Shown one piece after another: positions 1 through 64,000 of a stretch of DNA of 64,000 bases; the first letter of the stretch is position 1; each line of letters opens with the position of its first letter. Origin of the DNA: Clostridiales bacterium (GTDB taxonomy: Bacteria > Bacillota > Clostridia > Christensenellales > Borkfalkiaceae); contig SVHO01000002.1 of NCBI GenBank assembly GCA_015055725.1, positions 44,603-108,602 of the forward strand, in the 5' to 3' direction. The translations under genes and the position numbers were made by a program. The notes beneath the pieces were generated by a model, which saw only the letters and a program-made list of their open reading frames with translations, had not been told where the DNA came from and ran no database searches.

Positions 1-334
1 CCTTATTGAGTTTACTGTTCGCTAAAATATAAGCGACCGGATATGCAATAATTATGCAAATCACCGTTGTCACAAGCGCAAGCAATATACTTATAATAAG
101 CGTTGTTATGGTAGTTGGGCTACTAAAAAACCTTATAAAATTTTCAAAAGAAAGAGTGCCGTTTGCATCTGTCAACGCATAAAAAACAATCAAAAGCAAG
201 GGCAACACGACGAATAACGCTAAAAACAAACCGTAAGGAACGCAAAGAGAACTTCTCGAAAAGCGGAAAGCGGATTTTTTAGCGATTACGTCCGGGCGAT
301 ATTCCGCCCTTGAAATAACCTTTTGTTCTCTCAT
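1..334 (-). CDS. potB: Spermidine/putrescine-type ABC transporter permease, N-terminal part (runs off window edge)
   Basis: Reverse-strand translation [54 protein letters not shown]...; start codon overlaps the potA stop by 4 nt (ATGA). Confidence 0.75.
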
Positions 335-1863
335 CTCTTTATCTCCTGTTTAAGAGAAAGTTTGATTTTTTCCTTAGGAATAATAACGCTAACTCTATCG
401 TTTTCGTTCCAAGTGTCTTCCGTGTCAAAAACGAAGTCTTCTTCGTTTTCATCAGTGCGAACTATAAGTTGATAGTGGTCAACTTTATAAATTATAGATA
501 TAATGTTTCCAACTGCTCCGCCCTTTTCAGCGTCGTCACTAATCTCAATATCTTTTAAACCAACTTCAACGTTTACGTCAACGTCGGTTAGGTCAATTCT
601 ATCCCCTTCCGCCGTTATTAAATAGCCTTCTTCATCAAGAATAGAGCCTGGGTAAAGTTGAGTCACGTCACACTCAAATTCACCGTCACCAAAACATACG
701 GTGTTGCGCTTTGTAATATACCCGTCGTATTTATTAGAAGAAAAATTCTTCGCCATTATGTGTATATCGTTAGGTTTAATCAAAAGGCTAACCTTTTCAC
801 CAACCTTTCTTTCTATGGTGTCTTGAATAACTATTTCGGCTTTTCCAACGAGCATAACCATTTCATAATGGACGCCCTTAAAAATTGAACTTATAATTTT
901 GCCGTCAACTTGCCCTTTTCCTTCATCAAGCAAGGTCACGTCTTCAGGGCGAACAACAACGTCAACCTTTTCGTTCTTTTCAAACTCGTCAACGCAGTCA
1001 AAGTTATGGTTGATAAATCTAACTTTTTTATCACCGACGATTGTTCCACTAAAAATATTGCTTTCGCCAATAAAGTCTGCAACAAACGAGTTTTTAGGTT
1101 CGTTATAAATATCGGTTGGCGTGCCGATTTGTTGGATAACGCCGTCTTTCATAACCACGATAGTGTCACTCATAGTAAGTGCTTCTTCTTGGTCGTGCGT
1201 GACGTAAATAAACGTTATGCCAAGTTTTTTATGCATTTCTTTAAGTTCTAATTGCATATCTTTGCGCATCTTTAAATCGAGTGCGCCCAAAGGTTCGTCT
1301 AAAAGCAAAATTTGTGGTTCGTTAACTATTGCGCGCGCAATAGCAACCCTTTGTTGTTGCCCACCTGAAAGGGTTGAAACACTTCTCTTTTCAAAGCCTT
1401 CAAGGTCAACCATTTTAAGCGCCTTTTCAACTTTTAAAGAAATTTCTTTTTTAGATAGTTTTTCAATTTTTTCAAAACGTTTTCCATCTTTATCTTCATA
1501 AGTCACTTTCACTTTTTTAAGTTTAAGTCCAAAAGCAATATTATCGTAAACGTTGAGATGCGGGAAAAGCGCATATCGCTGGAAAACGGTGTTTATCGGT
1601 CGCTTATTAGGTGGCAAATGACTTATATCTTGACCATTTAAGAGAATTTTCCCCTTGGTTGGCTTATCAAACCCTGCAATCATACGAAGAGTTGTAGTCT
1701 TCCCACAACCAGACGGGCCTAAAAAGGTTATAAATTCACCCTTTCTAACATAAAAACTAATGTCATCAACGGCGACGACGCCATCTTCAAATTCTCTGGT
1801 TAGGTTGACTATTTCAACAATTTTGTCACTTTTAACCACGTCATCTTTTCTTTGGTTAGCCAT
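331..1863 (-). CDS. potA: Spermidine/putrescine ABC transporter ATP-binding protein
   Basis: Walker [10 protein letters not shown], signature LSGGQQQR, Walker [12 protein letters not shown]; start MANQRKDD preceded by AGAGGTG RBS; C-terminal TOBE-like region. Confidence 0.9.
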
Positions 1864-1884
1864 AAAAAACACCTCTCTAAACAA

Positions 1885-2192
1885 CTTTAAAATAAAAAAC
1901 GCAAGTCTTACAACTTGCGAAGTAATCCCCGTAAACGATATAATCGGCTGACAAATCAACCCTTCGTTATAGGGAGTGGGTAATCAGAGTCTATATAGCA
2001 ACAAAACTTTTACTACTCTTTATTGACCGTTTCACAAGTTTAACTTATAAAATTTGAGCTTTTAACTCAATCAATAAGACGGTTTAATCCGTCAATCGGC
2101 AGTGGACCCGGCTGTCCGTATGGCCTAAACTCTATTAAGAGTGGTCCTTTATCGCTTGGAAAGACTCTGCTTTTATATAAAGTTCAATTCCG
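1885..2192 (-). ncRNA. Structured 5' leader (candidate riboswitch/attenuator) of potAB, class unassigned
   Basis: Closing helix CAGAGUCU/AGACUCUG (2162-2169 with 1985-1992), internal helices GGACC/GGUCC, GACGG/CCGUC, UUAUUGA/UCAAUAA, UUGAG/CUCAA, followed by intrinsic terminator CGCAAGU-UGUAAG-ACUUGCG-UUUUUUAUUUU. Confidence 0.6.
1891..1919 (-). terminator. Intrinsic terminator in potA leader
   Basis: 7-bp stem CGCAAGT/ACTTGCG plus T-rich tract on the minus strand, before the potA start. Confidence 0.75.
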
Positions 2193-2198
2193 CTTTAT

Positions 2199-2227
2199 AT
2201 ATTAAATTATTTTTTATTTATTGTCAA
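2199..2227 (-). promoter_or_regulatory. Sigma-A-type promoter for the pot leader
   Basis: TTGACA - 17 nt - TAATAT on minus strand. Confidence 0.7.
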
Positions 2228-2341
2228 TCATTTTTTAGTCACTTTTTAATTTTTTTCTTATCTAAACCTATTTTTTGCTTATTTAACCTTTTAACACCCT
2301 TTTTGATTGATTTTACTACCGTTTTAATGTATAATCTTTGT

Positions 2342-2929
2342 ATGTTTTTTAAAATTTTCGTTCAAGTTATAGGCTTTATAGGTATCGCTCTTAATATCCT
2401 TTCCGTGCAATTTAATTCGCATTGGAAAATTATGTTATTTAAGACGCTTGGCTCTTTAACTTTCGTAGTTCAATATATCCTTTTAGGCGCGTGGGTAGGC
2501 ATGATTATGGATTTAATAGGCTCGATTAGAAACGTAATTTTCACCCTTAACGTTAGAAACGGCAAGTCGAATAAATGGTGGATTGTTTTCTTTTCTGCTT
2601 TTACCTTTATCGCAGGCGTTTTAACCATAATTTTAACGTGGGAAAAATCAATCGGATATGCAAGCAACTGGTCTAACGACACACTAATTATAACAACTAT
2701 AGCGGTTTCAATTAGCATCATTTCAATCGTTGCAAAACTCTTAACCACTATTGCTTACGGATTTAAGGACCCTCACGTTATAAGAATGGTTAATCTTCCG
2801 TCTAACGCTTGTTGGGTTATCTATAACTTAGTCGCTTTCTCTATCGCAGGCGTTATAAACGACCTTATGTGCTTAGTATCTATAGTCGTTGCAGAATTAC
2901 GATTTAGAAAAAAGCCTAAAAACGTTTAA
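2342..2929 (+). CDS. YgjV-like integral membrane protein
   Basis: Multi-TM protein FFKIFVQVIGFIGIALNILSVQFNSHWKIMLFKTLGSLTFVVQYILLGAWVG...; start chosen just after TATAAT; longer ORF starts (2141, 2327) are less likely. Confidence 0.6.
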   Translation: MFFKIFVQVIGFIGIALNILSVQFNSHWKIMLFKTLGSLTFVVQYILLGAWVGMIMDLIGSIRNVIFTLNVRNGKSNKWWIVFFSAFTFIAGVLTIILTWEKSIGYASNWSNDTLIITTIAVSISIISIVAKLLTTIAYGFKDPHVIRMVNLPSNACWVIYNLVAFSIAGVINDLMCLVSIVVAELRFRKKPKNV

Positions 2930-2941
2930 TTATTAAAAATT

Positions 2942-2965
2942 AACGGCACAGTTGAAACTGCGCCG
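2942..2965. terminator. Bidirectional terminator between convergent genes
   Basis: AACGGCACAGTT-GA-AACTGCGCCGTTTTT hairpin. Confidence 0.7.
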
Positions 2966-2972
2966 TTTTTAT

Positions 2973-4277
2973 TTATTCTATATCCATTTCTACCACTTTT
3001 CCCGTCTTTCTTGCTTGCTCAGCCTTAAAAACTGCTAGATGGCTTATCTTTGAATCGTCAAGCGTGGTACAGCGGAAAGAAGGTTCTTTATCCCCTTGAA
3101 CGTAATCAATAAAATCGTGAACGATAATTTTATCACCGCCACCGTGTCCACCGTTTGCACCTATCTTATCGTCACCTAAATCCTTAACGTCAATAAGTTC
3201 TTCAGTATATCCTTTGCTTGTAAATGGAGCAATTCTTCTTATAACGTATTTTGAATCTTCAAACGTGCCCTTTATTTCACCAAGCGTGCCAACGATATGA
3301 ATATTTCTCTCTGACTTAACGCTTCCGCCTATCATATTAAACGAGCCTGTTGCTCCGTTTGCAAATTTAATAATAACGGTTTGGTGGTCAACGTTTCCGT
3401 CACGTTCAAAATCCCAAACACACTTTCCGTATGGATTAAACGTTTTAAGTGATTCTTCTTTATCTTCAAAGGTGTAGTTTTCTTTAGCTTCTATACATTT
3501 CCAAACGTAATGCCCCCATCTTTCCGCCGCCAAATAGTTGGCTTTAGAAGAAAATCTGCACTCATCAACGTAGGGACAGTCCGCCATACAGCGAGTTCCC
3601 GCGCCTTCGGGTTTTCTTTCTTTGCCGAATTGAAAATCGTCACCAAAACTTGATATATATTTAGGTTTAGTTTTATTCATCATCCAAAGCAATATATCCA
3701 TATCGTGACAAGATTTTGCCAAAATCATAGGCGCAAAACAAAGTTTTTCAGAACGCCATTTACCACGCACGAACGCCGCTGCTAAGTGATGATAATTTAC
3801 GTGTTCGCACGTTTCAATTGAAATTATTTCCCCTATTTCACCACTATCAATGATTTTTTTGATTGATGAATAAAAATCCGTATAACGCAAAACGTGGCAA
3901 ATAACAACCTTTCTTCCACATTTTTTTGCAACTGCAGAAAGTTCATGAACTTCAGCCTCGTTTACAGCAAAAGGTTTTTCAAGCAAAAGGTCATATCCCT
4001 TTTCAAGCACGGGAACTGAAGTTTTTATATGCAAATGGTCCATAGTGCAATTAAAAACTGCATCGGCAAACTTATCACGCGCAACAAATTCTTCAACGGT
4101 TGTAAAACAATTTTCTTTCGGAACGTTATACCTTTTGCGCATTAATTCCGTTCTTATAGGGTCTGGGTCAACTATCCCCACAATTTTCAATTTTTCGGGA
4201 AAGTCAAGTGAAACGTTAGCGTAAACGCTTCCCCTATTGCCTATACCCATAACTACAACGTTAAACTGTTTTTCCAT
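2973..4277 (-). CDS. Gfo/Idh/MocA family oxidoreductase
   Basis: N-terminal Rossmann VVVMGIGNRGSVYANV, EKP motif (LLEKPFAV), family architecture. Confidence 0.9.
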   Translation of the reverse strand: MEKQFNVVVMGIGNRGSVYANVSLDFPEKLKIVGIVDPDPIRTELMRKRYNVPKENCFTTVEEFVARDKFADAVFNCTMDHLHIKTSVPVLEKGYDLLLEKPFAVNEAEVHELSAVAKKCGRKVVICHVLRYTDFYSSIKKIIDSGEIGEIISIETCEHVNYHHLAAAFVRGKWRSEKLCFAPMILAKSCHDMDILLWMMNKTKPKYISSFGDDFQFGKERKPEGAGTRCMADCPYVDECRFSSKANYLAAERWGHYVWKCIEAKENYTFEDKEESLKTFNPYGKCVWDFERDGNVDHQTVIIKFANGATGSFNMIGGSVKSERNIHIVGTLGEIKGTFEDSKYVIRRIAPFTSKGYTEELIDVKDLGDDKIGANGGHGGGDKIIVHDFIDYVQGDKEPSFRCTTLDDSKISHLAVFKAEQARKTGKVVEMDIE

Positions 4278-4300
4278 AACTCACCTATAGTTTTTTTTAT

Positions 4301-4329
4301 ATTTTAACACCTAAAAAGATAGGTGTCAA
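4301..4329 (-). promoter_or_regulatory. Promoter with internal palindromic operator candidate
   Basis: TTGACA - 17 nt - TAAAAT; spacer carries ACACCTA-N6-TAGGTGT inverted repeat (4307-4326). Confidence 0.65.
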
Positions 4330-4409
4330 TATTAAACTCAATATTTAACTATAATAATTTTATCTTTTATTATCTTTTATTACAATACATTTTTGTCCTT
4401 TATTTTTAT

Positions 4410-4434
4410 AAAAAAAGACACAAAATTTTGTGCC
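4410..4434 (-). terminator. Terminator after GNAT gene
   Basis: GGCACAAAATTTTGTGTC followed by TTTTTTT. Confidence 0.65.
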
Positions 4435-4950
4435 TTATAAGTCTAATATATAAACGTTTCTTTCATATCCGCCATCTCTAATTAACGTGGTTTTATAAGT
4501 CATCCCGAGTTTTTTTAGCGAATTATTACTTGCAACGTTATCTGGGTGCGCTGTTGCGATAAAATACTCTATACCCATTTTGCGAGCCTCGTTAATAAGA
4601 GCGTAATTTATTTCGAGCATCAAGTTTTTACCCCTGTATTCAGGCAAAACCATGCTTCCGCCTAATTCTGCTCCTATTTTCTCACAATAACCAACGGTTT
4701 TTGCCATTTCAGCAAATTCATCATTATTTGCGTCAAATAACGATACAGCGCCTAAATCTCCGTCTATAAACGCACCGAAAACAACAAGCGTGCTACCTTC
4801 GTTAAACATGTTATTTATATTTTCTTCCGAAAATGGCATAAACCATTTTTGGTTAACTAGCGCTTTTCTAATTTTTGCGTTTATCAACTTGAATTGTTGG
4901 TGATGCTCTTTACTAAGCCTTTTAATTTCTATCATTTTATTACCAATCAT
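4435..4950 (-). CDS. GNAT family N-acetyltransferase
   Basis: GGSMVLPEYRGKNLM...ATAHPDNVASNNSLKKLGM acetyltransferase motifs. Confidence 0.8.
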   Translation of the reverse strand: MIGNKMIEIKRLSKEHHQQFKLINAKIRKALVNQKWFMPFSEENINNMFNEGSTLVVFGAFIDGDLGAVSLFDANNDEFAEMAKTVGYCEKIGAELGGSMVLPEYRGKNLMLEINYALINEARKMGIEYFIATAHPDNVASNNSLKKLGMTYKTTLIRDGGYERNVYILDL

Positions 4951-5104
4951 CCTTTGGGGTTAATTTTATATCGTCGTAATATTCAAAATATTTCTCTTTA
5001 TCGCTTTTTGAACGGTTTTCTTCCCATTCTTCTGGAAAACAAGCGTCTTCTTCTTTATTATCCGCCTCTCTCATCAAATCGTAAAGCGTTTTTCCTTTTG
5101 ACAT
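4940..5104 (-). CDS. Small acidic protein (54 aa) between feoB and GNAT gene
   Basis: MSKGKTLYDLMREADNKEEDACFPEEWEENRSKSDKEKYFEYYDDIKLTPKDDW*; AAGGGTG RBS; overlaps the feoB end and the GNAT start (not in supplied ORF track). Confidence 0.6.
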   Translation of the reverse strand: MSKGKTLYDLMREADNKEEDACFPEEWEENRSKSDKEKYFEYYDDIKLTPKDDW

Positions 5105-6999
5105 TTTTCACCCTTTTTGCAAATTGAGCACATAGTGCATTTGCTCGATTTTAAGCGTTTTATCGCAAAGCAAACGCCTAATATAATTAGTATAACTATA
5201 CTTAAAGACAAAGTCAAGTAAATCCCACGGCAAACTAAAAGTCCTATACCGTTAATAATTAATGCCACCAAATAAGCAGAACACGTTTGAAAAACAATCA
5301 TAAACGCAAATTGTTTTTTTGAATTGAGTTCTTTATACGCCGTTGCAAGACTTGCCGTACACGGTGGTGACAATAAAATAAACGTCATAAAAGCGTATAC
5401 CGAATATTTTGAACTAAACGCAACGTTTACGTCACTACACAAAAGGGAAAGTGTTTCTACAACTGCTTCTTTTGCAAAACTACCTGAAATTACCGCAACA
5501 GACGCTTGCCACGTTCCAAATCCAAGTGGATAAAACACGTATTTAATAGCGTTTGCGAGCGCGTATAAGAAACTATCTTCAACTCTTTCGCCAACGTACC
5601 CGTTAAAGCCTACGCTCTTAAACAACCACAAAAAAACAGAAACGCAAAAAACTATAAGCCCAGCCTTAGTGAAAAATTCCTTCACCTTTTCATAAAGGAC
5701 GAAATAAACGTTTTTAAGGCTTGGTAGTTTTAATTCAGGGATTTCCATAACAAACACTCTATCTTTTGTTTTAAATGCCTTAAATTGCCTTAAAATTGCC
5801 CCAAAAATCCCTACGCACGCTATACCAACGAAATACATAGACGTTGCAACCAACGCGCTTCCGCCAAAGAATACTGATGAAAACCAACCGAACACCGCCG
5901 TCTTTGCACCGCACGGCATAAAGGGAGATAAAAATAAGGTCATTTTGCGCTCACTCTCACCCTCAATAGTGCGCGTTGCCATAATTCCTGTCACCGTACA
6001 ACCGCAAGAGACAATCATTGGTAAAATTGATTTTCCACTCAAGCCGAACGCCCTGAAAAATCTATCGAGCAAAAACGCAACGCGTGAAGCATATCCACTT
6101 TCTTCGATTAACGCCATAAGCGCAAACAAAATTAATATTTGTGGTAAAAAGGAAAGAACGCCCCCTATTGAACTAATAATAGCATCACAACAAAGCGAAA
6201 CTATCCAAGATGAAATTTTTTTATCATTTAAAAAAACACTTGCCTTGTTTTTTACCACGTCTATAACATTGACTATTCCTTCCCCAAAAAAACTACCGAC
6301 GTTTATTGATAAAAAATAAACCGCAAGCATAATTAAAAAGAAAATAGGAATTCCAAAAAACTTGTGTAATAAAACTTTATCAATCGTTTGAGAAATTTGT
6401 TTCTTAGTTTCTTTTTGGTGTATAACGTTTCTTAAGTTTTCTTTAAGAAACGCGAATTTGTTTTGTGTTAAAGTTTGCCCATTATATTTAGTGAAATTTG
6501 GATAGACGGGTAACGAATTAGTGTCGCATGCAGTTTTAATGAGTTTGTCTATGTTAAAATTTTTAACTGCGGAAACCAAAACTATCGGCACGCCAAAAAG
6601 GGACGAAAGTTTATCTAAATCTATTTTTAAGCCTTTATTTTTAAGCTTATCACTAAAATTAACCGCAATAACCATAGGGATTTTTAGCGAGCACAAATCA
6701 ATCGTTAAAGATAAATTTCGCTCTAAATTTGTTGCATCAACAACGTTTATTATAGCTTTCGGCGGTGTCTTAATTAAATAATTATACGCAACGGTCTCGT
6801 CATTAGCGTTAGATTTAAATGAATAAAGCCCTGGCAAATCAACAATTTTTATTTGCTTGTCCTTTTTATATTTACCTTCCTTTAACTCAACGGTGACTCC
6901 CGTCCAATTTCCAACGCGCTGATGTGCGCCCGTTATACAATTAAAAAGCGAAGTTTTGCCCGAATTTGGGTTGCCAACTAATGCAATAACGTCGTTCAT
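5074..6999 (-). CDS. feoB: Ferrous iron transporter B with Cys-rich C-terminal tail
   Basis: GNPNSGKTSLFNCITG G1 motif, DLPGLYSF, NxxD-like ANFSD, multi-TM C-terminus. Confidence 0.95.
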   Translation of the reverse strand: MNDVIALVGNPNSGKTSLFNCITGAHQRVGNWTGVTVELKEGKYKKDKQIKIVDLPGLYSFKSNANDETVAYNYLIKTPPKAIINVVDATNLERNLSLTIDLCSLKIPMVIAVNFSDKLKNKGLKIDLDKLSSLFGVPIVLVSAVKNFNIDKLIKTACDTNSLPVYPNFTKYNGQTLTQNKFAFLKENLRNVIHQKETKKQISQTIDKVLLHKFFGIPIFFLIMLAVYFLSINVGSFFGEGIVNVIDVVKNKASVFLNDKKISSWIVSLCCDAIISSIGGVLSFLPQILILFALMALIEESGYASRVAFLLDRFFRAFGLSGKSILPMIVSCGCTVTGIMATRTIEGESERKMTLFLSPFMPCGAKTAVFGWFSSVFFGGSALVATSMYFVGIACVGIFGAILRQFKAFKTKDRVFVMEIPELKLPSLKNVYFVLYEKVKEFFTKAGLIVFCVSVFLWLFKSVGFNGYVGERVEDSFLYALANAIKYVFYPLGFGTWQASVAVISGSFAKEAVVETLSLLCSDVNVAFSSKYSVYAFMTFILLSPPCTASLATAYKELNSKKQFAFMIVFQTCSAYLVALIINGIGLLVCRGIYLTLSLSIVILIILGVCFAIKRLKSSKCTMCSICKKGEKCQKEKRFTI

Positions 7000-7223
7000 A
7001 ATTTCTCCACGATAATTTTTGATGCGCTTGATTTTCTTAATGCTAATGAGAAGTTATTGATTTTAATCATAACAGGGTCACCAAGCGGTGCTTGCCTTAG
7101 CATAATAAGGTTAACACCTTCAATAAGCCCTAACGCGCCAACCCTTTCTTTATCATTATATGATAGATTTATTTTTTTTACGTGCGCAACTTCGCCAACC
7201 TTTAAATCACTCAATAACATCAT
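6996..7223 (-). CDS. feoA: Ferrous iron transport protein A
   Basis: SH3-like FeoA protein, 4-nt overlap with feoB. Confidence 0.9.
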   Translation of the reverse strand: MMLLSDLKVGEVAHVKKINLSYNDKERVGALGLIEGVNLIMLRQAPLGDPVMIKINNFSLALRKSSASKIIVEKL

Positions 7224-7254
7224 TATAATTTATGTGATGAAATTATTTAAAATG

Positions 7255-7282
7255 AAAAATCCGCCGTAAAACAGCGGATTTT
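7255..7282 (-). terminator. Terminator at end of ribosomal/rpoA/rplQ operon
   Basis: ATCCGC...GCGGAT hairpin with T-rich flanks, just past the rplQ stop. Confidence 0.6.
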
Positions 7283-7292
7283 TTTATTACAA

Positions 7293-7802
7293 TTAGTCAA
7301 CGAGTTCAATAATTGCAACTTCAGCAGCGTCACCTTTGCGTTGGCCAAGTTTATAAATTCTGGTGTAGCCACCGCCTTGACCTTTTTCTTCTTTACGAGA
7401 AGCGTATTTGGGAGCATATTCATCAAAAATCTTTTCAATTAAAGGATATTTGATTGCTTTAGTTCTCTTTTTGAAATCGGGTTTGCTTTCTTTAAAGCCT
7501 TTAACTTCTTGCAAATCGTTTACCAAAGACATAATTTTTCTTCTTGCGTTAAGCTTTTTAACGCCGTCTTTGATAAGGGTTTTGCTGGTTTCCTTACCCT
7601 TTTCGTCAGCAACCTTAACTTCGGTTTCAACGGTGTCGGTATAAGTATTAACAGCAAGCGTGATGATTTTTGCAACGTATGAAGCAACTTCTTTTGCTCT
7701 TGCTTCAGTCGTTTCAATTTTGCCGTGCCATAAAAGCGCGGATGCTTGGTTTTTAATAAGTGCTAATCTTTGCGTAGCATTTACGCCCAATTTTCTTGCC
7801 AT
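7293..7802 (-). CDS. rplQ: 50S ribosomal protein L17 (long form)
   Basis: MARKLGVNATQRLALIKNQ...IETTEARAKEV. Confidence 0.95.
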   Translation of the reverse strand: MARKLGVNATQRLALIKNQASALLWHGKIETTEARAKEVASYVAKIITLAVNTYTDTVETEVKVADEKGKETSKTLIKDGVKKLNARRKIMSLVNDLQEVKGFKESKPDFKKRTKAIKYPLIEKIFDEYAPKYASRKEEKGQGGGYTRIYKLGQRKGDAAEVAIIELVD

Positions 7803-7806
7803 TGTT

Positions 7807-8760
7807 TTAGTCCTCCTTGTCCTTCAACTTCAAGCCGTAGCTTTCGAGTTTGAATATAACTTCATCGAGAGATTTTTTGCCCAAGTTGCGGACTTTAAGC
7901 ATATCGTCTTCGGTTTTCTTTGTCAAATCTTCAACAGTATGAATGTTTGCTCTCTTTAAGCAGTTGTATGAACGAACTGATAAATCCATATCTTCAATAG
8001 TTTGTTCCAAAATTTTCTTTCTCTTATCGGGTTCTGGTGGAACTAAGATATCCCATTCGCCAATTTCTGATAAAGAAACGAACATGCTAATGTGTTCTTT
8101 CATAATTTTAGCCGCTAAACTTACGATATCTCTACCTGAGAAAGCACCGTTAGTCCAAACTTCAAGCGTAAGTTTATCAAAGTCAACGCTTTGACCAACA
8201 CGCGTTGCAGTCACGTTATAACTAACCTTTTTAACGGGTGTATAAATACTGTCGATTGCGATATTGTCAATAATATCTGTTTTATGTTCATCTGCACCTT
8301 GATATCCACGGCCCCTACCTACCGTAAGTTCCATATCTATCTTACCACCTTCGTCAATAGTACAAATATATTGGTCGGGGTTAAGAACTTCTAATTCAGC
8401 ATCACATTCAATGTCGCCTGCTTTTACTACGCAAGGTCCTTCCTTAACAAGTTTAACAACCTTTTTGTAGTCTTTGTCTAAGCAAGTAGACTTGAAAGTC
8501 ACGCTTTTGAAGTTAAGAATGATTTCAGTCACGTCTTCCTTAACCTTAGGAACTGCTGAAAATTCGTGTTTTACAGCAAGTTCTTCAGCGAACTTAATAT
8601 TTTGTATTGCAACTCCGGGGAGCGCTGAAAGCAAAATTCTGCGAAGTGCGTTTCCTAAAGTTAAGCCAAACCCTTTTTCTAAAGGTTCAACAACTACTTT
8701 CGCATAACTTCTGTTTTCGTTTTCTTCCACTGCTATTTTTGGCATTTCAATTTCCATCAT
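7807..8760 (-). CDS. rpoA: DNA-directed RNA polymerase alpha subunit
   Basis: FGLTLGNALRRILLSALPG; C-terminal DLSVRSYNCLKRANIHTVEDL. Confidence 0.97.
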   Translation of the reverse strand: MMEIEMPKIAVEENENRSYAKVVVEPLEKGFGLTLGNALRRILLSALPGVAIQNIKFAEELAVKHEFSAVPKVKEDVTEIILNFKSVTFKSTCLDKDYKKVVKLVKEGPCVVKAGDIECDAELEVLNPDQYICTIDEGGKIDMELTVGRGRGYQGADEHKTDIIDNIAIDSIYTPVKKVSYNVTATRVGQSVDFDKLTLEVWTNGAFSGRDIVSLAAKIMKEHISMFVSLSEIGEWDILVPPEPDKRKKILEQTIEDMDLSVRSYNCLKRANIHTVEDLTKKTEDDMLKVRNLGKKSLDEVIFKLESYGLKLKDKED

Positions 8761-8791
8761 AAGAAATTATCCTCCTTAAAAAATAGTTCCG

Positions 8792-8821
8792 ATATAGATT
8801 ATTGCGGGAATTCTTGTCAAG
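8792..8821 (-). promoter_or_regulatory. Putative internal promoter upstream of rpoA-rplQ
   Basis: TTGACA - 18 nt - TATATC in the 128-bp rpsD-rpoA gap. Confidence 0.4.
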
Positions 8822-8888
8822 TCGTGGAAAAACTCAACTTTCCCCCCGCAAAAACCCATCGAATTTTATAAATTATTTTAATTTTTAA

Positions 8889-9512
8889 TTATTTAGAGTA
8901 CAATTCGACAATCATATGCTCAGCAATTTGAACGTCAACGTCTTCTCTAACAGGGAGAGCAAGAATCTTACCCGTCAAGGTTTCGGGGTTAAATTCTAAC
9001 CACTTAGGCATGGTTCCAACTTTCATTTGCTTAATTTCAGCAAAATATTTGTTGTCTTTCTTGCTTTCTTTAACGGCGATAACGTCACCAACTTTTACTG
9101 AGTAAGAAGCAATGTTTACGTTTTTGCCGTTTACAGTAAAGTGTGAATGTGTCACGAGTTGGCGAGCTTGTGCTCTTGAAGAACCAATACCCATTCTGTA
9201 AATAACGTTATCAAGTCTTCTTTCCAAAAGTGAAAGCATGTTTTCACCGGTAATACCTTTCATACGGTCAGCCTTTTCATAATAAGTTCTGAATTGACCT
9301 TCAAGCACACCGTAAATTCTCTTGCATTTTTGTTTTTCACGAAGTTGCAATCCGTATTCAGAAACTTTCTTTCTGCCCATACCGTGTTGACCGGGAGCAA
9401 CGGGTCTTTTTTCGAAAGCACAAACGCCTTTATAGCATCTTTCGCCTTTCAAAAATAATTTAGCACCTTCACGTCTGCATAAACGACATTTAGATTCAGT
9501 ATATTTAGCCAT
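8889..9512 (-). CDS. rpsD: 30S ribosomal protein S4
   Basis: [23 protein letters not shown]...[12 protein letters not shown]. Confidence 0.97.
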
Positions 9513-9526
9513 TTATCTTTCCTCCA

Positions 9527-9919
9527 TTATACTCTACGTTTCTTAGGCGGTCTGCAACCATTGTGCGGAATGGGTGATACGTCTTGAATAAGCGTCACTT
9601 CCATATCGCAGTTTGCAAGCGCGCGGATAGCAGATTCTCTACCTGCACCTGGGCCCTTTACGTATACTTCTACGAAACGCATACCTTGATCTCTTGCAAC
9701 TTTACCAGCTGCTTCTGCTGCCATTTGTGCTGCAAAAGGAGTGCTCTTCCTTGAACCCTTAAAGCCAAGGCTACCTGCACTTGACCAAGAAACCGTGTTT
9801 CCTTGCATGTCGGTAATCGTCACCAACGTGTTGTTGAAAGACGCTTGAATATGAACTTGACCTTTGTCAACTTTTCTGGCGTCTTTTTTCTTTTTAACAA
9901 TTTTCTTTGCTGCTGCCAT
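9527..9919 (-). CDS. rpsK: 30S ribosomal protein S11
   Basis: [16 protein letters not shown]...[13 protein letters not shown]. Confidence 0.97.
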
Positions 9920-9934
9920 TATAGTTTCCTCCCA

Positions 9935-10312
9935 TTATCTAGTTGCCGTTTTCTTCTTAGCAACGGTACGGCGAGGACCTTTCCTAGTCCTTGCATTTCT
10001 CTTAGAACTTTGTCCACGAACGGGAAGGTTCTTTCTATGACGAACACCGCGATAGCAACCGATTTCAATCAATCTTTTGATTGAAAGGCTAACTTCACTG
10101 CGCAAGTCACCTTCTACGCGAAGGTTATGTTCAATATATTCTCTGAGTTTTGCGATATCGCTTTCACTCAAATCTTTAACTCTGGTATCGGGGTTAACGC
10201 CCGTTTCACTGATGATTTTCTTTGCCGTGGTGAGACCGATTCCGTAAATATACGTCAAACCGATTTCTACTCTTTTGTTGTTCGGCAAATCAACGCCGGC
10301 TATACGTGCCAT
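9935..10312 (-). CDS. rpsM: 30S ribosomal protein S13
   Basis: [26 protein letters not shown]. Confidence 0.97.
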
Positions 10313-10453
10313 TGAATTTTCTCCTTAATTTTTTATTTATTTTATCTATGTCAATGCCTAAACACGTTTTTGCTTTGGAATGAAATGCTACTCACACGTT
10401 TAAGCGGTTATTTTCGCGTTTAACTTCCCTTTAGAAAGTTAAATTCGTTGGGA

Positions 10454-10570
10454 TTAACCCTGTCTTTGTTTGTGGCTCTTGTTCTTTGAACAAATAACCA
10501 TAACTTTTCCGTTTCTTTTAATAACTTTGCACTTGTCGCACATAGGTTTAACTGATGGTCTAACTTTCAT
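10454..10570 (-). CDS. rpmJ: 50S ribosomal protein L36 (Cys-containing form)
   Basis: Translated by eye: [38 protein letters not shown]; too short for supplied ORF track. Confidence 0.95.
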
Positions 10571-10600
10571 TTTTAATCTCCTTTGGAATTCGTTTATGTT

Positions 10601-10822
10601 TTAGTTTTTGCTTCGCCAAATTATTCTGCCTTTCGTCAAATCGTAAGGGCTCATTTCAAGTTTTACACTGTCACCGGGAATAATTTTAATGTAATGCATA
10701 CGAAGTTTTCCCGAAATATAAGCCGTTATAACGTGACCGTTCGATAACTTAACTTTAAATGCTGCGTTAGGCAACGCTTCTACAATCACGCCTTCGGTTT
10801 CTATTACGTCATCCTTTGACAC
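10601..10822 (-). CDS. infA: Translation initiation factor IF-1
   Basis: [32 protein letters not shown]. Confidence 0.97.
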
Positions 10823-10826
10823 AAAC

Positions 10827-11117
10827 TTAATCCTCCTGTATTTTTTGTGTTGCGGATTTTACCGCGCGATATACCCTTTCGTTTGAAACGGGCTTACCGC
10901 TTTGTATTTGATTTGCAAGCCAAGTTTGGCTTTCAACAAATATTTTTTGCAAATGCTTTATTTTTTTCTTTTTAGGGTTGTTTACTTTTCTAACCTTGCC
11001 GTCAACGATAAATGCAAATTCATCATCAACTTTAACTGCTAAAAAATATCTTCCAACGTCACGCCCTGCTTTACTCAAAACCAAGTCGCCTTGATTTATA
11101 ACGTTTAACTCTTTCAT
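10827..11117 (-). CDS. KOW-domain RNA-binding protein (L14e-like)
   Basis: [52 protein letters not shown]; located between map and infA as is common in Clostridia. Confidence 0.75.
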
Positions 11118-11118
11118 A

Positions 11119-11865
11119 TCACAAGGTAAGAATTTCAACGCCGTTATCGGTTATAACAACGGTATTTTCATAGTGAGCGGAAGGTTTCCTATCGCGCGTT
11201 CTAACCGTCCAACCGTCTGGCATAAAATCAACTTGGTATACACCCGCGTTAATCATCGGCTCAATAGCTATTGCCATACCTTTCTTTAAGCGTATGCCCG
11301 TACCCATTTTGCCGTAATTTGGAACGGAAGGGTCTTCGTGCATTTCTTTGCCTATTCCGTGACCAACTAGCGCGCGAACTACTGAATAGCCGTTTGCTTC
11401 AGCGTGTGACTGAACTGCATAACCTATATTCCCAAGTGGAGTTCCGTCACGAAGATTTTCAATCGCCTTGAAAAAGCACTCTTCCGTCACTTTAACAAGT
11501 TTTCTTTTTTCTTCACTAACTTTGCCAACTAGAAACGTTCTCGCCGCATCACCTTGCCAACCGTTAAAAACAACGCCAACGTCAATACTAACTATTTGAC
11601 CGTCTTTAATAACTTGTTCGTTTGAAGGTATGCCGTGAACGACAACGTCATCAATCGAAGCGCAAATCGAAGCAGGATAGCCCGAATACCCTAAAAACGA
11701 AGGATAAGCACCACAACTCGTTATATAGTCGTAAGCAATTTTATCTAAGTCTTTAGTAGTAAGCCCTGGTCTAATTTGATTACCAATAAGGTCGAGAACT
11801 TCTTTGGTTATTCTACCACTTTCGCGCATCAATTGGATTTCTGCATCAGTTTTTATAGTAATCAT
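11119..11865 (-). CDS. map: Type I methionine aminopeptidase
   Basis: HGIPSNEQVIKDGQIVSIDVGV...GHGIGKEMHEDPSVPNYG. Confidence 0.95.
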   Translation of the reverse strand: MITIKTDAEIQLMRESGRITKEVLDLIGNQIRPGLTTKDLDKIAYDYITSCGAYPSFLGYSGYPASICASIDDVVVHGIPSNEQVIKDGQIVSIDVGVVFNGWQGDAARTFLVGKVSEEKRKLVKVTEECFFKAIENLRDGTPLGNIGYAVQSHAEANGYSVVRALVGHGIGKEMHEDPSVPNYGKMGTGIRLKKGMAIAIEPMINAGVYQVDFMPDGWTVRTRDRKPSAHYENTVVITDNGVEILTL

Positions 11866-12485
11866 TACCCTAAAACCTTTACAATGTCGCTAAAAACGTT
11901 TTCAATAGATTGGTCGCCGTTGATAACCACTAATTTACCTTGCTTTTTGTAATAATCAATAAGCGGAGCGGTTTGATTTTCATAAACTTCAAGCCTTTCT
12001 TTAACGGTTATAGGATTATCGTCTTTACGAATAACGAGTTCGTCTCCACACTTAGGGCACTTAGAAACGTTGCCGATAAAATCAACGTGGAACGAGCCAC
12101 CGCATGAAAGACAACTTCTTCTACCCGTTATTCTATGTTCAACTTTAGCCAAATCAACTTTGATTTCAATCACAACGTCTGGGGAAGCAAACTCGTCAAG
12201 AGCAACGGCTTGTGGTATATCACGGGGAAACCCGTCCAACAAGTATCCGCTTTTACAATCAGCTTCTTCCAACCTATCCTTAACGAGTTCAACGGTTAAA
12301 TCGTCTGGACACAATTGCCCCGTACTCATAACCGATTTAATCTTCTTACCCAAAGGCGTTTCGTTTTTGATGTTTTCTCTAAATAAATCACCAGTCGAGA
12401 TATGCGGCAGGTCGTACTTATCGGAAATATACGCCGCTTGAGTACCCTTGCCACTCCCTGGAGCGCCAAGTAATATCAATTTCAT
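11865..12485 (-). CDS. adk: Adenylate kinase (zinc-finger LID)
   Basis: GAPGSGKGTQA; LID CLSCGGSFH...CPKCG. Confidence 0.95.
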   Translation of the reverse strand: MKLILLGAPGSGKGTQAAYISDKYDLPHISTGDLFRENIKNETPLGKKIKSVMSTGQLCPDDLTVELVKDRLEEADCKSGYLLDGFPRDIPQAVALDEFASPDVVIEIKVDLAKVEHRITGRRSCLSCGGSFHVDFIGNVSKCPKCGDELVIRKDDNPITVKERLEVYENQTAPLIDYYKKQGKLVVINGDQSIENVFSDIVKVLG

Positions 12486-12487
12486 TT

Positions 12488-13783
12488 TTATTTCAAGAAA
12501 CCTTTGTAATTTTTCATCATGATTTGTGATTGCAACGCTTGTTCAAATTCAAGGGCTACGGAAACTATAATCAAAAGTCCCGTTGCACTGAACGCATTTA
12601 CTAAACCGATATCAATAGCCTTAAATACTAATGAAGGAACAAGTGCAACTACTGCAAGGAAGATTGCTCCGAAAAGCGTTATTCTGTTTGCAACTCTTTT
12701 GAGATAGTCTGCAGTAGGTTTACCAGGACGCGTGCCAGGAATAAAACCACCATTGCCTTGTATACTCTTACTAATATCATCAGGGTTAAATTGAATTTGA
12801 TTATAGAAATACGAAAAGAACAATATTAACAAGCACAAGAGAACCATATACAACCAACTGTCAGTTCCAACGTAAGTTGACCACCAGTTGTCAGATTTAA
12901 CACCAAACAAGTTGATAATTAAATCAGGGAAGCTCAATATTGCAAATGAGAAGATTAACGGCATAACGCCAGAAGCGTTAACTTTAATGGGAATGTGGGT
13001 TGATTGACCACCATACATTTTTCTGCCTTTAACTTGTTTTGCATATTGAACGGGAATTTTACGTTCAGCGTCGTTAACAGCAACGATTGCAGCAAAGATA
13101 ACGATTGCAGCAACTAAGAAGCCAACTAACGTCCAAGTTGCACTCATAACGGTTGCGGGATTACCCATTTGTTGCAAAAGGTTAATAATTGCAGTACCTG
13201 CGGTTGATAAAATACCAGCGAAGATAAGCAAAGATATACCGTTTGAAATACCATAATCGGTAATTCTTTCGCCAAGCCACATAGTGAGCGCTGCGCCTGC
13301 TGTATATACGATAACTAAGAAAGCATAACTTAAAAATTCAAGGAATGCACTGTCACCGTAAGTGTTGAAAATTTTGCCGGTATTAACTGAGCCTTGGAAA
13401 GCCACCAAAATACCGATTGCTTGTGCAATAGCAAGGAATAAAGTTAAGATACGAGTATACGTGTTAATTCTTCTCTTTCCTTCCTCACCTTGCTTGCTCA
13501 ATCTTTCAAGCGCGGGAATACCCACGGATAAAAGTTGAATAATAATTGATGCGTTAATATATGGACCGATACCCATTGCAAAGAACGTTCCGTAAGTCAA
13601 CGCTCCGCCAGATACGGCACTCATAATTTGCAAGAAAGTGAAGTCTTGTAAACCGCTAAAAATTTCAACGCCCGGTACGGGGATATAACATCCAAGCCTA
13701 TACACGAACAACAATGCGATTGTTATAAAAATTTTCTTTCTTACTTCTTTTATTTTAAACGCATTTACTATCGTTTGAAACAT
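12488..13783 (-). CDS. secY: Preprotein translocase subunit SecY
   Basis: Multi-TM; RLGCYIPVPGV; IQGNGGFIPGTRPGKPT. Confidence 0.97.
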   Translation of the reverse strand: MFQTIVNAFKIKEVRKKIFITIALLFVYRLGCYIPVPGVEIFSGLQDFTFLQIMSAVSGGALTYGTFFAMGIGPYINASIIIQLLSVGIPALERLSKQGEEGKRRINTYTRILTLFLAIAQAIGILVAFQGSVNTGKIFNTYGDSAFLEFLSYAFLVIVYTAGAALTMWLGERITDYGISNGISLLIFAGILSTAGTAIINLLQQMGNPATVMSATWTLVGFLVAAIVIFAAIVAVNDAERKIPVQYAKQVKGRKMYGGQSTHIPIKVNASGVMPLIFSFAILSFPDLIINLFGVKSDNWWSTYVGTDSWLYMVLLCLLILFFSYFYNQIQFNPDDISKSIQGNGGFIPGTRPGKPTADYLKRVANRITLFGAIFLAVVALVPSLVFKAIDIGLVNAFSATGLLIIVSVALEFEQALQSQIMMKNYKGFLK

Positions 13784-13807
13784 TTTGCCCTCCTTATTTA
13801 GTGGGTA

Positions 13808-14254
13808 TTAGATTTCTTCTGCCTTTCCGCCAGCTTTTTCTATTGCATCTTTAGCCGATGCGGAAAAACTTGAAGCTTTAACGGTAAGTGCTTTTGTCAA
13901 AGTGCCGTTGCCGAGAACTTTAAGTCCGATACTGCCTTTAACAATTTTAATAAGCCCTTTTTCGCCAAGCATAGCCATATCCACTACGGAGTTTGCTTCT
14001 AATCCTTCAAGAACTGAAAGATTAACAATACTGTAAACTTTTTTGAAATGATTGTTGAAGCCACGTTTTGGAATTCTTCTGATTAAAGGCATTTGACCAC
14101 CTTCAAATCCGGGACGAACACCGCCACCGCTTCTTGCCCATTGACCTTTATGTCCTTTACCACTAGTTTTGCCTAGACCCGAACCGATACCTCTACCAAG
14201 TCTCTTTTTCGCAGTCGTTGCACCCATAGCGGGACTTAATTCACCTAATCTCAT
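13808..14254 (-). CDS. rplO: 50S ribosomal protein L15
   Basis: [28 protein letters not shown]. Confidence 0.97.
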
Positions 14255-14277
14255 TTTATTACTCCTTAATAATGAAC

Positions 14278-14481
14278 TTAAATCTTTTCTACTTTCACGA
14301 GATATCTAACCTTTGCAATCATACCGAGAATGCATGGGTTTTCATCGTGAATACGGAAAGAACGAATCTTTTTAAGTCCTAATGCCGCTACGATTTTTTT
14401 ATGTTGCGGTAATACCGCAATCGTACTTTTAATAAGCGTGACTTTTATTTTACCAGTTTGTTCAACTTTTGCCTTTGCCAT
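14278..14481 (-). CDS. rpmD: 50S ribosomal protein L30
   Basis: [39 protein letters not shown]. Confidence 0.93.
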
Positions 14482-14494
14482 AAAAGTACCCTCC

Positions 14495-15016
14495 TTAACC
14501 GTTGATTTCTTCCACGGACTTACCGCGAATTGCCGCAATTTGTTCTGCGGTTCTTAACATTTTTAAACCTGCAAGCGCTGCTTTTACGCAGTTAATTGGG
14601 TTGTTCGTTCCGTGTGATTTGGTTCTGATGTTGGTTATACCAACTGCTTCCATAACCGCACGTACAGGACCACCTGCGATAACACCGGTACCTTCTTCAG
14701 CCGGCATCATAAGAACTGAACCGCTTCCGAATTTACCCAACACTTCGTGAGGAATACTCGTTCCCAAAAGTGCTACGGGGAACATATTCTTTTTTGCTCT
14801 TGCAGTAGCTTTATCGATTGCTTCTGGAACTTCGTTTGCTTTACCCATAGCACAACCAACTTTACCTGCACCGTCGCCTATAACAACGAGTGCAGCAAAC
14901 CTCATATTTCTACCACCTTTGACAACTTTGGTGACACGATTTACGCAGATAAGCTTTTTAATCAAACCGTCGTTTTCATCCGCCTTTCTAGGCGCTCTGT
15001 TATTATCTCTTGCCAT
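14495..15016 (-). CDS. rpsE: 30S ribosomal protein S5
   Basis: [28 protein letters not shown]. Confidence 0.97.
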
Positions 15017-15037
15017 TTTCGTTTTCTCCTTGATTTT

Positions 15038-15406
15038 TTAGAATTCCAAGCCACCCTTTCTTGCGCCGTCTGCGAGACTTGCTACACGACCGGTATAAAG
15101 ATATCCGCCTCTGTCAAACACAATGGCTGTGATGTCTTTTGACTTTGCCTTCTTTGCAATAAGTTCGCCAACAGCGAACGCTTGCGCCTTCTTGTCTTTG
15201 CCTTCAAAAGTTCCTTTAAGTTCTTTATCGAGCGTAGACGCCGTAACCAAGGTTATTCCCTTAACGTCGTCTATAATTTGAGCGTAAATATGGGTCAAAC
15301 TTCTATAAATTGAAAGTCTGGGTGCTTCTGCAGTACCTTTTACTTTCGCTCTGACTCTTTTATGTCTTTTAAGTCTGTCTTTGTTTTTATTGATTTTAGT
15401 AATCAT
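15038..15406 (-). CDS. rplR: 50S ribosomal protein L18
   Basis: [37 protein letters not shown]. Confidence 0.95.
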
Positions 15407-15508
15407 AGTTTTACTCCTATTTAATAACTTTTCGCGCTTATTCCGAAAAGCGCACTCGGCAGCCACGCCAAAACTTGAAACGTGGCCACTAAAAGCCCTT
15501 TAAATTTA

Positions 15509-16054
15509 TTAACCTTTACCGCCTGCAGCTTTACCAACTTTACGTTCGATAACTTCGTCACTATAGCGGATACCATATCCGTGATAGGGTTCGGGTTCTC
15601 TAACTCCTCTAATCATAGCAGAGAATTGACCAACTTTTTCTTTATCGATACCGCTAACGGTAATTTCGGTTTGTGAAGGACAATCTAAAACGATTCCGTC
15701 AATTTCTTCAATTTCAACCGGATGGCTGAAGCCTACGTTCATTACTACTTTTTTGCCTTGTTTAGCAACCTTCCAACCTACACCGTTTACGATAAGAGTC
15801 TTTTTGAAACCTTCGGTCACACCCTTTACCATGTTTGCACAAAGTGCTCTGTAAAGACCGTGTTTAGCCTTGGTGGGTCCCAAATCGTTTGCTCTGGTAA
15901 ACTTTGCAACGTTGCCTTCAACAGTCAACGTGATGATTGGATCGTATTCTTGTGACAAAGTTCCTTTCGGACCTTTTACGGTAATAACGTTGTTTGCGCA
16001 ACTAACGGTCACACCTGCAGGGATATTAATGATAGCATTTCCTATTCTTGACAT
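15509..16054 (-). CDS. rplF: 50S ribosomal protein L6
   Basis: MSRIGNAIINIPAGVTV...EPYHGYGIRYSDEVIERKVGKAAGGKG. Confidence 0.97.
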   Translation of the reverse strand: MSRIGNAIINIPAGVTVSCANNVITVKGPKGTLSQEYDPIITLTVEGNVAKFTRANDLGPTKAKHGLYRALCANMVKGVTEGFKKTLIVNGVGWKVAKQGKKVVMNVGFSHPVEIEEIDGIVLDCPSQTEITVSGIDKEKVGQFSAMIRGVREPEPYHGYGIRYSDEVIERKVGKAAGGKG

Positions 16055-16068
16055 ATCTAAATACCTCC

Positions 16069-16455
16069 TTACCAAACGTAGGCGAGAACTTCGCCACCTT
16101 GGTGTGCCTTTTTAGCTTCTTTACCGGTCATAATACCTTTTGAAGTTGAAAGAATTGCGATACCGAGACCACCGAGAACTTGGGGAACTTCATCAGTACC
16201 AACGTATACTCTCAAACCGGGTTTACTAACCCTTTTAAGTCCGGTAATAACTTTTTGATTACCATCGTATTTAAGGGTAATTTTAATAGTACCCTGAACA
16301 CCTTCAATAATTTCAACGCCTGAAATATAGCCTTCTCTTAAAAGGATATCAGCGATTGCTTTTTTGGTGTTTGAAGCAGGGATTTCAACAGTTTCATGCT
16401 TAGCCATTAGAGCATTTCTAATTCTAGTAAGCATATCTGCAATAACGTCTGTCAT
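16069..16455 (-). CDS. rpsH: 30S ribosomal protein S8
   Basis: [26 protein letters not shown]...[26 protein letters not shown]. Confidence 0.97.
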
Positions 16456-16469
16456 TTCTTTATCCTCCT

Positions 16470-16655
16470 TTACCAACTAGCCTTCTTAACGCCTGGAATT
16501 TGACCTTTGTAAGCCAATTCTCTAAAGCATATACGGCAAATACCGTATTTACGGAGTACAGCGTGCGGACGACCGCAGATACTGCATCTGGTGTAGGCTC
16601 TGGTGGAAAATTTAGCAGGTTTTTGCTGCTTATTTATCATTGCTTTCTTAGCCAT
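16470..16655 (-). CDS. rpsN: 30S ribosomal protein S14 type Z (zinc form)
   Basis: 61 aa; [38 protein letters not shown]. Confidence 0.97.
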
Positions 16656-16672
16656 TTTATAACTCCTTTACC

Positions 16673-17224
16673 TTACTTGTTTGCGAAGGGCATTCCGAGT
16701 AATGCAAGCAATTCTCTTGCTTCTTCATCGGTATTAGCCGTCGTGGTAATGCAAATATCAAATCCTCTTACTTTTTCAACTTGGTCGTATGAAATTTCAG
16801 GGAAAATCAATTGTTCTTTAACGCCCATTGAGTAGTTGCCTCTTCCGTCGAAAGACTTCTTAGATACACCGCGGAAGTCTCTAACTCTGGGGAGAGCGAT
16901 TGAAATGAATTTATCAAAGAATTCATACATTCTTGCGCCACGAAGAGTGACTTTCATACCAACGCTTTGTCCTTCCCTAACTTTGAAGTTAGCAACTGAC
17001 TTTTTAGCCAACGTTAACACGGGTTTTTGCCCAGCAATAAGTTCTAACTCTTTTTGAGCAAGTTGAATGCTCTTTGAGTTGTCTTTTACGTCACCCAAAC
17101 CGGAGTTAATGGTAATTTTAACGAGCTTGGGAACTTGGTTTACGTTTTTATAATTGAACTTTTTAATCATAGCGGGGATAACCGTTTGGTCGTACAACGC
17201 TTTAACTCTATTTAATTCAGCCAT
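16673..17224 (-). CDS. rplE: 50S ribosomal protein L5
   Basis: [15 protein letters not shown]...[19 protein letters not shown]. Confidence 0.97.
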
Positions 17225-17239
17225 TTAAGTTACCTCCCG

Positions 17240-17629
17240 TTAGTTTTGTTCAGCGGGTTTATCCGCTTCTTTCTTAGTTTTTCTCTTGGTAGCCTTTTTA
17301 ACTTCTTTAGCTTCCTTAGTTGCATCAAGAACTGCACCGCACTTTTTGCAAATACGTGCTTTCTTATCCCCTTCGATTGCATAAGCAACTCTAGTTGCTT
17401 TGTTGCATACGGGGCAAACTACCATTACGTTTGAAACGTCAATAGGTCCAGCTTGATTTTGAATCGAACTAACTTCTTGAGCGCTTCTTGCTTTTTTATG
17501 TTTCTTTTGGACGTTAATTCCATCAACAATAACTTTGTTATCTTTTGGGAGAGCGGTTAAAACCTTTGCAGTCTTTCCCGCGTCTTTACCCGTTATAACT
17601 AAAACTGTGTCGTTCTTCTTAACTTTCAT
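17240..17629 (-). CDS. rplX: 50S ribosomal protein L24
   Basis: KKNDTVLVITGKDAGKTAKVL; zinc-ribbon-like CPVCNKATRVAY...CKKCG. Confidence 0.95.
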   Translation of the reverse strand: MKVKKNDTVLVITGKDAGKTAKVLTALPKDNKVIVDGINVQKKHKKARSAQEVSSIQNQAGPIDVSNVMVVCPVCNKATRVAYAIEGDKKARICKKCGAVLDATKEAKEVKKATKRKTKKEADKPAEQN

Positions 17630-17640
17630 AGTCTTTCTCC

Positions 17641-18009
17641 TTATAACACTTCGGGCGCGAGAGAGATAATACGCATATAGTCTTTATCCCTTAATTCTCT
17701 TGCTATCGGTCCAAAAATACGAGTACCTTTGGGTTGTTTTTGAGCGTCGATAATAACTGCAGCATTTTCGTCAAAACGAACGTAAGTTCCGTCGTTTCTT
17801 CTTACACCGCTAGTTGACCTAACGATAACTGCCTTTACTACGTCACCTTTTTTAACTGCACCACCTGGGGTTGCCGTTTTAACACTTGCAACGATAACGT
17901 CACCAATGTTTCCGGTTCTTCTGAATGACCCGCCAAGTACTCTGATGCACATCAATTCTTTTGCGCCGGAGTTGTCCGCCGCTTTTAATCTAGATTGTGG
18001 TTGTATCAT
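17641..18009 (-). CDS. rplN: 50S ribosomal protein L14
   Basis: [27 protein letters not shown]. Confidence 0.97.
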
Positions 18010-18020
18010 AGCGCGCCTCC

Positions 18021-18275
18021 TTACTTCGCCTTTTCGATGATTTCAACTACGCGCCAGTTCTTGTCTTTTGACAATTTTCTGGTTTCGGCAATAAGAACTT
18101 TATCGCCAACGCCGCAGGTGTTTAATTCATCGTGTGCTTTGAATTTATGAGTTTTCTTAATAGTTTTCTTATACAAGGGGTGTTTAGCCCTTTCTTCGAT
18201 GGCAACAACAACGGTTTTGTCCATCTTATCGGAAACAACTATACCGACTCTTTCTTTTCTTAAATTTCTTTCCAT
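18021..18275 (-). CDS. rpsQ: 30S ribosomal protein S17
   Basis: [22 protein letters not shown]. Confidence 0.97.
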
Positions 18276-18286
18276 ATTCTCTACTC

Positions 18287-18487
18287 CTACGCCTTAGCCT
18301 TGAGTTCTCTTTCTCTCAAAATGGTCTTAATTTTAGCAATATCTTTTTTGCATGTTTTGAGAGATGCGGGATTTTCTAATTGACCTATTGCGTGACGGAA
18401 ACGAAGGTTAAACAACTCTTCAGAGAGTTCTTTAAGCTTAGTATTTAATTCGTCTACCGTTAATTCGTGAAGTTCTTTCGTTTTCAT
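18287..18487 (-). CDS. rpmC: 50S ribosomal protein L29
   Basis: [40 protein letters not shown]. Confidence 0.97.
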
Positions 18488-18933
18488 TAACCTTCACCGC
18501 CTTCTTCTTTAATTTCTTCAGCTACAACTTCTCTCTTGATGAATTTGGTCTTCACAGGAAGTTTGTGTCCAGCAAGACGCATAGCTTCTTTTGCGATATC
18601 TTCTGGAACACCTGCCATTTCGAACAATACTCTGCCCGGTTTAACAACTGCTACCCAGAATTCTACAGAACCTTTACCGCTACCCATACGGCTATCAGCA
18701 GGTTTCTTAGTCACAGGTTTGTGGGGGAATATGTCAATCCATACCTTACCACCACGTTTAATAAATCTTGTCATTGCGATACGCGCTGCTTCGATTTGGT
18801 TAGATTTAATCCAACCTGGTTCCATAGCAACTAAACCGTATTCGCCGTATGCTATCTTATTACCTTTGGTGCATTTACCGGTCATTCTACCGCGATGCAC
18901 TCTTCTTCTTTTTACTCTCTTAGGCATTAACAT
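18487..18933 (-). CDS. rplP: 50S ribosomal protein L16
   Basis: [32 protein letters not shown]. Confidence 0.97.
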
Positions 18934-18935
18934 AA

Positions 18936-19601
18936 TTAAGCTTCGCCTCCTTCACTTTTCTTCTTGGGAGCGCCGATAACTTCGCCTTTATATATCCAGC
19001 ATTTAATACCGATAACACCAAAGGTCGTGTGCGCTTCCGCAAAGCCGTATTCAATGTCTGCTCTCAAGGTTTGAAGGGGAATTGAACCTTCGTGATAACT
19101 TTCGCTACGTGCAATTTCAGCGCCGTCAAGACGACCGCTAACCATTACCTTAATACCCTTGATACCACTTCTCATTGATCTACCGATAGCTTGTTTCATC
19201 GCTCTTCTGAAAGATACACGTTTTTCGAGTTGTGCTGCGATGCCTTCTGCTACGAGTTGTGCGTCTGCATCAGCTTTTTTAACTTCAGAAATATTGATAG
19301 AAATTTGTTTGCCTGCGCAAATTTTTGCTACCGTTTTCTTAATTACTTCGATTTCGCTACCTTGCTTACCGATAAGAACACCAGGGCGTGCAGTATAAAT
19401 CGTGATAGTAATCTTAGTTGCTGCTTTTTCAATGGCAATCTTAGAAATTGCAGCTTGATAGTATTTTTTCTTTAATACTTTGCGGATTTCATTGTCTTCT
19501 TTAACGTTGAAAGCAAAATCTTTCTTTTCAACAAACCATTGAGAATCCCAATCTTTGATAATTCCGACTCTTAAACCGTGCGGATTAACTTTTTGTCCCA
19601 T
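18936..19601 (-). CDS. rpsC: 30S ribosomal protein S3
   Basis: [23 protein letters not shown]. Confidence 0.97.
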
Positions 19602-19611
19602 ACTGCTCCTC

Positions 19612-19998
19612 CTATGCCTTTGCGTCCAAAATCACGGTGATGTGACTGGTACGTTTCAAAATTCTAAACGCTCTGCCTTGCGCTCTGGGCATTACCCTTT
19701 TAAGCGTAGGGCCTTGGTCAGCATAGCATTCTGCTACGAACAAGTTATCCTTGTTCATACCGAGGTTGTTTTCAGCGTTAGCAGCAGCTGACATCAAAAC
19801 CTTTTTAATGGGTTCTGAAGACGACTTAGGAGTATTTTCCAAAATCGCAACTGCTTGAACGTAGCTCTTACCTCTGATAATATCGAGCACCGCTCTAACC
19901 TTATAGGGCGATATTCTAACGTGTTTAGCGATTGCCATGGGGCGTCTGTCTTTATTTTCCGCGATTCTTGCGGTTTTTTCTCTCATATTCTTAGCCAT
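19612..19998 (-). CDS. rplV: 50S ribosomal protein L22
   Basis: [34 protein letters not shown]. Confidence 0.95.
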
Positions 19999-20008
19999 TT
20001 TACGCCTC

Positions 20009-20290
20009 CTATCTGCCACCAGTAGATTTTTCGCTACCTGCGTGTCCTTTAAAGGTTCTGGTTGGAGCAAATTCACCGAGTTTGCAACCTACCATATCTT
20101 CAGTCACGTACACAGGCACGTGTTTTCTGCCATCATATACCGCGATTGTGTGCCCAACGAATTGGGGGAATATCGTGGATGAACGTGACCAAGTTTTTAA
20201 AACTTTCTTTTCGTTCTTTTCATTTAATTCTTCTACTCTTTTCAAGAGTTTAGGTTCTACATAAGGACCTTTCTTAACACTTCTACTCAT
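20009..20290 (-). CDS. rpsS: 30S ribosomal protein S19
   Basis: [23 protein letters not shown]. Confidence 0.97.
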
Positions 20291-20300
20291 GTCGTTCTCC

Positions 20301-21128
20301 TTAATTTATCCTAGTAATGATAAGTTTATTGGAAGCCTTCTTATGCTTTCTGGTCTTATAACCGAGAGCAGGTTTACCCCAAGGAGTAACAGGCCCTGGC
20401 ATACCGACTGGTGACTTACCTTCACCACCACCGTGGGGGTGGTCACACGGGTTCATAACAACACCGCGAACTGAAGGACGGATACCAAGATATCTCGTCT
20501 TGCCGGCTTTACCAATTCTAATGATTTCGTGTTCTAAGTTGCCAACCTGACCGATAGTAGCTTTGCAAGTTGCAAGGATATATCTCATTTCACCACTTGG
20601 CATTTTCAAAGTCACGTACTTTTCATCTCTTGCCATGATTTGAGCGCTCATACCTGCTGCTCTTGCGATTTGTCCACCTTTACCAGGTTGCATTTCAATG
20701 TTGTGAACCATCGTACCAACGGGGATATCTTTAAGTGCAAGCGCATTACCTGCTTTGATATCTGCGGTAGGACCGCTCATAACTTTATCGCCAACCTTTA
20801 AGCCTACGGGAGCAAGGATATAAGTTTTTGCGCCGTCAGCATAGTAAAGAAGTGCGATGTTTGCGCTACGGTTAGGGTCGTATTCAATGCTCTTAACCGT
20901 TGCAGGAATACCGTCTTTCATTCTCTTGAAGTCGATGATACGATATTTTCTTCTGTTTCCGCCACCGATATGACGAACGGTAATTTTACCTTGGGCGTTT
21001 CTACCGCCACTCTTTCTCTGATCTTCGAGAAGGGATTTTTCAGGTTTTTTAGCCGTAATTTCGTCGAACGCGCTAACCGTCATAAAACGGCGAGCCGACG
21101 AAGTCGGTTTATATCTCTTTATAGCCAT
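20301..21128 (-). CDS. rplB: 50S ribosomal protein L2
   Basis: [25 protein letters not shown]...[31 protein letters not shown]. Confidence 0.97.
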
Positions 21129-21151
21129 TTTTTAGTTCCTCCTAGATTTGA

Positions 21152-21442
21152 TTAGGACAACGAATCGAAGAATTCGATTGACTTGCTATCCTTTTTAAGT
21201 TGAACGATGGCTTTCTTGTAGTCGGGAGTATAACCCTCGTATCTGCCCTGTCTTTTCAACTTACCGCTAACAATTGCAGTGTTTACCTTTTCAACGCTTA
21301 CGCCGAAAATTTCTTCGATAGCGAGTTTGATTTGGGTTTTGTTCGCGTCTTTAGCAACAACGAAACTGTACTTCTTATCTTTTATACCAGCATAACTCTT
21401 TTCTGAGAGAAGCGGTTTAATTATAATATCATGCGCAGCCAT
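21152..21442 (-). CDS. rplW: 50S ribosomal protein L23
   Basis: IIIKPLLSEKSYAGIKDKKYSFVV. Confidence 0.95.
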   Translation of the reverse strand: MAAHDIIIKPLLSEKSYAGIKDKKYSFVVAKDANKTQIKLAIEEIFGVSVEKVNTAIVSGKLKRQGRYEGYTPDYKKAIVQLKKDSKSIEFFDSLS

Positions 21443-22068
21443 TATTCTCCGTAAACCTCCTCGATTTGTTGTACGGCTTGTTTGGAAATAACGATTTTTG
21501 CATTTTTAACAACGTCGTAAGTGTTGATTTGATTTGCAGGGATAGTTGAAATCTTTTTGATGTTCGCACTTGCCCTTAAAACCGCTTCATCACTGTTATC
21601 CATTACTAAAAGAACGGTTTTTTCCAAATTGAACGCCTTTAAGAAACTTGCCATTTCTTTGGTCTTGGGAGCCGAAACTTTAATTTCGTCAACGAAGATA
21701 ACTTCGTCGTCCCTAATTTTTTGTGAAAGTGCAGATAAAAGAGCAACTTTTTTCGCTTTACTGTTCATTTTCTTAGAGAAGTCTCTTGACTTAGGAGCGA
21801 AAACTACGCCACCTTTTATCCATTGAGGACTTCTAATAGAACCTTGACGTGCTCTACCCGTACCTTTTTGTCTCCAAGGTTTAGCACCACCGCCACGAAC
21901 TTCGCTACGAGTGAGAGTGCTCTTGGTACCTTGTCTTTCGTTTGCTAATCTCTGAACAACAGCTTGATGAATAACCGATTCGTTATATTCGGCATTAAAC
22001 AAAGCGTCGTTTAATTCGATAGTGCCAACTTCGTTAGCCTTCATATCATATAATTTAACACTAGGCAT
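21442..22068 (-). CDS. rplD: 50S ribosomal protein L4
   Basis: RGGGAKPWRQKGTGRARQGSIRSPQWIKGGVVF. Confidence 0.97.
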   Translation of the reverse strand: MPSVKLYDMKANEVGTIELNDALFNAEYNESVIHQAVVQRLANERQGTKSTLTRSEVRGGGAKPWRQKGTGRARQGSIRSPQWIKGGVVFAPKSRDFSKKMNSKAKKVALLSALSQKIRDDEVIFVDEIKVSAPKTKEMASFLKAFNLEKTVLLVMDNSDEAVLRASANIKKISTIPANQINTYDVVKNAKIVISKQAVQQIEEVYGE

Positions 22069-22079
22069 AATCTTTCTCC

Positions 22080-22712
22080 TTACGCTTTAACGCTGTTTCT
22101 CAAAGTCACGATGCTTTTAACTGCACCGGGAACTGCACCTTTTACAAGGATTGCATTTCTTTCTTTGTCGACTTTTACAATTTCAAGATTCAATATGGTC
22201 ACGTTTTCGTTACCCCATTGACCTGACATCTTTTTGCCCTTGAATACCCTTGATGGATTGCTGATTGCACCCATAGAACCAACTTCTCTGTGTACAGGAC
22301 CAACACCGTGGGTTTCTTTTAATCTGTGATGATTCCATCTTTTGATAACGCCGGTAAATCCGTGACCTTTTGAAACGCCCGAAACGTCTACTTTGTCACC
22401 TGCTTGGAACACGTCACAAGTGATAACTGAACCAACCGTCATCGCGTCTGCACCGTCAAGTTTGAATTCTTTCAAAACTTTTTGTGCGGGTACGCCAATT
22501 TTCTTAAACAAACCAGCTTGTGGTTTATTCAAATGTTTTTCGTCAGTTTCGTCAAAACCGAGTTTAACTGCCGAATAACCGTCTCTTTCCAAAGTTTTAA
22601 CCTGAACAACGGGACAAGGACCTGCCTCGATAACCGTCACCGGAATAACTTTGCCGTCTGCAGAAAATAACTGAGTCATTCCTAACTTTCTGCCAATGAT
22701 TGCTTTATTCAT
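22080..22712 (-). CDS. rplC: 50S ribosomal protein L3
   Basis: MNKAIIGRKLGMTQLFSADGKVIPVTVIEAGPC. Confidence 0.97.
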   Translation of the reverse strand: MNKAIIGRKLGMTQLFSADGKVIPVTVIEAGPCPVVQVKTLERDGYSAVKLGFDETDEKHLNKPQAGLFKKIGVPAQKVLKEFKLDGADAMTVGSVITCDVFQAGDKVDVSGVSKGHGFTGVIKRWNHHRLKETHGVGPVHREVGSMGAISNPSRVFKGKKMSGQWGNENVTILNLEIVKVDKERNAILVKGAVPGAVKSIVTLRNSVKA

Positions 22713-22755
22713 AGATAAAGTTCACCTCCGATATATTATATATAATGTTTATAAA

Positions 22756-23055
22756 TTACAACTTAATTTTGATGTCTACGCCTGCGGGCAAATGAATGCT
22801 GTCAAGAAGTTTTACGTTGGGCGAATAGATATCGATAAGTCTTTTGTGAGTTCTAATTTCGAATTGTTCGCGTGAATCCTTATATTTATGGGGCGAACGA
22901 AGAATCGTCACGATTTCCTTTTCGGTGGGTAGTGGAATAGGTCCACTAATCTTTGCGCCAGACTTCTTCATAGTTTCAACTATTTTAGACGCTGCTTGGT
23001 CAAGCATTTCCGTGTCGTAAGACATAAGCTTAATCCTAATTTTTTGACTTGCCAT
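22756..23055 (-). CDS. rpsJ: 30S ribosomal protein S10
   Basis: [43 protein letters not shown]. Confidence 0.97.
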
Positions 23056-23138
23056 TTTGTTTTCTCCTTTTTTTCTAACCTAACTTTTATTAACTGTGTG
23101 CGCTGTAAACTTTGCCGTGTGTGTCAATTTTTCTTAAT

Positions 23139-23186
23139 AAAAAAATCATTCGCCGATACTTAAATTTTCTAAGTCGCTGCGAATGA
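23139..23186 (-). terminator. Intrinsic terminator inside the S10 operon leader
   Basis: TCATTCGC (23179-23186) pairs with GCGAATGA (23146-23153) followed by T7. Confidence 0.7.
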
Positions 23187-23305
23187 CTTTACTAATTCAT
23201 ATTGAAGTTAGTCGCAGAGGTCTAGCCCCCACACTTGTCAACGGAAATTATCTATCGCTAGGCACGATTTAAGTAACTTCCCGTATCATCCCAGTTTACA
23301 CAGCC
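23139..23305 (-). ncRNA. Structured attenuator-like 5' leader of the S10 operon, class unassigned
   Basis: Consensus promoter followed by about 165 nt with competing helices GAAGUUA/UAACUUC, CUGCGA/UCGCAG and terminator UCAUUCGC...GCGAAUGA-UUUUUUU before rpsJ. Confidence 0.6.
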
Positions 23306-23310
23306 TATAT

Positions 23311-23339
23311 ATTATATAAAACGTTTTTAATATTGTCAA
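23311..23339 (-). promoter_or_regulatory. Full-consensus promoter of the S10 operon leader
   Basis: TTGACA - 17 nt - TATAAT on minus strand. Confidence 0.85.
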
Positions 23340-23387
23340 ACATTTTATAGGCATTTTTAAAATTTTTTTTCTTTTTTTGTAATATTG

Positions 23388-23425
23388 AAAATAGTCGGCA
23401 ATTTACTGGGTTTTCCGACTATTTT
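23388..23425 (-). terminator. Terminator after clpX
   Basis: AAAATAGTCGG-N16-CCGACTATTTT. Confidence 0.6.
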
Positions 23426-23432
23426 TTGCTTT

Positions 23433-24662
23433 TTATGCTATTTGTTTTTTGATAAGCGTTGGTTTTGATTGCCCTGAAACCACGTTTTCATCAATAACAA
23501 CTTTTTCAATATTTTCCTCAGAAGGCAAATCGTACATAGTGTCAATCATAAGATTTTCTAAGATTGTACGAAGCCCCCTTGCCCCTGTTTTAAGTTCGAT
23601 TGCTTTTTTTGCAACAGCTGAAACAGCTCCGTCGGTTATTTCAAGTTCAACGTTATCAAGACCGATTAAGCGTTTATATTGTTTAACGAGCGCGTTTTTG
23701 GGTGCAGTCAAAATATTTACTAGTGCTTTTTCATCAAGTGCGTGAAGCCCAACCGTAATCGGAATTCGTCCAACGAATTCAGGAATAAGCCCATACTTAA
23801 TCAAATCTTGTGGTTGAACGTCACGAATAACGCTTGCGCCTTTTTCTTGCTTAGTTTCAACGTTTGCGGTAAATCCCAAAGAATTTGTACCTTTTCTCTT
23901 GGCAATAATATCTTCAAGGCCAACGAAAGCACCGCCACAAACAAATAGGATATTCGTAGTGTCTATTTTAATGCATTCTTGTTGGGGGTGTTTTCTTCCA
24001 CCTTGCGGGGGAACGTTAGCAACAGTACCTTCAATAATTTTTAAAAGCGCTTGTTGAACGCCTTCACCCGAAACGTCACGCGTGATAGAAACGTTTTCGC
24101 CCTTTCTTGCAATTTTATCAATTTCGTCAATATATATAATACCGCGTTGAGCCTTTTCAATATCAAAATCTGCATTTTGAATAAGTTTAAGCAAAATATT
24201 CTCAACGTCTTCACCAACGTATCCTGCTTCAGTAAGCGTAGTTGCGTCGGCAACGGCAAAAGGCACGTCTAATATCTTTGCAAGCGTTCTCGCAAGCAAA
24301 GTTTTTCCGCTACCCGTTGGCCCTAACACCAAAATATTGCTTTTATCAAGTTCAACTTCCCCTTCTATTTTAGGCGCGCTTATTCTTTTATAGTGATTGT
24401 AAACCGCAACGGATAAAACTTTTTTAGCTTCATCTTGCCCAACTATATATTCATCAAGTTTACTTTTGATTTCGGCAGGTTTTAAAAGATGAATTTCAGC
24501 CTTTGCATCCACTTTAGAATTATCTTCTTTCAAAACGTCTCTACAAATTTCAATACACTCGTTGCAAATAAATATTCCGTTAGGCCCTGCAATTAAGCGG
24601 TTAACAAGTTCCTTTGGCTTTCCGCAAAAGGAACAAAATAATTGTTCGTTATTATCTTTCAT
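23433..24662 (-). CDS. clpX: ATP-dependent Clp protease ATP-binding subunit ClpX
   Basis: Zn finger CSFCGKPK...[16 protein letters not shown]. Confidence 0.96.
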
Positions 24663-24675
24663 ATTTCTCCCAAGT

Positions 24676-25272
24676 TTACGGACGTTTAGCGATAACCGCG
24701 TCAATCAACCCGTATTCTTTTGCATCTTCTGCCGATAAATAATTATCTCTATCGGTATCCTTTTCAACAACGTCGTACGCTTTTCCACTATTCATTGCAA
24801 GAATAGTGTTTAATTTATGTTTGGTTTTAATAATATGGTCGGCTTGGATTTTGATATCGCTTGCTTGACCTTGCGCCCCGCCCAAAGGTTGATGAATCAT
24901 AATTTCACTATTTGGAAGAGCGTATCTTTTGCCTTTTGCCCCACTTGATAAAAGGAATGCTCCCATGCTTGCAGCAAGACCGATACAAATAGTGCTAACG
25001 TCACATTTAATATAATTCATAGTGTCGTAAATAGCCATACCTGCAGTCACGCTTCCACCAGGGCTGTTTATATAAAGGCTTATATCTTTATTCGGGTCTT
25101 TGCTTTCAAGGAAAATAAGTTGCGCAACCACGGCGTCAGCAACGGCGTCGTTTATTTCGCCCGTTAAAAAGATAACCCTATCTTCTAAGAGCCTTGAATA
25201 AATATCATAACTTCTTTCCCCTTTACCCGTATTATCAATAACGTAAGGCACAACGGTATTCTTAATTTCCAT
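24676..25272 (-). CDS. clpP: ATP-dependent Clp protease proteolytic subunit
   Basis: [19 protein letters not shown]...[14 protein letters not shown]...MIHQPLGG. Confidence 0.96.
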
Positions 25273-25346
25273 AATAAATCTCCGTAAATATCTTTTTAGT
25301 TTGCAATACCGCACGGCGTTATGCTCTGTGCGGTATTCTTTTGTTT

Positions 25347-26633
25347 TTACTCTATTTCGTTTGATGCTTTTAAGAAATCAAAGAACTTCTTAATAACGAT
25401 TTCGTTTTTAATATAATCAAGTTGACGTGCTTGCATGTTCTTTTTAAGGTCTGGCGCTTCTTTGCCTTGAGCCTTAGCCATTTCAGCAACTCTTGCTTCA
25501 ACGTCTTCATCAGTTGCAGTTATTTCTTCGCGTTCGATAATTCCTTCGATAACGAGTTGCGACTTAACGAGTTCGGTTGCTTGTTCGGTATAACCCTTTC
25601 TAAAGTCTTCCATACTCTTGTCTATATACTTTAAGTAGTCGGCAAGTTTAAGTCCTTGATAAGAAAGGCGATATTCCATTTCTTGAACCATACGGTCAAT
25701 TTGATTTTCAATAAGCGCATCTGGAATAACAACGTCAGAAGTTTCGGTTATCTTTTTAACGATTTCGTCTTCTAATTCACGTTCTGCCCTATCAGCGTTT
25801 TGCTTTTCAAGTCTTTCTTTGGTTTCTTTTTTGTAAGTTTCTAAACTTTCTGCACCAACGGCGTCTTTAATAAATTCGTCGTTAAGTTCAGGAAGTTCTT
25901 TTTTCTTAATTTCGTGAAGTTTAATTGCAAACACAGCGTCTTTGCCCTTAAGGTCTTCTGCATGATATTCTTCAGGGAATTTTACGTTGATGTCTTTTTC
26001 ATCACCGATATTCATGCCTATAACTTGTTCTTCAAAACCAGGGATAAAGGTTTTGCTACCGATAACTAAGTTTTGTTTTTCAGCCGTGCCACCTTCAAAC
26101 TTAACACCGTCAACACTACCAGAATAATCGATAACAACAGAGTCACCGTCGGCAACAGCCCTATCAGTCACGTCTACCATGCGAGAATTGCGTTCTTGTA
26201 AACGTTTCAATTCTTCTTCAACGTCTTCATCTTTTACATTATACTCGTTTTTCTTAAACTTTATACCCTTATAAGCGCCGAAAACAACTTCGGGTTTAAC
26301 GGGAACGATTGCAATCATAGTGATACCCTTTGCGCTGATATCTTTAATATCAAGTTCGGGCGAAGCAACTGCTTCGATTGAAGTTTCCTTTTCTAAAACT
26401 TCGGTGTAATATTTAGGGAACGCTTGGTTGATTGCTTCTTCATAGAAAACACCTTCACCATAAGCGGTTTCAATAACTTTTTGTGGAACTTTGCCCTTTC
26501 TAAAACCAGGCATAGAATATCTACCCTTAGTCTTTTCATAAGCGAGAGCAATTGCTTCTTTCCATTCGCTTGCAGTAAGGGTGATTTCAACTTTTACCGT
26601 GCTTTTTTCGGCTTTTTCAAACGTATACTTCAT
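25347..26633 (-). CDS. tig: Trigger factor
   Basis: [22 protein letters not shown]-like [17 protein letters not shown]. Confidence 0.95.
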
Positions 26634-26723
26634 AATGAACTCCTAACATTTAAATACTTTAATTCAAAATCTTTATAATTTTATCATAACGGAAAATAAA
26701 AGGCAAGGTTTTTTTAGCCGTTT

Positions 26724-28427
26724 TTATTCGCTTTTTAAAAATTCGGCGTGTTTTTCAGGCTTTACCACAATTGAGCGGAAATTTTCATAAATACAGAAAC
26801 CCGGTTTTGACTTGGGTGGTTTTTTAACGTTTTTCTTATTTGTGTAAACTACATCCGTTTTTCCACCCTCTCTACCTTTTGAATAATAGGCACAAATTTC
26901 ACACGCAGTCAAAATAACTTTTTCGGGAACAACCTTTCCACGCGCTTGAATTATAACGTGCGAAGAGTGGTAGTCTTTTACGTGCACCCACACGTCGTTA
27001 GGGGCACTCGTAAAGGTTAGTTTATCGTTCTCTGCATTATTTCTACCCACCAACACGGTAAATCCGTCAACGCAATATTCTCTACAAAATGAAGTGGATT
27101 TCTTTTTGTTTTGGTTTACTTGTTTTTGGACTATTAGCCCCGCATTTTCAAGTTCTAATTGAACTAACAAAAGTTCGTCAAAAGTTTCAGCGAGCAAAAC
27201 TTCATCACTAACCGAAAGAAAATAGTTAAGTTCACTTTCCGCCATTTTTCTTTGCGGTTCAAGTGCCGTTAGCGTTCTCTTTTGCTTGTTATATTTTTTA
27301 TAGTAATTTTCAGCATTTTGAGTGATTGAAAGATTTTGGTCAAGTTGGATTTTAACTTGCGTTCCGTCGTAATAATTTTCAAGTATACATTCACTTTGTC
27401 CGTCTTTTAAGCGATATAAATTAGCAAGCAACAATTCGCCTTTTAACTTATTATCCTCAGAACAGAGCGCGTCTTTTTGCTTCGAGTTTATAGCCGTTAA
27501 ACGTTTTTTGGCTTTTTTAATTGCGGAATTAGTTAAATTAAGCAATCTCTCACGCTTGTTTTGATAACGTTTTTGCGCGTCTTTTTGGCAAAAATAGTAT
27601 TCTTCCGCTTGATATAAAAAATCAAAAAATAAAGGCTCTTGATTTATAGTTTCATACGGATAAACACAAACGTCAACCACCTGACTTTTTTGAACGAATA
27701 CGCACGGACGCGCACGCGTATTATATAAATAATCGTTTAGTGCGTTAAACAAGTTTGCACCGAAGTCTTCACTATTTTTATATTTAGTTATAAATTCTTT
27801 TTCTATTTCTTTAGCCGTGCTTAAAGCAACACCTTGAACTTTTTTAGTTATAAGATTTGCTATTTCTTCGTTTTGGTTTTGATTAAAACAGGATATAAGC
27901 GCGTTGTCATTAGGCACCTTTTTATCGCCAACAGGCGGAAAAACGTATGGCATACCTACAATTAAAGGCCTAACGCCATTATCAAACATATTGATACCGC
28001 GGTTTCCACCTAGAATTTTTCCGTTTTGGGTTAGAATAACGTTGCTATATCTACCCATAAGTTCAACGTAAACGGATTTTATTTCGGCATCCTTAAACTC
28101 GCCCGAAGTTAGAAAATCTATTTTTACAATTCTATCAAAGCCTATAAGTTGTATGCCAAGCAAGGTTGAGGAAAGCAAATGTTTTCTCATCAGCATACAA
28201 AAATTAGGCGCAGTTAAAGGACTGTCCACTTCCCCGCTTAAAACTCCAATTCGCGGTGATGCGGGATTGACGGATAACAAAAGTTTTTGAGTGCGCTTTT
28301 CGTTTGTATAAACGGTAAACACCAACTGGTCGTTATCCGGTTGAACTATTCTGTTGACTTTTCCGTCTGCAAAAACCGTGTTTAGTTCTTGACATAAATA
28401 ACGGAGAGTAAAAGCATCTTGTGGCAT
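26724..28427 (-). CDS. rqcH: Rqc2/RqcH (NFACT) ribosome quality control protein
   Basis: NFACT-N MPQDAFTLRYLCQELN, NFACT-R NDVWVHVKDYHSSHVII, YYSKGREGGKTDVVYTNKKNVKKPPKSKPG. Confidence 0.92.
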   Translation of the reverse strand: MPQDAFTLRYLCQELNTVFADGKVNRIVQPDNDQLVFTVYTNEKRTQKLLLSVNPASPRIGVLSGEVDSPLTAPNFCMLMRKHLLSSTLLGIQLIGFDRIVKIDFLTSGEFKDAEIKSVYVELMGRYSNVILTQNGKILGGNRGINMFDNGVRPLIVGMPYVFPPVGDKKVPNDNALISCFNQNQNEEIANLITKKVQGVALSTAKEIEKEFITKYKNSEDFGANLFNALNDYLYNTRARPCVFVQKSQVVDVCVYPYETINQEPLFFDFLYQAEEYYFCQKDAQKRYQNKRERLLNLTNSAIKKAKKRLTAINSKQKDALCSEDNKLKGELLLANLYRLKDGQSECILENYYDGTQVKIQLDQNLSITQNAENYYKKYNKQKRTLTALEPQRKMAESELNYFLSVSDEVLLAETFDELLLVQLELENAGLIVQKQVNQNKKKSTSFCREYCVDGFTVLVGRNNAENDKLTFTSAPNDVWVHVKDYHSSHVIIQARGKVVPEKVILTACEICAYYSKGREGGKTDVVYTNKKNVKKPPKSKPGFCIYENFRSIVVKPEKHAEFLKSE

Positions 28428-28436
28428 AAATTATCC

Positions 28437-29249
28437 TTAAACTGTAAAGGTTTTTTTATCTAAATAAAAAAGTGGACTTTCTTTTTCAAAATGGAAAGTT
28501 AAAGATTTGGCGGTTAAAACTTGAGTTTTTTTCCCTTTTAACTTATTAAACTCAAAATCACCATACTTTCCGTCACCAACTATTGGGTGACCGATATGTG
28601 CTAAATGAGCCCTTATTTGATGAGTTTTGCCCGTATATAAATCGACTTCTAATAGACTGCTATCGCCAAAACTTTCAATAACCGTATAACCTGTTTTTAT
28701 TAAAACACCGCCATTGACTTTATTATCGTAAATTTTAACGGTAGCGCTCTCTGAATCTTTAACTAAATAAGCGGTTAAAATCGCTTTATTTTGTTTGGGA
28801 AGACCTTTAACGAGCGCGTGATATTTTTTATCAAAAGTTCGATTTTTAAACCCATTTAAAAGTTCATATTCTGAATTTTCGTTAAGTGCAAAAACCATTA
28901 TTCCGTCAGTATTTCGGTCAAGCCTATGTATAAAGCGAGCACCTACGTATTCCTGAACAACAGTTTCATAAACCGATTCAGAAGAAAATCCGCTTTTTTT
29001 ATTGATGACAAGAACGTTTTCATCAACGTAAATACAATCGAACTTAGAGGCACAATTATCTTGAAAATATATTTCAACTTTATCGCCAACGCTTAAAAGA
29101 AGGTCTTCACTCACTCGTTTTCCGTTGACTTTAACGTCTTTACGGCGCAACGAGCGATTAAAAGTCGAAAACGACAACCCCTCAACTACGTTTAATGCAA
29201 TTTTTGATAATTTGCGGTTTTTATCCGCAACGAAACGTTCTACTTTCAT
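28437..29249 (-). CDS. RluA family pseudouridine synthase (S4 domain)
   Basis: HRLDRNTDGIMVFA, TGKTHQIRAHLAHIGHPIVGDGKYG. Confidence 0.9.
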   Translation of the reverse strand: MKVERFVADKNRKLSKIALNVVEGLSFSTFNRSLRRKDVKVNGKRVSEDLLLSVGDKVEIYFQDNCASKFDCIYVDENVLVINKKSGFSSESVYETVVQEYVGARFIHRLDRNTDGIMVFALNENSEYELLNGFKNRTFDKKYHALVKGLPKQNKAILTAYLVKDSESATVKIYDNKVNGGVLIKTGYTVIESFGDSSLLEVDLYTGKTHQIRAHLAHIGHPIVGDGKYGDFEFNKLKGKKTQVLTAKSLTFHFEKESPLFYLDKKTFTV

Positions 29250-29262
29250 AATAAAAACAAAA

Positions 29263-29287
29263 GGGACTTCGGATAATCCAAAGTCCC
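29263..29287 (-). terminator. Terminator after the surface protein gene
   Basis: GGGACTTTGGATTATCCGAAGTCCC-TTTTGTTTTT. Confidence 0.7.
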
Positions 29288-29302
29288 GCAATAAATCAAT
29301 TT

Positions 29303-31198
29303 TTAATCGGATTCGGTTTCATCCTTTGGTTTAATGCAAAGCAAAACGATTATTCCGATAAGTGAAAGAGTGCCTACTGATAAGAACACAACCGACCAAA
29401 CGTTATCACGCAACCAGTAATTAGGAAGTTCAACCGTTGTTGCCTTATCTAAAACACGGATAGCAAGCGTTTCTTCTGCCGACCTTGTGGTGTAGGTTGA
29501 AGTTGCCGTGCAAACGATTTTATAAGAACCGGTTTTTGTTGGGTTAAAAGTCAATTTACCATCGTAAGCAACGTCTTCAACCAAGGCGAAGTTAACACCG
29601 TCGTCAAACGTGTCGTTCTTCGTTGCCTTAGATACTGCAGGGATTTCAACCCAAGCATCGTCATTTTCAACGTTAGCTTCGGTGTCATTGCTATAATACA
29701 ATTTGTAAGAAGTGGTGCAACCTTCGGCATCAATCTTGAACTTGCTTGCAGTGTATTTAACACCTTTATAACCTAAACCTTCAACGCCTGAAACTTCGAT
29801 TAAGATATCGTGGTCGTCAAGAACCTTAAACTCAAACACGAAGTCGTCAAAATATTTACCTTTTACGATTACGTTTGAATCTTCTTCAGAAGTTTCATAA
29901 AAGTCCTTCTTTTCTATTTCGTTAGTTCCGTCAGAGAAAGTGACGAAGAACTTATAGTCACCAGTTTTCTTGATAGTGAAAGAATCGCTTTGTGCCGTTG
30001 CCAAATCGTCAACGCTATAATTTATGGTAGCGGTCAATTTGCTAAACGCCTTAACGTCATCAAACACTAAGTCAGATAAAGACGGAAGTTCAAGTTTTGC
30101 TCCGAGATAAATACTCGTGCCGTCTTCCCCTTTAACAGCCTTATTCAATGCGTATTCAAATCCTTCAAGCGCTTCAGCAGTCACTTTATAATAAGGCGCG
30201 CTATTATCGGCAGTTGAATCTACAACGTTAACAGCATAAGTTTCAAGCGTATCGCCGTCTGTAATACCAGCATAAGTGATTGCAAAGTTTTTAACGCCAA
30301 GTTCTCTAAATTGAATTTTCTTGGGTTTATCAACGTTGTTTAAGCCAACGCTTCCGTCGTTAACATCAGTCTTTTTAAGATACACTGCACTTGAAGCAAC
30401 GTCCCCTAACACCGAATAAGAAGTGAGTGATAATTGATTTATATCGTTTTTCATCATCACTAATTTGTTGGTAATAACGCCAGATTCGTTATTTTTAGTG
30501 AAGATTTTATCTTCAAGCTCAACGCGTGGATATGCTTTATCGTCAAGTTTACCGTCAGCATCAACGGTAAATAATTGTTCAAACTTCTTATCGCTATCAG
30601 ATGCTTTTTGGTTGATAGACTTAATTTTAAAGTCTGCAGTTTCAACGCCAGCATTTAACTCAAATTCAAACTCAACGGTTGCAATTGCTTTATCAATAGC
30701 GTCAACCCTATTATAAGCGTTGCCATAACTGTTGCCGTCTATAGAAACAACACCGTCAATAACCGAAATGTCAACAACCTTATCAGTTAAATCTAAAGTG
30801 CGTTCGATAACGATTTCCTTATCAAAACCGCCTTGGCTATTCTTATTGCCGTTAACGTAATAAGAATTTGTTTTTAATCTAAACTTAACGTTTGCAAAAG
30901 ACGCGCTATCCAAATCGTATTCAAGAGAAAAATCGTTAACTACGAGTTTGCGTTTAACTGACAAAACGTCACCCGTTTTAACTTTTGCAACCATAAATGA
31001 ATCTGCAAAAGATAATTCCCTAACAGCCGTTTGACCGTTATTGTTAACTGCAAAATAATCAAGCGGTTTAGATGCCGACGACGCGCCGTAAGCCACGTTA
31101 GAATTAACCATACTGAAAACGCACGCGCAAATAGACATCACAAATGCCACGATTAAAATTATAAATTTATAGGATTTAGCCGATTTCATAAAAGCCAC
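29303..31198 (-). CDS. Predicted secreted, C-terminally membrane-anchored protein of unknown function
   Basis: N-terminal signal peptide FIILIVAFVMSICACVFSMVNS; C-terminal TM VVFLSVGTLSLIGIIVLLC plus charged tail; beta-rich repeats. Confidence 0.7.
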   Translation of the reverse strand: MAFMKSAKSYKFIILIVAFVMSICACVFSMVNSNVAYGASSASKPLDYFAVNNNGQTAVRELSFADSFMVAKVKTGDVLSVKRKLVVNDFSLEYDLDSASFANVKFRLKTNSYYVNGNKNSQGGFDKEIVIERTLDLTDKVVDISVIDGVVSIDGNSYGNAYNRVDAIDKAIATVEFEFELNAGVETADFKIKSINQKASDSDKKFEQLFTVDADGKLDDKAYPRVELEDKIFTKNNESGVITNKLVMMKNDINQLSLTSYSVLGDVASSAVYLKKTDVNDGSVGLNNVDKPKKIQFRELGVKNFAITYAGITDGDTLETYAVNVVDSTADNSAPYYKVTAEALEGFEYALNKAVKGEDGTSIYLGAKLELPSLSDLVFDDVKAFSKLTATINYSVDDLATAQSDSFTIKKTGDYKFFVTFSDGTNEIEKKDFYETSEEDSNVIVKGKYFDDFVFEFKVLDDHDILIEVSGVEGLGYKGVKYTASKFKIDAEGCTTSYKLYYSNDTEANVENDDAWVEIPAVSKATKNDTFDDGVNFALVEDVAYDGKLTFNPTKTGSYKIVCTATSTYTTRSAEETLAIRVLDKATTVELPNYWLRDNVWSVVFLSVGTLSLIGIIVLLCIKPKDETESD

Positions 31199-31227
31199 TT
31201 CTCCTTATTACACACTATATCTATCAT

Positions 31228-31256
31228 ATTTTACACAAAATAATCTCTTTTGTCAA
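31228..31256 (-). promoter_or_regulatory. Promoter of the surface protein gene
   Basis: TTGACA - 17 nt - TAAAAT. Confidence 0.65.
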
Positions 31257-31394
31257 TTACCTTTTATATTTTTTAAAAAATAATATTAACTATTTGTAGT
31301 ATTTTGTAAAGTTTTTCACCTTTTATTTCCTTTAACCTTTACTCTAAAAAGTGCGTATAATAAAACATAAGCATTTTTTCGGTGGTTTTTACAA

Positions 31395-31919
31395 ATGATT
31401 TTGTTTTTAATTATTACTGCGCTTACGGTCAGCATAGATTCGTTTGTATGCGGGTTATCGCTTTCTATGTCTTACGGCAGGAAACTTTCCTTTATCATTG
31501 GGATTGCGTTAACCGTTTTTTTAATGTGCCTTGCAGTCAACTACGCCACGACCTTTTTTATTGATAAATTAACTGAAAAAACCGCGTGTTTTAGCGGACT
31601 TATTCTTATCGCAATAGGGATTATAAATCTTTTTAAAAAAGAAAAAAGAGTAAATAATAAAAAACCTTTATCGCAAGCAATTATAACTGGATTTGCCGTT
31701 GGGGTTGACGGCGCGCTTGCAAATCTTTCGCTTGCACTAATGGGCGTTAACGCCTTTTACGTTCCCATAACGATAGCCGTTTGCCACGCGCTTATGATTG
31801 CGTTTGGAGCAATCCTTTCACAAACTTTTTTAGTTAAAAAACTTGCCAAAATCGAGTTTTTGCCCTCTCTTATTTTAATTGTTTTAGGGGCATATAAATT
31901 GCTCGGTTTATTTATATAA
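31395..31919 (+). CDS. MntP/YtaF-family membrane protein
   Basis: ALTVSIDSFVCGLSLSM ... ITGFAVGVDGALANLSLALMG duplicated acidic TM motif. Confidence 0.75.
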   Translation: MILFLIITALTVSIDSFVCGLSLSMSYGRKLSFIIGIALTVFLMCLAVNYATTFFIDKLTEKTACFSGLILIAIGIINLFKKEKRVNNKKPLSQAIITGFAVGVDGALANLSLALMGVNAFYVPITIAVCHALMIAFGAILSQTFLVKKLAKIEFLPSLILIVLGAYKLLGLFI

Positions 31920-31922
31920 ACG

Positions 31923-31975
31923 GTGCGCAGTAGCGCACCAATAAAACAATAAAGCGACGGAACCCGTCGCTTTTA
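31923..31975. terminator. Tandem terminator hairpins between convergent genes
   Basis: GGTGCGCAGTAGCGCACC and GCGACGG-AAC-CCGTCGC-TTTTATTTTT. Confidence 0.7.
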
Positions 31976-31992
31976 TTTTTAAATATAAATTT

Positions 31993-32703
31993 TTAATCGT
32001 TCGGCTTAATAATGGTCACAGCGCGGTCGGTATCAAAAACGTTCCACGGAGTGTTTTCTTTGGGTGGTTGAACGCGGAAAACCATTTTTTCTTTGCTTAC
32101 TGGGTGCGTAAACGATAAATAGTACGCCCATAAAGCAAGATAACCCTTTTTCGCCTTTTCTCCACCATAACGCATATCGCCGTAAACAGGCGTTCCGTTG
32201 GTGCTCATTTGAACGCGAATTTGATGACTTCTACCCGTATGCAATTTTACGTCTACGAGTGACAAGCCGTCTTTTTTATCAAGCGTTTGATATTCAAGTT
32301 CAGCAAACTTTGCACCGGCAACTGTGGAAGGGCAAACGTAAACCATATTATTTACTGCGTTCTTTTTCATATAGTGAGTAAGCGTTGCCTTATCTTCTTT
32401 GGGCGTGCCGACTAAAACTGCATAATAACGCTTTTCAAAGTCACCGTCACGAAGTTGTTCTGATAGCCTTGACGCCGCTTTTGAACTTTTAGCAAACACC
32501 ATAACGCCACCAGTTGGTCTATCAAGCCTATGAACCAAACCCAAGTAAACGTTGCCTTGCTTATTATAAGTCGTCTTTATATACTCTTTAATTATCGTGA
32601 GCATATCCGCGTCTTTGCTTTCATCTTCGCAAGACGGCACGTTTTGTGGTTTAAGCACAACGATTATATGATTGTCTTCGTGTAATATAATCAAATCTTC
32701 CAT
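31993..32703 (-). CDS. RluA family pseudouridine synthase
   Basis: VHRLDRPTGGVMVFAK, HTGRSHQIRVQM. Confidence 0.9.
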   Translation of the reverse strand: MEDLIILHEDNHIIVVLKPQNVPSCEDESKDADMLTIIKEYIKTTYNKQGNVYLGLVHRLDRPTGGVMVFAKSSKAASRLSEQLRDGDFEKRYYAVLVGTPKEDKATLTHYMKKNAVNNMVYVCPSTVAGAKFAELEYQTLDKKDGLSLVDVKLHTGRSHQIRVQMSTNGTPVYGDMRYGGEKAKKGYLALWAYYLSFTHPVSKEKMVFRVQPPKENTPWNVFDTDRAVTIIKPND

Positions 32704-32705
32704 AA

Positions 32706-33572
32706 CTATTTTCCGTTTATCCAAATTCCACTGTTTCCACACGGCAAAATCACGCCGTTTTCTTGTGTTTTAAGCCCCACTTCGTAAGCATCGGTTTTTC
32801 CGCCTCTGCCCTTGGCAATCGTAAGTTCTAAAATATTTTTTAATACTTGTGGTTGAAGCCCCGTAGTATAACTATTAATAAGAACGAAAAGTGGATTATC
32901 GCTTAAAACTTGTGAGCATAATTCCACAAATGGATAGAGTTCATTTTCAAGTTTCCACATTTCACCGTTTGGGCCTCTTCCATAACTCGGTGGGTCCATA
33001 ATAATCGCATCATACCTTCTGCCACGGCGAATTTCACGCTCGACGAACTTTTTGCAGTCATCAATAATGTATCGAACCTTTCCGTCACCTATGCCAGAAA
33101 GCCTAACGTTTTCGCCCGCACGTTCAACCATACCTTTTGACGCGTCAACGTGGCAAACCTTTGCACCTGCTTTTGCGCATGCAACGGTTGCACCACCCGT
33201 ATAAGCAAACAAATTCAAAACGTTTATTTCTCTACCAGCGTTTTTAATAAGTTCGGCCATCATATCCCAGTTGACCGCTTGTTCGGGGAATAAGCCCGTG
33301 TGCTTAAAGCCCATAGGTTTAATTTTGAACTTTAAATCTTTATAAGAAACCGTCCACGAGTCAGGCATCTTGCCTTTAATAAGCCATTTTCCGCCACCCG
33401 TTTCGCTACGGATATATTTTGCCGTTAGTCCTTTATAACCGTTCATATCTACAGCGGACTTCCAAATTACTTGTGGGTCTGGGCGGAGCAAGATAACCCC
33501 TGCCCAACTTTCAAGTTTATATCCGTCACCGGTGGCTATGACCGAATAATCTTTCCAGTCAGCCGTTCTCAT
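32706..33572 (-). CDS. Class I SAM-dependent rRNA methyltransferase (RlmI-like)
   Basis: NLFAYTGGATVACAKAGAKVCHVDAS, MDPPSYGRG. Confidence 0.85.
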   Translation of the reverse strand: MRTADWKDYSVIATGDGYKLESWAGVILLRPDPQVIWKSAVDMNGYKGLTAKYIRSETGGGKWLIKGKMPDSWTVSYKDLKFKIKPMGFKHTGLFPEQAVNWDMMAELIKNAGREINVLNLFAYTGGATVACAKAGAKVCHVDASKGMVERAGENVRLSGIGDGKVRYIIDDCKKFVEREIRRGRRYDAIIMDPPSYGRGPNGEMWKLENELYPFVELCSQVLSDNPLFVLINSYTTGLQPQVLKNILELTIAKGRGGKTDAYEVGLKTQENGVILPCGNSGIWINGK

Positions 33573-36500
33573 TATTTATTAACCTTGTTGATAACTACCG
33601 TGCAAACGGCACCGTTAACGTCAAGTTGCTTCTTAAAGCCGTCAGCATCGCCTTCGACAACGCTGTCTGCAAGAACTACGCCTTGAATTTCACCACTAGC
33701 GAAGGCATTTTTAACGCCTTGGTCGTCAGTAGCGTAATTTATTGTAATTCTATCCGTCACTTCAAAGCCGGCTTCCTTACGCATTGATTGAATTTTAGAG
33801 ATGAGTTCTCTAATAACGCCTTCTGCTTTAAGTTCTTCGGTCACGTTGGTATCCATAACCACCGTCATACCCTTATCACTTGAAGCGATAAACCCTTCAA
33901 CGCTATTGGTTGAAATCAAAAGGTCGTCAAGCGCAAATTCAAACGTGTCGCCTTCGAATTCCGTTTTATAAACTTCACCACTCTTAACGGTTAAAACAAC
34001 TGCGTTTGCATCACAAGTTTCTAAGAACTTTCTAACCTTTCCAAGTTTTGCGCCGTATTTAGGACCAAGCGTTTTAAGTTGAGGTTTAATTGTGTAAGAA
34101 ACAAAGCGAGTTGCATCACGCAAATATTCAACTTCTTTGACGTTTAATTCGTCTTTTGCTATATCTAATAAGCCTTCAGTTAGAACGGTTTTTCTTTCAG
34201 AGCAAACGAAAATCTTTTGTAAAGGTTGCCTATTTTTAATATTAGCAGTGTTTCTGCACGCTCTACCTAAAACTACGATATCTAAAACGTTTTGCATTCC
34301 GTCTTCAAGTTCGATATCAATAGCACTTTCTAAAACTTCAGGGAAAGCGCAAAGATGAACTGATTTAGGCGCATCTTTATAAAAGTTAGGCACTAAATTT
34401 TGATAAATTGATTCAGCCATAAAGGGCGTAAAGGGAGCGGAAAGTTTAGCCATCGTCACAAGCACGGTGTAAAGCGTGGTGTAAGCGGCAATCTTATCGT
34501 CATCCATATCGTGTCCCCAATATCTTTCTCTGCCACGGCGAACGTACCAATTAGAGAGGTCGTCGGTGAAACTTTGGAGCGCACGCGCACTATCAAAGAT
34601 GTTGTATGAACTTAACCCCTTATCAACCGTTTTAACGAGTGTGTTAAGTTTAGAAAGCACCCACTTATCCATAAGTGTTAATTTGCAATCTTTAAGATTA
34701 TAATCGGCAGGATTATATTTATCTATTTCTGCATAGAGAACGAAGAACGCGTAAGTGTTCCAAAGCGTGCCCATAAACTTTCTTTGCGCTTCGGAAACTG
34801 CTTCTTCATAAAATCTTGAAGGCAACCAAGGAGCAGAGCCTGTGTAGAAATACCATCTAACTGCGTCTGCACCTTGTTTATCCAAAATGGTCCACGGGTC
34901 AACAACGTTGCCTTTGTGTTTACTCATTTTTATGCCGTTTTTATCGTTGACGTGCCCTAAAACTATACAATTCTTAAAGGGTGCTTTATCAAACAATAAC
35001 GTTGAAATTGCAAGGAGCGTGTAGAACCAACCACGCGTTTGGTCAATCGCCTCACTAATAAAATCCGCAGGGAAATGACTTTCAAAAAGTTCTTTATTCT
35101 CAAAAGGATAGTGATATTGTGCAAAAGGCATAGAACCAGAGTCAAACCAGCAGTCGATAACTTCTTTTTCACGAATGAATTCACCACCGCAATCACAAGC
35201 GAAAGTGCAATCGTCAATATACGGGCGGTGAAGTTCGATATCTCCTTCAATCCCGCACTTTTCTTTGAGTTCAGCCTTGCTACCAATAACGTGGATTTTT
35301 CCACATTTATTACATACCCAAACGGGTAGCGGTGTACCCCAATAACGTTCACGTGATAATCCCCAATCGATAACGTTTTCAAGGAAGTTGCCCATACGGC
35401 CGTGTTTAATGGTTTCAGGCATCCAGTTGATAGAATTATTTGCTTCAATAAGTCTATCCTTAACCGCCGTCATCTTAATAAACCAACTTGACCTTGCATA
35501 ATAAAGCAAGGGGGTATCACAACGCCAACAGAAAGGATAACTGTGTTCAAATGCAAGTTCCTTAAATAAAAGCCCGTTTTCTTTGAGCATTTTAATTATA
35601 ATCTTATCTGCGTCTTTAACGAATTTGCCAGCCAAAATACCCGTGCAATCAAGCATATTGCCCCTATCGTCAACGAGTTTAACGAAAGGTAAATTATATT
35701 TTCTGCCAACGTTAGCGTCGTCTTCACCAAAAGCAGGTGCAATATGAACGATACCGCTACCGTCGGTTAAAGTCACGTAGCCATCGCAAACTACGTAATA
35801 AGCCTTTTCTTTGAAAGAGCCGAGCGCATAATCAAAAAGTGGTTCGTATTCAGCGTATTCGTACTCGATACCCTTTTTAACGCTAACCGTTTGATAGTTT
35901 TCAAACAAAGAATCAACTAAGGCTTGTGCCAAGATATAAGTTGCGCCGTCTTCAGCGATAATTTCAGCGTAGTCTTCCTTAGGATTCATACAGAGCGCAA
36001 CGTTAGAAGGCAACGTCCAAGGCGTAGTAGTCCACGCCAAGAAATAAGCGTTGTCTCTGCCCTTTATCTTAAAGCGCACGAAAACAGACGTATCTTTAAC
36101 GTCTTTATACCCTTGCGCAACTTCGTGTGAAGAAAGCGCCGTTCCACAACGTGGGCAGTATGGCACGATTTTGTGACCTTTATATAAAAGTCCTTTTTCG
36201 GCAATTGTTTTGATTGCCCACCAAACTGATTCGATATAGTTATCGTCGTAAGTGACGTATGGATTTTCCATGTCCGCCCAGTAGCCCACGCGGTCACTCA
36301 TTTTTTCCCATTCGCCTTTATACTTCCAAACGCTTTCTTTACATTTTTTAATAAAGGGTTCAATGCCGTATTTTTCAATTTCTTGCTTGCCGTCAATGCC
36401 CAAAAGTTTTTCAACTTCAAGTTCAACGGGCAAACCGTGAGTATCCCATCCTGCCTTTCTTAAACAGTGGTCACCCTTCATAACGTGATAGCGCGGAATT

Positions 36501-36700
36501 ATATCTTTAATAACGCGCGTTAAAATATGCCCGATATGTGGCTTACCGTTAGCGGTGGGCGGTCCATCGTAAAAAGTAAATTCACGATTGCCTTCGTTTA
36601 AGTTTACGTTTTGTTCAAAAATTTTGTTTTCTTTCCAAAACTCTAAAACTTCTTTTTCCCTGTCTAAAAAATTAAGCGTGGTGTCAACTTTCTTGTACAT
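33572..36700 (-). CDS. ileS: Isoleucyl-tRNA synthetase
   Basis: DGPPTANGKPHIGHILTRVIKD (HIGH), KMSKHKGN (KMSKS), 1042 aa. Confidence 0.97.
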   Translation of the reverse strand: MYKKVDTTLNFLDREKEVLEFWKENKIFEQNVNLNEGNREFTFYDGPPTANGKPHIGHILTRVIKDIIPRYHVMKGDHCLRKAGWDTHGLPVELEVEKLLGIDGKQEIEKYGIEPFIKKCKESVWKYKGEWEKMSDRVGYWADMENPYVTYDDNYIESVWWAIKTIAEKGLLYKGHKIVPYCPRCGTALSSHEVAQGYKDVKDTSVFVRFKIKGRDNAYFLAWTTTPWTLPSNVALCMNPKEDYAEIIAEDGATYILAQALVDSLFENYQTVSVKKGIEYEYAEYEPLFDYALGSFKEKAYYVVCDGYVTLTDGSGIVHIAPAFGEDDANVGRKYNLPFVKLVDDRGNMLDCTGILAGKFVKDADKIIIKMLKENGLLFKELAFEHSYPFCWRCDTPLLYYARSSWFIKMTAVKDRLIEANNSINWMPETIKHGRMGNFLENVIDWGLSRERYWGTPLPVWVCNKCGKIHVIGSKAELKEKCGIEGDIELHRPYIDDCTFACDCGGEFIREKEVIDCWFDSGSMPFAQYHYPFENKELFESHFPADFISEAIDQTRGWFYTLLAISTLLFDKAPFKNCIVLGHVNDKNGIKMSKHKGNVVDPWTILDKQGADAVRWYFYTGSAPWLPSRFYEEAVSEAQRKFMGTLWNTYAFFVLYAEIDKYNPADYNLKDCKLTLMDKWVLSKLNTLVKTVDKGLSSYNIFDSARALQSFTDDLSNWYVRRGRERYWGHDMDDDKIAAYTTLYTVLVTMAKLSAPFTPFMAESIYQNLVPNFYKDAPKSVHLCAFPEVLESAIDIELEDGMQNVLDIVVLGRACRNTANIKNRQPLQKIFVCSERKTVLTEGLLDIAKDELNVKEVEYLRDATRFVSYTIKPQLKTLGPKYGAKLGKVRKFLETCDANAVVLTVKSGEVYKTEFEGDTFEFALDDLLISTNSVEGFIASSDKGMTVVMDTNVTEELKAEGVIRELISKIQSMRKEAGFEVTDRITINYATDDQGVKNAFASGEIQGVVLADSVVEGDADGFKKQLDVNGAVCTVVINKVNK

Positions 36701-36766
36701 TACTTTCTCTCCAAAAATTCTATCGAAAAATAATTTTTTTGACTTATATATATTTATAACTATTAA

Positions 36767-36795
36767 ATTATAACTATATTTGACGATTTTGTAAA
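36767..36795 (-). promoter_or_regulatory. ileS promoter
   Basis: TTTACA - 17 nt - TATAAT, only about 60 nt upstream of the ATG. Confidence 0.65.
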
Positions 36796-36835
36796 GCCAA
36801 TTTTGTTAAATTTGCAATTTTTAATTAAATTTTAC

Positions 36836-36864
36836 TTGCGTATTTTGTTTTTTTAAGTTAGAAT
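36836..36864 (+). promoter_or_regulatory. SRP RNA promoter
   Basis: TTGCGT - 17 nt - TAGAAT, 7 nt before the RNA 5' end. Confidence 0.7.
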
Positions 36865-36870
36865 AATATA

Positions 36871-37134
36871 GCCGTGCTATGTGGGGAGTTAGCGATGCCC
36901 TGTAATCCGCAATTCGCTTAGCGGAGCAGAACGCTGATTGAGGCTTGTGTTGTGGAAGGTTGCGCGTGGTAAGGGGCGTTGATATTAAGGTCTTATGCAA
37001 CGCGTCCCCGCGAACCGTGTCAGAGTAGGAATACAGCAGCACTAAACGGTCAGGCGCGTGTGATATAAGGTTGCTTTGAAGGAGCCACCTGCCACGTTTC
37101 CACTTCGGCTACATCTGTCGATTTCAGTGCACGG
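36871..37134 (+). ncRNA. ffs: Large bacterial SRP RNA (Bacillus-type, with Alu domain)
   Basis: GCCGTGCTATGTGGGGAGTTAGCGATGCCCTGTAATCCGC...GAACCGTGTCAGAGTAGGAATACAGCAGCAC...GTGCACGG; matches recalled B. subtilis scRNA landmarks. Confidence 0.93.
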
Positions 37135-37150
37135 TTTTTTTGATTAAAAC

Positions 37151-37184
37151 GCGGTTTAGAAAAATCTAAACCGCTTTTATTTTT
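37151..37184 (+). terminator. SRP RNA terminator
   Basis: GCGGTTTAGA-AAAA-TCTAAACCGC-TTTTATTTTTT. Confidence 0.8.
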
Positions 37185-37194
37185 TGTTCTAAAT

Positions 37195-37229
37195 AAAAAA
37201 AATTGCCGTATCTAGTTGATACGGCTTTT
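37195..37229. terminator. Terminator downstream of tmRNA (bidirectional)
   Basis: GCCGTATC-TAGTT-GATACGGC with T-rich flanks on both sides. Confidence 0.75.
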
Positions 37230-37230
37230 T

Positions 37231-37584
37231 TGGTGGAGATGCGGAGACTTGCACTCCGGTCTTATACGCTTACATGAAATCTTCTACATACTTATCCGAA
37301 CGTTGATTTTAGTGGTGGGCTTGGTTATCGGCAACCACTGCCTACCCTTTGATTTATAAGTGCCGAATTTAAGGCTAAATCAAACCTTAAAAACCGTTCC
37401 CCGTCTAACTGACGCCTAACCCATTTCCAACGGGCGAAAAATGGGAAGACGTACGCTTAAATTAAGCAGCGTATGCTAATTCTTGATTGTTAGCATTTAA
37501 ATTTAATTTCCGTTTTAACGAAGCCGAGCCTTCGGTATGCTTATATCCCGTGCAACAACGCACAATCGAATCTATAACACCCCC
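37231..37584 (-). ncRNA. ssrA: tmRNA
   Basis: 5' GGGGGTGTTATAGATTCGATTGTGCG; 3' GGAGTGCAAGTCTCCGCATCTCCACCA; 7-bp acceptor GGGGGUG/CAUCUCC; tag ORF GCT AAC AAT CAA GAA TTA GCA TAC GCT GCT TAA (37462-37494). Confidence 0.95.
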
Positions 37585-37608
37585 GTGTTTTGCCCTGTTG
37601 GGCAAAAA

Positions 37609-38520
37609 TCAAATTTCATCAATCTCGTAAGGAGTTAATTGATATACGTAGTGGTTAAGCCAGTTCATATAAATAAGATTTGCGGTTGAAACCCAGCACA
37701 TCTTAATTTCGCCTCTATTCCCTTCTACGTAATAATTTTCAGGTGGATCTATATCAAGCCCTTTTTCTAAATCGCGCAAATATTCTTTTTCCAAAGTATC
37801 TCTATCGTATTCAGCGTGCCCCGTTATAAAAATAAACTTGTTATCTTTTGAACGGATAATTGCTGGGCCTGCTTGTTTTGACGATGCCAAAATCACAAGG
37901 TCTTTACAAGCCTTTATGTCCTCTTCATAAACAGTAGTATGGCGAGAATGTGGCATAAAAAACCTGTCGTCAGTCCCCTTTAATAGTCTATCATATTTTA
38001 CCAACTTTTTGTGCTTATAAACGCCGAAAAGTTTTTTTGGCAAAATATGTTTTTCTATGCCGTAATAATAATGTAGCCCCGCTTGTGCGCCCCAACAAAT
38101 AAAGAGCGTGCTAGTGACGTTTTTCTTAGCAAATTCTAAAATATCTTCAAGTTCTTTCCAATATTTAACTTCGGAAAACTCTATTTCTTCTACGGGTGCG
38201 CCCGTTATAATCATACCGTCGAACTTTCTATTTTTAATTTCTGAAAAAGACTTATAAAACCTATCTAAATGTTCTAAAGAAGTGTTCTTCCCAACGTAAG
38301 TTTCGGTGCTTATAAGCGTCACGTTAACCTGAAGCGGAGAGTTTGATAAAAGTCTCATTAGTTGCGTTTCGGTGACGATTTTGGTCGGCATTAAATTAAC
38401 GATTGCGATTTCAAGCGGACGAATATCCTGTTGCATAGCGCGCTTATCGTTCATAACGAATATATTTTCCGACTGCAAAATTTTAGTTGCCGGTATGTCT
38501 TTTGGTACTATAATAGGCAT
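37609..38520 (-). CDS. metA: Homoserine O-acyltransferase (MetA family)
   Basis: MPIIVPKDIPATKILQSENIFVMND...PLEIAIVNLMPTKIVTETQLMRLLSN, CWGAQAGLHYYYG. Confidence 0.93.
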   Translation of the reverse strand: MPIIVPKDIPATKILQSENIFVMNDKRAMQQDIRPLEIAIVNLMPTKIVTETQLMRLLSNSPLQVNVTLISTETYVGKNTSLEHLDRFYKSFSEIKNRKFDGMIITGAPVEEIEFSEVKYWKELEDILEFAKKNVTSTLFICWGAQAGLHYYYGIEKHILPKKLFGVYKHKKLVKYDRLLKGTDDRFFMPHSRHTTVYEEDIKACKDLVILASSKQAGPAIIRSKDNKFIFITGHAEYDRDTLEKEYLRDLEKGLDIDPPENYYVEGNRGEIKMCWVSTANLIYMNWLNHYVYQLTPYEIDEI

Positions 38521-38541
38521 TTAGCCACCACCTTTTGTTAA

Positions 38542-39828
38542 TTAAATTTTTTCAAGTGCTTGTGCGATATCTTCAATAAGGTCTTCAGCGTTTTCTATAC
38601 CGCAAGAATATCTAATGAGTGTTGGGGGAATTCCTGCTTTTTCAAGTTGCTCGTCAGTCATTTGACGGTGAGTTGCGTTTGCAGGGTGTAAACAACAAGT
38701 TCTTGCGTCTGCAACGTGCGTTTCAATAGCTGCAATCTTTAAGTTCTTCATAAACGTTTCGGCTTGTTTTCTTCCGCCTTTAACTGAAAAACTAACTACA
38801 CCGCACGAGCCGTTAGGCAAGTATTTTTGACCGAGTTCGTAATACTTATCCCCTTTAAGACCGCAATATCTAACCCATTCTATTTTATCACTTTGTTGCA
38901 AGAATTCTGCAACCTTTTGTCCGTTTTCACAATGGCGTTTCATTCTAACGTGTAAACTTTCAAGCCCTAAGTTAATATAGAAAGCGTGTTGTGGCGATTG
39001 AATTGAGCCAAAATCTCTCATAAGTTGCGCTGTACACTTAGTTATGAACGCACCTTCTTTGCCAAATTTTCCAGCGTAAACTATTCCGTGATAACTGTCG
39101 TCCGGCGTGCAAAGACCGGGGAATTTATCCGCATGCGCAAGCCAATCGAAATTACCAGCGTCGATAATAGCACCGCCAACTGAAGTGCCGTGCCCGTCAA
39201 TATATTTAGTGGTTGAGTGCGTGACGATATCTGCACCCCATTCGATAGGTCTGCAATTTACAGGCGTTGCGAAAGTGTTGTCAATAATAAACGGAACACC
39301 GTGTTCGTGTGCAACGCGCGCAAACATTTCAATATCTAAAACTGAAAGCGCAGGGTTTGCAATCGTTTCGCCAAACACAGCCTTCGTGTTAGGCTTAAAT
39401 TCCTTATGCAATTCTTCTTCGGTGATATCGGGCGATACGAAAGTAAATTCTATGCCCATTTTCTTCATTGTCACGGCAAAAAGGTTGAAAGTTCCACCGT
39501 AAATTGCCGAGCTTGAAATAACGTGGTCACCGCAGTTTGCAACGTTAAAAATAGAATAGAAGTTTGCAGCCTGCCCCGACGAAGTAAGCATACCCGCTTT
39601 TCCGCCTTCAAGTTCACAAAGTTTATTTGCGACTAAATCGTTAGTGGGATTTTGAAGTCTGGTATAAAAATATCCACTTGCTTCTAGGTCGAAAAGTTTA
39701 CCCATATCTTCGCTGGTGTCATACTTAAAAGTGGTGCTTTGATAAATAGGTATTTGCCTAGGCTCGCCGTTTTTAGGGGTATAACCACCTTGCACGCAAA
39801 CTGTTTCAATTCTTTTGTTTTTTGCCAT
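38542..39828 (-). CDS. metY: O-acetylhomoserine aminocarboxypropyltransferase/sulfhydrylase
   Basis: PLP Cys/Met metabolism family: IETVCVQGGYTPKNGEPRQIPIYQSTTFKYD, HSTTKYIDGHGTSVGG. Confidence 0.9.
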   Translation of the reverse strand: MAKNKRIETVCVQGGYTPKNGEPRQIPIYQSTTFKYDTSEDMGKLFDLEASGYFYTRLQNPTNDLVANKLCELEGGKAGMLTSSGQAANFYSIFNVANCGDHVISSSAIYGGTFNLFAVTMKKMGIEFTFVSPDITEEELHKEFKPNTKAVFGETIANPALSVLDIEMFARVAHEHGVPFIIDNTFATPVNCRPIEWGADIVTHSTTKYIDGHGTSVGGAIIDAGNFDWLAHADKFPGLCTPDDSYHGIVYAGKFGKEGAFITKCTAQLMRDFGSIQSPQHAFYINLGLESLHVRMKRHCENGQKVAEFLQQSDKIEWVRYCGLKGDKYYELGQKYLPNGSCGVVSFSVKGGRKQAETFMKNLKIAAIETHVADARTCCLHPANATHRQMTDEQLEKAGIPPTLIRYSCGIENAEDLIEDIAQALEKI

Positions 39829-39860
39829 AATATTCTCCTTAAATTGCCGAAATTAATCGG

Positions 39861-40316
39861 TTATCTATAATTTTTAATCTCGCGTTCTTTTTCGCGAGCA
39901 ATATCTTTTTCCATTATTGAACGCTTTTTATCAAAGGTGTGTTTGCCTTGACAAACGCCCAACTCAACTTTTATAAGCGCTTGCTTAAAATACAATTTAA
40001 GCGGAACGAGAGTTAAGCCTTTTTGGGTTATCTTTGCGCCCAACTTTATAATTTCGTCTTTATGTAATAGCAGTTTTCTATCCCTGCGCGAATTTTTCGT
40101 GTTAAACGCGCCCGACTTATCGTAAAGTGCAATATGCATATTTTTAATAAAAATTTGCCCACCGTATAACACGCAAAAACTGTCTTTAAGGTTTGCGTTG
40201 CCCTGCCTTAAAGACTTAACTTCACCGCCCTCTAAAACTATGCCTGCTTCAATGCGGTCTAAAATAAAATATTCGTGATTTGCAACACGGTTAGTGCATA
40301 TTACCTTTTCTTCCAT
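39861..40316 (-). CDS. smpB: SsrA-binding protein
   Basis: NRVANHEYFILDRIEAGIVLEGGEVKSLRQGNANLKDSF; KKRSIMEKDIAREKEREIK. Confidence 0.96.
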   Translation of the reverse strand: MEEKVICTNRVANHEYFILDRIEAGIVLEGGEVKSLRQGNANLKDSFCVLYGGQIFIKNMHIALYDKSGAFNTKNSRRDRKLLLHKDEIIKLGAKITQKGLTLVPLKLYFKQALIKVELGVCQGKHTFDKKRSIMEKDIAREKEREIKNYR

Positions 40317-40342
40317 ACTGCTATTAATTATTTTACTACATT

Positions 40343-42280
40343 TTACTTCGTTTTGCAACGATTTTCTTGATTTACCATAACAAATTCGGCTTTGCGTTCG
40401 GTTATATTAACGCCAGCCACTTTTATTTTTACTTTCTGCCCTAATTTATAAGTTGTTTTTCCATCAGACAAAGTGTAATTTTTATCGTCGTGAATAAATT
40501 TGCGCTTTGCCTTTAACGTTTCAATTTTCACAAGCCCTTCAACACCGCAATTAAGTTCAACGAAAACGCCAAACCCCGTGACTCCACTAACTACCCCTTC
40601 GAACTCTTCACCGATATAATTTTCTATAAATAAAAGTTTATAGTAATCGTCAACGGCACGTTCTGCTTCGGTTGCGTTTCTTTCTTTTTCCGACGACTGT
40701 TTCGACGCTTCAAAAACGAATTCACCATACTGTTTTTCAAGATCGTTTGCGCCCGATAAAAAGTCTTTTATAATCCTGTGGATAACTAAATCTGGATATC
40801 TGCGAATAGGCGACGTGAAATGGCAATAATGCTTTTCTGAAAGACCAAAGTGCCCTACGCCTATCGGGGTATATTTTGCTTTTTGCATAGTTCTTAGCAT
40901 AACTCTATTTATTAGCGTATAAGCGGGCGTATTTTCAGCATTTTTAAGAATAGTCTGAAAATCTTTAGGAAAAACTTGGTCTTTTTTTCTTTTATATTGA
41001 ACGCCCAAACCGTTAAGAAATAAATAAAAATTTTCTAAACGCTCTTCAGTTGGCTTTTCATGAACGCGATAAACGAAAGGTTTTTCAAGATAAAACATAT
41101 ATTCTGCAACGGTGACGTTGGCGAGTATCATAAACTCTTCAATTATGCGGTGCGCCTTATCACGCGGTGCGTTTTGAACGGAAATTTGACCGCTTTTATC
41201 AACTAAAATAACGCTCTCTTTTACGTCTAAATTTATACTGCCTTGCTCGTCGCGTTTTTTAATCAAAATATCGGCTAATTCGCTCATTAGCGTTATAGCT
41301 TTATAAAGAGATTTATATTTTTTAATCACGTCCTTATCGCCGTCGATAATTTTTTGAACGGCAGTATAAGTCATACGCGCACTACTTTTTATAACTGACG
41401 GCGCAATATAATAATCTATAACTTTACCCGTTCTATCAACCGTCATCACGCAAGAAAGGGTCAACCTATCAACGCCTTCTTTTAAGGAACAAACGTCGTT
41501 GCACAATTTTTCGGGGAGCATAGGTAAAACGCTTTCAGGAAAATATACGCTCGTTGCTCGCTCAAACGCTTGCTCGTCTATTTTGCCACCCCTTTTAACG
41601 TAATGGCTAACGTCGGCAATATGCACGCCTAAACGATAATTGCCGTCACTAAGCGTTTCTATCGAAATAGCGTCGTCAAAATCTTTTGCGTCTTCACCGT
41701 CTATAGTCATTGTCAAAACATTTCTAAAATCTTTTCTATCAAAGAAATCTTTTTTAGTTGGCGGAGTAATTTTATCCGCTTCTTCGAAAACGGCTTTGGG
41801 AAAAGTTTCAGCAAGTTTATAAGTGTGGATTATAGACTTTAATTCGGCTTTTTTATCAAACTGTCTGCCTAAAATCTTAGTGACAATCCCTTCGGGATTT
41901 TTCTTTTTTGGGTATGATAAAATTTTGCAAACCACTTTATCCCCTGGTTTTGCCCTAACCCCTTTTCCGAAAGGAATAAAAACGTCGTTATAATATTTTC
42001 GTTCGTCTGGGCAAACAAATCCACCGCTTTTACAATTAAAATACGTGCCAACGAGTTCAGTAATGCCACGTTCTAAAACCTTTAAAACGCGCGCAGTTGT
42101 GCGATTGCCTTGCCCGTCCGTAGTTTCCGCAAGCACGGTATCCCCGTGCATTGCACCTTTTAAATCTGAATGCGGAATAAAATAATCTTGCCCCCTATCG
42201 TCGCTTGGCAATAAAAACGCATAGCCACGTTCGTTGCCTTGTAATTTACCTTCAATAATTTCTCTTTTAGCCATAATCAC
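40343..42280 (-). CDS. rnr: Ribonuclease R
   Basis: RNB domain MTIDGEDAKDFDDAIS..., C-terminal S1 domain. Confidence 0.95.
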   Translation of the reverse strand: MIMAKREIIEGKLQGNERGYAFLLPSDDRGQDYFIPHSDLKGAMHGDTVLAETTDGQGNRTTARVLKVLERGITELVGTYFNCKSGGFVCPDERKYYNDVFIPFGKGVRAKPGDKVVCKILSYPKKKNPEGIVTKILGRQFDKKAELKSIIHTYKLAETFPKAVFEEADKITPPTKKDFFDRKDFRNVLTMTIDGEDAKDFDDAISIETLSDGNYRLGVHIADVSHYVKRGGKIDEQAFERATSVYFPESVLPMLPEKLCNDVCSLKEGVDRLTLSCVMTVDRTGKVIDYYIAPSVIKSSARMTYTAVQKIIDGDKDVIKKYKSLYKAITLMSELADILIKKRDEQGSINLDVKESVILVDKSGQISVQNAPRDKAHRIIEEFMILANVTVAEYMFYLEKPFVYRVHEKPTEERLENFYLFLNGLGVQYKRKKDQVFPKDFQTILKNAENTPAYTLINRVMLRTMQKAKYTPIGVGHFGLSEKHYCHFTSPIRRYPDLVIHRIIKDFLSGANDLEKQYGEFVFEASKQSSEKERNATEAERAVDDYYKLLFIENYIGEEFEGVVSGVTGFGVFVELNCGVEGLVKIETLKAKRKFIHDDKNYTLSDGKTTYKLGQKVKIKVAGVNITERKAEFVMVNQENRCKTK

Positions 42281-42301
42281 CTTTAAAAGTATAAAGAAAA
42301 A

Positions 42302-42328
42302 CGGCGGTTCCCATACGGAAACCGCCGA
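42302..42328 (-). terminator. Hairpin between secG and rnr
   Basis: CGGCGGTTTCCGTATGGGAACCGCCG-TTTTTC. Confidence 0.6.
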
Positions 42329-42340
42329 ATAAAAACTTTT

Positions 42341-42646
42341 TTACACACCAGCGAAGAACGCAACGATTGCAAACGCAATACACAAAACACCGAACACGAT
42401 GCTACTAATAACAGTAAGTTTTTTCATTCTGTGTTCAAAAGTTTTGCTCTTGTTCTTGCCTAAGAAAGTTTCGGTTTGTCCGCCGAGAGCACCAACACCT
42501 GACGAGTTGCCGGGTTGAAATAAAACGACGAGTATAATGAATAATGCACAAATTGCCATTATAATTAAAGCAATTATTTTAATAACCGGCCATACGTTCC
42601 AAAATCCACCGCTTGCCATAAGCATATTCAACATGTTCGTGTTCAT
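42341..42646 (-). CDS. secG: Preprotein translocase subunit SecG
   Basis: VVLFQPGNSSGVGALGGQTETFLGKNKSKTFEHRMKKLT. Confidence 0.93.
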   Translation of the reverse strand: MNTNMLNMLMASGGFWNVWPVIKIIALIIMAICALFIILVVLFQPGNSSGVGALGGQTETFLGKNKSKTFEHRMKKLTVISSIVFGVLCIAFAIVAFFAGV

Positions 42647-42736
42647 AAATTTTCTCCTTAAAACGCGTTTTCTAAACGCTTTCGCCAAGTATTATAGCAT
42701 AACGAAAGGTTTTTTACAACTGTTTTTTTGTGTTTT

Positions 42737-44278
42737 TTATTTAATAATTAAACTTTTACCGCTCATTTCTGCAGGTACGGGCACTTCCATCATATCGAGA
42801 AGGGTGGGCGCAACGTCTGCAAGAATACCGCCGTCACGCAATTTTTTACCCTTAAACTGTTCACCTATAACTATAAAAGGCACTTTGTTAGTGGTGTGTG
42901 CAGTAAAAGGCGAGCCGTCTTCAGCAAGCATTTTATCAGCGTTGCCGTGGTCTGCAGTGACGATAGTGCAACCGCCTTTTTCAAGTATTTTATCGACCAC
43001 TTTTGCCATACATTCGTCAACGGTGACAACTGCGTTAACAGCAGCGTCAAAAATACCCGTATGCCCAACCATATCGCAGTTTGCATAGTTAAGAATAACT
43101 ACGTCGTATTCGTCACTATCAATTTTTTCTAAAACTTTTTCGGTCACTTCTTTTGCACTCATTTCAGGTTGTAAATCGTAAGTTGCAACCTTTGGTGACG
43201 GAATAAGTTCTCTATCTTCGTTTTGGTTTGGTTTTTCAACGCCACCGTTAAAGAAGAAGGTGACGTGTGCGTATTTTTCAGTTTCGGCTATACGTAATTG
43301 CTTTAATCCGAGTGACGCAATATATTCACCAAGCGTATTAGTTAAAACTTGTGGTTTAAACGCAATTTTAACGTTGGTAAAACTTGCGTCGTATCTCGTA
43401 AAGCAAACGTAAACGGGGTTAATAAAACCGCTTTTTCTTTCAAAGCCGTCAAACTCTTTTTCACTCATAGCGCGTGTGATTTGGCGCGCACGGTCAGGGC
43501 GGAAGTTGAAAAATATTATGCTATCCCCTTGTTCGATTAAACCAACGGGCTTGCCGTTTTTAACCACGTGCGCAGGAATAACGAATTCGTCAGTCACGCC
43601 GTTATCATAAGATGCGCGAACGTAAGATTCAGGGTCTTCAGTAGTTTCGCCGTTAGACAAGGTCATCATATCGTATGCCTTTTCAACCCTATCCCAACGG
43701 TTATCTCTATCCATAACGTAATATCTTCCGCCAACTGATGCGATTGTGCCGAAAGAAAGTTTTTGCATTTCCTTTTTTAAATCGGCTATAAAATCTGCAC
43801 CGCTTGTGGGCGAAACGTCTCTTCCATCAAGGAAACAATGAACGTAAACGTCGTCAAGCCCTTCTTTTTTAGCAAGTTCAATAAGCGCGTAAAGATGGGT
43901 TATGTGACTGTGAACGCCACCGTCTGACAAAAGTCCGTAAAGATGAAGTTTTTTGCCGTTCTTTTTAGCACTATTTATAGCCGTTAAAAATTCTTCGTTT
44001 TGATAAAAATCGCCGTCTTTAATAGATTTCGTGATGCGCGTTAATTCTTGGTAAACGATTCTGCCCGCACCCATATTTAAGTGCCCAACTTCACTATTGC
44101 CCATTTGCCCTTCGGGAAGCCCAACGTCCATACCGCTTGCACCGATAAGGGTTGATGGATATTCGTTCATTAAGCGGTTAACGTTTGCGCTGTTAGCGCA
44201 AGCAATAGCGTTGCCTGTCTTTTCACAGTTAACGCCGTAGCCATCTAAGATAATAATACAATTAGGTCTTGTTTTCAT
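42737..44278 (-). CDS. gpmI: 2,3-bisphosphoglycerate-independent phosphoglycerate mutase
   Basis: CIIILDGYG, MGNSEVGHLNMGAGRIVYQELTRI. Confidence 0.96.
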   Translation of the reverse strand: MKTRPNCIIILDGYGVNCEKTGNAIACANSANVNRLMNEYPSTLIGASGMDVGLPEGQMGNSEVGHLNMGAGRIVYQELTRITKSIKDGDFYQNEEFLTAINSAKKNGKKLHLYGLLSDGGVHSHITHLYALIELAKKEGLDDVYVHCFLDGRDVSPTSGADFIADLKKEMQKLSFGTIASVGGRYYVMDRDNRWDRVEKAYDMMTLSNGETTEDPESYVRASYDNGVTDEFVIPAHVVKNGKPVGLIEQGDSIIFFNFRPDRARQITRAMSEKEFDGFERKSGFINPVYVCFTRYDASFTNVKIAFKPQVLTNTLGEYIASLGLKQLRIAETEKYAHVTFFFNGGVEKPNQNEDRELIPSPKVATYDLQPEMSAKEVTEKVLEKIDSDEYDVVILNYANCDMVGHTGIFDAAVNAVVTVDECMAKVVDKILEKGGCTIVTADHGNADKMLAEDGSPFTAHTTNKVPFIVIGEQFKGKKLRDGGILADVAPTLLDMMEVPVPAEMSGKSLIIK

Positions 44279-44338
44279 AATATTTTCCTTGTTAAAAGGC
44301 ACAACCTTAAATTGTGCCTTAATTTATTTTATAATTTT

Positions 44339-45091
44339 TTAACCTTTGTAATTAACGATTGATGCAAAATCTTGTGCTTTAAGTGCTGCACCGCCGATAA
44401 GACCACCATCAATGTTTCTCATTGCCATAAGTTCTTTAGCGTTTGAAGGTTTCATACTGCCACCGTATTGAATACGAAGACTTTTTGCAACTTCTGCCCC
44501 CCAAGTCTTTTTAACCAAACTTCTAATGTAGCCGATAGTTTTGTTAGCATCTTCAGCAGTTGCGGTTTTGCCCGTGCCGATTGCCCAAACAGGTTCGTAA
44601 GCAATAACGATATCGGTAAAGTCAACAACGTCTTTAAACCCTTCTAAAACTTGTTTTTTAAGAACTCTTTTCGTCTTGTTCTTTTCTCTTTCGGTTAAAG
44701 TTTCGCCAACGCAAACGATAGGTTTAAGCCCTTTTGCAAGCGCTTGCTTTAATCTCATGTTAACGCTTTCATCAGTTTCGCCAAAATATTGACGGCGTTC
44801 GCTATGTCCGATAATAACGTATTCAACACCGATTTCTTTAAGCATATCGGCAGAAATTTCACCAGTGAAAGCACCGCTATCTGCCCAAGCAACGTTTTCA
44901 GCACCGAGTTTAATTTTGCTTCCGGCAATCGCTTCTTTAACTGCCCATAAATCCGTGTAAGGAACGCAAACTACTACTTCGGGTTTTGATTTTGCAACGA
45001 GCGGTTTTAATTCGTTAATAAGTTCAACCGCTTCTTTTGCGGTTTTGTTCATTTTCCAGTTTCCTGCAATAATGGGTTTTCTCATTTTCAT
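44339..45091 (-). CDS. tpiA: Triosephosphate isomerase
   Basis: PIIAGNWKMNK, IIGHSERRQYFGET, AYEPVWAIGTG. Confidence 0.97.
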   Translation of the reverse strand: MKMRKPIIAGNWKMNKTAKEAVELINELKPLVAKSKPEVVVCVPYTDLWAVKEAIAGSKIKLGAENVAWADSGAFTGEISADMLKEIGVEYVIIGHSERRQYFGETDESVNMRLKQALAKGLKPIVCVGETLTEREKNKTKRVLKKQVLEGFKDVVDFTDIVIAYEPVWAIGTGKTATAEDANKTIGYIRSLVKKTWGAEVAKSLRIQYGGSMKPSNAKELMAMRNIDGGLIGGAALKAQDFASIVNYKG

Positions 45092-45110
45092 CTCCTATTT
45101 GTGTTGTATA

Positions 45111-46421
45111 TTATTTATTATTTAAGCATTCGATACCGGGGAGTTTTTTACCTTCAAAGAGTTCAAGTGAAGCACCGCCACCCGTAGAAATATGCGTCAT
45201 TTTATCAGCATAACCAAGTTGCGTCACAGCAGCGGCAGAATCGCCACCACCTATAATGGTTGTAGCCGTGGTTTCAGCAAGAGCCTTAGCAACAGCAATC
45301 GTGCCTTTTGCAAAGATTGGGTTTTCAAACACACCCATAGGTCCGTTCCAAATAACCGTTTTAGCACTCTTAACTGCGTCTGAATAAATTTCAGCAGTTT
45401 TAGGCCCGATATCAAGACCCATAATGTCTGCAGGGATTTGGTCTACGCCGTAAACTTTGGTTTCAACAACAGCGTCGATAGGATTTGGGAAATCTTTGGT
45501 GGTGTTAGCGTCAACGGGAAGAAGAAGTTTCTTGCCGAGTTTTTGCGCCTTTTCCATCATTTCTTTGCAGTAAGCAATTTGTTCATCGTCAACCAAAGAC
45601 GTTCCAACTTCATAGCCCTTTGCCTTCAAGAAGGTGTATGCCATACCGCCACCGATAATAAGCGTGTCACATTTTTCTAAAAGGTTAGAAATAACTTTAA
45701 GTTTATCCGCAACCTTTGCACCGCCTAAAATGGCAACGAAAGGACGAACGGGGTTTTCAAGCGCGTCTGCCATAACTGAAAGTTCTTTTTCAATAAGGAA
45801 ACCGCAAACCGCAGTGTCAACAAAACCGTATTCTGCAATAGCAGCGGTGGTTGCGTGTGAACGGTGAGCCGTTCCAAACGCGTCGTTAACGTAAATATCA
45901 CAATATGATGCAAGTTTTTTGCAAAGTGCTTCATCTCTCTTTTCTTCGCCTTGTTCAAAACGAGTGTTTTCAAGAAGAACAACTTCACCGTCTTTAATTT
46001 CAGCAACTGCTTTATCAGCACTTGCACCAACAACGTCTTCTGCAAACACTACTTTTTGACCGAGTTTTTCAGAAAGTTTTTCTGCAACGGGGCGAAGAGT
46101 GAATTTTTCTTTATCTTTTATAGCCTTTTTGAGATATTCTGCTTTAGCATCTGCTTGTTGTTCAACAGGAAGTGCTTCAACGGCTTTCTTTTCTTTTTTG
46201 GTTAATGAAAAACCTTCGGTGAAAATATTGTGGGGTTTGCCCATGTGTGAGCAAAGAATAACCTTTGCGCCGTTATCCACTAAATATTTAATGGTGGGAA
46301 GTGCGCCGTTAATACGAGTTTCGTCTGTAATTTTACCGTCTTTCATAGGAACGTTAAAATCAACCCTAACTAAACATCTTTTGCCTTTAACGCATACGTC
46401 TTTAATAGATTTCTTATTCAT
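45111..46421 (-). CDS. pgk: Phosphoglycerate kinase
   Basis: [28 protein letters not shown]. Confidence 0.97.
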
Positions 46422-46492
46422 TTAATATCTCCTTTTACGGTAGAATGATAAATTTATAACCCAAACTACCCTATTTTAACATTTTCTTATTT

Positions 46493-46521
46493 ATTATATA
46501 AATAAATCCGCCGTTTGTCAA
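46493..46521 (-). promoter_or_regulatory. Full-consensus pgk promoter overlapping an upstream terminator hairpin
   Basis: TTGACA - 17 nt - TATAAT; -35 lies in the loop of hairpin 46506-46536. Confidence 0.8.
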
Positions 46522-46536
46522 ACAATTACGGCGGAT
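46506..46536 (-). terminator. Terminator after the Na/Pi cotransporter gene
   Basis: ATCCGCCGT...ACGGCGGAT 9-bp stem followed by TTATTTAT. Confidence 0.55.
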
Positions 46537-46555
46537 ATTTATTCACTTATTACCT

Positions 46556-48232
46556 TTATTGTGCTTGTTTATTTGAAGCAAGGTATTTTTTGATACTGAA
46601 AGCAACGTTTGTTATGTGGTCTGCAACCCTTTCAAGATTTGAAACCGTTTGAAGATAAATTGAACCGAGTTGAGCGGTGCACGCACCTTGCTTAACCCTT
46701 TCAATGTGCTTACTTTCAAGTTCAACGCTAAGTTCGTCGATTTCTTCTTCAAGTTCTTCAACGTAAGGAAGAATTGAAACGTCTCTATCGTCAAACGCAT
46801 TGATAGTTTTTTCATATAATGAGTTGATTAAACTCGTCACGTTTTTAAGTTCTTCTATTGCACCTTCTGAAAAGCTCATTTCTTCACTGCGCAACCTTAA
46901 AGAATATTCCATAATGTTTTCGGCGTAATCACCCACTCTTTCAAGGTCTGAAACGACGTGGTAATACGAACCGATTTTCTTATCGTTTTCATCAGACATA
47001 TCTTTACTCATAAGTTTAGTTAGATATGCGGTTATGGATTTATTTAAGTAATTAAGAACTTCTTCGTTTTCTTTAATTTCTTCACTATTATCGGCTTTTG
47101 AATCGAGCAACATTTCAACTGCACTATTGATGTTTGAAAGCGCAATTTTACCCATTCTAACGATTTCTTTCTTGGTATAACTTGCAGCGATAGGCGGTGT
47201 TTCAAGCAACCTGTTATCAATAAATTCAAGTTTAAACTTACTATCTTCAACTTGCTTTTCTGGAATAATAATGCAAGCGAGTTTAACCACGTATTTTGCA
47301 AACGGCAACAAAATCAAAGTTGTTAAAATATTAAACAAGGTGTGAAAAATTGCTATTTGTTGACCAACGTCGTTAGACATTGATGCAAAAATTCCACCCA
47401 CTTGGCTTTTTAAAATCCAAAGCGGAATTATAAATATTAAGCAACCAAACGTGTTAAAGAGCAAGTGAACGATAGCCGTTCTTTTTGCGTTAACGTTTGT
47501 CCCTGCCGATGATAAAATTGAAGTTATACAAGTACCGATATTTGAACCGAGTGCTAAAAAGAGTGCGTTTTCAAACGAAAGAACGCCGATTGACGCCAAA
47601 ACAACCATTAGTGACGTAATAGTAGACGAACTATGCACCAAAGCAGTTAAAACTATACCGATTACGATAAGCAATAACGGGAAGTGGTCTGCCTGGAATA
47701 TCATTTCAACCCAAGGATAAGGGGTTGACCCATCGATAAACATTATTTTTTTAGCATAAGTTGAAATAAATTCCAAACCTACGAAAATAAGACCTAAACC
47801 AGCCAAAATATTGCCGATATTTTCAACCTTTTCGTTTTTTATAAGCATAGCCATCAGTATGCCTATGCAACCTATCATAGCGGCGATTGCACCTATATCT
47901 ATCGCTCCAACGCCTGAAAGTGAAACTATATGTGCAGTCACCGTCGTTCCGATATTTGCACCCATAATAACGTTAGTTGCTTGAACCAAAGTTAGCAATC
48001 CAACGTTAACGAAACCAACAAGCATAACCGTGGTTGCGGTTGAACTTTGAATAATACTCGTCACGGCAATCCCGACCCCAACGCCTGCAAAACGGTTTGA
48101 AGTGACTTTGCCCAAAAGTTTTTTCATTCCACCGCCCGCAACCTGCTCTAACGCGCTACCCATAGTTTTCATACCAAGCATCATTGCCGCTACGCCACCG
48201 AACATAAAAAATATGTTCCACAACATGTCCAT
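46556..48232 (-). CDS. Na/Pi cotransporter family protein with C-terminal PhoU-like domain
   Basis: GVGIAVTSIIQSSTATTVMLVGFV...ALVHSSSTITSLMVVLAS (repeated QSSS/HSSS motifs). Confidence 0.92.
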   Translation of the reverse strand: MDMLWNIFFMFGGVAAMMLGMKTMGSALEQVAGGGMKKLLGKVTSNRFAGVGVGIAVTSIIQSSTATTVMLVGFVNVGLLTLVQATNVIMGANIGTTVTAHIVSLSGVGAIDIGAIAAMIGCIGILMAMLIKNEKVENIGNILAGLGLIFVGLEFISTYAKKIMFIDGSTPYPWVEMIFQADHFPLLLIVIGIVLTALVHSSSTITSLMVVLASIGVLSFENALFLALGSNIGTCITSILSSAGTNVNAKRTAIVHLLFNTFGCLIFIIPLWILKSQVGGIFASMSNDVGQQIAIFHTLFNILTTLILLPFAKYVVKLACIIIPEKQVEDSKFKLEFIDNRLLETPPIAASYTKKEIVRMGKIALSNINSAVEMLLDSKADNSEEIKENEEVLNYLNKSITAYLTKLMSKDMSDENDKKIGSYYHVVSDLERVGDYAENIMEYSLRLRSEEMSFSEGAIEELKNVTSLINSLYEKTINAFDDRDVSILPYVEELEEEIDELSVELESKHIERVKQGACTAQLGSIYLQTVSNLERVADHITNVAFSIKKYLASNKQAQ

Positions 48233-48384
48233 AAATTTTCTCCTAAAAGCATCCTGTAAATTTGTTTTTCTTATAGTGATTAGTTATTAAAAATCTGCTT
48301 TTAATATAGCCCGAATACTTCCATAATAATGATAACTGATTTTTAACTTTCGTGTCAAACGTTTTAAGGTGGGTTAGACGAAAA

Positions 48385-48420
48385 AAAATAAAAGCAAGTT
48401 TACTTTTTAATAAACCTGCT
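48385..48420 (-). terminator. Terminator after trmL
   Basis: AGCAGGTTTA-TTAAAAAG-TAAACTTGCT-TTTATTTTTTTT. Confidence 0.7.
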
Positions 48421-48435
48421 CTATCAAATAAAAAG

Positions 48436-48927
48436 TTATTTTTGAGGGATTTCCCCTTCCGTTTTAAAGTTTGGATATCCAAGTTGCCTTAACCCTTCGT
48501 AAACACCAACGCACACGGAATTTGAAAGATTGAGAGAACGCGTTTCGCCCATCATAGGAATCCTAACACACTCGTCGTAATGCTTTTCTAAAAGAGATTC
48601 GGGCAAACCTTTTGTTTCCTTGCCGAAAACTAAAAAATCCCCGTCATTAAAATTTGCATCAGAGTGAATAACCTTTGACTTGGTTGAAAAAAAGTGAAAG
48701 TTGTTTCCGTTATAAAACTTGTCCATAACTTCTTCTATGCTGTCGTAATAGAAAATTTCCACTAAATTCCAATAATCAAGCCCCGCGCGTTTTAAATATT
48801 TATCGCTAACTTCAAAGCCGAGTGGGCGCACCAAGTGAAGTTTACTCCCCGTGACAGCGCACGTCCTTGCAATATTGCCCGCGTTTTGCGGAATTTCCGG
48901 CTCAACTAAAACAACGTTAAACGCCAT
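48436..48927 (-). CDS. trmL: tRNA (cytidine(34)-2'-O)-methyltransferase (SPOUT)
   Basis: MAFNVVLVEPEIPQNAGNIARTCAVTGSKLHLVRPLGF...SLNLSNSVCVGVYEGLRQ. Confidence 0.9.
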   Translation of the reverse strand: MAFNVVLVEPEIPQNAGNIARTCAVTGSKLHLVRPLGFEVSDKYLKRAGLDYWNLVEIFYYDSIEEVMDKFYNGNNFHFFSTKSKVIHSDANFNDGDFLVFGKETKGLPESLLEKHYDECVRIPMMGETRSLNLSNSVCVGVYEGLRQLGYPNFKTEGEIPQK

Positions 48928-48943
48928 ATTTTTTCTCCTTTCG

Positions 48944-49624
48944 TTAATATCCTGAATTAAAATCACGGTATAGTCCGCGCCTACGCGAACTTATAAGGTG
49001 ATAATCTTTTTCAATTTTTACTTTCGCTTTTACAACGTCACTACTGCTCGCTACGGCAACGTTTCCCCTAATATCCGCTACGCACGCGTAATTTTTTGCG
49101 CATAACGCCATCGCTACACCGTTTGCAAATGCGCCCGCCCTTAACATAATTTGTGGCATAACACCGTCAAGTTTTTTAAAAATACAAACTATAAAGTCAG
49201 CATCGCACAAGGCAAGCACGCGCGCCGACTCGGGAAAGTATAAATCTTCTGCAACGATAACGCCTATTTTTCCAATGCTAGTATCGTATACCCTAAAATT
49301 TCCACCCGCAACGAATTCACTATCGTCAATAGCGTGCGCCATATCGCTTACGCCCAAAATCTTGCCCTTATCTGCAACTACGGCAGAGTGCCTAAAAACA
49401 CCGTAAGTATCCGTATCGCACCCGCATATAACTACCGACGACGATTGCTTAGAAAATCTTGCTATATCTTGAAAATATTCCGTCTCTTCGTTTAATTCTT
49501 TTTTATAACTAACAAGCCCCATTCCGTTAAAACCAAAAACGATTAGACTTTGTTTTGCAACTGTTTGCATTTTATCTTGCCAAATTTCATTTAACGATTC
49601 TTTGGTTATAAAACAAACGTCCAT
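48944..49624 (-). CDS. Carbon-nitrogen hydrolase (nitrilase) family protein
   Basis: GKIGVIVAEDLYFPESARVLALCDADFIVC. Confidence 0.7.
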   Translation of the reverse strand: MDVCFITKESLNEIWQDKMQTVAKQSLIVFGFNGMGLVSYKKELNEETEYFQDIARFSKQSSSVVICGCDTDTYGVFRHSAVVADKGKILGVSDMAHAIDDSEFVAGGNFRVYDTSIGKIGVIVAEDLYFPESARVLALCDADFIVCIFKKLDGVMPQIMLRAGAFANGVAMALCAKNYACVADIRGNVAVASSSDVVKAKVKIEKDYHLISSRRRGLYRDFNSGY

Positions 49625-49678
49625 AGCGCACCCCCGTTTTGCCGTATATATCATATTATTAAGGGGGAAGTTATTTTG

Positions 49679-50617
49679 TTAAAGGTTTTTATCTAAAAGT
49701 TCAACTATATCTTGAACACTCGTTGCACTCATCAAATCGTTTTTTAACTGCTTGACACCGAGCTTGCCCTTAAAATAATAATTAACGAACTTTCTAAATT
49801 CAACCGACGCGCGCTCATCTCCAATATTTTCGCTAAGCCTAGTCACGTGCTTAATTATGTATTCTTTAAGCGTCAAATCAGTTTTTTTGCCCGTAAGACG
49901 TGCAACTAAAAAGGGGTCGGCTATAGCACCGCGCGCAAGCATAATTCCGTCTGCACCCGTGCGGTCAATCATTAAATTTGCATCTTGCTCTGTAAAAATT
50001 CCGCCGTTCGCTATAACTGGTATCTTAACCGCGTTTTTTGCCTTTTCTATCGCATCAAAATTGGGTTCGCCCGAATAATAATCTTCTCTAACCCTGCCGT
50101 GCACGGTTATTAAACTTGCACCTGCGTTTTCAGCCATTTTTGCAAAGTCGGTGGCAACGTCATCCCCTCGTTTTTGACCAATCCGAATTTTAACAGTTAT
50201 ATTCTTTCCACTTTTAACGCACTCTTTGACAATTTTTTCAGCCTTTTTAATATCGAGCAAAAGCGCGCTTCCTTCACCGTTTTTAAAAACCTTTGGTACG
50301 GGGCAACCCATATTTATATCAACTATATCAAAGTCTTTTAAGTGTTCACTTTCACACGCAGAACGCATATAATATTCATCTGCACCGAAAAGTTGAACTG
50401 CGGTGTTTTCAACGTCTTTTCCCGAAAAAAGCAAATCTTTTGAACCGTTTCCACCAAACGTTAGCCCTTTTGCGCTAACTAACTCGGTAAAAACAAGCCC
50501 TGCGCCAAGTTCAAGTTGTAAAGAGCGCAATGAATAATCGGTATACCCTGCCATCGGCGCTAAAAAAACGTTATTCTTAATTTGCAAATTGCCGACGGTA
50601 AGCGCGTGAATTTCCAT
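49679..50617 (-). CDS. dusB: tRNA-dihydrouridine synthase (DusB family)
   Basis: FLAPMAGYTDYSLRSL, DINMGCPVPKV, ITVHGRVREDYYSG. Confidence 0.92.
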   Translation of the reverse strand: MEIHALTVGNLQIKNNVFLAPMAGYTDYSLRSLQLELGAGLVFTELVSAKGLTFGGNGSKDLLFSGKDVENTAVQLFGADEYYMRSACESEHLKDFDIVDINMGCPVPKVFKNGEGSALLLDIKKAEKIVKECVKSGKNITVKIRIGQKRGDDVATDFAKMAENAGASLITVHGRVREDYYSGEPNFDAIEKAKNAVKIPVIANGGIFTEQDANLMIDRTGADGIMLARGAIADPFLVARLTGKKTDLTLKEYIIKHVTRLSENIGDERASVEFRKFVNYYFKGKLGVKQLKNDLMSATSVQDIVELLDKNL

Positions 50618-51941
50618 TTTTTGCTCTCTCCTTAAATATCAATATTAAGTTTATCAAACAAGAAGCAAAATAGCAAGCGTTTAACGCGATTGCTCCGCCG
50701 TAAACGTTTAGTTTAGGCACGATTAACAGCCCAACGTTTAGCGCAGTTTTAATTATAACTCCCGCAAGCGTGCTTAAAACGGGCGTATATAGTTTGCCTT
50801 TTGCAATTAAAACGGCGTTCGTAGTTTGCAACAAAGATAACGTTATAACACTTGGTGAAATTATTTTTAATAAATTTATAGCAACCGTCTTTTGCCAACT
50901 TGGTAAAGAACGAAATAGCAAATTAACTATAAACGGCGCAAAGAAAAAACAAAAAAGTGCGCAAGGAAGAGCGACGGCAAAGGTTAAAAAAATGCTTTTT
51001 AGCGTGCTTTTTGTTTTTTCAGACTGCGTTTTAGATGACGAAACCATAGGAATTGCAACTGCCGAAATCCCATAACAAACGGATACGGGCAAATTTATTA
51101 TGGTCACCGCAACACCGCCTAATAAACCGTAAAGAACGGTGGCGTCTTTTCGATATAAATTTATAATATTAACTATTAAAAAACTGTCAACAACTTGTGA
51201 AAGTGGAATCATTATTCCCACAAGCGTGACGGGAACGGTCACTTTTAAAATTCTTTTAGCCCGCTCTTTATGCCCCTTTTTATCAAACGAAAAATTAAAA
51301 CCTTTCAATTTTTTTTGGCGTTTATATACGATAAATAAATATATTAGCGCAACAAACTCTGAAATTGCAACGGCAAAAGTTGCGCCTGCAACCGCCTTTG
51401 GAACGTTTGGCATAAACCTTTTTGCAAGCAACAAACCGAACGTCAACTTTATTATTTGTTCTATTATTTGCGAAATTGCCGTTGGCGACATTTGCATTTG
51501 CCCTTGAAAATATCCGCGCAAGCAAGATATCAAACACACGGCAAAAACAGCGGGCGATAAAAAAACGTAGCCTAAATACGCATCGGGATTTCCTTGAAGA
51601 GTTGCAATAGGCTTAGCGAGAAAAAACATTAGAAGAGAGCCTATAACACCCAAAAGGAAAAGCAATCTAACACCACTTGACAAATAATCAAAAGCGTTTT
51701 TTTCTTTTTCTTGGTGATTTGACGCTATTATTTTTGATAGTGCGCTAGGTATCCCTGCGCCTGAAAAATCAAGTAGCAACGCGTAAACGGGAAACACCAT
51801 TTGATAAAGCCCAAGCCCTAAACCGCCAAGCACGTTAGTTAGCGGAACTCTATAAAACGCGCCCAATAATTTTGATATAAAAGTGCCTATCCCAAGCCAA
51901 AGCGCACCGCGCAACAAAGGCTTACCTTTAACCTTTTCCAT
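50577..51941 (-). CDS. SpoVB/MurJ-like polysaccharide flippase (MOP superfamily)
   Basis: GTFISKLLGAFYRVPLTNVLGGLGLGLYQMVFPVYALLLDFSGAGIPSALSKIIA. Confidence 0.85.
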   Translation of the reverse strand: MEKVKGKPLLRGALWLGIGTFISKLLGAFYRVPLTNVLGGLGLGLYQMVFPVYALLLDFSGAGIPSALSKIIASNHQEKEKNAFDYLSSGVRLLFLLGVIGSLLMFFLAKPIATLQGNPDAYLGYVFLSPAVFAVCLISCLRGYFQGQMQMSPTAISQIIEQIIKLTFGLLLAKRFMPNVPKAVAGATFAVAISEFVALIYLFIVYKRQKKLKGFNFSFDKKGHKERAKRILKVTVPVTLVGIMIPLSQVVDSFLIVNIINLYRKDATVLYGLLGGVAVTIINLPVSVCYGISAVAIPMVSSSKTQSEKTKSTLKSIFLTFAVALPCALFCFFFAPFIVNLLFRSLPSWQKTVAINLLKIISPSVITLSLLQTTNAVLIAKGKLYTPVLSTLAGVIIKTALNVGLLIVPKLNVYGGAIALNACYFASCLINLILIFKERAKNGNSRAYRRQFAN

Positions 51942-51975
51942 ATATGTAAAGCCTGTGAAAAATCACAGGCTAAAA

Positions 51976-52521
51976 TCAATCAAGATACGACGATAAAAAA
52001 GATGCGCCAAGCCTTAAAAGATTTAAATCCCCCGAAGTAAATCGTGCAGTTTTATCTTTATCAAACAGCGTTATCGCACCAAAACAATCCCCGTTTGTGA
52101 TTATAGGAACTATTATTTGATTTTCCGCTTCCATATCGTTGCCTTTAACGATAGGCACTATATGTCCGCCGTCTGAACGCGATATCATAACGCTTTTGCG
52201 CTCTTTTAATATCTTTTCCATTTGTTCGGATAAATCTCGCCCTTCAAACTCTTTATACTTAGAGTTTGAAGTGTAAACGAGTGCGTCTCCATCAGTCACG
52301 AAACACGTTTTCTCGGTTAAATTTTCAATTCCGTCCGCAACCGATTTTGCGTATTCAGTAAGCGAACAAATGGGTGAATATTTTTTTAAAACCAACTGGT
52401 CTTTGCTTGCATATATTTCAAGTGGGTCTCCATCTTTTATCCTTAAAACTTTACGAATTTCTTTGGGGATAACAAGCCTACCCAACTCATCAATCCTTCT
52501 AACGATACCTCTATCTTGCAT
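51976..52521 (-). CDS. spoVT: Stage V sporulation protein T (AbrB-type + GAF)
   Basis: GIVRRIDELGRLVIPKEIRKVLRIKDGDPLEIY. Confidence 0.9.
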   Translation of the reverse strand: MQDRGIVRRIDELGRLVIPKEIRKVLRIKDGDPLEIYASKDQLVLKKYSPICSLTEYAKSVADGIENLTEKTCFVTDGDALVYTSNSKYKEFEGRDLSEQMEKILKERKSVMISRSDGGHIVPIVKGNDMEAENQIIVPIITNGDCFGAITLFDKDKTARFTSGDLNLLRLGASFLSSYLD

Positions 52522-52574
52522 ATTTTCCTCCATGCAAGTTTAGTATGAATTAAAAAAGGGATTTTATACCAAAA

Positions 52575-53711
52575 TTAAACGCTTGCGGTTTTCCAATTAT
52601 CAGGCATTCTATTCATACCCGTTATCCAAGCGGTATCTTTTAATAGCGTGCTGTTATTAGTGCCGACTACCGTCACACCATCATTTTCATCAGAAGTGAC
52701 GATAACCGTGCCGTTCATATCGGCAAATTCTTTGCCCCCCGTATAACCTTCGGTACAAATACTAGTCACGTATACCTTTTCCGTATACTTTGATATTCTA
52801 TCTAAAAACACTTTTCTAACGAAAACGTGTTTATCACCAAGCACACACGTTATAACGCAAATTTTAGGTTTAATTTCTTTAAGCAGTATTTCGTTAGAAG
52901 AAGTTTCTGAACCGTGATGCCCAGCCTTAAATAATTCCACTTGCGAAAAACTATATTTTTCAGCAAGTTTTTCTTCACCACTTTCTTCCAAATCACCGGT
53001 GAACAAAAATTTTTTACTGCCGTGATGAAACATAACGCAAACCGAATAATCGTTTTCATTAGAGGCGTCGTTTTCATAGTAATAATTATATAAAATTTCC
53101 ATTTTAACGTTTCCGTCACCAGATAGGTCGTAAATGCGTTGTGCGCCGTTTTGATTATTATAGCATTCCAACGCCGTATAATGTTTTGCGCCTAAATTAA
53201 TTTCGGTTTGCCTTTCCGTTAAATAAGTTTCGTAGGTGGCTGAATCATTTTCAGTCAAAGGAAAATCTATAATGGTTTCACAATCATACAAATCAAAAAT
53301 ACTGCCGTTTTCTTTACCAAACCCTGCAAGATGGTCATAATCGGCGTGCGTTATAATAACGTATTCAAGCGTGTTATCCGTGACGTAATTATCAATATAT
53401 CCTTTAATATCGTCAACACTACCTGTCGTGCTTCCAGCATCAATTAAAATATCATTATCCCCTGCTTTAACGTAAATGCTATCACCCGAACTTCCATTTC
53501 CCAAAGTCATAAAGTGAAAACTTATTGCACCTTTTGGGGCGATAAAGGGGTCTTCTTTGAAAAATTTATCGTATACGTAATACCCCGCAACAGCAATAAT
53601 CAAAAATATGATTGAAAGAATTATTGACTGTGGTGAAAGTTTTTTAATTTTTTTGTAATAAGATTTTCTTCTTGCCATTTCGCGCTCCCTTTTTTGAAAA
53701 ACGGCGCGCAA
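52575..53711 (-). CDS. ComEC-like MBL-fold metallohydrolase, N-terminal TM anchor
   Basis: DILIDAGSTTG, YVIITHADYDHLAGFG, FKAGHHGSETSSNEILLKEIKP. Confidence 0.82.
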   Translation of the reverse strand: MRAVFQKREREMARRKSYYKKIKKLSPQSIILSIIFLIIAVAGYYVYDKFFKEDPFIAPKGAISFHFMTLGNGSSGDSIYVKAGDNDILIDAGSTTGSVDDIKGYIDNYVTDNTLEYVIITHADYDHLAGFGKENGSIFDLYDCETIIDFPLTENDSATYETYLTERQTEINLGAKHYTALECYNNQNGAQRIYDLSGDGNVKMEILYNYYYENDASNENDYSVCVMFHHGSKKFLFTGDLEESGEEKLAEKYSFSQVELFKAGHHGSETSSNEILLKEIKPKICVITCVLGDKHVFVRKVFLDRISKYTEKVYVTSICTEGYTGGKEFADMNGTVIVTSDENDGVTVVGTNNSTLLKDTAWITGMNRMPDNWKTASV

Positions 53712-53732
53712 TTGCGTGCCGTTATTTTTTTA

Positions 53733-54707
53733 TTAAAGTAAAGTTGCCCTTAACTGCTCGTTAGAAAGTGGTGAAAGATATTTTATTGGAATATCAAAGG
53801 CGGTTAAGCACCCCGTCACCCCTTCTTTTGCCATGCGTGCAACAGCCCTGCCGTAAGCCGTTAAAACGCTTCCCGTAAATTCGGGATTGCTATCAAGTTT
53901 TAAAGAAAGTTCAAGCAAATGCGAATTTTCATCAGTAGTATTCCCAGAGCGGAAAACAAAACCGCCGTGCGAAAGTTTCTTTTGCATTTCTTTAACTTCA
54001 TTATCACTAACGAAATTAACTATAGTTTCATAATCGGCAAAATAATTCGGCATTTCTTTAATGGTTTTTTCAATTAACGCCTTATCCGCATCAGGTTTAA
54101 CCGCAACGAAACACTCTCTTAAATGTTTATCACCCGTTTTAAGAGTTGGATTTTTGCCTTGACGCACACATTCAAGCGCTTGTTCTTTTGGGATAGTGTA
54201 TTGAATAGCGTTGATAACGCCGTCAATTCTTCTAATCGCGTCACTATGACCTTGAGAAACACCCCTGCCCCAAAAAGTATAATCGTTGCCGTTTGGTAAA
54301 ACTGCCCCGAAAAGCATTCTTGCTATTGAAAACACGCCAGGGTCCCACCCAATGCTTATTGCCGAAAGGGTTTTATTCTCCTTTGCAATTTTATCAAGTT
54401 TAGAATAATATTCGGGAATTTTAGCGTGCGTGTCAAACGAATCAACCGTGTTAAAATCTTTAAGGTAATTAGCCGTTGTATTGGGCAAATCTGTTGCACT
54501 TCCACCGCAAAGCAACAACACGTCAATTTTCCCCTTAAAATCGTTTAATTTTTCTATCGAATAAACGGGAAAATCAACCGCGGGAATTAAAGAATTCGGG
54601 TCTCTTCGCGTAAATATGCCAACGCATTCCATATCTTTTGCACTATTTACTGCAAGCGTGACGCCTCTACCTAAGTTGCCGTATCCAACAATGCCAACTT
54701 TAATCAT
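53733..54707 (-). CDS. ddh: meso-Diaminopimelate D-dehydrogenase
   Basis: IKVGIVGYGNLGRGV...GIFTRRDP, SIGWDPGVFSIARMLFGAVLPNG. Confidence 0.92.
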   Translation of the reverse strand: MIKVGIVGYGNLGRGVTLAVNSAKDMECVGIFTRRDPNSLIPAVDFPVYSIEKLNDFKGKIDVLLLCGGSATDLPNTTANYLKDFNTVDSFDTHAKIPEYYSKLDKIAKENKTLSAISIGWDPGVFSIARMLFGAVLPNGNDYTFWGRGVSQGHSDAIRRIDGVINAIQYTIPKEQALECVRQGKNPTLKTGDKHLRECFVAVKPDADKALIEKTIKEMPNYFADYETIVNFVSDNEVKEMQKKLSHGGFVFRSGNTTDENSHLLELSLKLDSNPEFTGSVLTAYGRAVARMAKEGVTGCLTAFDIPIKYLSPLSNEQLRATLL

Positions 54708-54914
54708 ATTTTCACCTTCTAAATTATCTTTCGTAATTATTTTACTACTTATCAAGTTATGGTAGCAAACATTTAATCAATAGTTTTTTTAATAAACGGT
54801 ATAATTTTTATTAAGCCTTTTTTTACGCCAATTATAGCCAAAATTAAACAAAAATTATTGCTATATTTATTATATAATGATTGCAATTATATGTCAACGG
54901 CAAGGAGAAAAATT

Positions 54915-57197
54915 TTGAAACCCTTTTTTAAGTCACTAAACTATTTTGCAGTTATTAAATACGCTTTTTTGTTTTTTTCTTTTTTAATTTTCAATAAACT
55001 TGAAAGAAACTGCTTGCCTTATTCTGCGTGCATTTTCGTTTCGGCACTATCACAAGGCACGCTAATTATCCCCACCCTTCTTTTATATTTAGGTTCGTTT
55101 GCTTTTTTAGGCGCGGTTGGGCTTTTGGGCTCTCAAGCAATTCTATCAATATTTATCTCTATTATGATATGCGTTTACAGAAAATTTCGTATAAACACGG
55201 GTTCTTCGCTAGTTATTTACACGTTGGTTGGGTTGCTTGCTTTTATTTTTATGGGAGACACCGCAATTTATATATCAATAGAAAAACGCTTAATCACCAC
55301 GCTATTAACGACGAGTATGACCCTTTTAGGCATAACTGCTATGAAAGCGTTAAAATGCAAAGGGTTAAAATTTAAGTTAGCGTTTGAAGAAAACGTTTGC
55401 ATTTGTGCCCTAACCGTTTTGTTCGGAACGGGTGTTTGCAACCTTATATCACCTTATTTTTGGCGCGCTACGTGTGTTTTTTTAATTTTACTCGTTTGCT
55501 ATCTTTTCCGTTTCGGTGTTGGAACGATAATATCAAGCGTTTTGTCCATAAGTTTTGCGCTTTTTTATAATAACCTAAATTATATTTCTTTATTTTTATT
55601 GCTTAGCATAGCCGTTGAAAGCCTAAATTCTTTTTCTAGATATTTAGGCGCACTATCATTAATAATAGTAGATTATTTAATTCAAATAGTATTCAACGTT
55701 TACGGTCAATATCTACTTATTGATTTTTTATCCATACTTATAAGCGTGGTTTTATTTTGCGCTATCCCCACAAAACTTTTAAAAAGCGTTAAGGATAAAC
55801 TTTACGCTTTTAGAGAAAGACAATTAGTTAGACAAACGATAAACCGTTCGAGACAAATTTTATCTGGAAAACTGTTTGACCTTTCAAGTGTCTTCAACGA
55901 AATGGCAAACGCCTTTAACGCTTTTAAAAAAAATGCGCTATCAACCGAAAACGCCAAAAAAATTATGCAAAAGCAAGTTTTTGAAAACGTTTGCGGTGAG
56001 TGTGAATATCGCGCGCGCTGTAAAGGACACGAGCGCTCTATAAAAACCGGACTTTCAAAAATTATTGACATAGGACTTGCAAAAGGAAAACTTTCATTAA
56101 TCGACTTACCGAAAGAACTCGGTGATGCCTGCCTTCACCCAAACAACCTTTTATACGCACTTAATAAGTTGTTAGCAGACTTGCGTTCTTACGCCATTGA
56201 AAATAAAAACGTAAACGTTGGCAGAGAGTTAATTGCAGAACAATCCTTGGGGGTTGCCGAAATATTAAGGGGACTAGCATTAGAAACGGGCAGTCAATTA
56301 AAGTTTCAAAGTAGACTTGAACGCTCGCTTGCTCAAACGCTTTTTAAAAACGGCTTTTCCATTAGTGAATTATTGCTTTACGGTGAAGAAAATAATTTAA
56401 CCGTGACAATGATTACGGATATGAAAGAATTTTCTATCCCCACCCTTGAAAAAGTTATTTCTGAAAGTTTGGGGGTTTTAGTCACTCTAAACGAAAGAGC
56501 GCAAATAACCGAGCGCAAATGTTTTTTATCTTTTAAGGTTAGTTGCCCTATAGACGTTTTTTACGGAATATCCTTTGCTATAAAAGACGGCTCTGAATTT
56601 AGTGGCGACACGCATTCTGTTGAAAGAATTAGCGATAATAGAGTTTTAATTGCTCTTTCAGACGGAATGGGTAGCGGTGAAAGGGCGCAAAACTTTTCTT
56701 CCACCGCACTATCGCTAATTGAAAGTTTTTATAAAGCAGGCTTATCTTCCACGCTAATTCTTCAAACGGTAAACAAACTTTTATCCATAAACAGTGAAGA
56801 CTGTTTCACAGCGTTAGACCTTGCCGTTATAGACTTAAATAATCTTACGATAGATTTTATTAAATACGGTTGCCCTTACGGTTTTATCATAAACGAGCAA
56901 GGCATAAAAATCGTTGAAGGGAACTCTTTACCGTTAGGCATCTTAAACGAATTAAAACCTGCCGTTTGTTCTGCCCCCGTGTCTGACGGTGACGTTATTT
57001 TACTCGTTTCAGACGGAATTTCAGACGCTTTCCAATCTTCTGGTGATTTAATAGATTTTTTGCGCACTCAGCCTGCAAAAAACCCACAGTCTTTATCAGA
57101 CGCCCTTTTAGAACACGCCATTAAACTTAACGCTGGGCAAAAGAAAGACGATATGACCGCGCTTGCCGTTAGAATTTTTAAAAGAACGACCGCATAA
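54915..57197 (+). CDS. spoIIE: Stage II sporulation protein E (PP2C-like phosphatase)
   Basis: N-terminal multi-TM, central domain, C-terminal ALSDGMGSGERAQNFSSTAL...VSDGISDAF; TTG start at 54915 preceded by AAGGAG. Confidence 0.88.
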   Translation: MKPFFKSLNYFAVIKYAFLFFSFLIFNKLERNCLPYSACIFVSALSQGTLIIPTLLLYLGSFAFLGAVGLLGSQAILSIFISIMICVYRKFRINTGSSLVIYTLVGLLAFIFMGDTAIYISIEKRLITTLLTTSMTLLGITAMKALKCKGLKFKLAFEENVCICALTVLFGTGVCNLISPYFWRATCVFLILLVCYLFRFGVGTIISSVLSISFALFYNNLNYISLFLLLSIAVESLNSFSRYLGALSLIIVDYLIQIVFNVYGQYLLIDFLSILISVVLFCAIPTKLLKSVKDKLYAFRERQLVRQTINRSRQILSGKLFDLSSVFNEMANAFNAFKKNALSTENAKKIMQKQVFENVCGECEYRARCKGHERSIKTGLSKIIDIGLAKGKLSLIDLPKELGDACLHPNNLLYALNKLLADLRSYAIENKNVNVGRELIAEQSLGVAEILRGLALETGSQLKFQSRLERSLAQTLFKNGFSISELLLYGEENNLTVTMITDMKEFSIPTLEKVISESLGVLVTLNERAQITERKCFLSFKVSCPIDVFYGISFAIKDGSEFSGDTHSVERISDNRVLIALSDGMGSGERAQNFSSTALSLIESFYKAGLSSTLILQTVNKLLSINSEDCFTALDLAVIDLNNLTIDFIKYGCPYGFIINEQGIKIVEGNSLPLGILNELKPAVCSAPVSDGDVILLVSDGISDAFQSSGDLIDFLRTQPAKNPQSLSDALLEHAIKLNAGQKKDDMTALAVRIFKRTTA

Positions 57198-57226
57198 AAA
57201 AAGGCTGTGTTTTCACAGCCTTTTTA
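57196..57226. terminator. Bidirectional terminator between spoIIE and the DeoR gene
   Basis: AAAAAAAGGCTGTG-TTTT-CACAGCCTTTTT. Confidence 0.85.
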
Positions 57227-57227
57227 T

Positions 57228-57965
57228 TTATTCTGCAACTATAAAATCCGTGTCTAAAAATTTTTTTTCAAGCCCTTTAGGAAACTCCCCATCACAAATA
57301 ACGCTATCAAAAAAAGATAGGTCGCCAACACATAACTTTAGATTTTCATTAAATTTATGCTTATCGTTTAAAAGCACTGATTTTTTTGCACGCGCTTTTG
57401 CTGTGAGCATAAAAATCCAGTAATTATCAGAAACTGAAAATTGCCCATCCGAATCAACCGCACCAACGGCAAAAAACGCTATATCAAATCGCATTTTATT
57501 TATTATTTCGTTAGTTAAGGCCCCACCAAGCATTATCCCATCATAAATTTTTCCACCACATACTATGCAATTTACTTTATGCTCACCCAAAAACGTTGCA
57601 AGTTTTATATTTGTTGTCACAACCGTTATATTTTTTTTATTGAGCAACGCTTCGCCTAAAAAATAGGTTGTGGTTGTTCCATCAATAAACACAGTATCAC
57701 CGTCGTTAACCATTTTTTGCGCAAAACGGCACATTTTAATTTTTTCCGTTATATTTTCGTGTTCACGAATTACGGAAGGTTTGGCATTTGTAATGCTAAC
57801 CCCACCATAACTTTTCTTAACGAGTCCTAAATTAGCAAGATAAGTTACGTCACGCCTAATGGTTGCCGGGCTATAATGTAATCTATTTACCAATTGCTCA
57901 ACCGTAACGTATTTATTTTCCCTTATAATTTCAAGTATTCTATCCGCGCGTTGTTCTTTAAACAT
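57228..57965 (-). CDS. DeoR/GlpR family transcriptional regulator
   Basis: QRADRILEIIRENKYVTVEQLVNRLHYSPATIRRDVTYLANLGLVKKSYGGV. Confidence 0.92.
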   Translation of the reverse strand: MFKEQRADRILEIIRENKYVTVEQLVNRLHYSPATIRRDVTYLANLGLVKKSYGGVSITNAKPSVIREHENITEKIKMCRFAQKMVNDGDTVFIDGTTTTYFLGEALLNKKNITVVTTNIKLATFLGEHKVNCIVCGGKIYDGIMLGGALTNEIINKMRFDIAFFAVGAVDSDGQFSVSDNYWIFMLTAKARAKKSVLLNDKHKFNENLKLCVGDLSFFDSVICDGEFPKGLEKKFLDTDFIVAE

Positions 57966-57980
57966 TTTATCCCCTTTTTT

Positions 57981-58039
57981 ATGATTTATTTTGATTATTT
58001 TCCAAAAACTCAATCACGAATGATTTTTGTTGATTATTT
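57981..58039. promoter_or_regulatory. Direct-repeat operator candidate between DeoR and MATE genes
   Basis: ATGATTTATTTTGATTATTT (57981-58000) and ATGATTTTTGTTGATTATTT (58020-58039), 18/20 identical. Confidence 0.5.
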
Positions 58040-58058
58040 CAATATGATAGTATATACT
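58030..58058 (+). promoter_or_regulatory. MATE gene promoter
   Basis: TTGATT - 17 nt - TATACT. Confidence 0.5.
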
Positions 58059-58098
58059 CTTCTATGATAAAAAGCAACGGAAAAGGACTAAATAAGTT

Positions 58099-59454
58099 AT
58101 GAAAGATTTGACAGAAGGAAAAATTAGCAAAAATTTATTACTTTTCACTATACCAGTAATATTTTCCTTAACCCTATCAAGAGCCTACACTACCATTGAC
58201 CAAATAATGGTTGGAAAACTTTTAGGAGAAGTTAGCCTTGCCGCAGTAGGAAGCACGAGTAGTTTTTTAACTTTCTTTTCTTCTCTTTTATGGGGGGCTG
58301 GAATGGGAATTCCCCTTTACATTGGTTTTCTTTCAAGCAAAGGTGAAAAATCAAAGACCGTTAGCGCGCTAAAATCAAACATTGTTTTTCTCGCACTAGT
58401 TGCGTTTACCATAAGTTTTTTGTCAATTGTTTTTTATAAGCCCATCTTCTCTTTTCTTAACGTAAACAAAGAAATTTACGTCGATGCTTTTAAGTATTAC
58501 GCAATTGTGACGGCTAGCAAAACTATGGCAACCGTAACCGCTTGTTCAAACGATATTTTTAATATTTTAGGTGCACCGTCTCACGCGCTTAAAATGTCCG
58601 TTATAAATTGTGTTGTAAACATTTTTCTTAATTATCTTTTCATTAAAATCTTGGGATTTGGCGTGACAGGTGCAGCCATTGCAACTTTTATTTCAATAGC
58701 CGTAGTCTTCGCTATAAACGTTTTTGCCTTAAAAAAATTAATAAAATCAATTTCAACGGAAAAAAGCGATAAAAAAATAAATTTCCACCACGTAAAAATG
58801 GGGTGGAAATATGCACTTCCTTGCATGGCACAACAAGGCGTTATGTATTTTGCTTCTCTTCTAGTTCAACCTTCTATAAACTCACTTGGCAACAGCCAAA
58901 TTGCCGCTTATTCAGTTGACCTTACAATCTATAATATTCTTACCATCTTCTTTTATAGTGCTTCAAGTTCGGTTTCAACCTTTTGCAATCAATGTTTAGG
59001 GAAAGGCAAAATAAATTTAGTTAAAAAAGGTTTTTTACATGGATTAATAATAGGATTCTGCCTTTCAATGCCGATAATATTGCTGTCCTTAATATTCCCA
59101 GCGCAACTTGCTTCTTTATTCTTACAAGATGCAAACGGCGAAACCGCACAATATATAATTAGATATATAGCGCTATGCTTCCCCTTCTTGCCACTCACTA
59201 TTGTCACTAACTTTTTCCATAGATTTTTCAGGGGAATTATGGTGCCAAACCTTGCACTTTTTTCAACGGTTATATATAGCATCGCAAGAATTATTTTCAC
59301 TTATTTATTAGTTCCCATTTACTTTATGGACGGTGTTTATTGGGGCTTTATCTTGGCTTGGGCGTGCGAATTTATCGTGTGCATAATAATTTACATAACT
59401 AAAAAATGGAAAAGTAAACAATATTTAGAAATTGAAAAAGCACAAAATGCTTAA
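58099..59454 (+). CDS. MATE family efflux transporter
   Basis: GKISKNLLLFTIPVIFSLTLSRAYTTIDQIMVGKLLG... Confidence 0.9.
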   Translation: MKDLTEGKISKNLLLFTIPVIFSLTLSRAYTTIDQIMVGKLLGEVSLAAVGSTSSFLTFFSSLLWGAGMGIPLYIGFLSSKGEKSKTVSALKSNIVFLALVAFTISFLSIVFYKPIFSFLNVNKEIYVDAFKYYAIVTASKTMATVTACSNDIFNILGAPSHALKMSVINCVVNIFLNYLFIKILGFGVTGAAIATFISIAVVFAINVFALKKLIKSISTEKSDKKINFHHVKMGWKYALPCMAQQGVMYFASLLVQPSINSLGNSQIAAYSVDLTIYNILTIFFYSASSSVSTFCNQCLGKGKINLVKKGFLHGLIIGFCLSMPIILLSLIFPAQLASLFLQDANGETAQYIIRYIALCFPFLPLTIVTNFFHRFFRGIMVPNLALFSTVIYSIARIIFTYLLVPIYFMDGVYWGFILAWACEFIVCIIIYITKKWKSKQYLEIEKAQNA

Positions 59455-59470
59455 TTTTTACAAAAAAACG

Positions 59471-59507
59471 CTCCCTGCCAATAAATATTGGCAGGGAGTA
59501 TTTTTTT
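59471..59507. terminator. Bidirectional terminator
   Basis: CTCCCTGCCAAT-AAAT-ATTGGCAGGGAG-TATTTTTTT. Confidence 0.85.
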
Positions 59508-61926
59508 ACAATAACTTAAACACTTTTTCGGGCATACGCTTTTTGTTTTCATTTTTAAGCGTTTTACCTTTAGTAGTTCTACCTTCAATATTTAATTCTT
59601 CTGTATTAACGGTAAACGCCACTCCGAACGTATCAATCACGGCAATATCGTAAGGTTCTTTAACGATATTTGCATAAACTACCTTATTCGTTTTGCCTAA
59701 TTCAACTATTTTGACGCCCTTTCTATATCTCGCCATTGGCTCTATTTCAGCCATAATAACACGCTTATAGAAACCGCCGTCAGTTATAATAACGAACTCA
59801 CCTTCTTCATCAATTTGCCCAACTAAAACGATTTGGTCGCCTTTATTGAGATTTATTCCTTTAACACCGCCCGCAACCCTGCCTTGAACAGGTATATCGT
59901 CTTTAAGCGCGTTTAGAGCAAGCCCGTCTTTAGTTATAAACGCAATAGTCGTTTCAGGTAAATCTTGTTCAACTGCAACAAGTTCGTCACCATCTTTTAG
60001 TTTTATCGCTTGATAATATGGTTTTAAGAGATTATATTCAGACCACTCAGTCTTTTTAATTAAACCGTCTTTAGTATAGAACAACAAATGCCCGTCGGGT
60101 AATTTATCTTCGTAAACGGCAAAGAAAGCAACTGGATATTCGTTTTTAACAGCATCTTTACAAACGGCGTTAAACTTGCTTCCTTTATCACGGAAACGGC
60201 ACTCTGGCGCAATCTCCATATCGATTTTACAACAGTTGCCAAGGTTGGTAAAGGCAAGCAACGTTTGGTCACTCTTTGCCTTAACTGCAAAATTAACGAA
60301 ATCGTCTGCAATAGAATTGTCTTTAACCGACTTATCGCTTGACTTAAAGTTCTTTTCGGTCATCTTCTTAAACGTTTTGCCTTCGGTGAATGCAACAACA
60401 AAATCGTCAATTTGTTTAAGTTCCTTTTCAACGCTTTGAACGTCCATTTCCTTTCCGCCGATAATTAAATTGCTACGGCGGTCGTCACCATATTTTTTCT
60501 TAACGTCAATAAGTTCTTTTTTAACCACTTCCATTTGCTTTTGCTTGCTACCGATAATAACGGTTAGTTCGGCAATAAGTTTTTTAAGTGATGCGAGTTC
60601 TTCTTCCAACTTAAATATTTCAAGTTTAGTGAGCCTTGCAAGCCTTAAATCTAAAATTGCGTTTGCTTGAACTTCCGTTAAAGAAAACCTTTCGCGAAGT
60701 TTTGCCCTTGCATCAGCCGTGTTTTCCGCGCTTTTAATAATCTTTATAACTTCGTCAATATTTTTAACCGCAACGATTAAGCCTTCTAAAATATGTGCGC
60801 GCTCTTTTGCGCGTTCTAAGTCAAACTTGCTTCGGCGAAGAATAACGTCCCTTTGATAATTAACGTAATAAGATATAATTTCTAAAAGTCCTAATTGACA
60901 AGGTTTGCCGTTTGCAATAGCAACCATATTTATACCAAAAGTGGTTTCCAAATCGGTATTTTTATAAAGATACGCCAAAATCGCCTTTGCATCAGCGTCT
61001 TTTCTAAGTTTAATAACGGCGCGCATACCGTTTCTATCAGACTCGTCAACAACGTCCGAAATACCGCCCAACAAGTCTTTCCTCTCTTCTTTCATATCGG
61101 CAATCTTTTTAAGTAAGTTTGCCTTGTTCACTTGATAAGGAAGTTCGCTAATGATTAAGTTTTGCTTTTCGCCCGACTCTTTTTCAATGTTGACGCGCGC
61201 TTTAATTTTGATTTTTCCACGCCCCGTTTTATACGCTTCTTCAAGTTCTTCACCAACGACGATATAACCGCCCGTTGGGAAATCTGGCGCTTTAATATGC
61301 TTCATCATTTCCTTTAAGGAAATTTTTGGATTATCAATATATGCAATAGTTCCGTCGATAACTTCTTCTAAGTTGTGTGGCGGAATATTCGTTGCAAGCC
61401 CAACCGCAATACCCGTTGCGCCGTTAACCAAAAGGTTGGGGAATTTACCGGGTAAAGTATCCGGTTCTTCTAATTCGTCAGAAAAGTTTAGACTAAAATT
61501 AACCGTGTCTTTTTCGATATCCCTTAAAAGTTCTAAACTCAGTGCAGTTTGTCTTGCTTCGGTATACCTATAAGCCGCCGCAGAGTCTCCGTCAACCGTA
61601 CCGAAGTTTCCTTGACCGTCAACGAGTGGCATGCGCATATTAAAATCTTGCGCTAGGTGAACGAGAGCCCCGTAAACAGAACTGTCACCGTGGGGGTGGA
61701 ATTTACCAAGCACTTCACCCACGATTTTTGCGCATTTTTTATGCGGTTTATCTGGGGTTAACCCCATTTCATACATTGCGTAAAGTATTCTTCTTTGAAC
61801 GGGTTTAAGCCCGTCTTCAACCCTTGGCAAAGCACGGTCTAATATAACGCTTTCCGCATAGGGTATCATTGAGTTTTTTAACACTTCGTCAAGCGAAGAA
61901 AAAATTATTCCTTTTTCGTTTTCCAT
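59506..61926 (-). CDS. Type IIA topoisomerase subunit A (GyrA/ParC)
   Basis: [54 protein letters not shown]; GyrA box degenerate ([10 protein letters not shown]), so gyrA vs parC unresolved. Confidence 0.9.
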
Positions 61927-61941
61927 ATTATTCCCCTACCG

Positions 61942-63894
61942 TTATGAACGTTTCATCTTTGCAAACTTATCTTCTTTATTAAAGTCTGCGTGCTCGAAAA
62001 TATATTTTTTTCTTTCACCAACTTCGTCACCCATTAAAACTGTTATAAGCCTATCTGCTTCGGCAGCATCTTCAATGGTCACTTGCATAAGTGAACGCGT
62101 TTCGGGATTAAGAGTGGTGTCCCATAATTGTGACGGATTCATTTCGCCAAGTCCTTTATACCTTTGCAACGAATAGCCACGCCCCACTTTCGCTATCTTT
62201 TGAGCAAGTTCTTTATCGTCGTAAGCATATTCAACTTGGTTGCCCTTATAAACCTTGTATAAAGGTGGCATGCCTATATAAACGTGCCCTGCGTTGACAA
62301 GTTCACGCATATACCTAAAAAAGAAAGTTAAAAGTATTGCTCTAATGTGCGCACCGTCTTGGTCGGCATCGGATAAAATTATAACTTTATGAAATTTTAA
62401 ACTTTCCAAATCGAATTCCGAACCTATACCCGTGCCGAGTGCTGAAATTATAGTCCTAATTTCTTCGTTTTGAAGAATTTGGTCAAGTTTTTTCTTTTCA
62501 ACGTTGAGCGGTTTTCCGCGCAAGGGCAAAATGGCTTGATATTGGCGAACACGCGCTTGCTTTGCACTTCCACCTGCCGAATCACCTTCGACTATAAACA
62601 ATTCGTTAAGTTCTGGTTTCCTACCCGAACACGACGCAAGTTTACCAACGAGATTTTGCGCTTCAATGCTCTTAGATGCACGCGCAATTTCTTTGGCTTT
62701 TTTTGCAGCAAGCCTAACTTTTGCCGCACCCAACGCCTTGTTTATTATCGTATCAAAAACTTTTTGTAATTTTTTATTTTTCATCAAAAGGTCAAGTTCG
62801 TTAACCGTCACCCCTTCAACAGCGGGGCGCGCTTCTGGGTTGCCAAGTTTTGTTTTGGTTTGCCCTTCAAACTGAACGTTTTGCATCTTTATTGAAATAA
62901 TCGCGGTTAAACCTTCTTTAAAATCGTCACCCAAAAGATTATCGTCTTTTTCTTTTAAGATATTCCTTTCACGCGCATAATCGTTAAGTGAACGGGTTAG
63001 CCCTGAACGGAAGCCCGTTTCGTGCGTTCCGCCTTCACCCGTTGGAATATTGTTAACGTAAGAATAAACGCTATCAACGTAAGCATCCGTGTGTTGAATT
63101 GCAAATTCAACTAAGACGTTATCTTTGCTTGCGCAAGCGTAAAGGGGCTCTTGATAAAGCGAAGATTTGCCTTCGTTAAGGTATTTAACGAAGTCTGTTA
63201 AACCGCCGTCAAACTTATAAGTTCTGCTATAATCGGTATTTTCGTCGTAAAACTTAATTTCAAGACCTTTATTTAAAAACGCAAGTTCTCTAAGCCTTTT
63301 AAGAATAGTTTCGGGTGAAAACACAATAGTTTCAAAAACCCTTGCATCAGGCATAAAACGAACGAAAGTTCCTTTCTTTTTGGTTTTAACCTTGGTGTTT
63401 TTTAAAGGTGCTTTAGGTACGCCGGACTTAATTTTCCCCGTGGTTTTATCAAGATAACTGCTAAATTCCATTTCGTAAACGGTGTCTTTATACACTTCAA
63501 CTTTAAGCCACTCTGAAAGCGCGTTGGTGACTGATGCGCCAACGCCGTGTAAACCGCCCGAATAACTATAATTATCCGCGCTAAACTTACCGCCTGCATG
63601 AAGTTGCGTAAATACGACTTCTACGCCCGAAACGCCTGCTTTACTATGAATATCGGTGGGTATTCCGCGCCCGTTATCTTCAACCGAGGCACTTCCGTCT
63701 TTATAGAGTTTTATTTCAATTTTATTCGCAAAACCGTTTGCGGCTTCGTCAACGGCGTTATCAACTATTTCCCAAAGAATATGATGCAAACCTTTAACGC
63801 CCGTTGTTCCTATATACATACCCGGGCGCATTCTAACCGCGTCAAGCCCTTCAAGAATTTTTATGTCTTCCGCTTTATAACTTGTTTTTGCCAT
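61942..63894 (-). CDS. Type IIA topoisomerase subunit B (GyrB/ParE)
   Basis: LEGLDAVRMRPGMYIGTTG, VEGDSAGGSAKQ, LSDADQDGAHIRAILLTFFFRYM. Confidence 0.92.
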   Translation of the reverse strand: MAKTSYKAEDIKILEGLDAVRMRPGMYIGTTGVKGLHHILWEIVDNAVDEAANGFANKIEIKLYKDGSASVEDNGRGIPTDIHSKAGVSGVEVVFTQLHAGGKFSADNYSYSGGLHGVGASVTNALSEWLKVEVYKDTVYEMEFSSYLDKTTGKIKSGVPKAPLKNTKVKTKKKGTFVRFMPDARVFETIVFSPETILKRLRELAFLNKGLEIKFYDENTDYSRTYKFDGGLTDFVKYLNEGKSSLYQEPLYACASKDNVLVEFAIQHTDAYVDSVYSYVNNIPTGEGGTHETGFRSGLTRSLNDYARERNILKEKDDNLLGDDFKEGLTAIISIKMQNVQFEGQTKTKLGNPEARPAVEGVTVNELDLLMKNKKLQKVFDTIINKALGAAKVRLAAKKAKEIARASKSIEAQNLVGKLASCSGRKPELNELFIVEGDSAGGSAKQARVRQYQAILPLRGKPLNVEKKKLDQILQNEEIRTIISALGTGIGSEFDLESLKFHKVIILSDADQDGAHIRAILLTFFFRYMRELVNAGHVYIGMPPLYKVYKGNQVEYAYDDKELAQKIAKVGRGYSLQRYKGLGEMNPSQLWDTTLNPETRSLMQVTIEDAAEADRLITVLMGDEVGERKKYIFEHADFNKEDKFAKMKRS

Positions 63895-63951
63895 TTATTT
63901 TCTCCCAAAAGAGTGTCTTTTATTTAAGGAAAATATTTCCGTATTTTAATT

Positions 63952-63981
63952 ATTATACTATATCTTGTGTTTTTTTTCAAG
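63952..63981 (-). promoter_or_regulatory. Promoter of the topoisomerase operon
   Basis: TTGAAA - 18 nt - TATAAT. Confidence 0.55.
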
Positions 63982-64000
63982 TTCTAAACGTAATATTTTG

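Follow-up and report, generated by a model that had tools for sequence, protein, structure and literature searches.

The leader between clpX and rpsJ

The window, by which we mean the whole 64,000-nt stretch of DNA analysed, from an uncultured bacterium of the gut belonging to Clostridia, carries on its minus strand a leader of ~250 nt situated between clpX, which ends at 23433, and rpsJ (23055-22756), with a promoter upstream and rpsJ downstream. Gene order after rpsJ is that of the usual S10-spc-alpha cluster, continuing to rpoA, and the leader precedes about 30 genes. The features are listed below in the order in which they would be transcribed.

23311..23339 (-): sigma-70-type promoter, TTGACA (23334-23339)-N17-TATAAT (23311-23316), lying past the clpX end; 12/12 match to consensus
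23299..23304 (-): GCTGTG at the 5' end, either P0a or a candidate for the antiterminator, identical in 30/30 genus leaders
23237..23291 (-): predicted k-turn junction around P1, comprising a GAT bulge (23290-23288), GA (23287-23286), the opposite GA (23239-23238) and closing pair G23291-C23237; GA/GA in 99/99 sequences, closing pair covaries
23241..23284 (-): P1 hairpin, ACGGGAA (23278-23284)/TTTCCGT (23241-23247), with conserved internal loop GTTA/ATAA and an apical stem; covariation
23214..23232 (-): P2 hairpin, GTGGGGG/CCTCTGC; 7/7 pairs changed on both sides in 99 sequences
23205..23211 (-): P4a strand CTAACTT, pairing with P4b; swap test z -9.6
23139..23186 (-): intrinsic terminator TCATTCGCAGCGACTTA..TAAGTATCGGCGAATGA plus T7, in which TCATTCGC (23179-23186) pairs with GCGAATGA (23146-23153); hairpin conserved in the genus
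23102..23125 (-): module M (GACACACACGGCAAAGTTTACAGC), motif GAYACRCnCGR; 57 clusters
23080..23086 (-): strand P4b, AAGTTAG, immediately ahead of the Shine-Dalgarno; swap test and compensatory changes
23064..23069 (-): Shine-Dalgarno AAGGAG, from the sequence
22756..23055 (-): rpsJ (S10), leading the S10-spc-alpha cluster; ORF translation and genus-wide matches

The original prediction described a structured S10-operon leader with a perfect promoter and an intrinsic terminator, preceding these ~30 genes and perhaps sensing a ribosomal protein. Conservation, covariation and the ORFs bear out the leader, its place and its parts, a ribosomal protein leader is plausible, the promoter is indeed a perfect consensus match, and every sequence element that it named was found where it had been placed. 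Moreover, other members of the genus have a promoter-like sequence at the equivalent place. Folding of the single sequence gave -45.1 kcal/mol (z -2.06 versus shuffles), a modest gain, and therefore conservation had to decide. In 31/31 same-genus genomes with a detected rpsJ, the 17 nt of the terminator 5' strand recur without change upstream of that gene; one further genome also has the 17-mer. In an alignment of 30 genus leaders GCTGTG, parts of P1, GACAA, GCGACTAAC, the terminator 5' strand, GACAC.CACGG and GTTAG are all invariant or nearly so. Searches of Rfam at both gathering and relaxed thresholds, a check named in the original prediction, gave only chance hits on the leader and no family matches it.

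Elsewhere in the window, Rfam RF02440 (SpF59 sRNA / ldcC RNA) matches 2096-2147 (-) at 69.8 bits, well over the cut-off, directly upstream of a potA-like (polyamine uptake) ABC transporter ATPase gene (331-1959). A large-type SRP RNA (+) and a tmRNA (-) lie convergently within 36872-37584, with ~100 bases between them.

The P1/P2 core and long-range helices

A covariance model, R1, was made from 21 sequences of the genus and the order, and its alignment contains double changes in 13/17 pairs, exceeding all shuffles and slid controls. Of 200 order genomes 136 have an R1 match, as do 129 of 399 from the phylum, with rare exceptions one per genome, and rpsJ was recognised downstream in most of the loci fetched. 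Across 99 diverse sequences, 95.5% of P1/P2 cells are paired compared with 75.3% in shuffles, double-change cells number 350 compared with 81, and the covariation score is 0.646 compared with 0.250; having been fitted to the model, the alignment is biased towards it, and slid controls (0.10-0.14) agree. Unguided APC-corrected mutual information also returned P1 and P2 pairs as its top column pairs and ranked high the closing pair of the k-turn, which changes from G-C (59) to C-G (26). Thus P1 and P2 covary among related rpsJ leaders, as the original prediction had suggested a covariance model could reveal, and the leader is confirmed as a genuine conserved regulatory RNA structure.

A kink-turn is defined (PMC5061560) by a bulge of 3 nt and then G.A and A.G pairs, with a canonical helix flanking the bulge on its opposite side. 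The P1 junction fits this definition, with the GA/GA residues invariant in 99/99 sequences, and we describe it as a predicted k-turn. Within the P1 internal loop there is also strong non-Watson-Crick covariation, from G.G (53) to A.A (41) at columns 24-86 of alignment A2, possibly marking a site of protein recognition or tertiary contact. Three order relatives (L031, L034 and L039) have an rpsJ leader seemingly lacking the P1 core, with module M kept upstream of rpsJ.

Pairings over longer distances were assessed by an alignment-free swap test, in which the duplex energy of native strands is compared with that of strands swapped between clusters, using 59 clusters of leaders with module M. The strand after P2 with the strand after M (P4) gave -13.3 native versus -10.0 kcal/mol swapped (z -9.6, 0/5000 permutations), and the 5' end segment with that immediately preceding M (P0) gave -9.7 versus -8.0 kcal/mol (z -5.8, 0/5000 permutations); composition and pairing are not fully separable in this statistic, and the weaker z values of the remaining segment pairs (+0.5 to -3.2) gauge the background. 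In L057, L061, L062 and L065, which belong to a sister genus within the family, P4 is CGAAC/GTTCG, and P1 of the same leaders retains GTTAC or GTTGC. Therefore, the conserved partner of the CTAACTT strand is the Shine-Dalgarno-proximal strand and not P1. P0 and P4 cross and, where both occur, would make a pseudoknot; P0 is supported in other families and is not clear within the window's own genus. Relative to the published text on S10 leaders available to us, the crossing helix P0 appears to be new.

Proposed attenuation, possible ligand and alternative explanations

By an automated search, the terminator of the window's genus, and that of L153, is a hairpin with an energy near -15 to -20 kcal/mol, plus a U-tract. 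Any terminator candidate at all was found in 43/85 leaders; candidates are weaker in other families, and about half of the leaders have none. Terminator strength and presence thus vary among families and therefore the expression platform is lineage-specific. Within the genus, the terminator pairing of the original prediction stands, with the 5' strand present in 30/30 leaders and hairpin and U-tract conserved. The 3' strand has wobble-type changes only (CGAATGA, CGGATGA and CGAGTGA) in the same leaders, and because the 5' strand is invariant while the 3' strand wobbles, the 5' strand is likely to be under some additional constraint, matching the expectation for an attenuator. With a stable hairpin and U-tract predicted upstream of the first gene, the leader would qualify as one.

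In plain folding the terminator is the default, with a probability of 1.0. The candidate antiterminators have no comparative support. One such candidate, found by folding prefixes, pairs the 5' end of the leader with the terminator 5' strand, at 0.63 in 30 species versus 0.54 in 5'-shuffled controls and with z 0.4 in the swap test; it is not claimed here. The original prediction had instead drawn a switch of three mutually exclusive states: the terminator, an antiterminator CTGCGA (23212-23217)/TCGCAG (23177-23182) enclosing a CTAACTTC/GAATTAG hairpin, and an anti-anti-terminator GAAGTTA (23274-23280)/TAACTTC (23204-23210). All of these segments are present in the sequence and the three pairings do exclude each other on paper, and pairing of the P2 3' strand with the terminator 5' strand is marginal in the swap test (z -2.4). 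As functional states, however, the second and third pairings go unsupported. CTGCGA/TCGCAG has a probability near 0 in the folded transcript before the terminator closes, the enclosed hairpin is absent in 10/30 genus species, which lack the GAATTAG partner (L013, L016-L019, L021, L022, L024, L027 and L029), and the CTAAC strand covaries with GTTAG next to the Shine-Dalgarno, as described for P4, rather than with P1. We therefore regard a three-state switch of this design as very unlikely.

The leader had also been thought to match no described Firmicutes leader, which does not hold, as an 'S10 r-leader in Firmicutes' has been published. According to the available text of Eckert & Weinberg 2020 (PMC7247131), this family was set up by Yao 2007 and has numerous examples in Clostridia. 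Judging by where it lies in the genome, by the range of taxa that carry it and by the homology of its core throughout the phylum, the leader very probably belongs to this predicted family, as a Clostridia-type long form. It lies in the 5' UTR of rpsJ and the S10 operon, in Firmicutes and Clostridia, and has a conserved structure with covariation; like the published family it is structured, upstream of rpsJ, and, as far as the available text of PMC7247131 goes, without an established ligand. It differs in that the window's genus adds a strong intrinsic terminator, and neither the P0/P4 crossing nor relocation of M is mentioned in that text. The rpsJ motif RLC-47-1 from C. difficile, described in the available text of PMC11109978 from three genera of one family (Peptostreptococcaceae), is likewise a candidate ribosomal leader in the 5' UTR of the S10 gene. 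It is reported from that family only. The core of the window's leader also occurs in short leaders from various parts of the phylum, and in related ones such as L088 and L091 P1-P2 lies directly at the Shine-Dalgarno.

Two systems serve as functional precedents. L4 attenuates the S10 operon of E. coli, and the likeness lies in regulation of that operon through transcription ending early, and through translation, close to a hairpin of the leader; however, there is no match here above the gathering score of the Rfam model for the E. coli L4-binding leader, and the P1/P2/M consensus differs. The L10(L12)4 leader of rplJL in B. subtilis is also a k-turn-containing ribosomal protein leader acting by transcription attenuation, as an anti-antiterminator, yet it belongs to a different operon with a different ligand and Rfam L10_leader does not match the window's leader.

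Our preferred explanation, to which we assign a probability of roughly 0.7, is that the leader is a Clostridia-type long form of the Firmicutes S10 r-leader which mediates ribosomal protein-dependent attenuation. Excess of a protein from the S10 operon would bind and stabilise the P1/P2 k-turn domain, the bound leader could then no longer keep the terminator 5' strand in a different pairing, and transcription would stop at 23139. When such excess is lacking, RNA polymerase would read on, P4 and M would form beside the Shine-Dalgarno and the ~30 genes would be expressed. From the E. coli precedent L4 is the most likely ligand, with a probability that nevertheless falls somewhat short of one half, and other products of the cluster, such as L24 or S17, are possible. 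Comparison of R1 with complete 16S and 23S rRNA of one order relative gave a best E of 0.22, and an internal-loop and motif search for rRNA mimicry gave no resemblance to a ribosomal protein site.

The leader might instead act mainly at translation, with P4 and M by the Shine-Dalgarno as the switch and the terminator as a secondary, genus-specific addition. The position of P4b just 5' of the Shine-Dalgarno would suit such a role, as would the many phylum relatives in which P1-P2 abuts the Shine-Dalgarno and the absence, in about half of related leaders, of a terminator candidate between P2 and M. Nonetheless, the invariant terminator 5' strand and conserved U-tract of the window's genus speak against it and we consider it improbable. 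We give less credence still to a constitutive structured 5' UTR, serving mRNA stability or transcription pausing with no ligand-dependent control: the null result for rRNA mimicry and a terminator that is the predicted default are what it would lead one to expect, but k-turn residues that do not vary and long-range helices that covary, in many families, exceed what stability needs. S10-spc-alpha is the largest ribosomal protein operon; the leader is widespread, yet no Rfam model matches it. The k-turn core, P4/P0 and M offer concrete elements for mutation and, together with a ready covariance model, a means of finding the ligand.

Module M and its two positions

In the window, M lies 3' of the terminator and just ahead of P4b. 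In most families GAYACRCnCGR is a hairpin motif, the stem of which is broken in the window's genus. Butyrivibrio, Fusicatenibacter and Kineothrix are among the named Clostridia in which the 3' form occurs. In Bacillus- and Paenibacillus-like genomes (L104, L150-L157, L166-L167 and L174-L179) M is inside the apical loop of P1, as GACACACCCGG or GATACACCCGA with ..GGCGTTGT or ..GAGTGTGT, and P2 continues straight into the Shine-Dalgarno. The genomes with nested M are presumably Bacillaceae, judging by the likeness of their S10 protein to that of B. subtilis. Long P1 inserts were at p < 0.02 versus shuffled inserts in 11/29 cases. M inside P1 was seen in none of the 85 Clostridia-type loci scanned.

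We tentatively suggest, at a shade under even odds, that M has moved between two sites, the apical loop of P1 in Bacillus- and Paenibacillus-like genomes and the 3' end of the leader in Clostridia, including Lachnospiraceae. At the 3' end M would be clasped by P4 and adjacent to the crossing P0, and in both forms it would dock at the same site. Identity of the motif within the same leader points to a common origin for both positions; independent acquisition is a possible alternative. A conserved hairpin placed in this way appears to be new relative to the published text available, and the S10 leader is not mentioned in PMC10085705, which concerns permuted RNAs. If true, relocation of M would mean that a regulatory RNA has been permuted in nature in a non-circular way and, if it took place within one RNA class, would be a rare experiment of nature on how modular RNA is.

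M was also considered as a DNA or promoter element, which was rejected since an extra upstream copy occurs in only 3/85 loci. Second copies upstream of the leader were observed 44 bases before the P1 match in L142 and at ~140 bases in L043 and L137. The copy in L142 overlaps a promoter (TTGACACACACGG..TATAAT), and in L238 M is found solely in such a promoter position.
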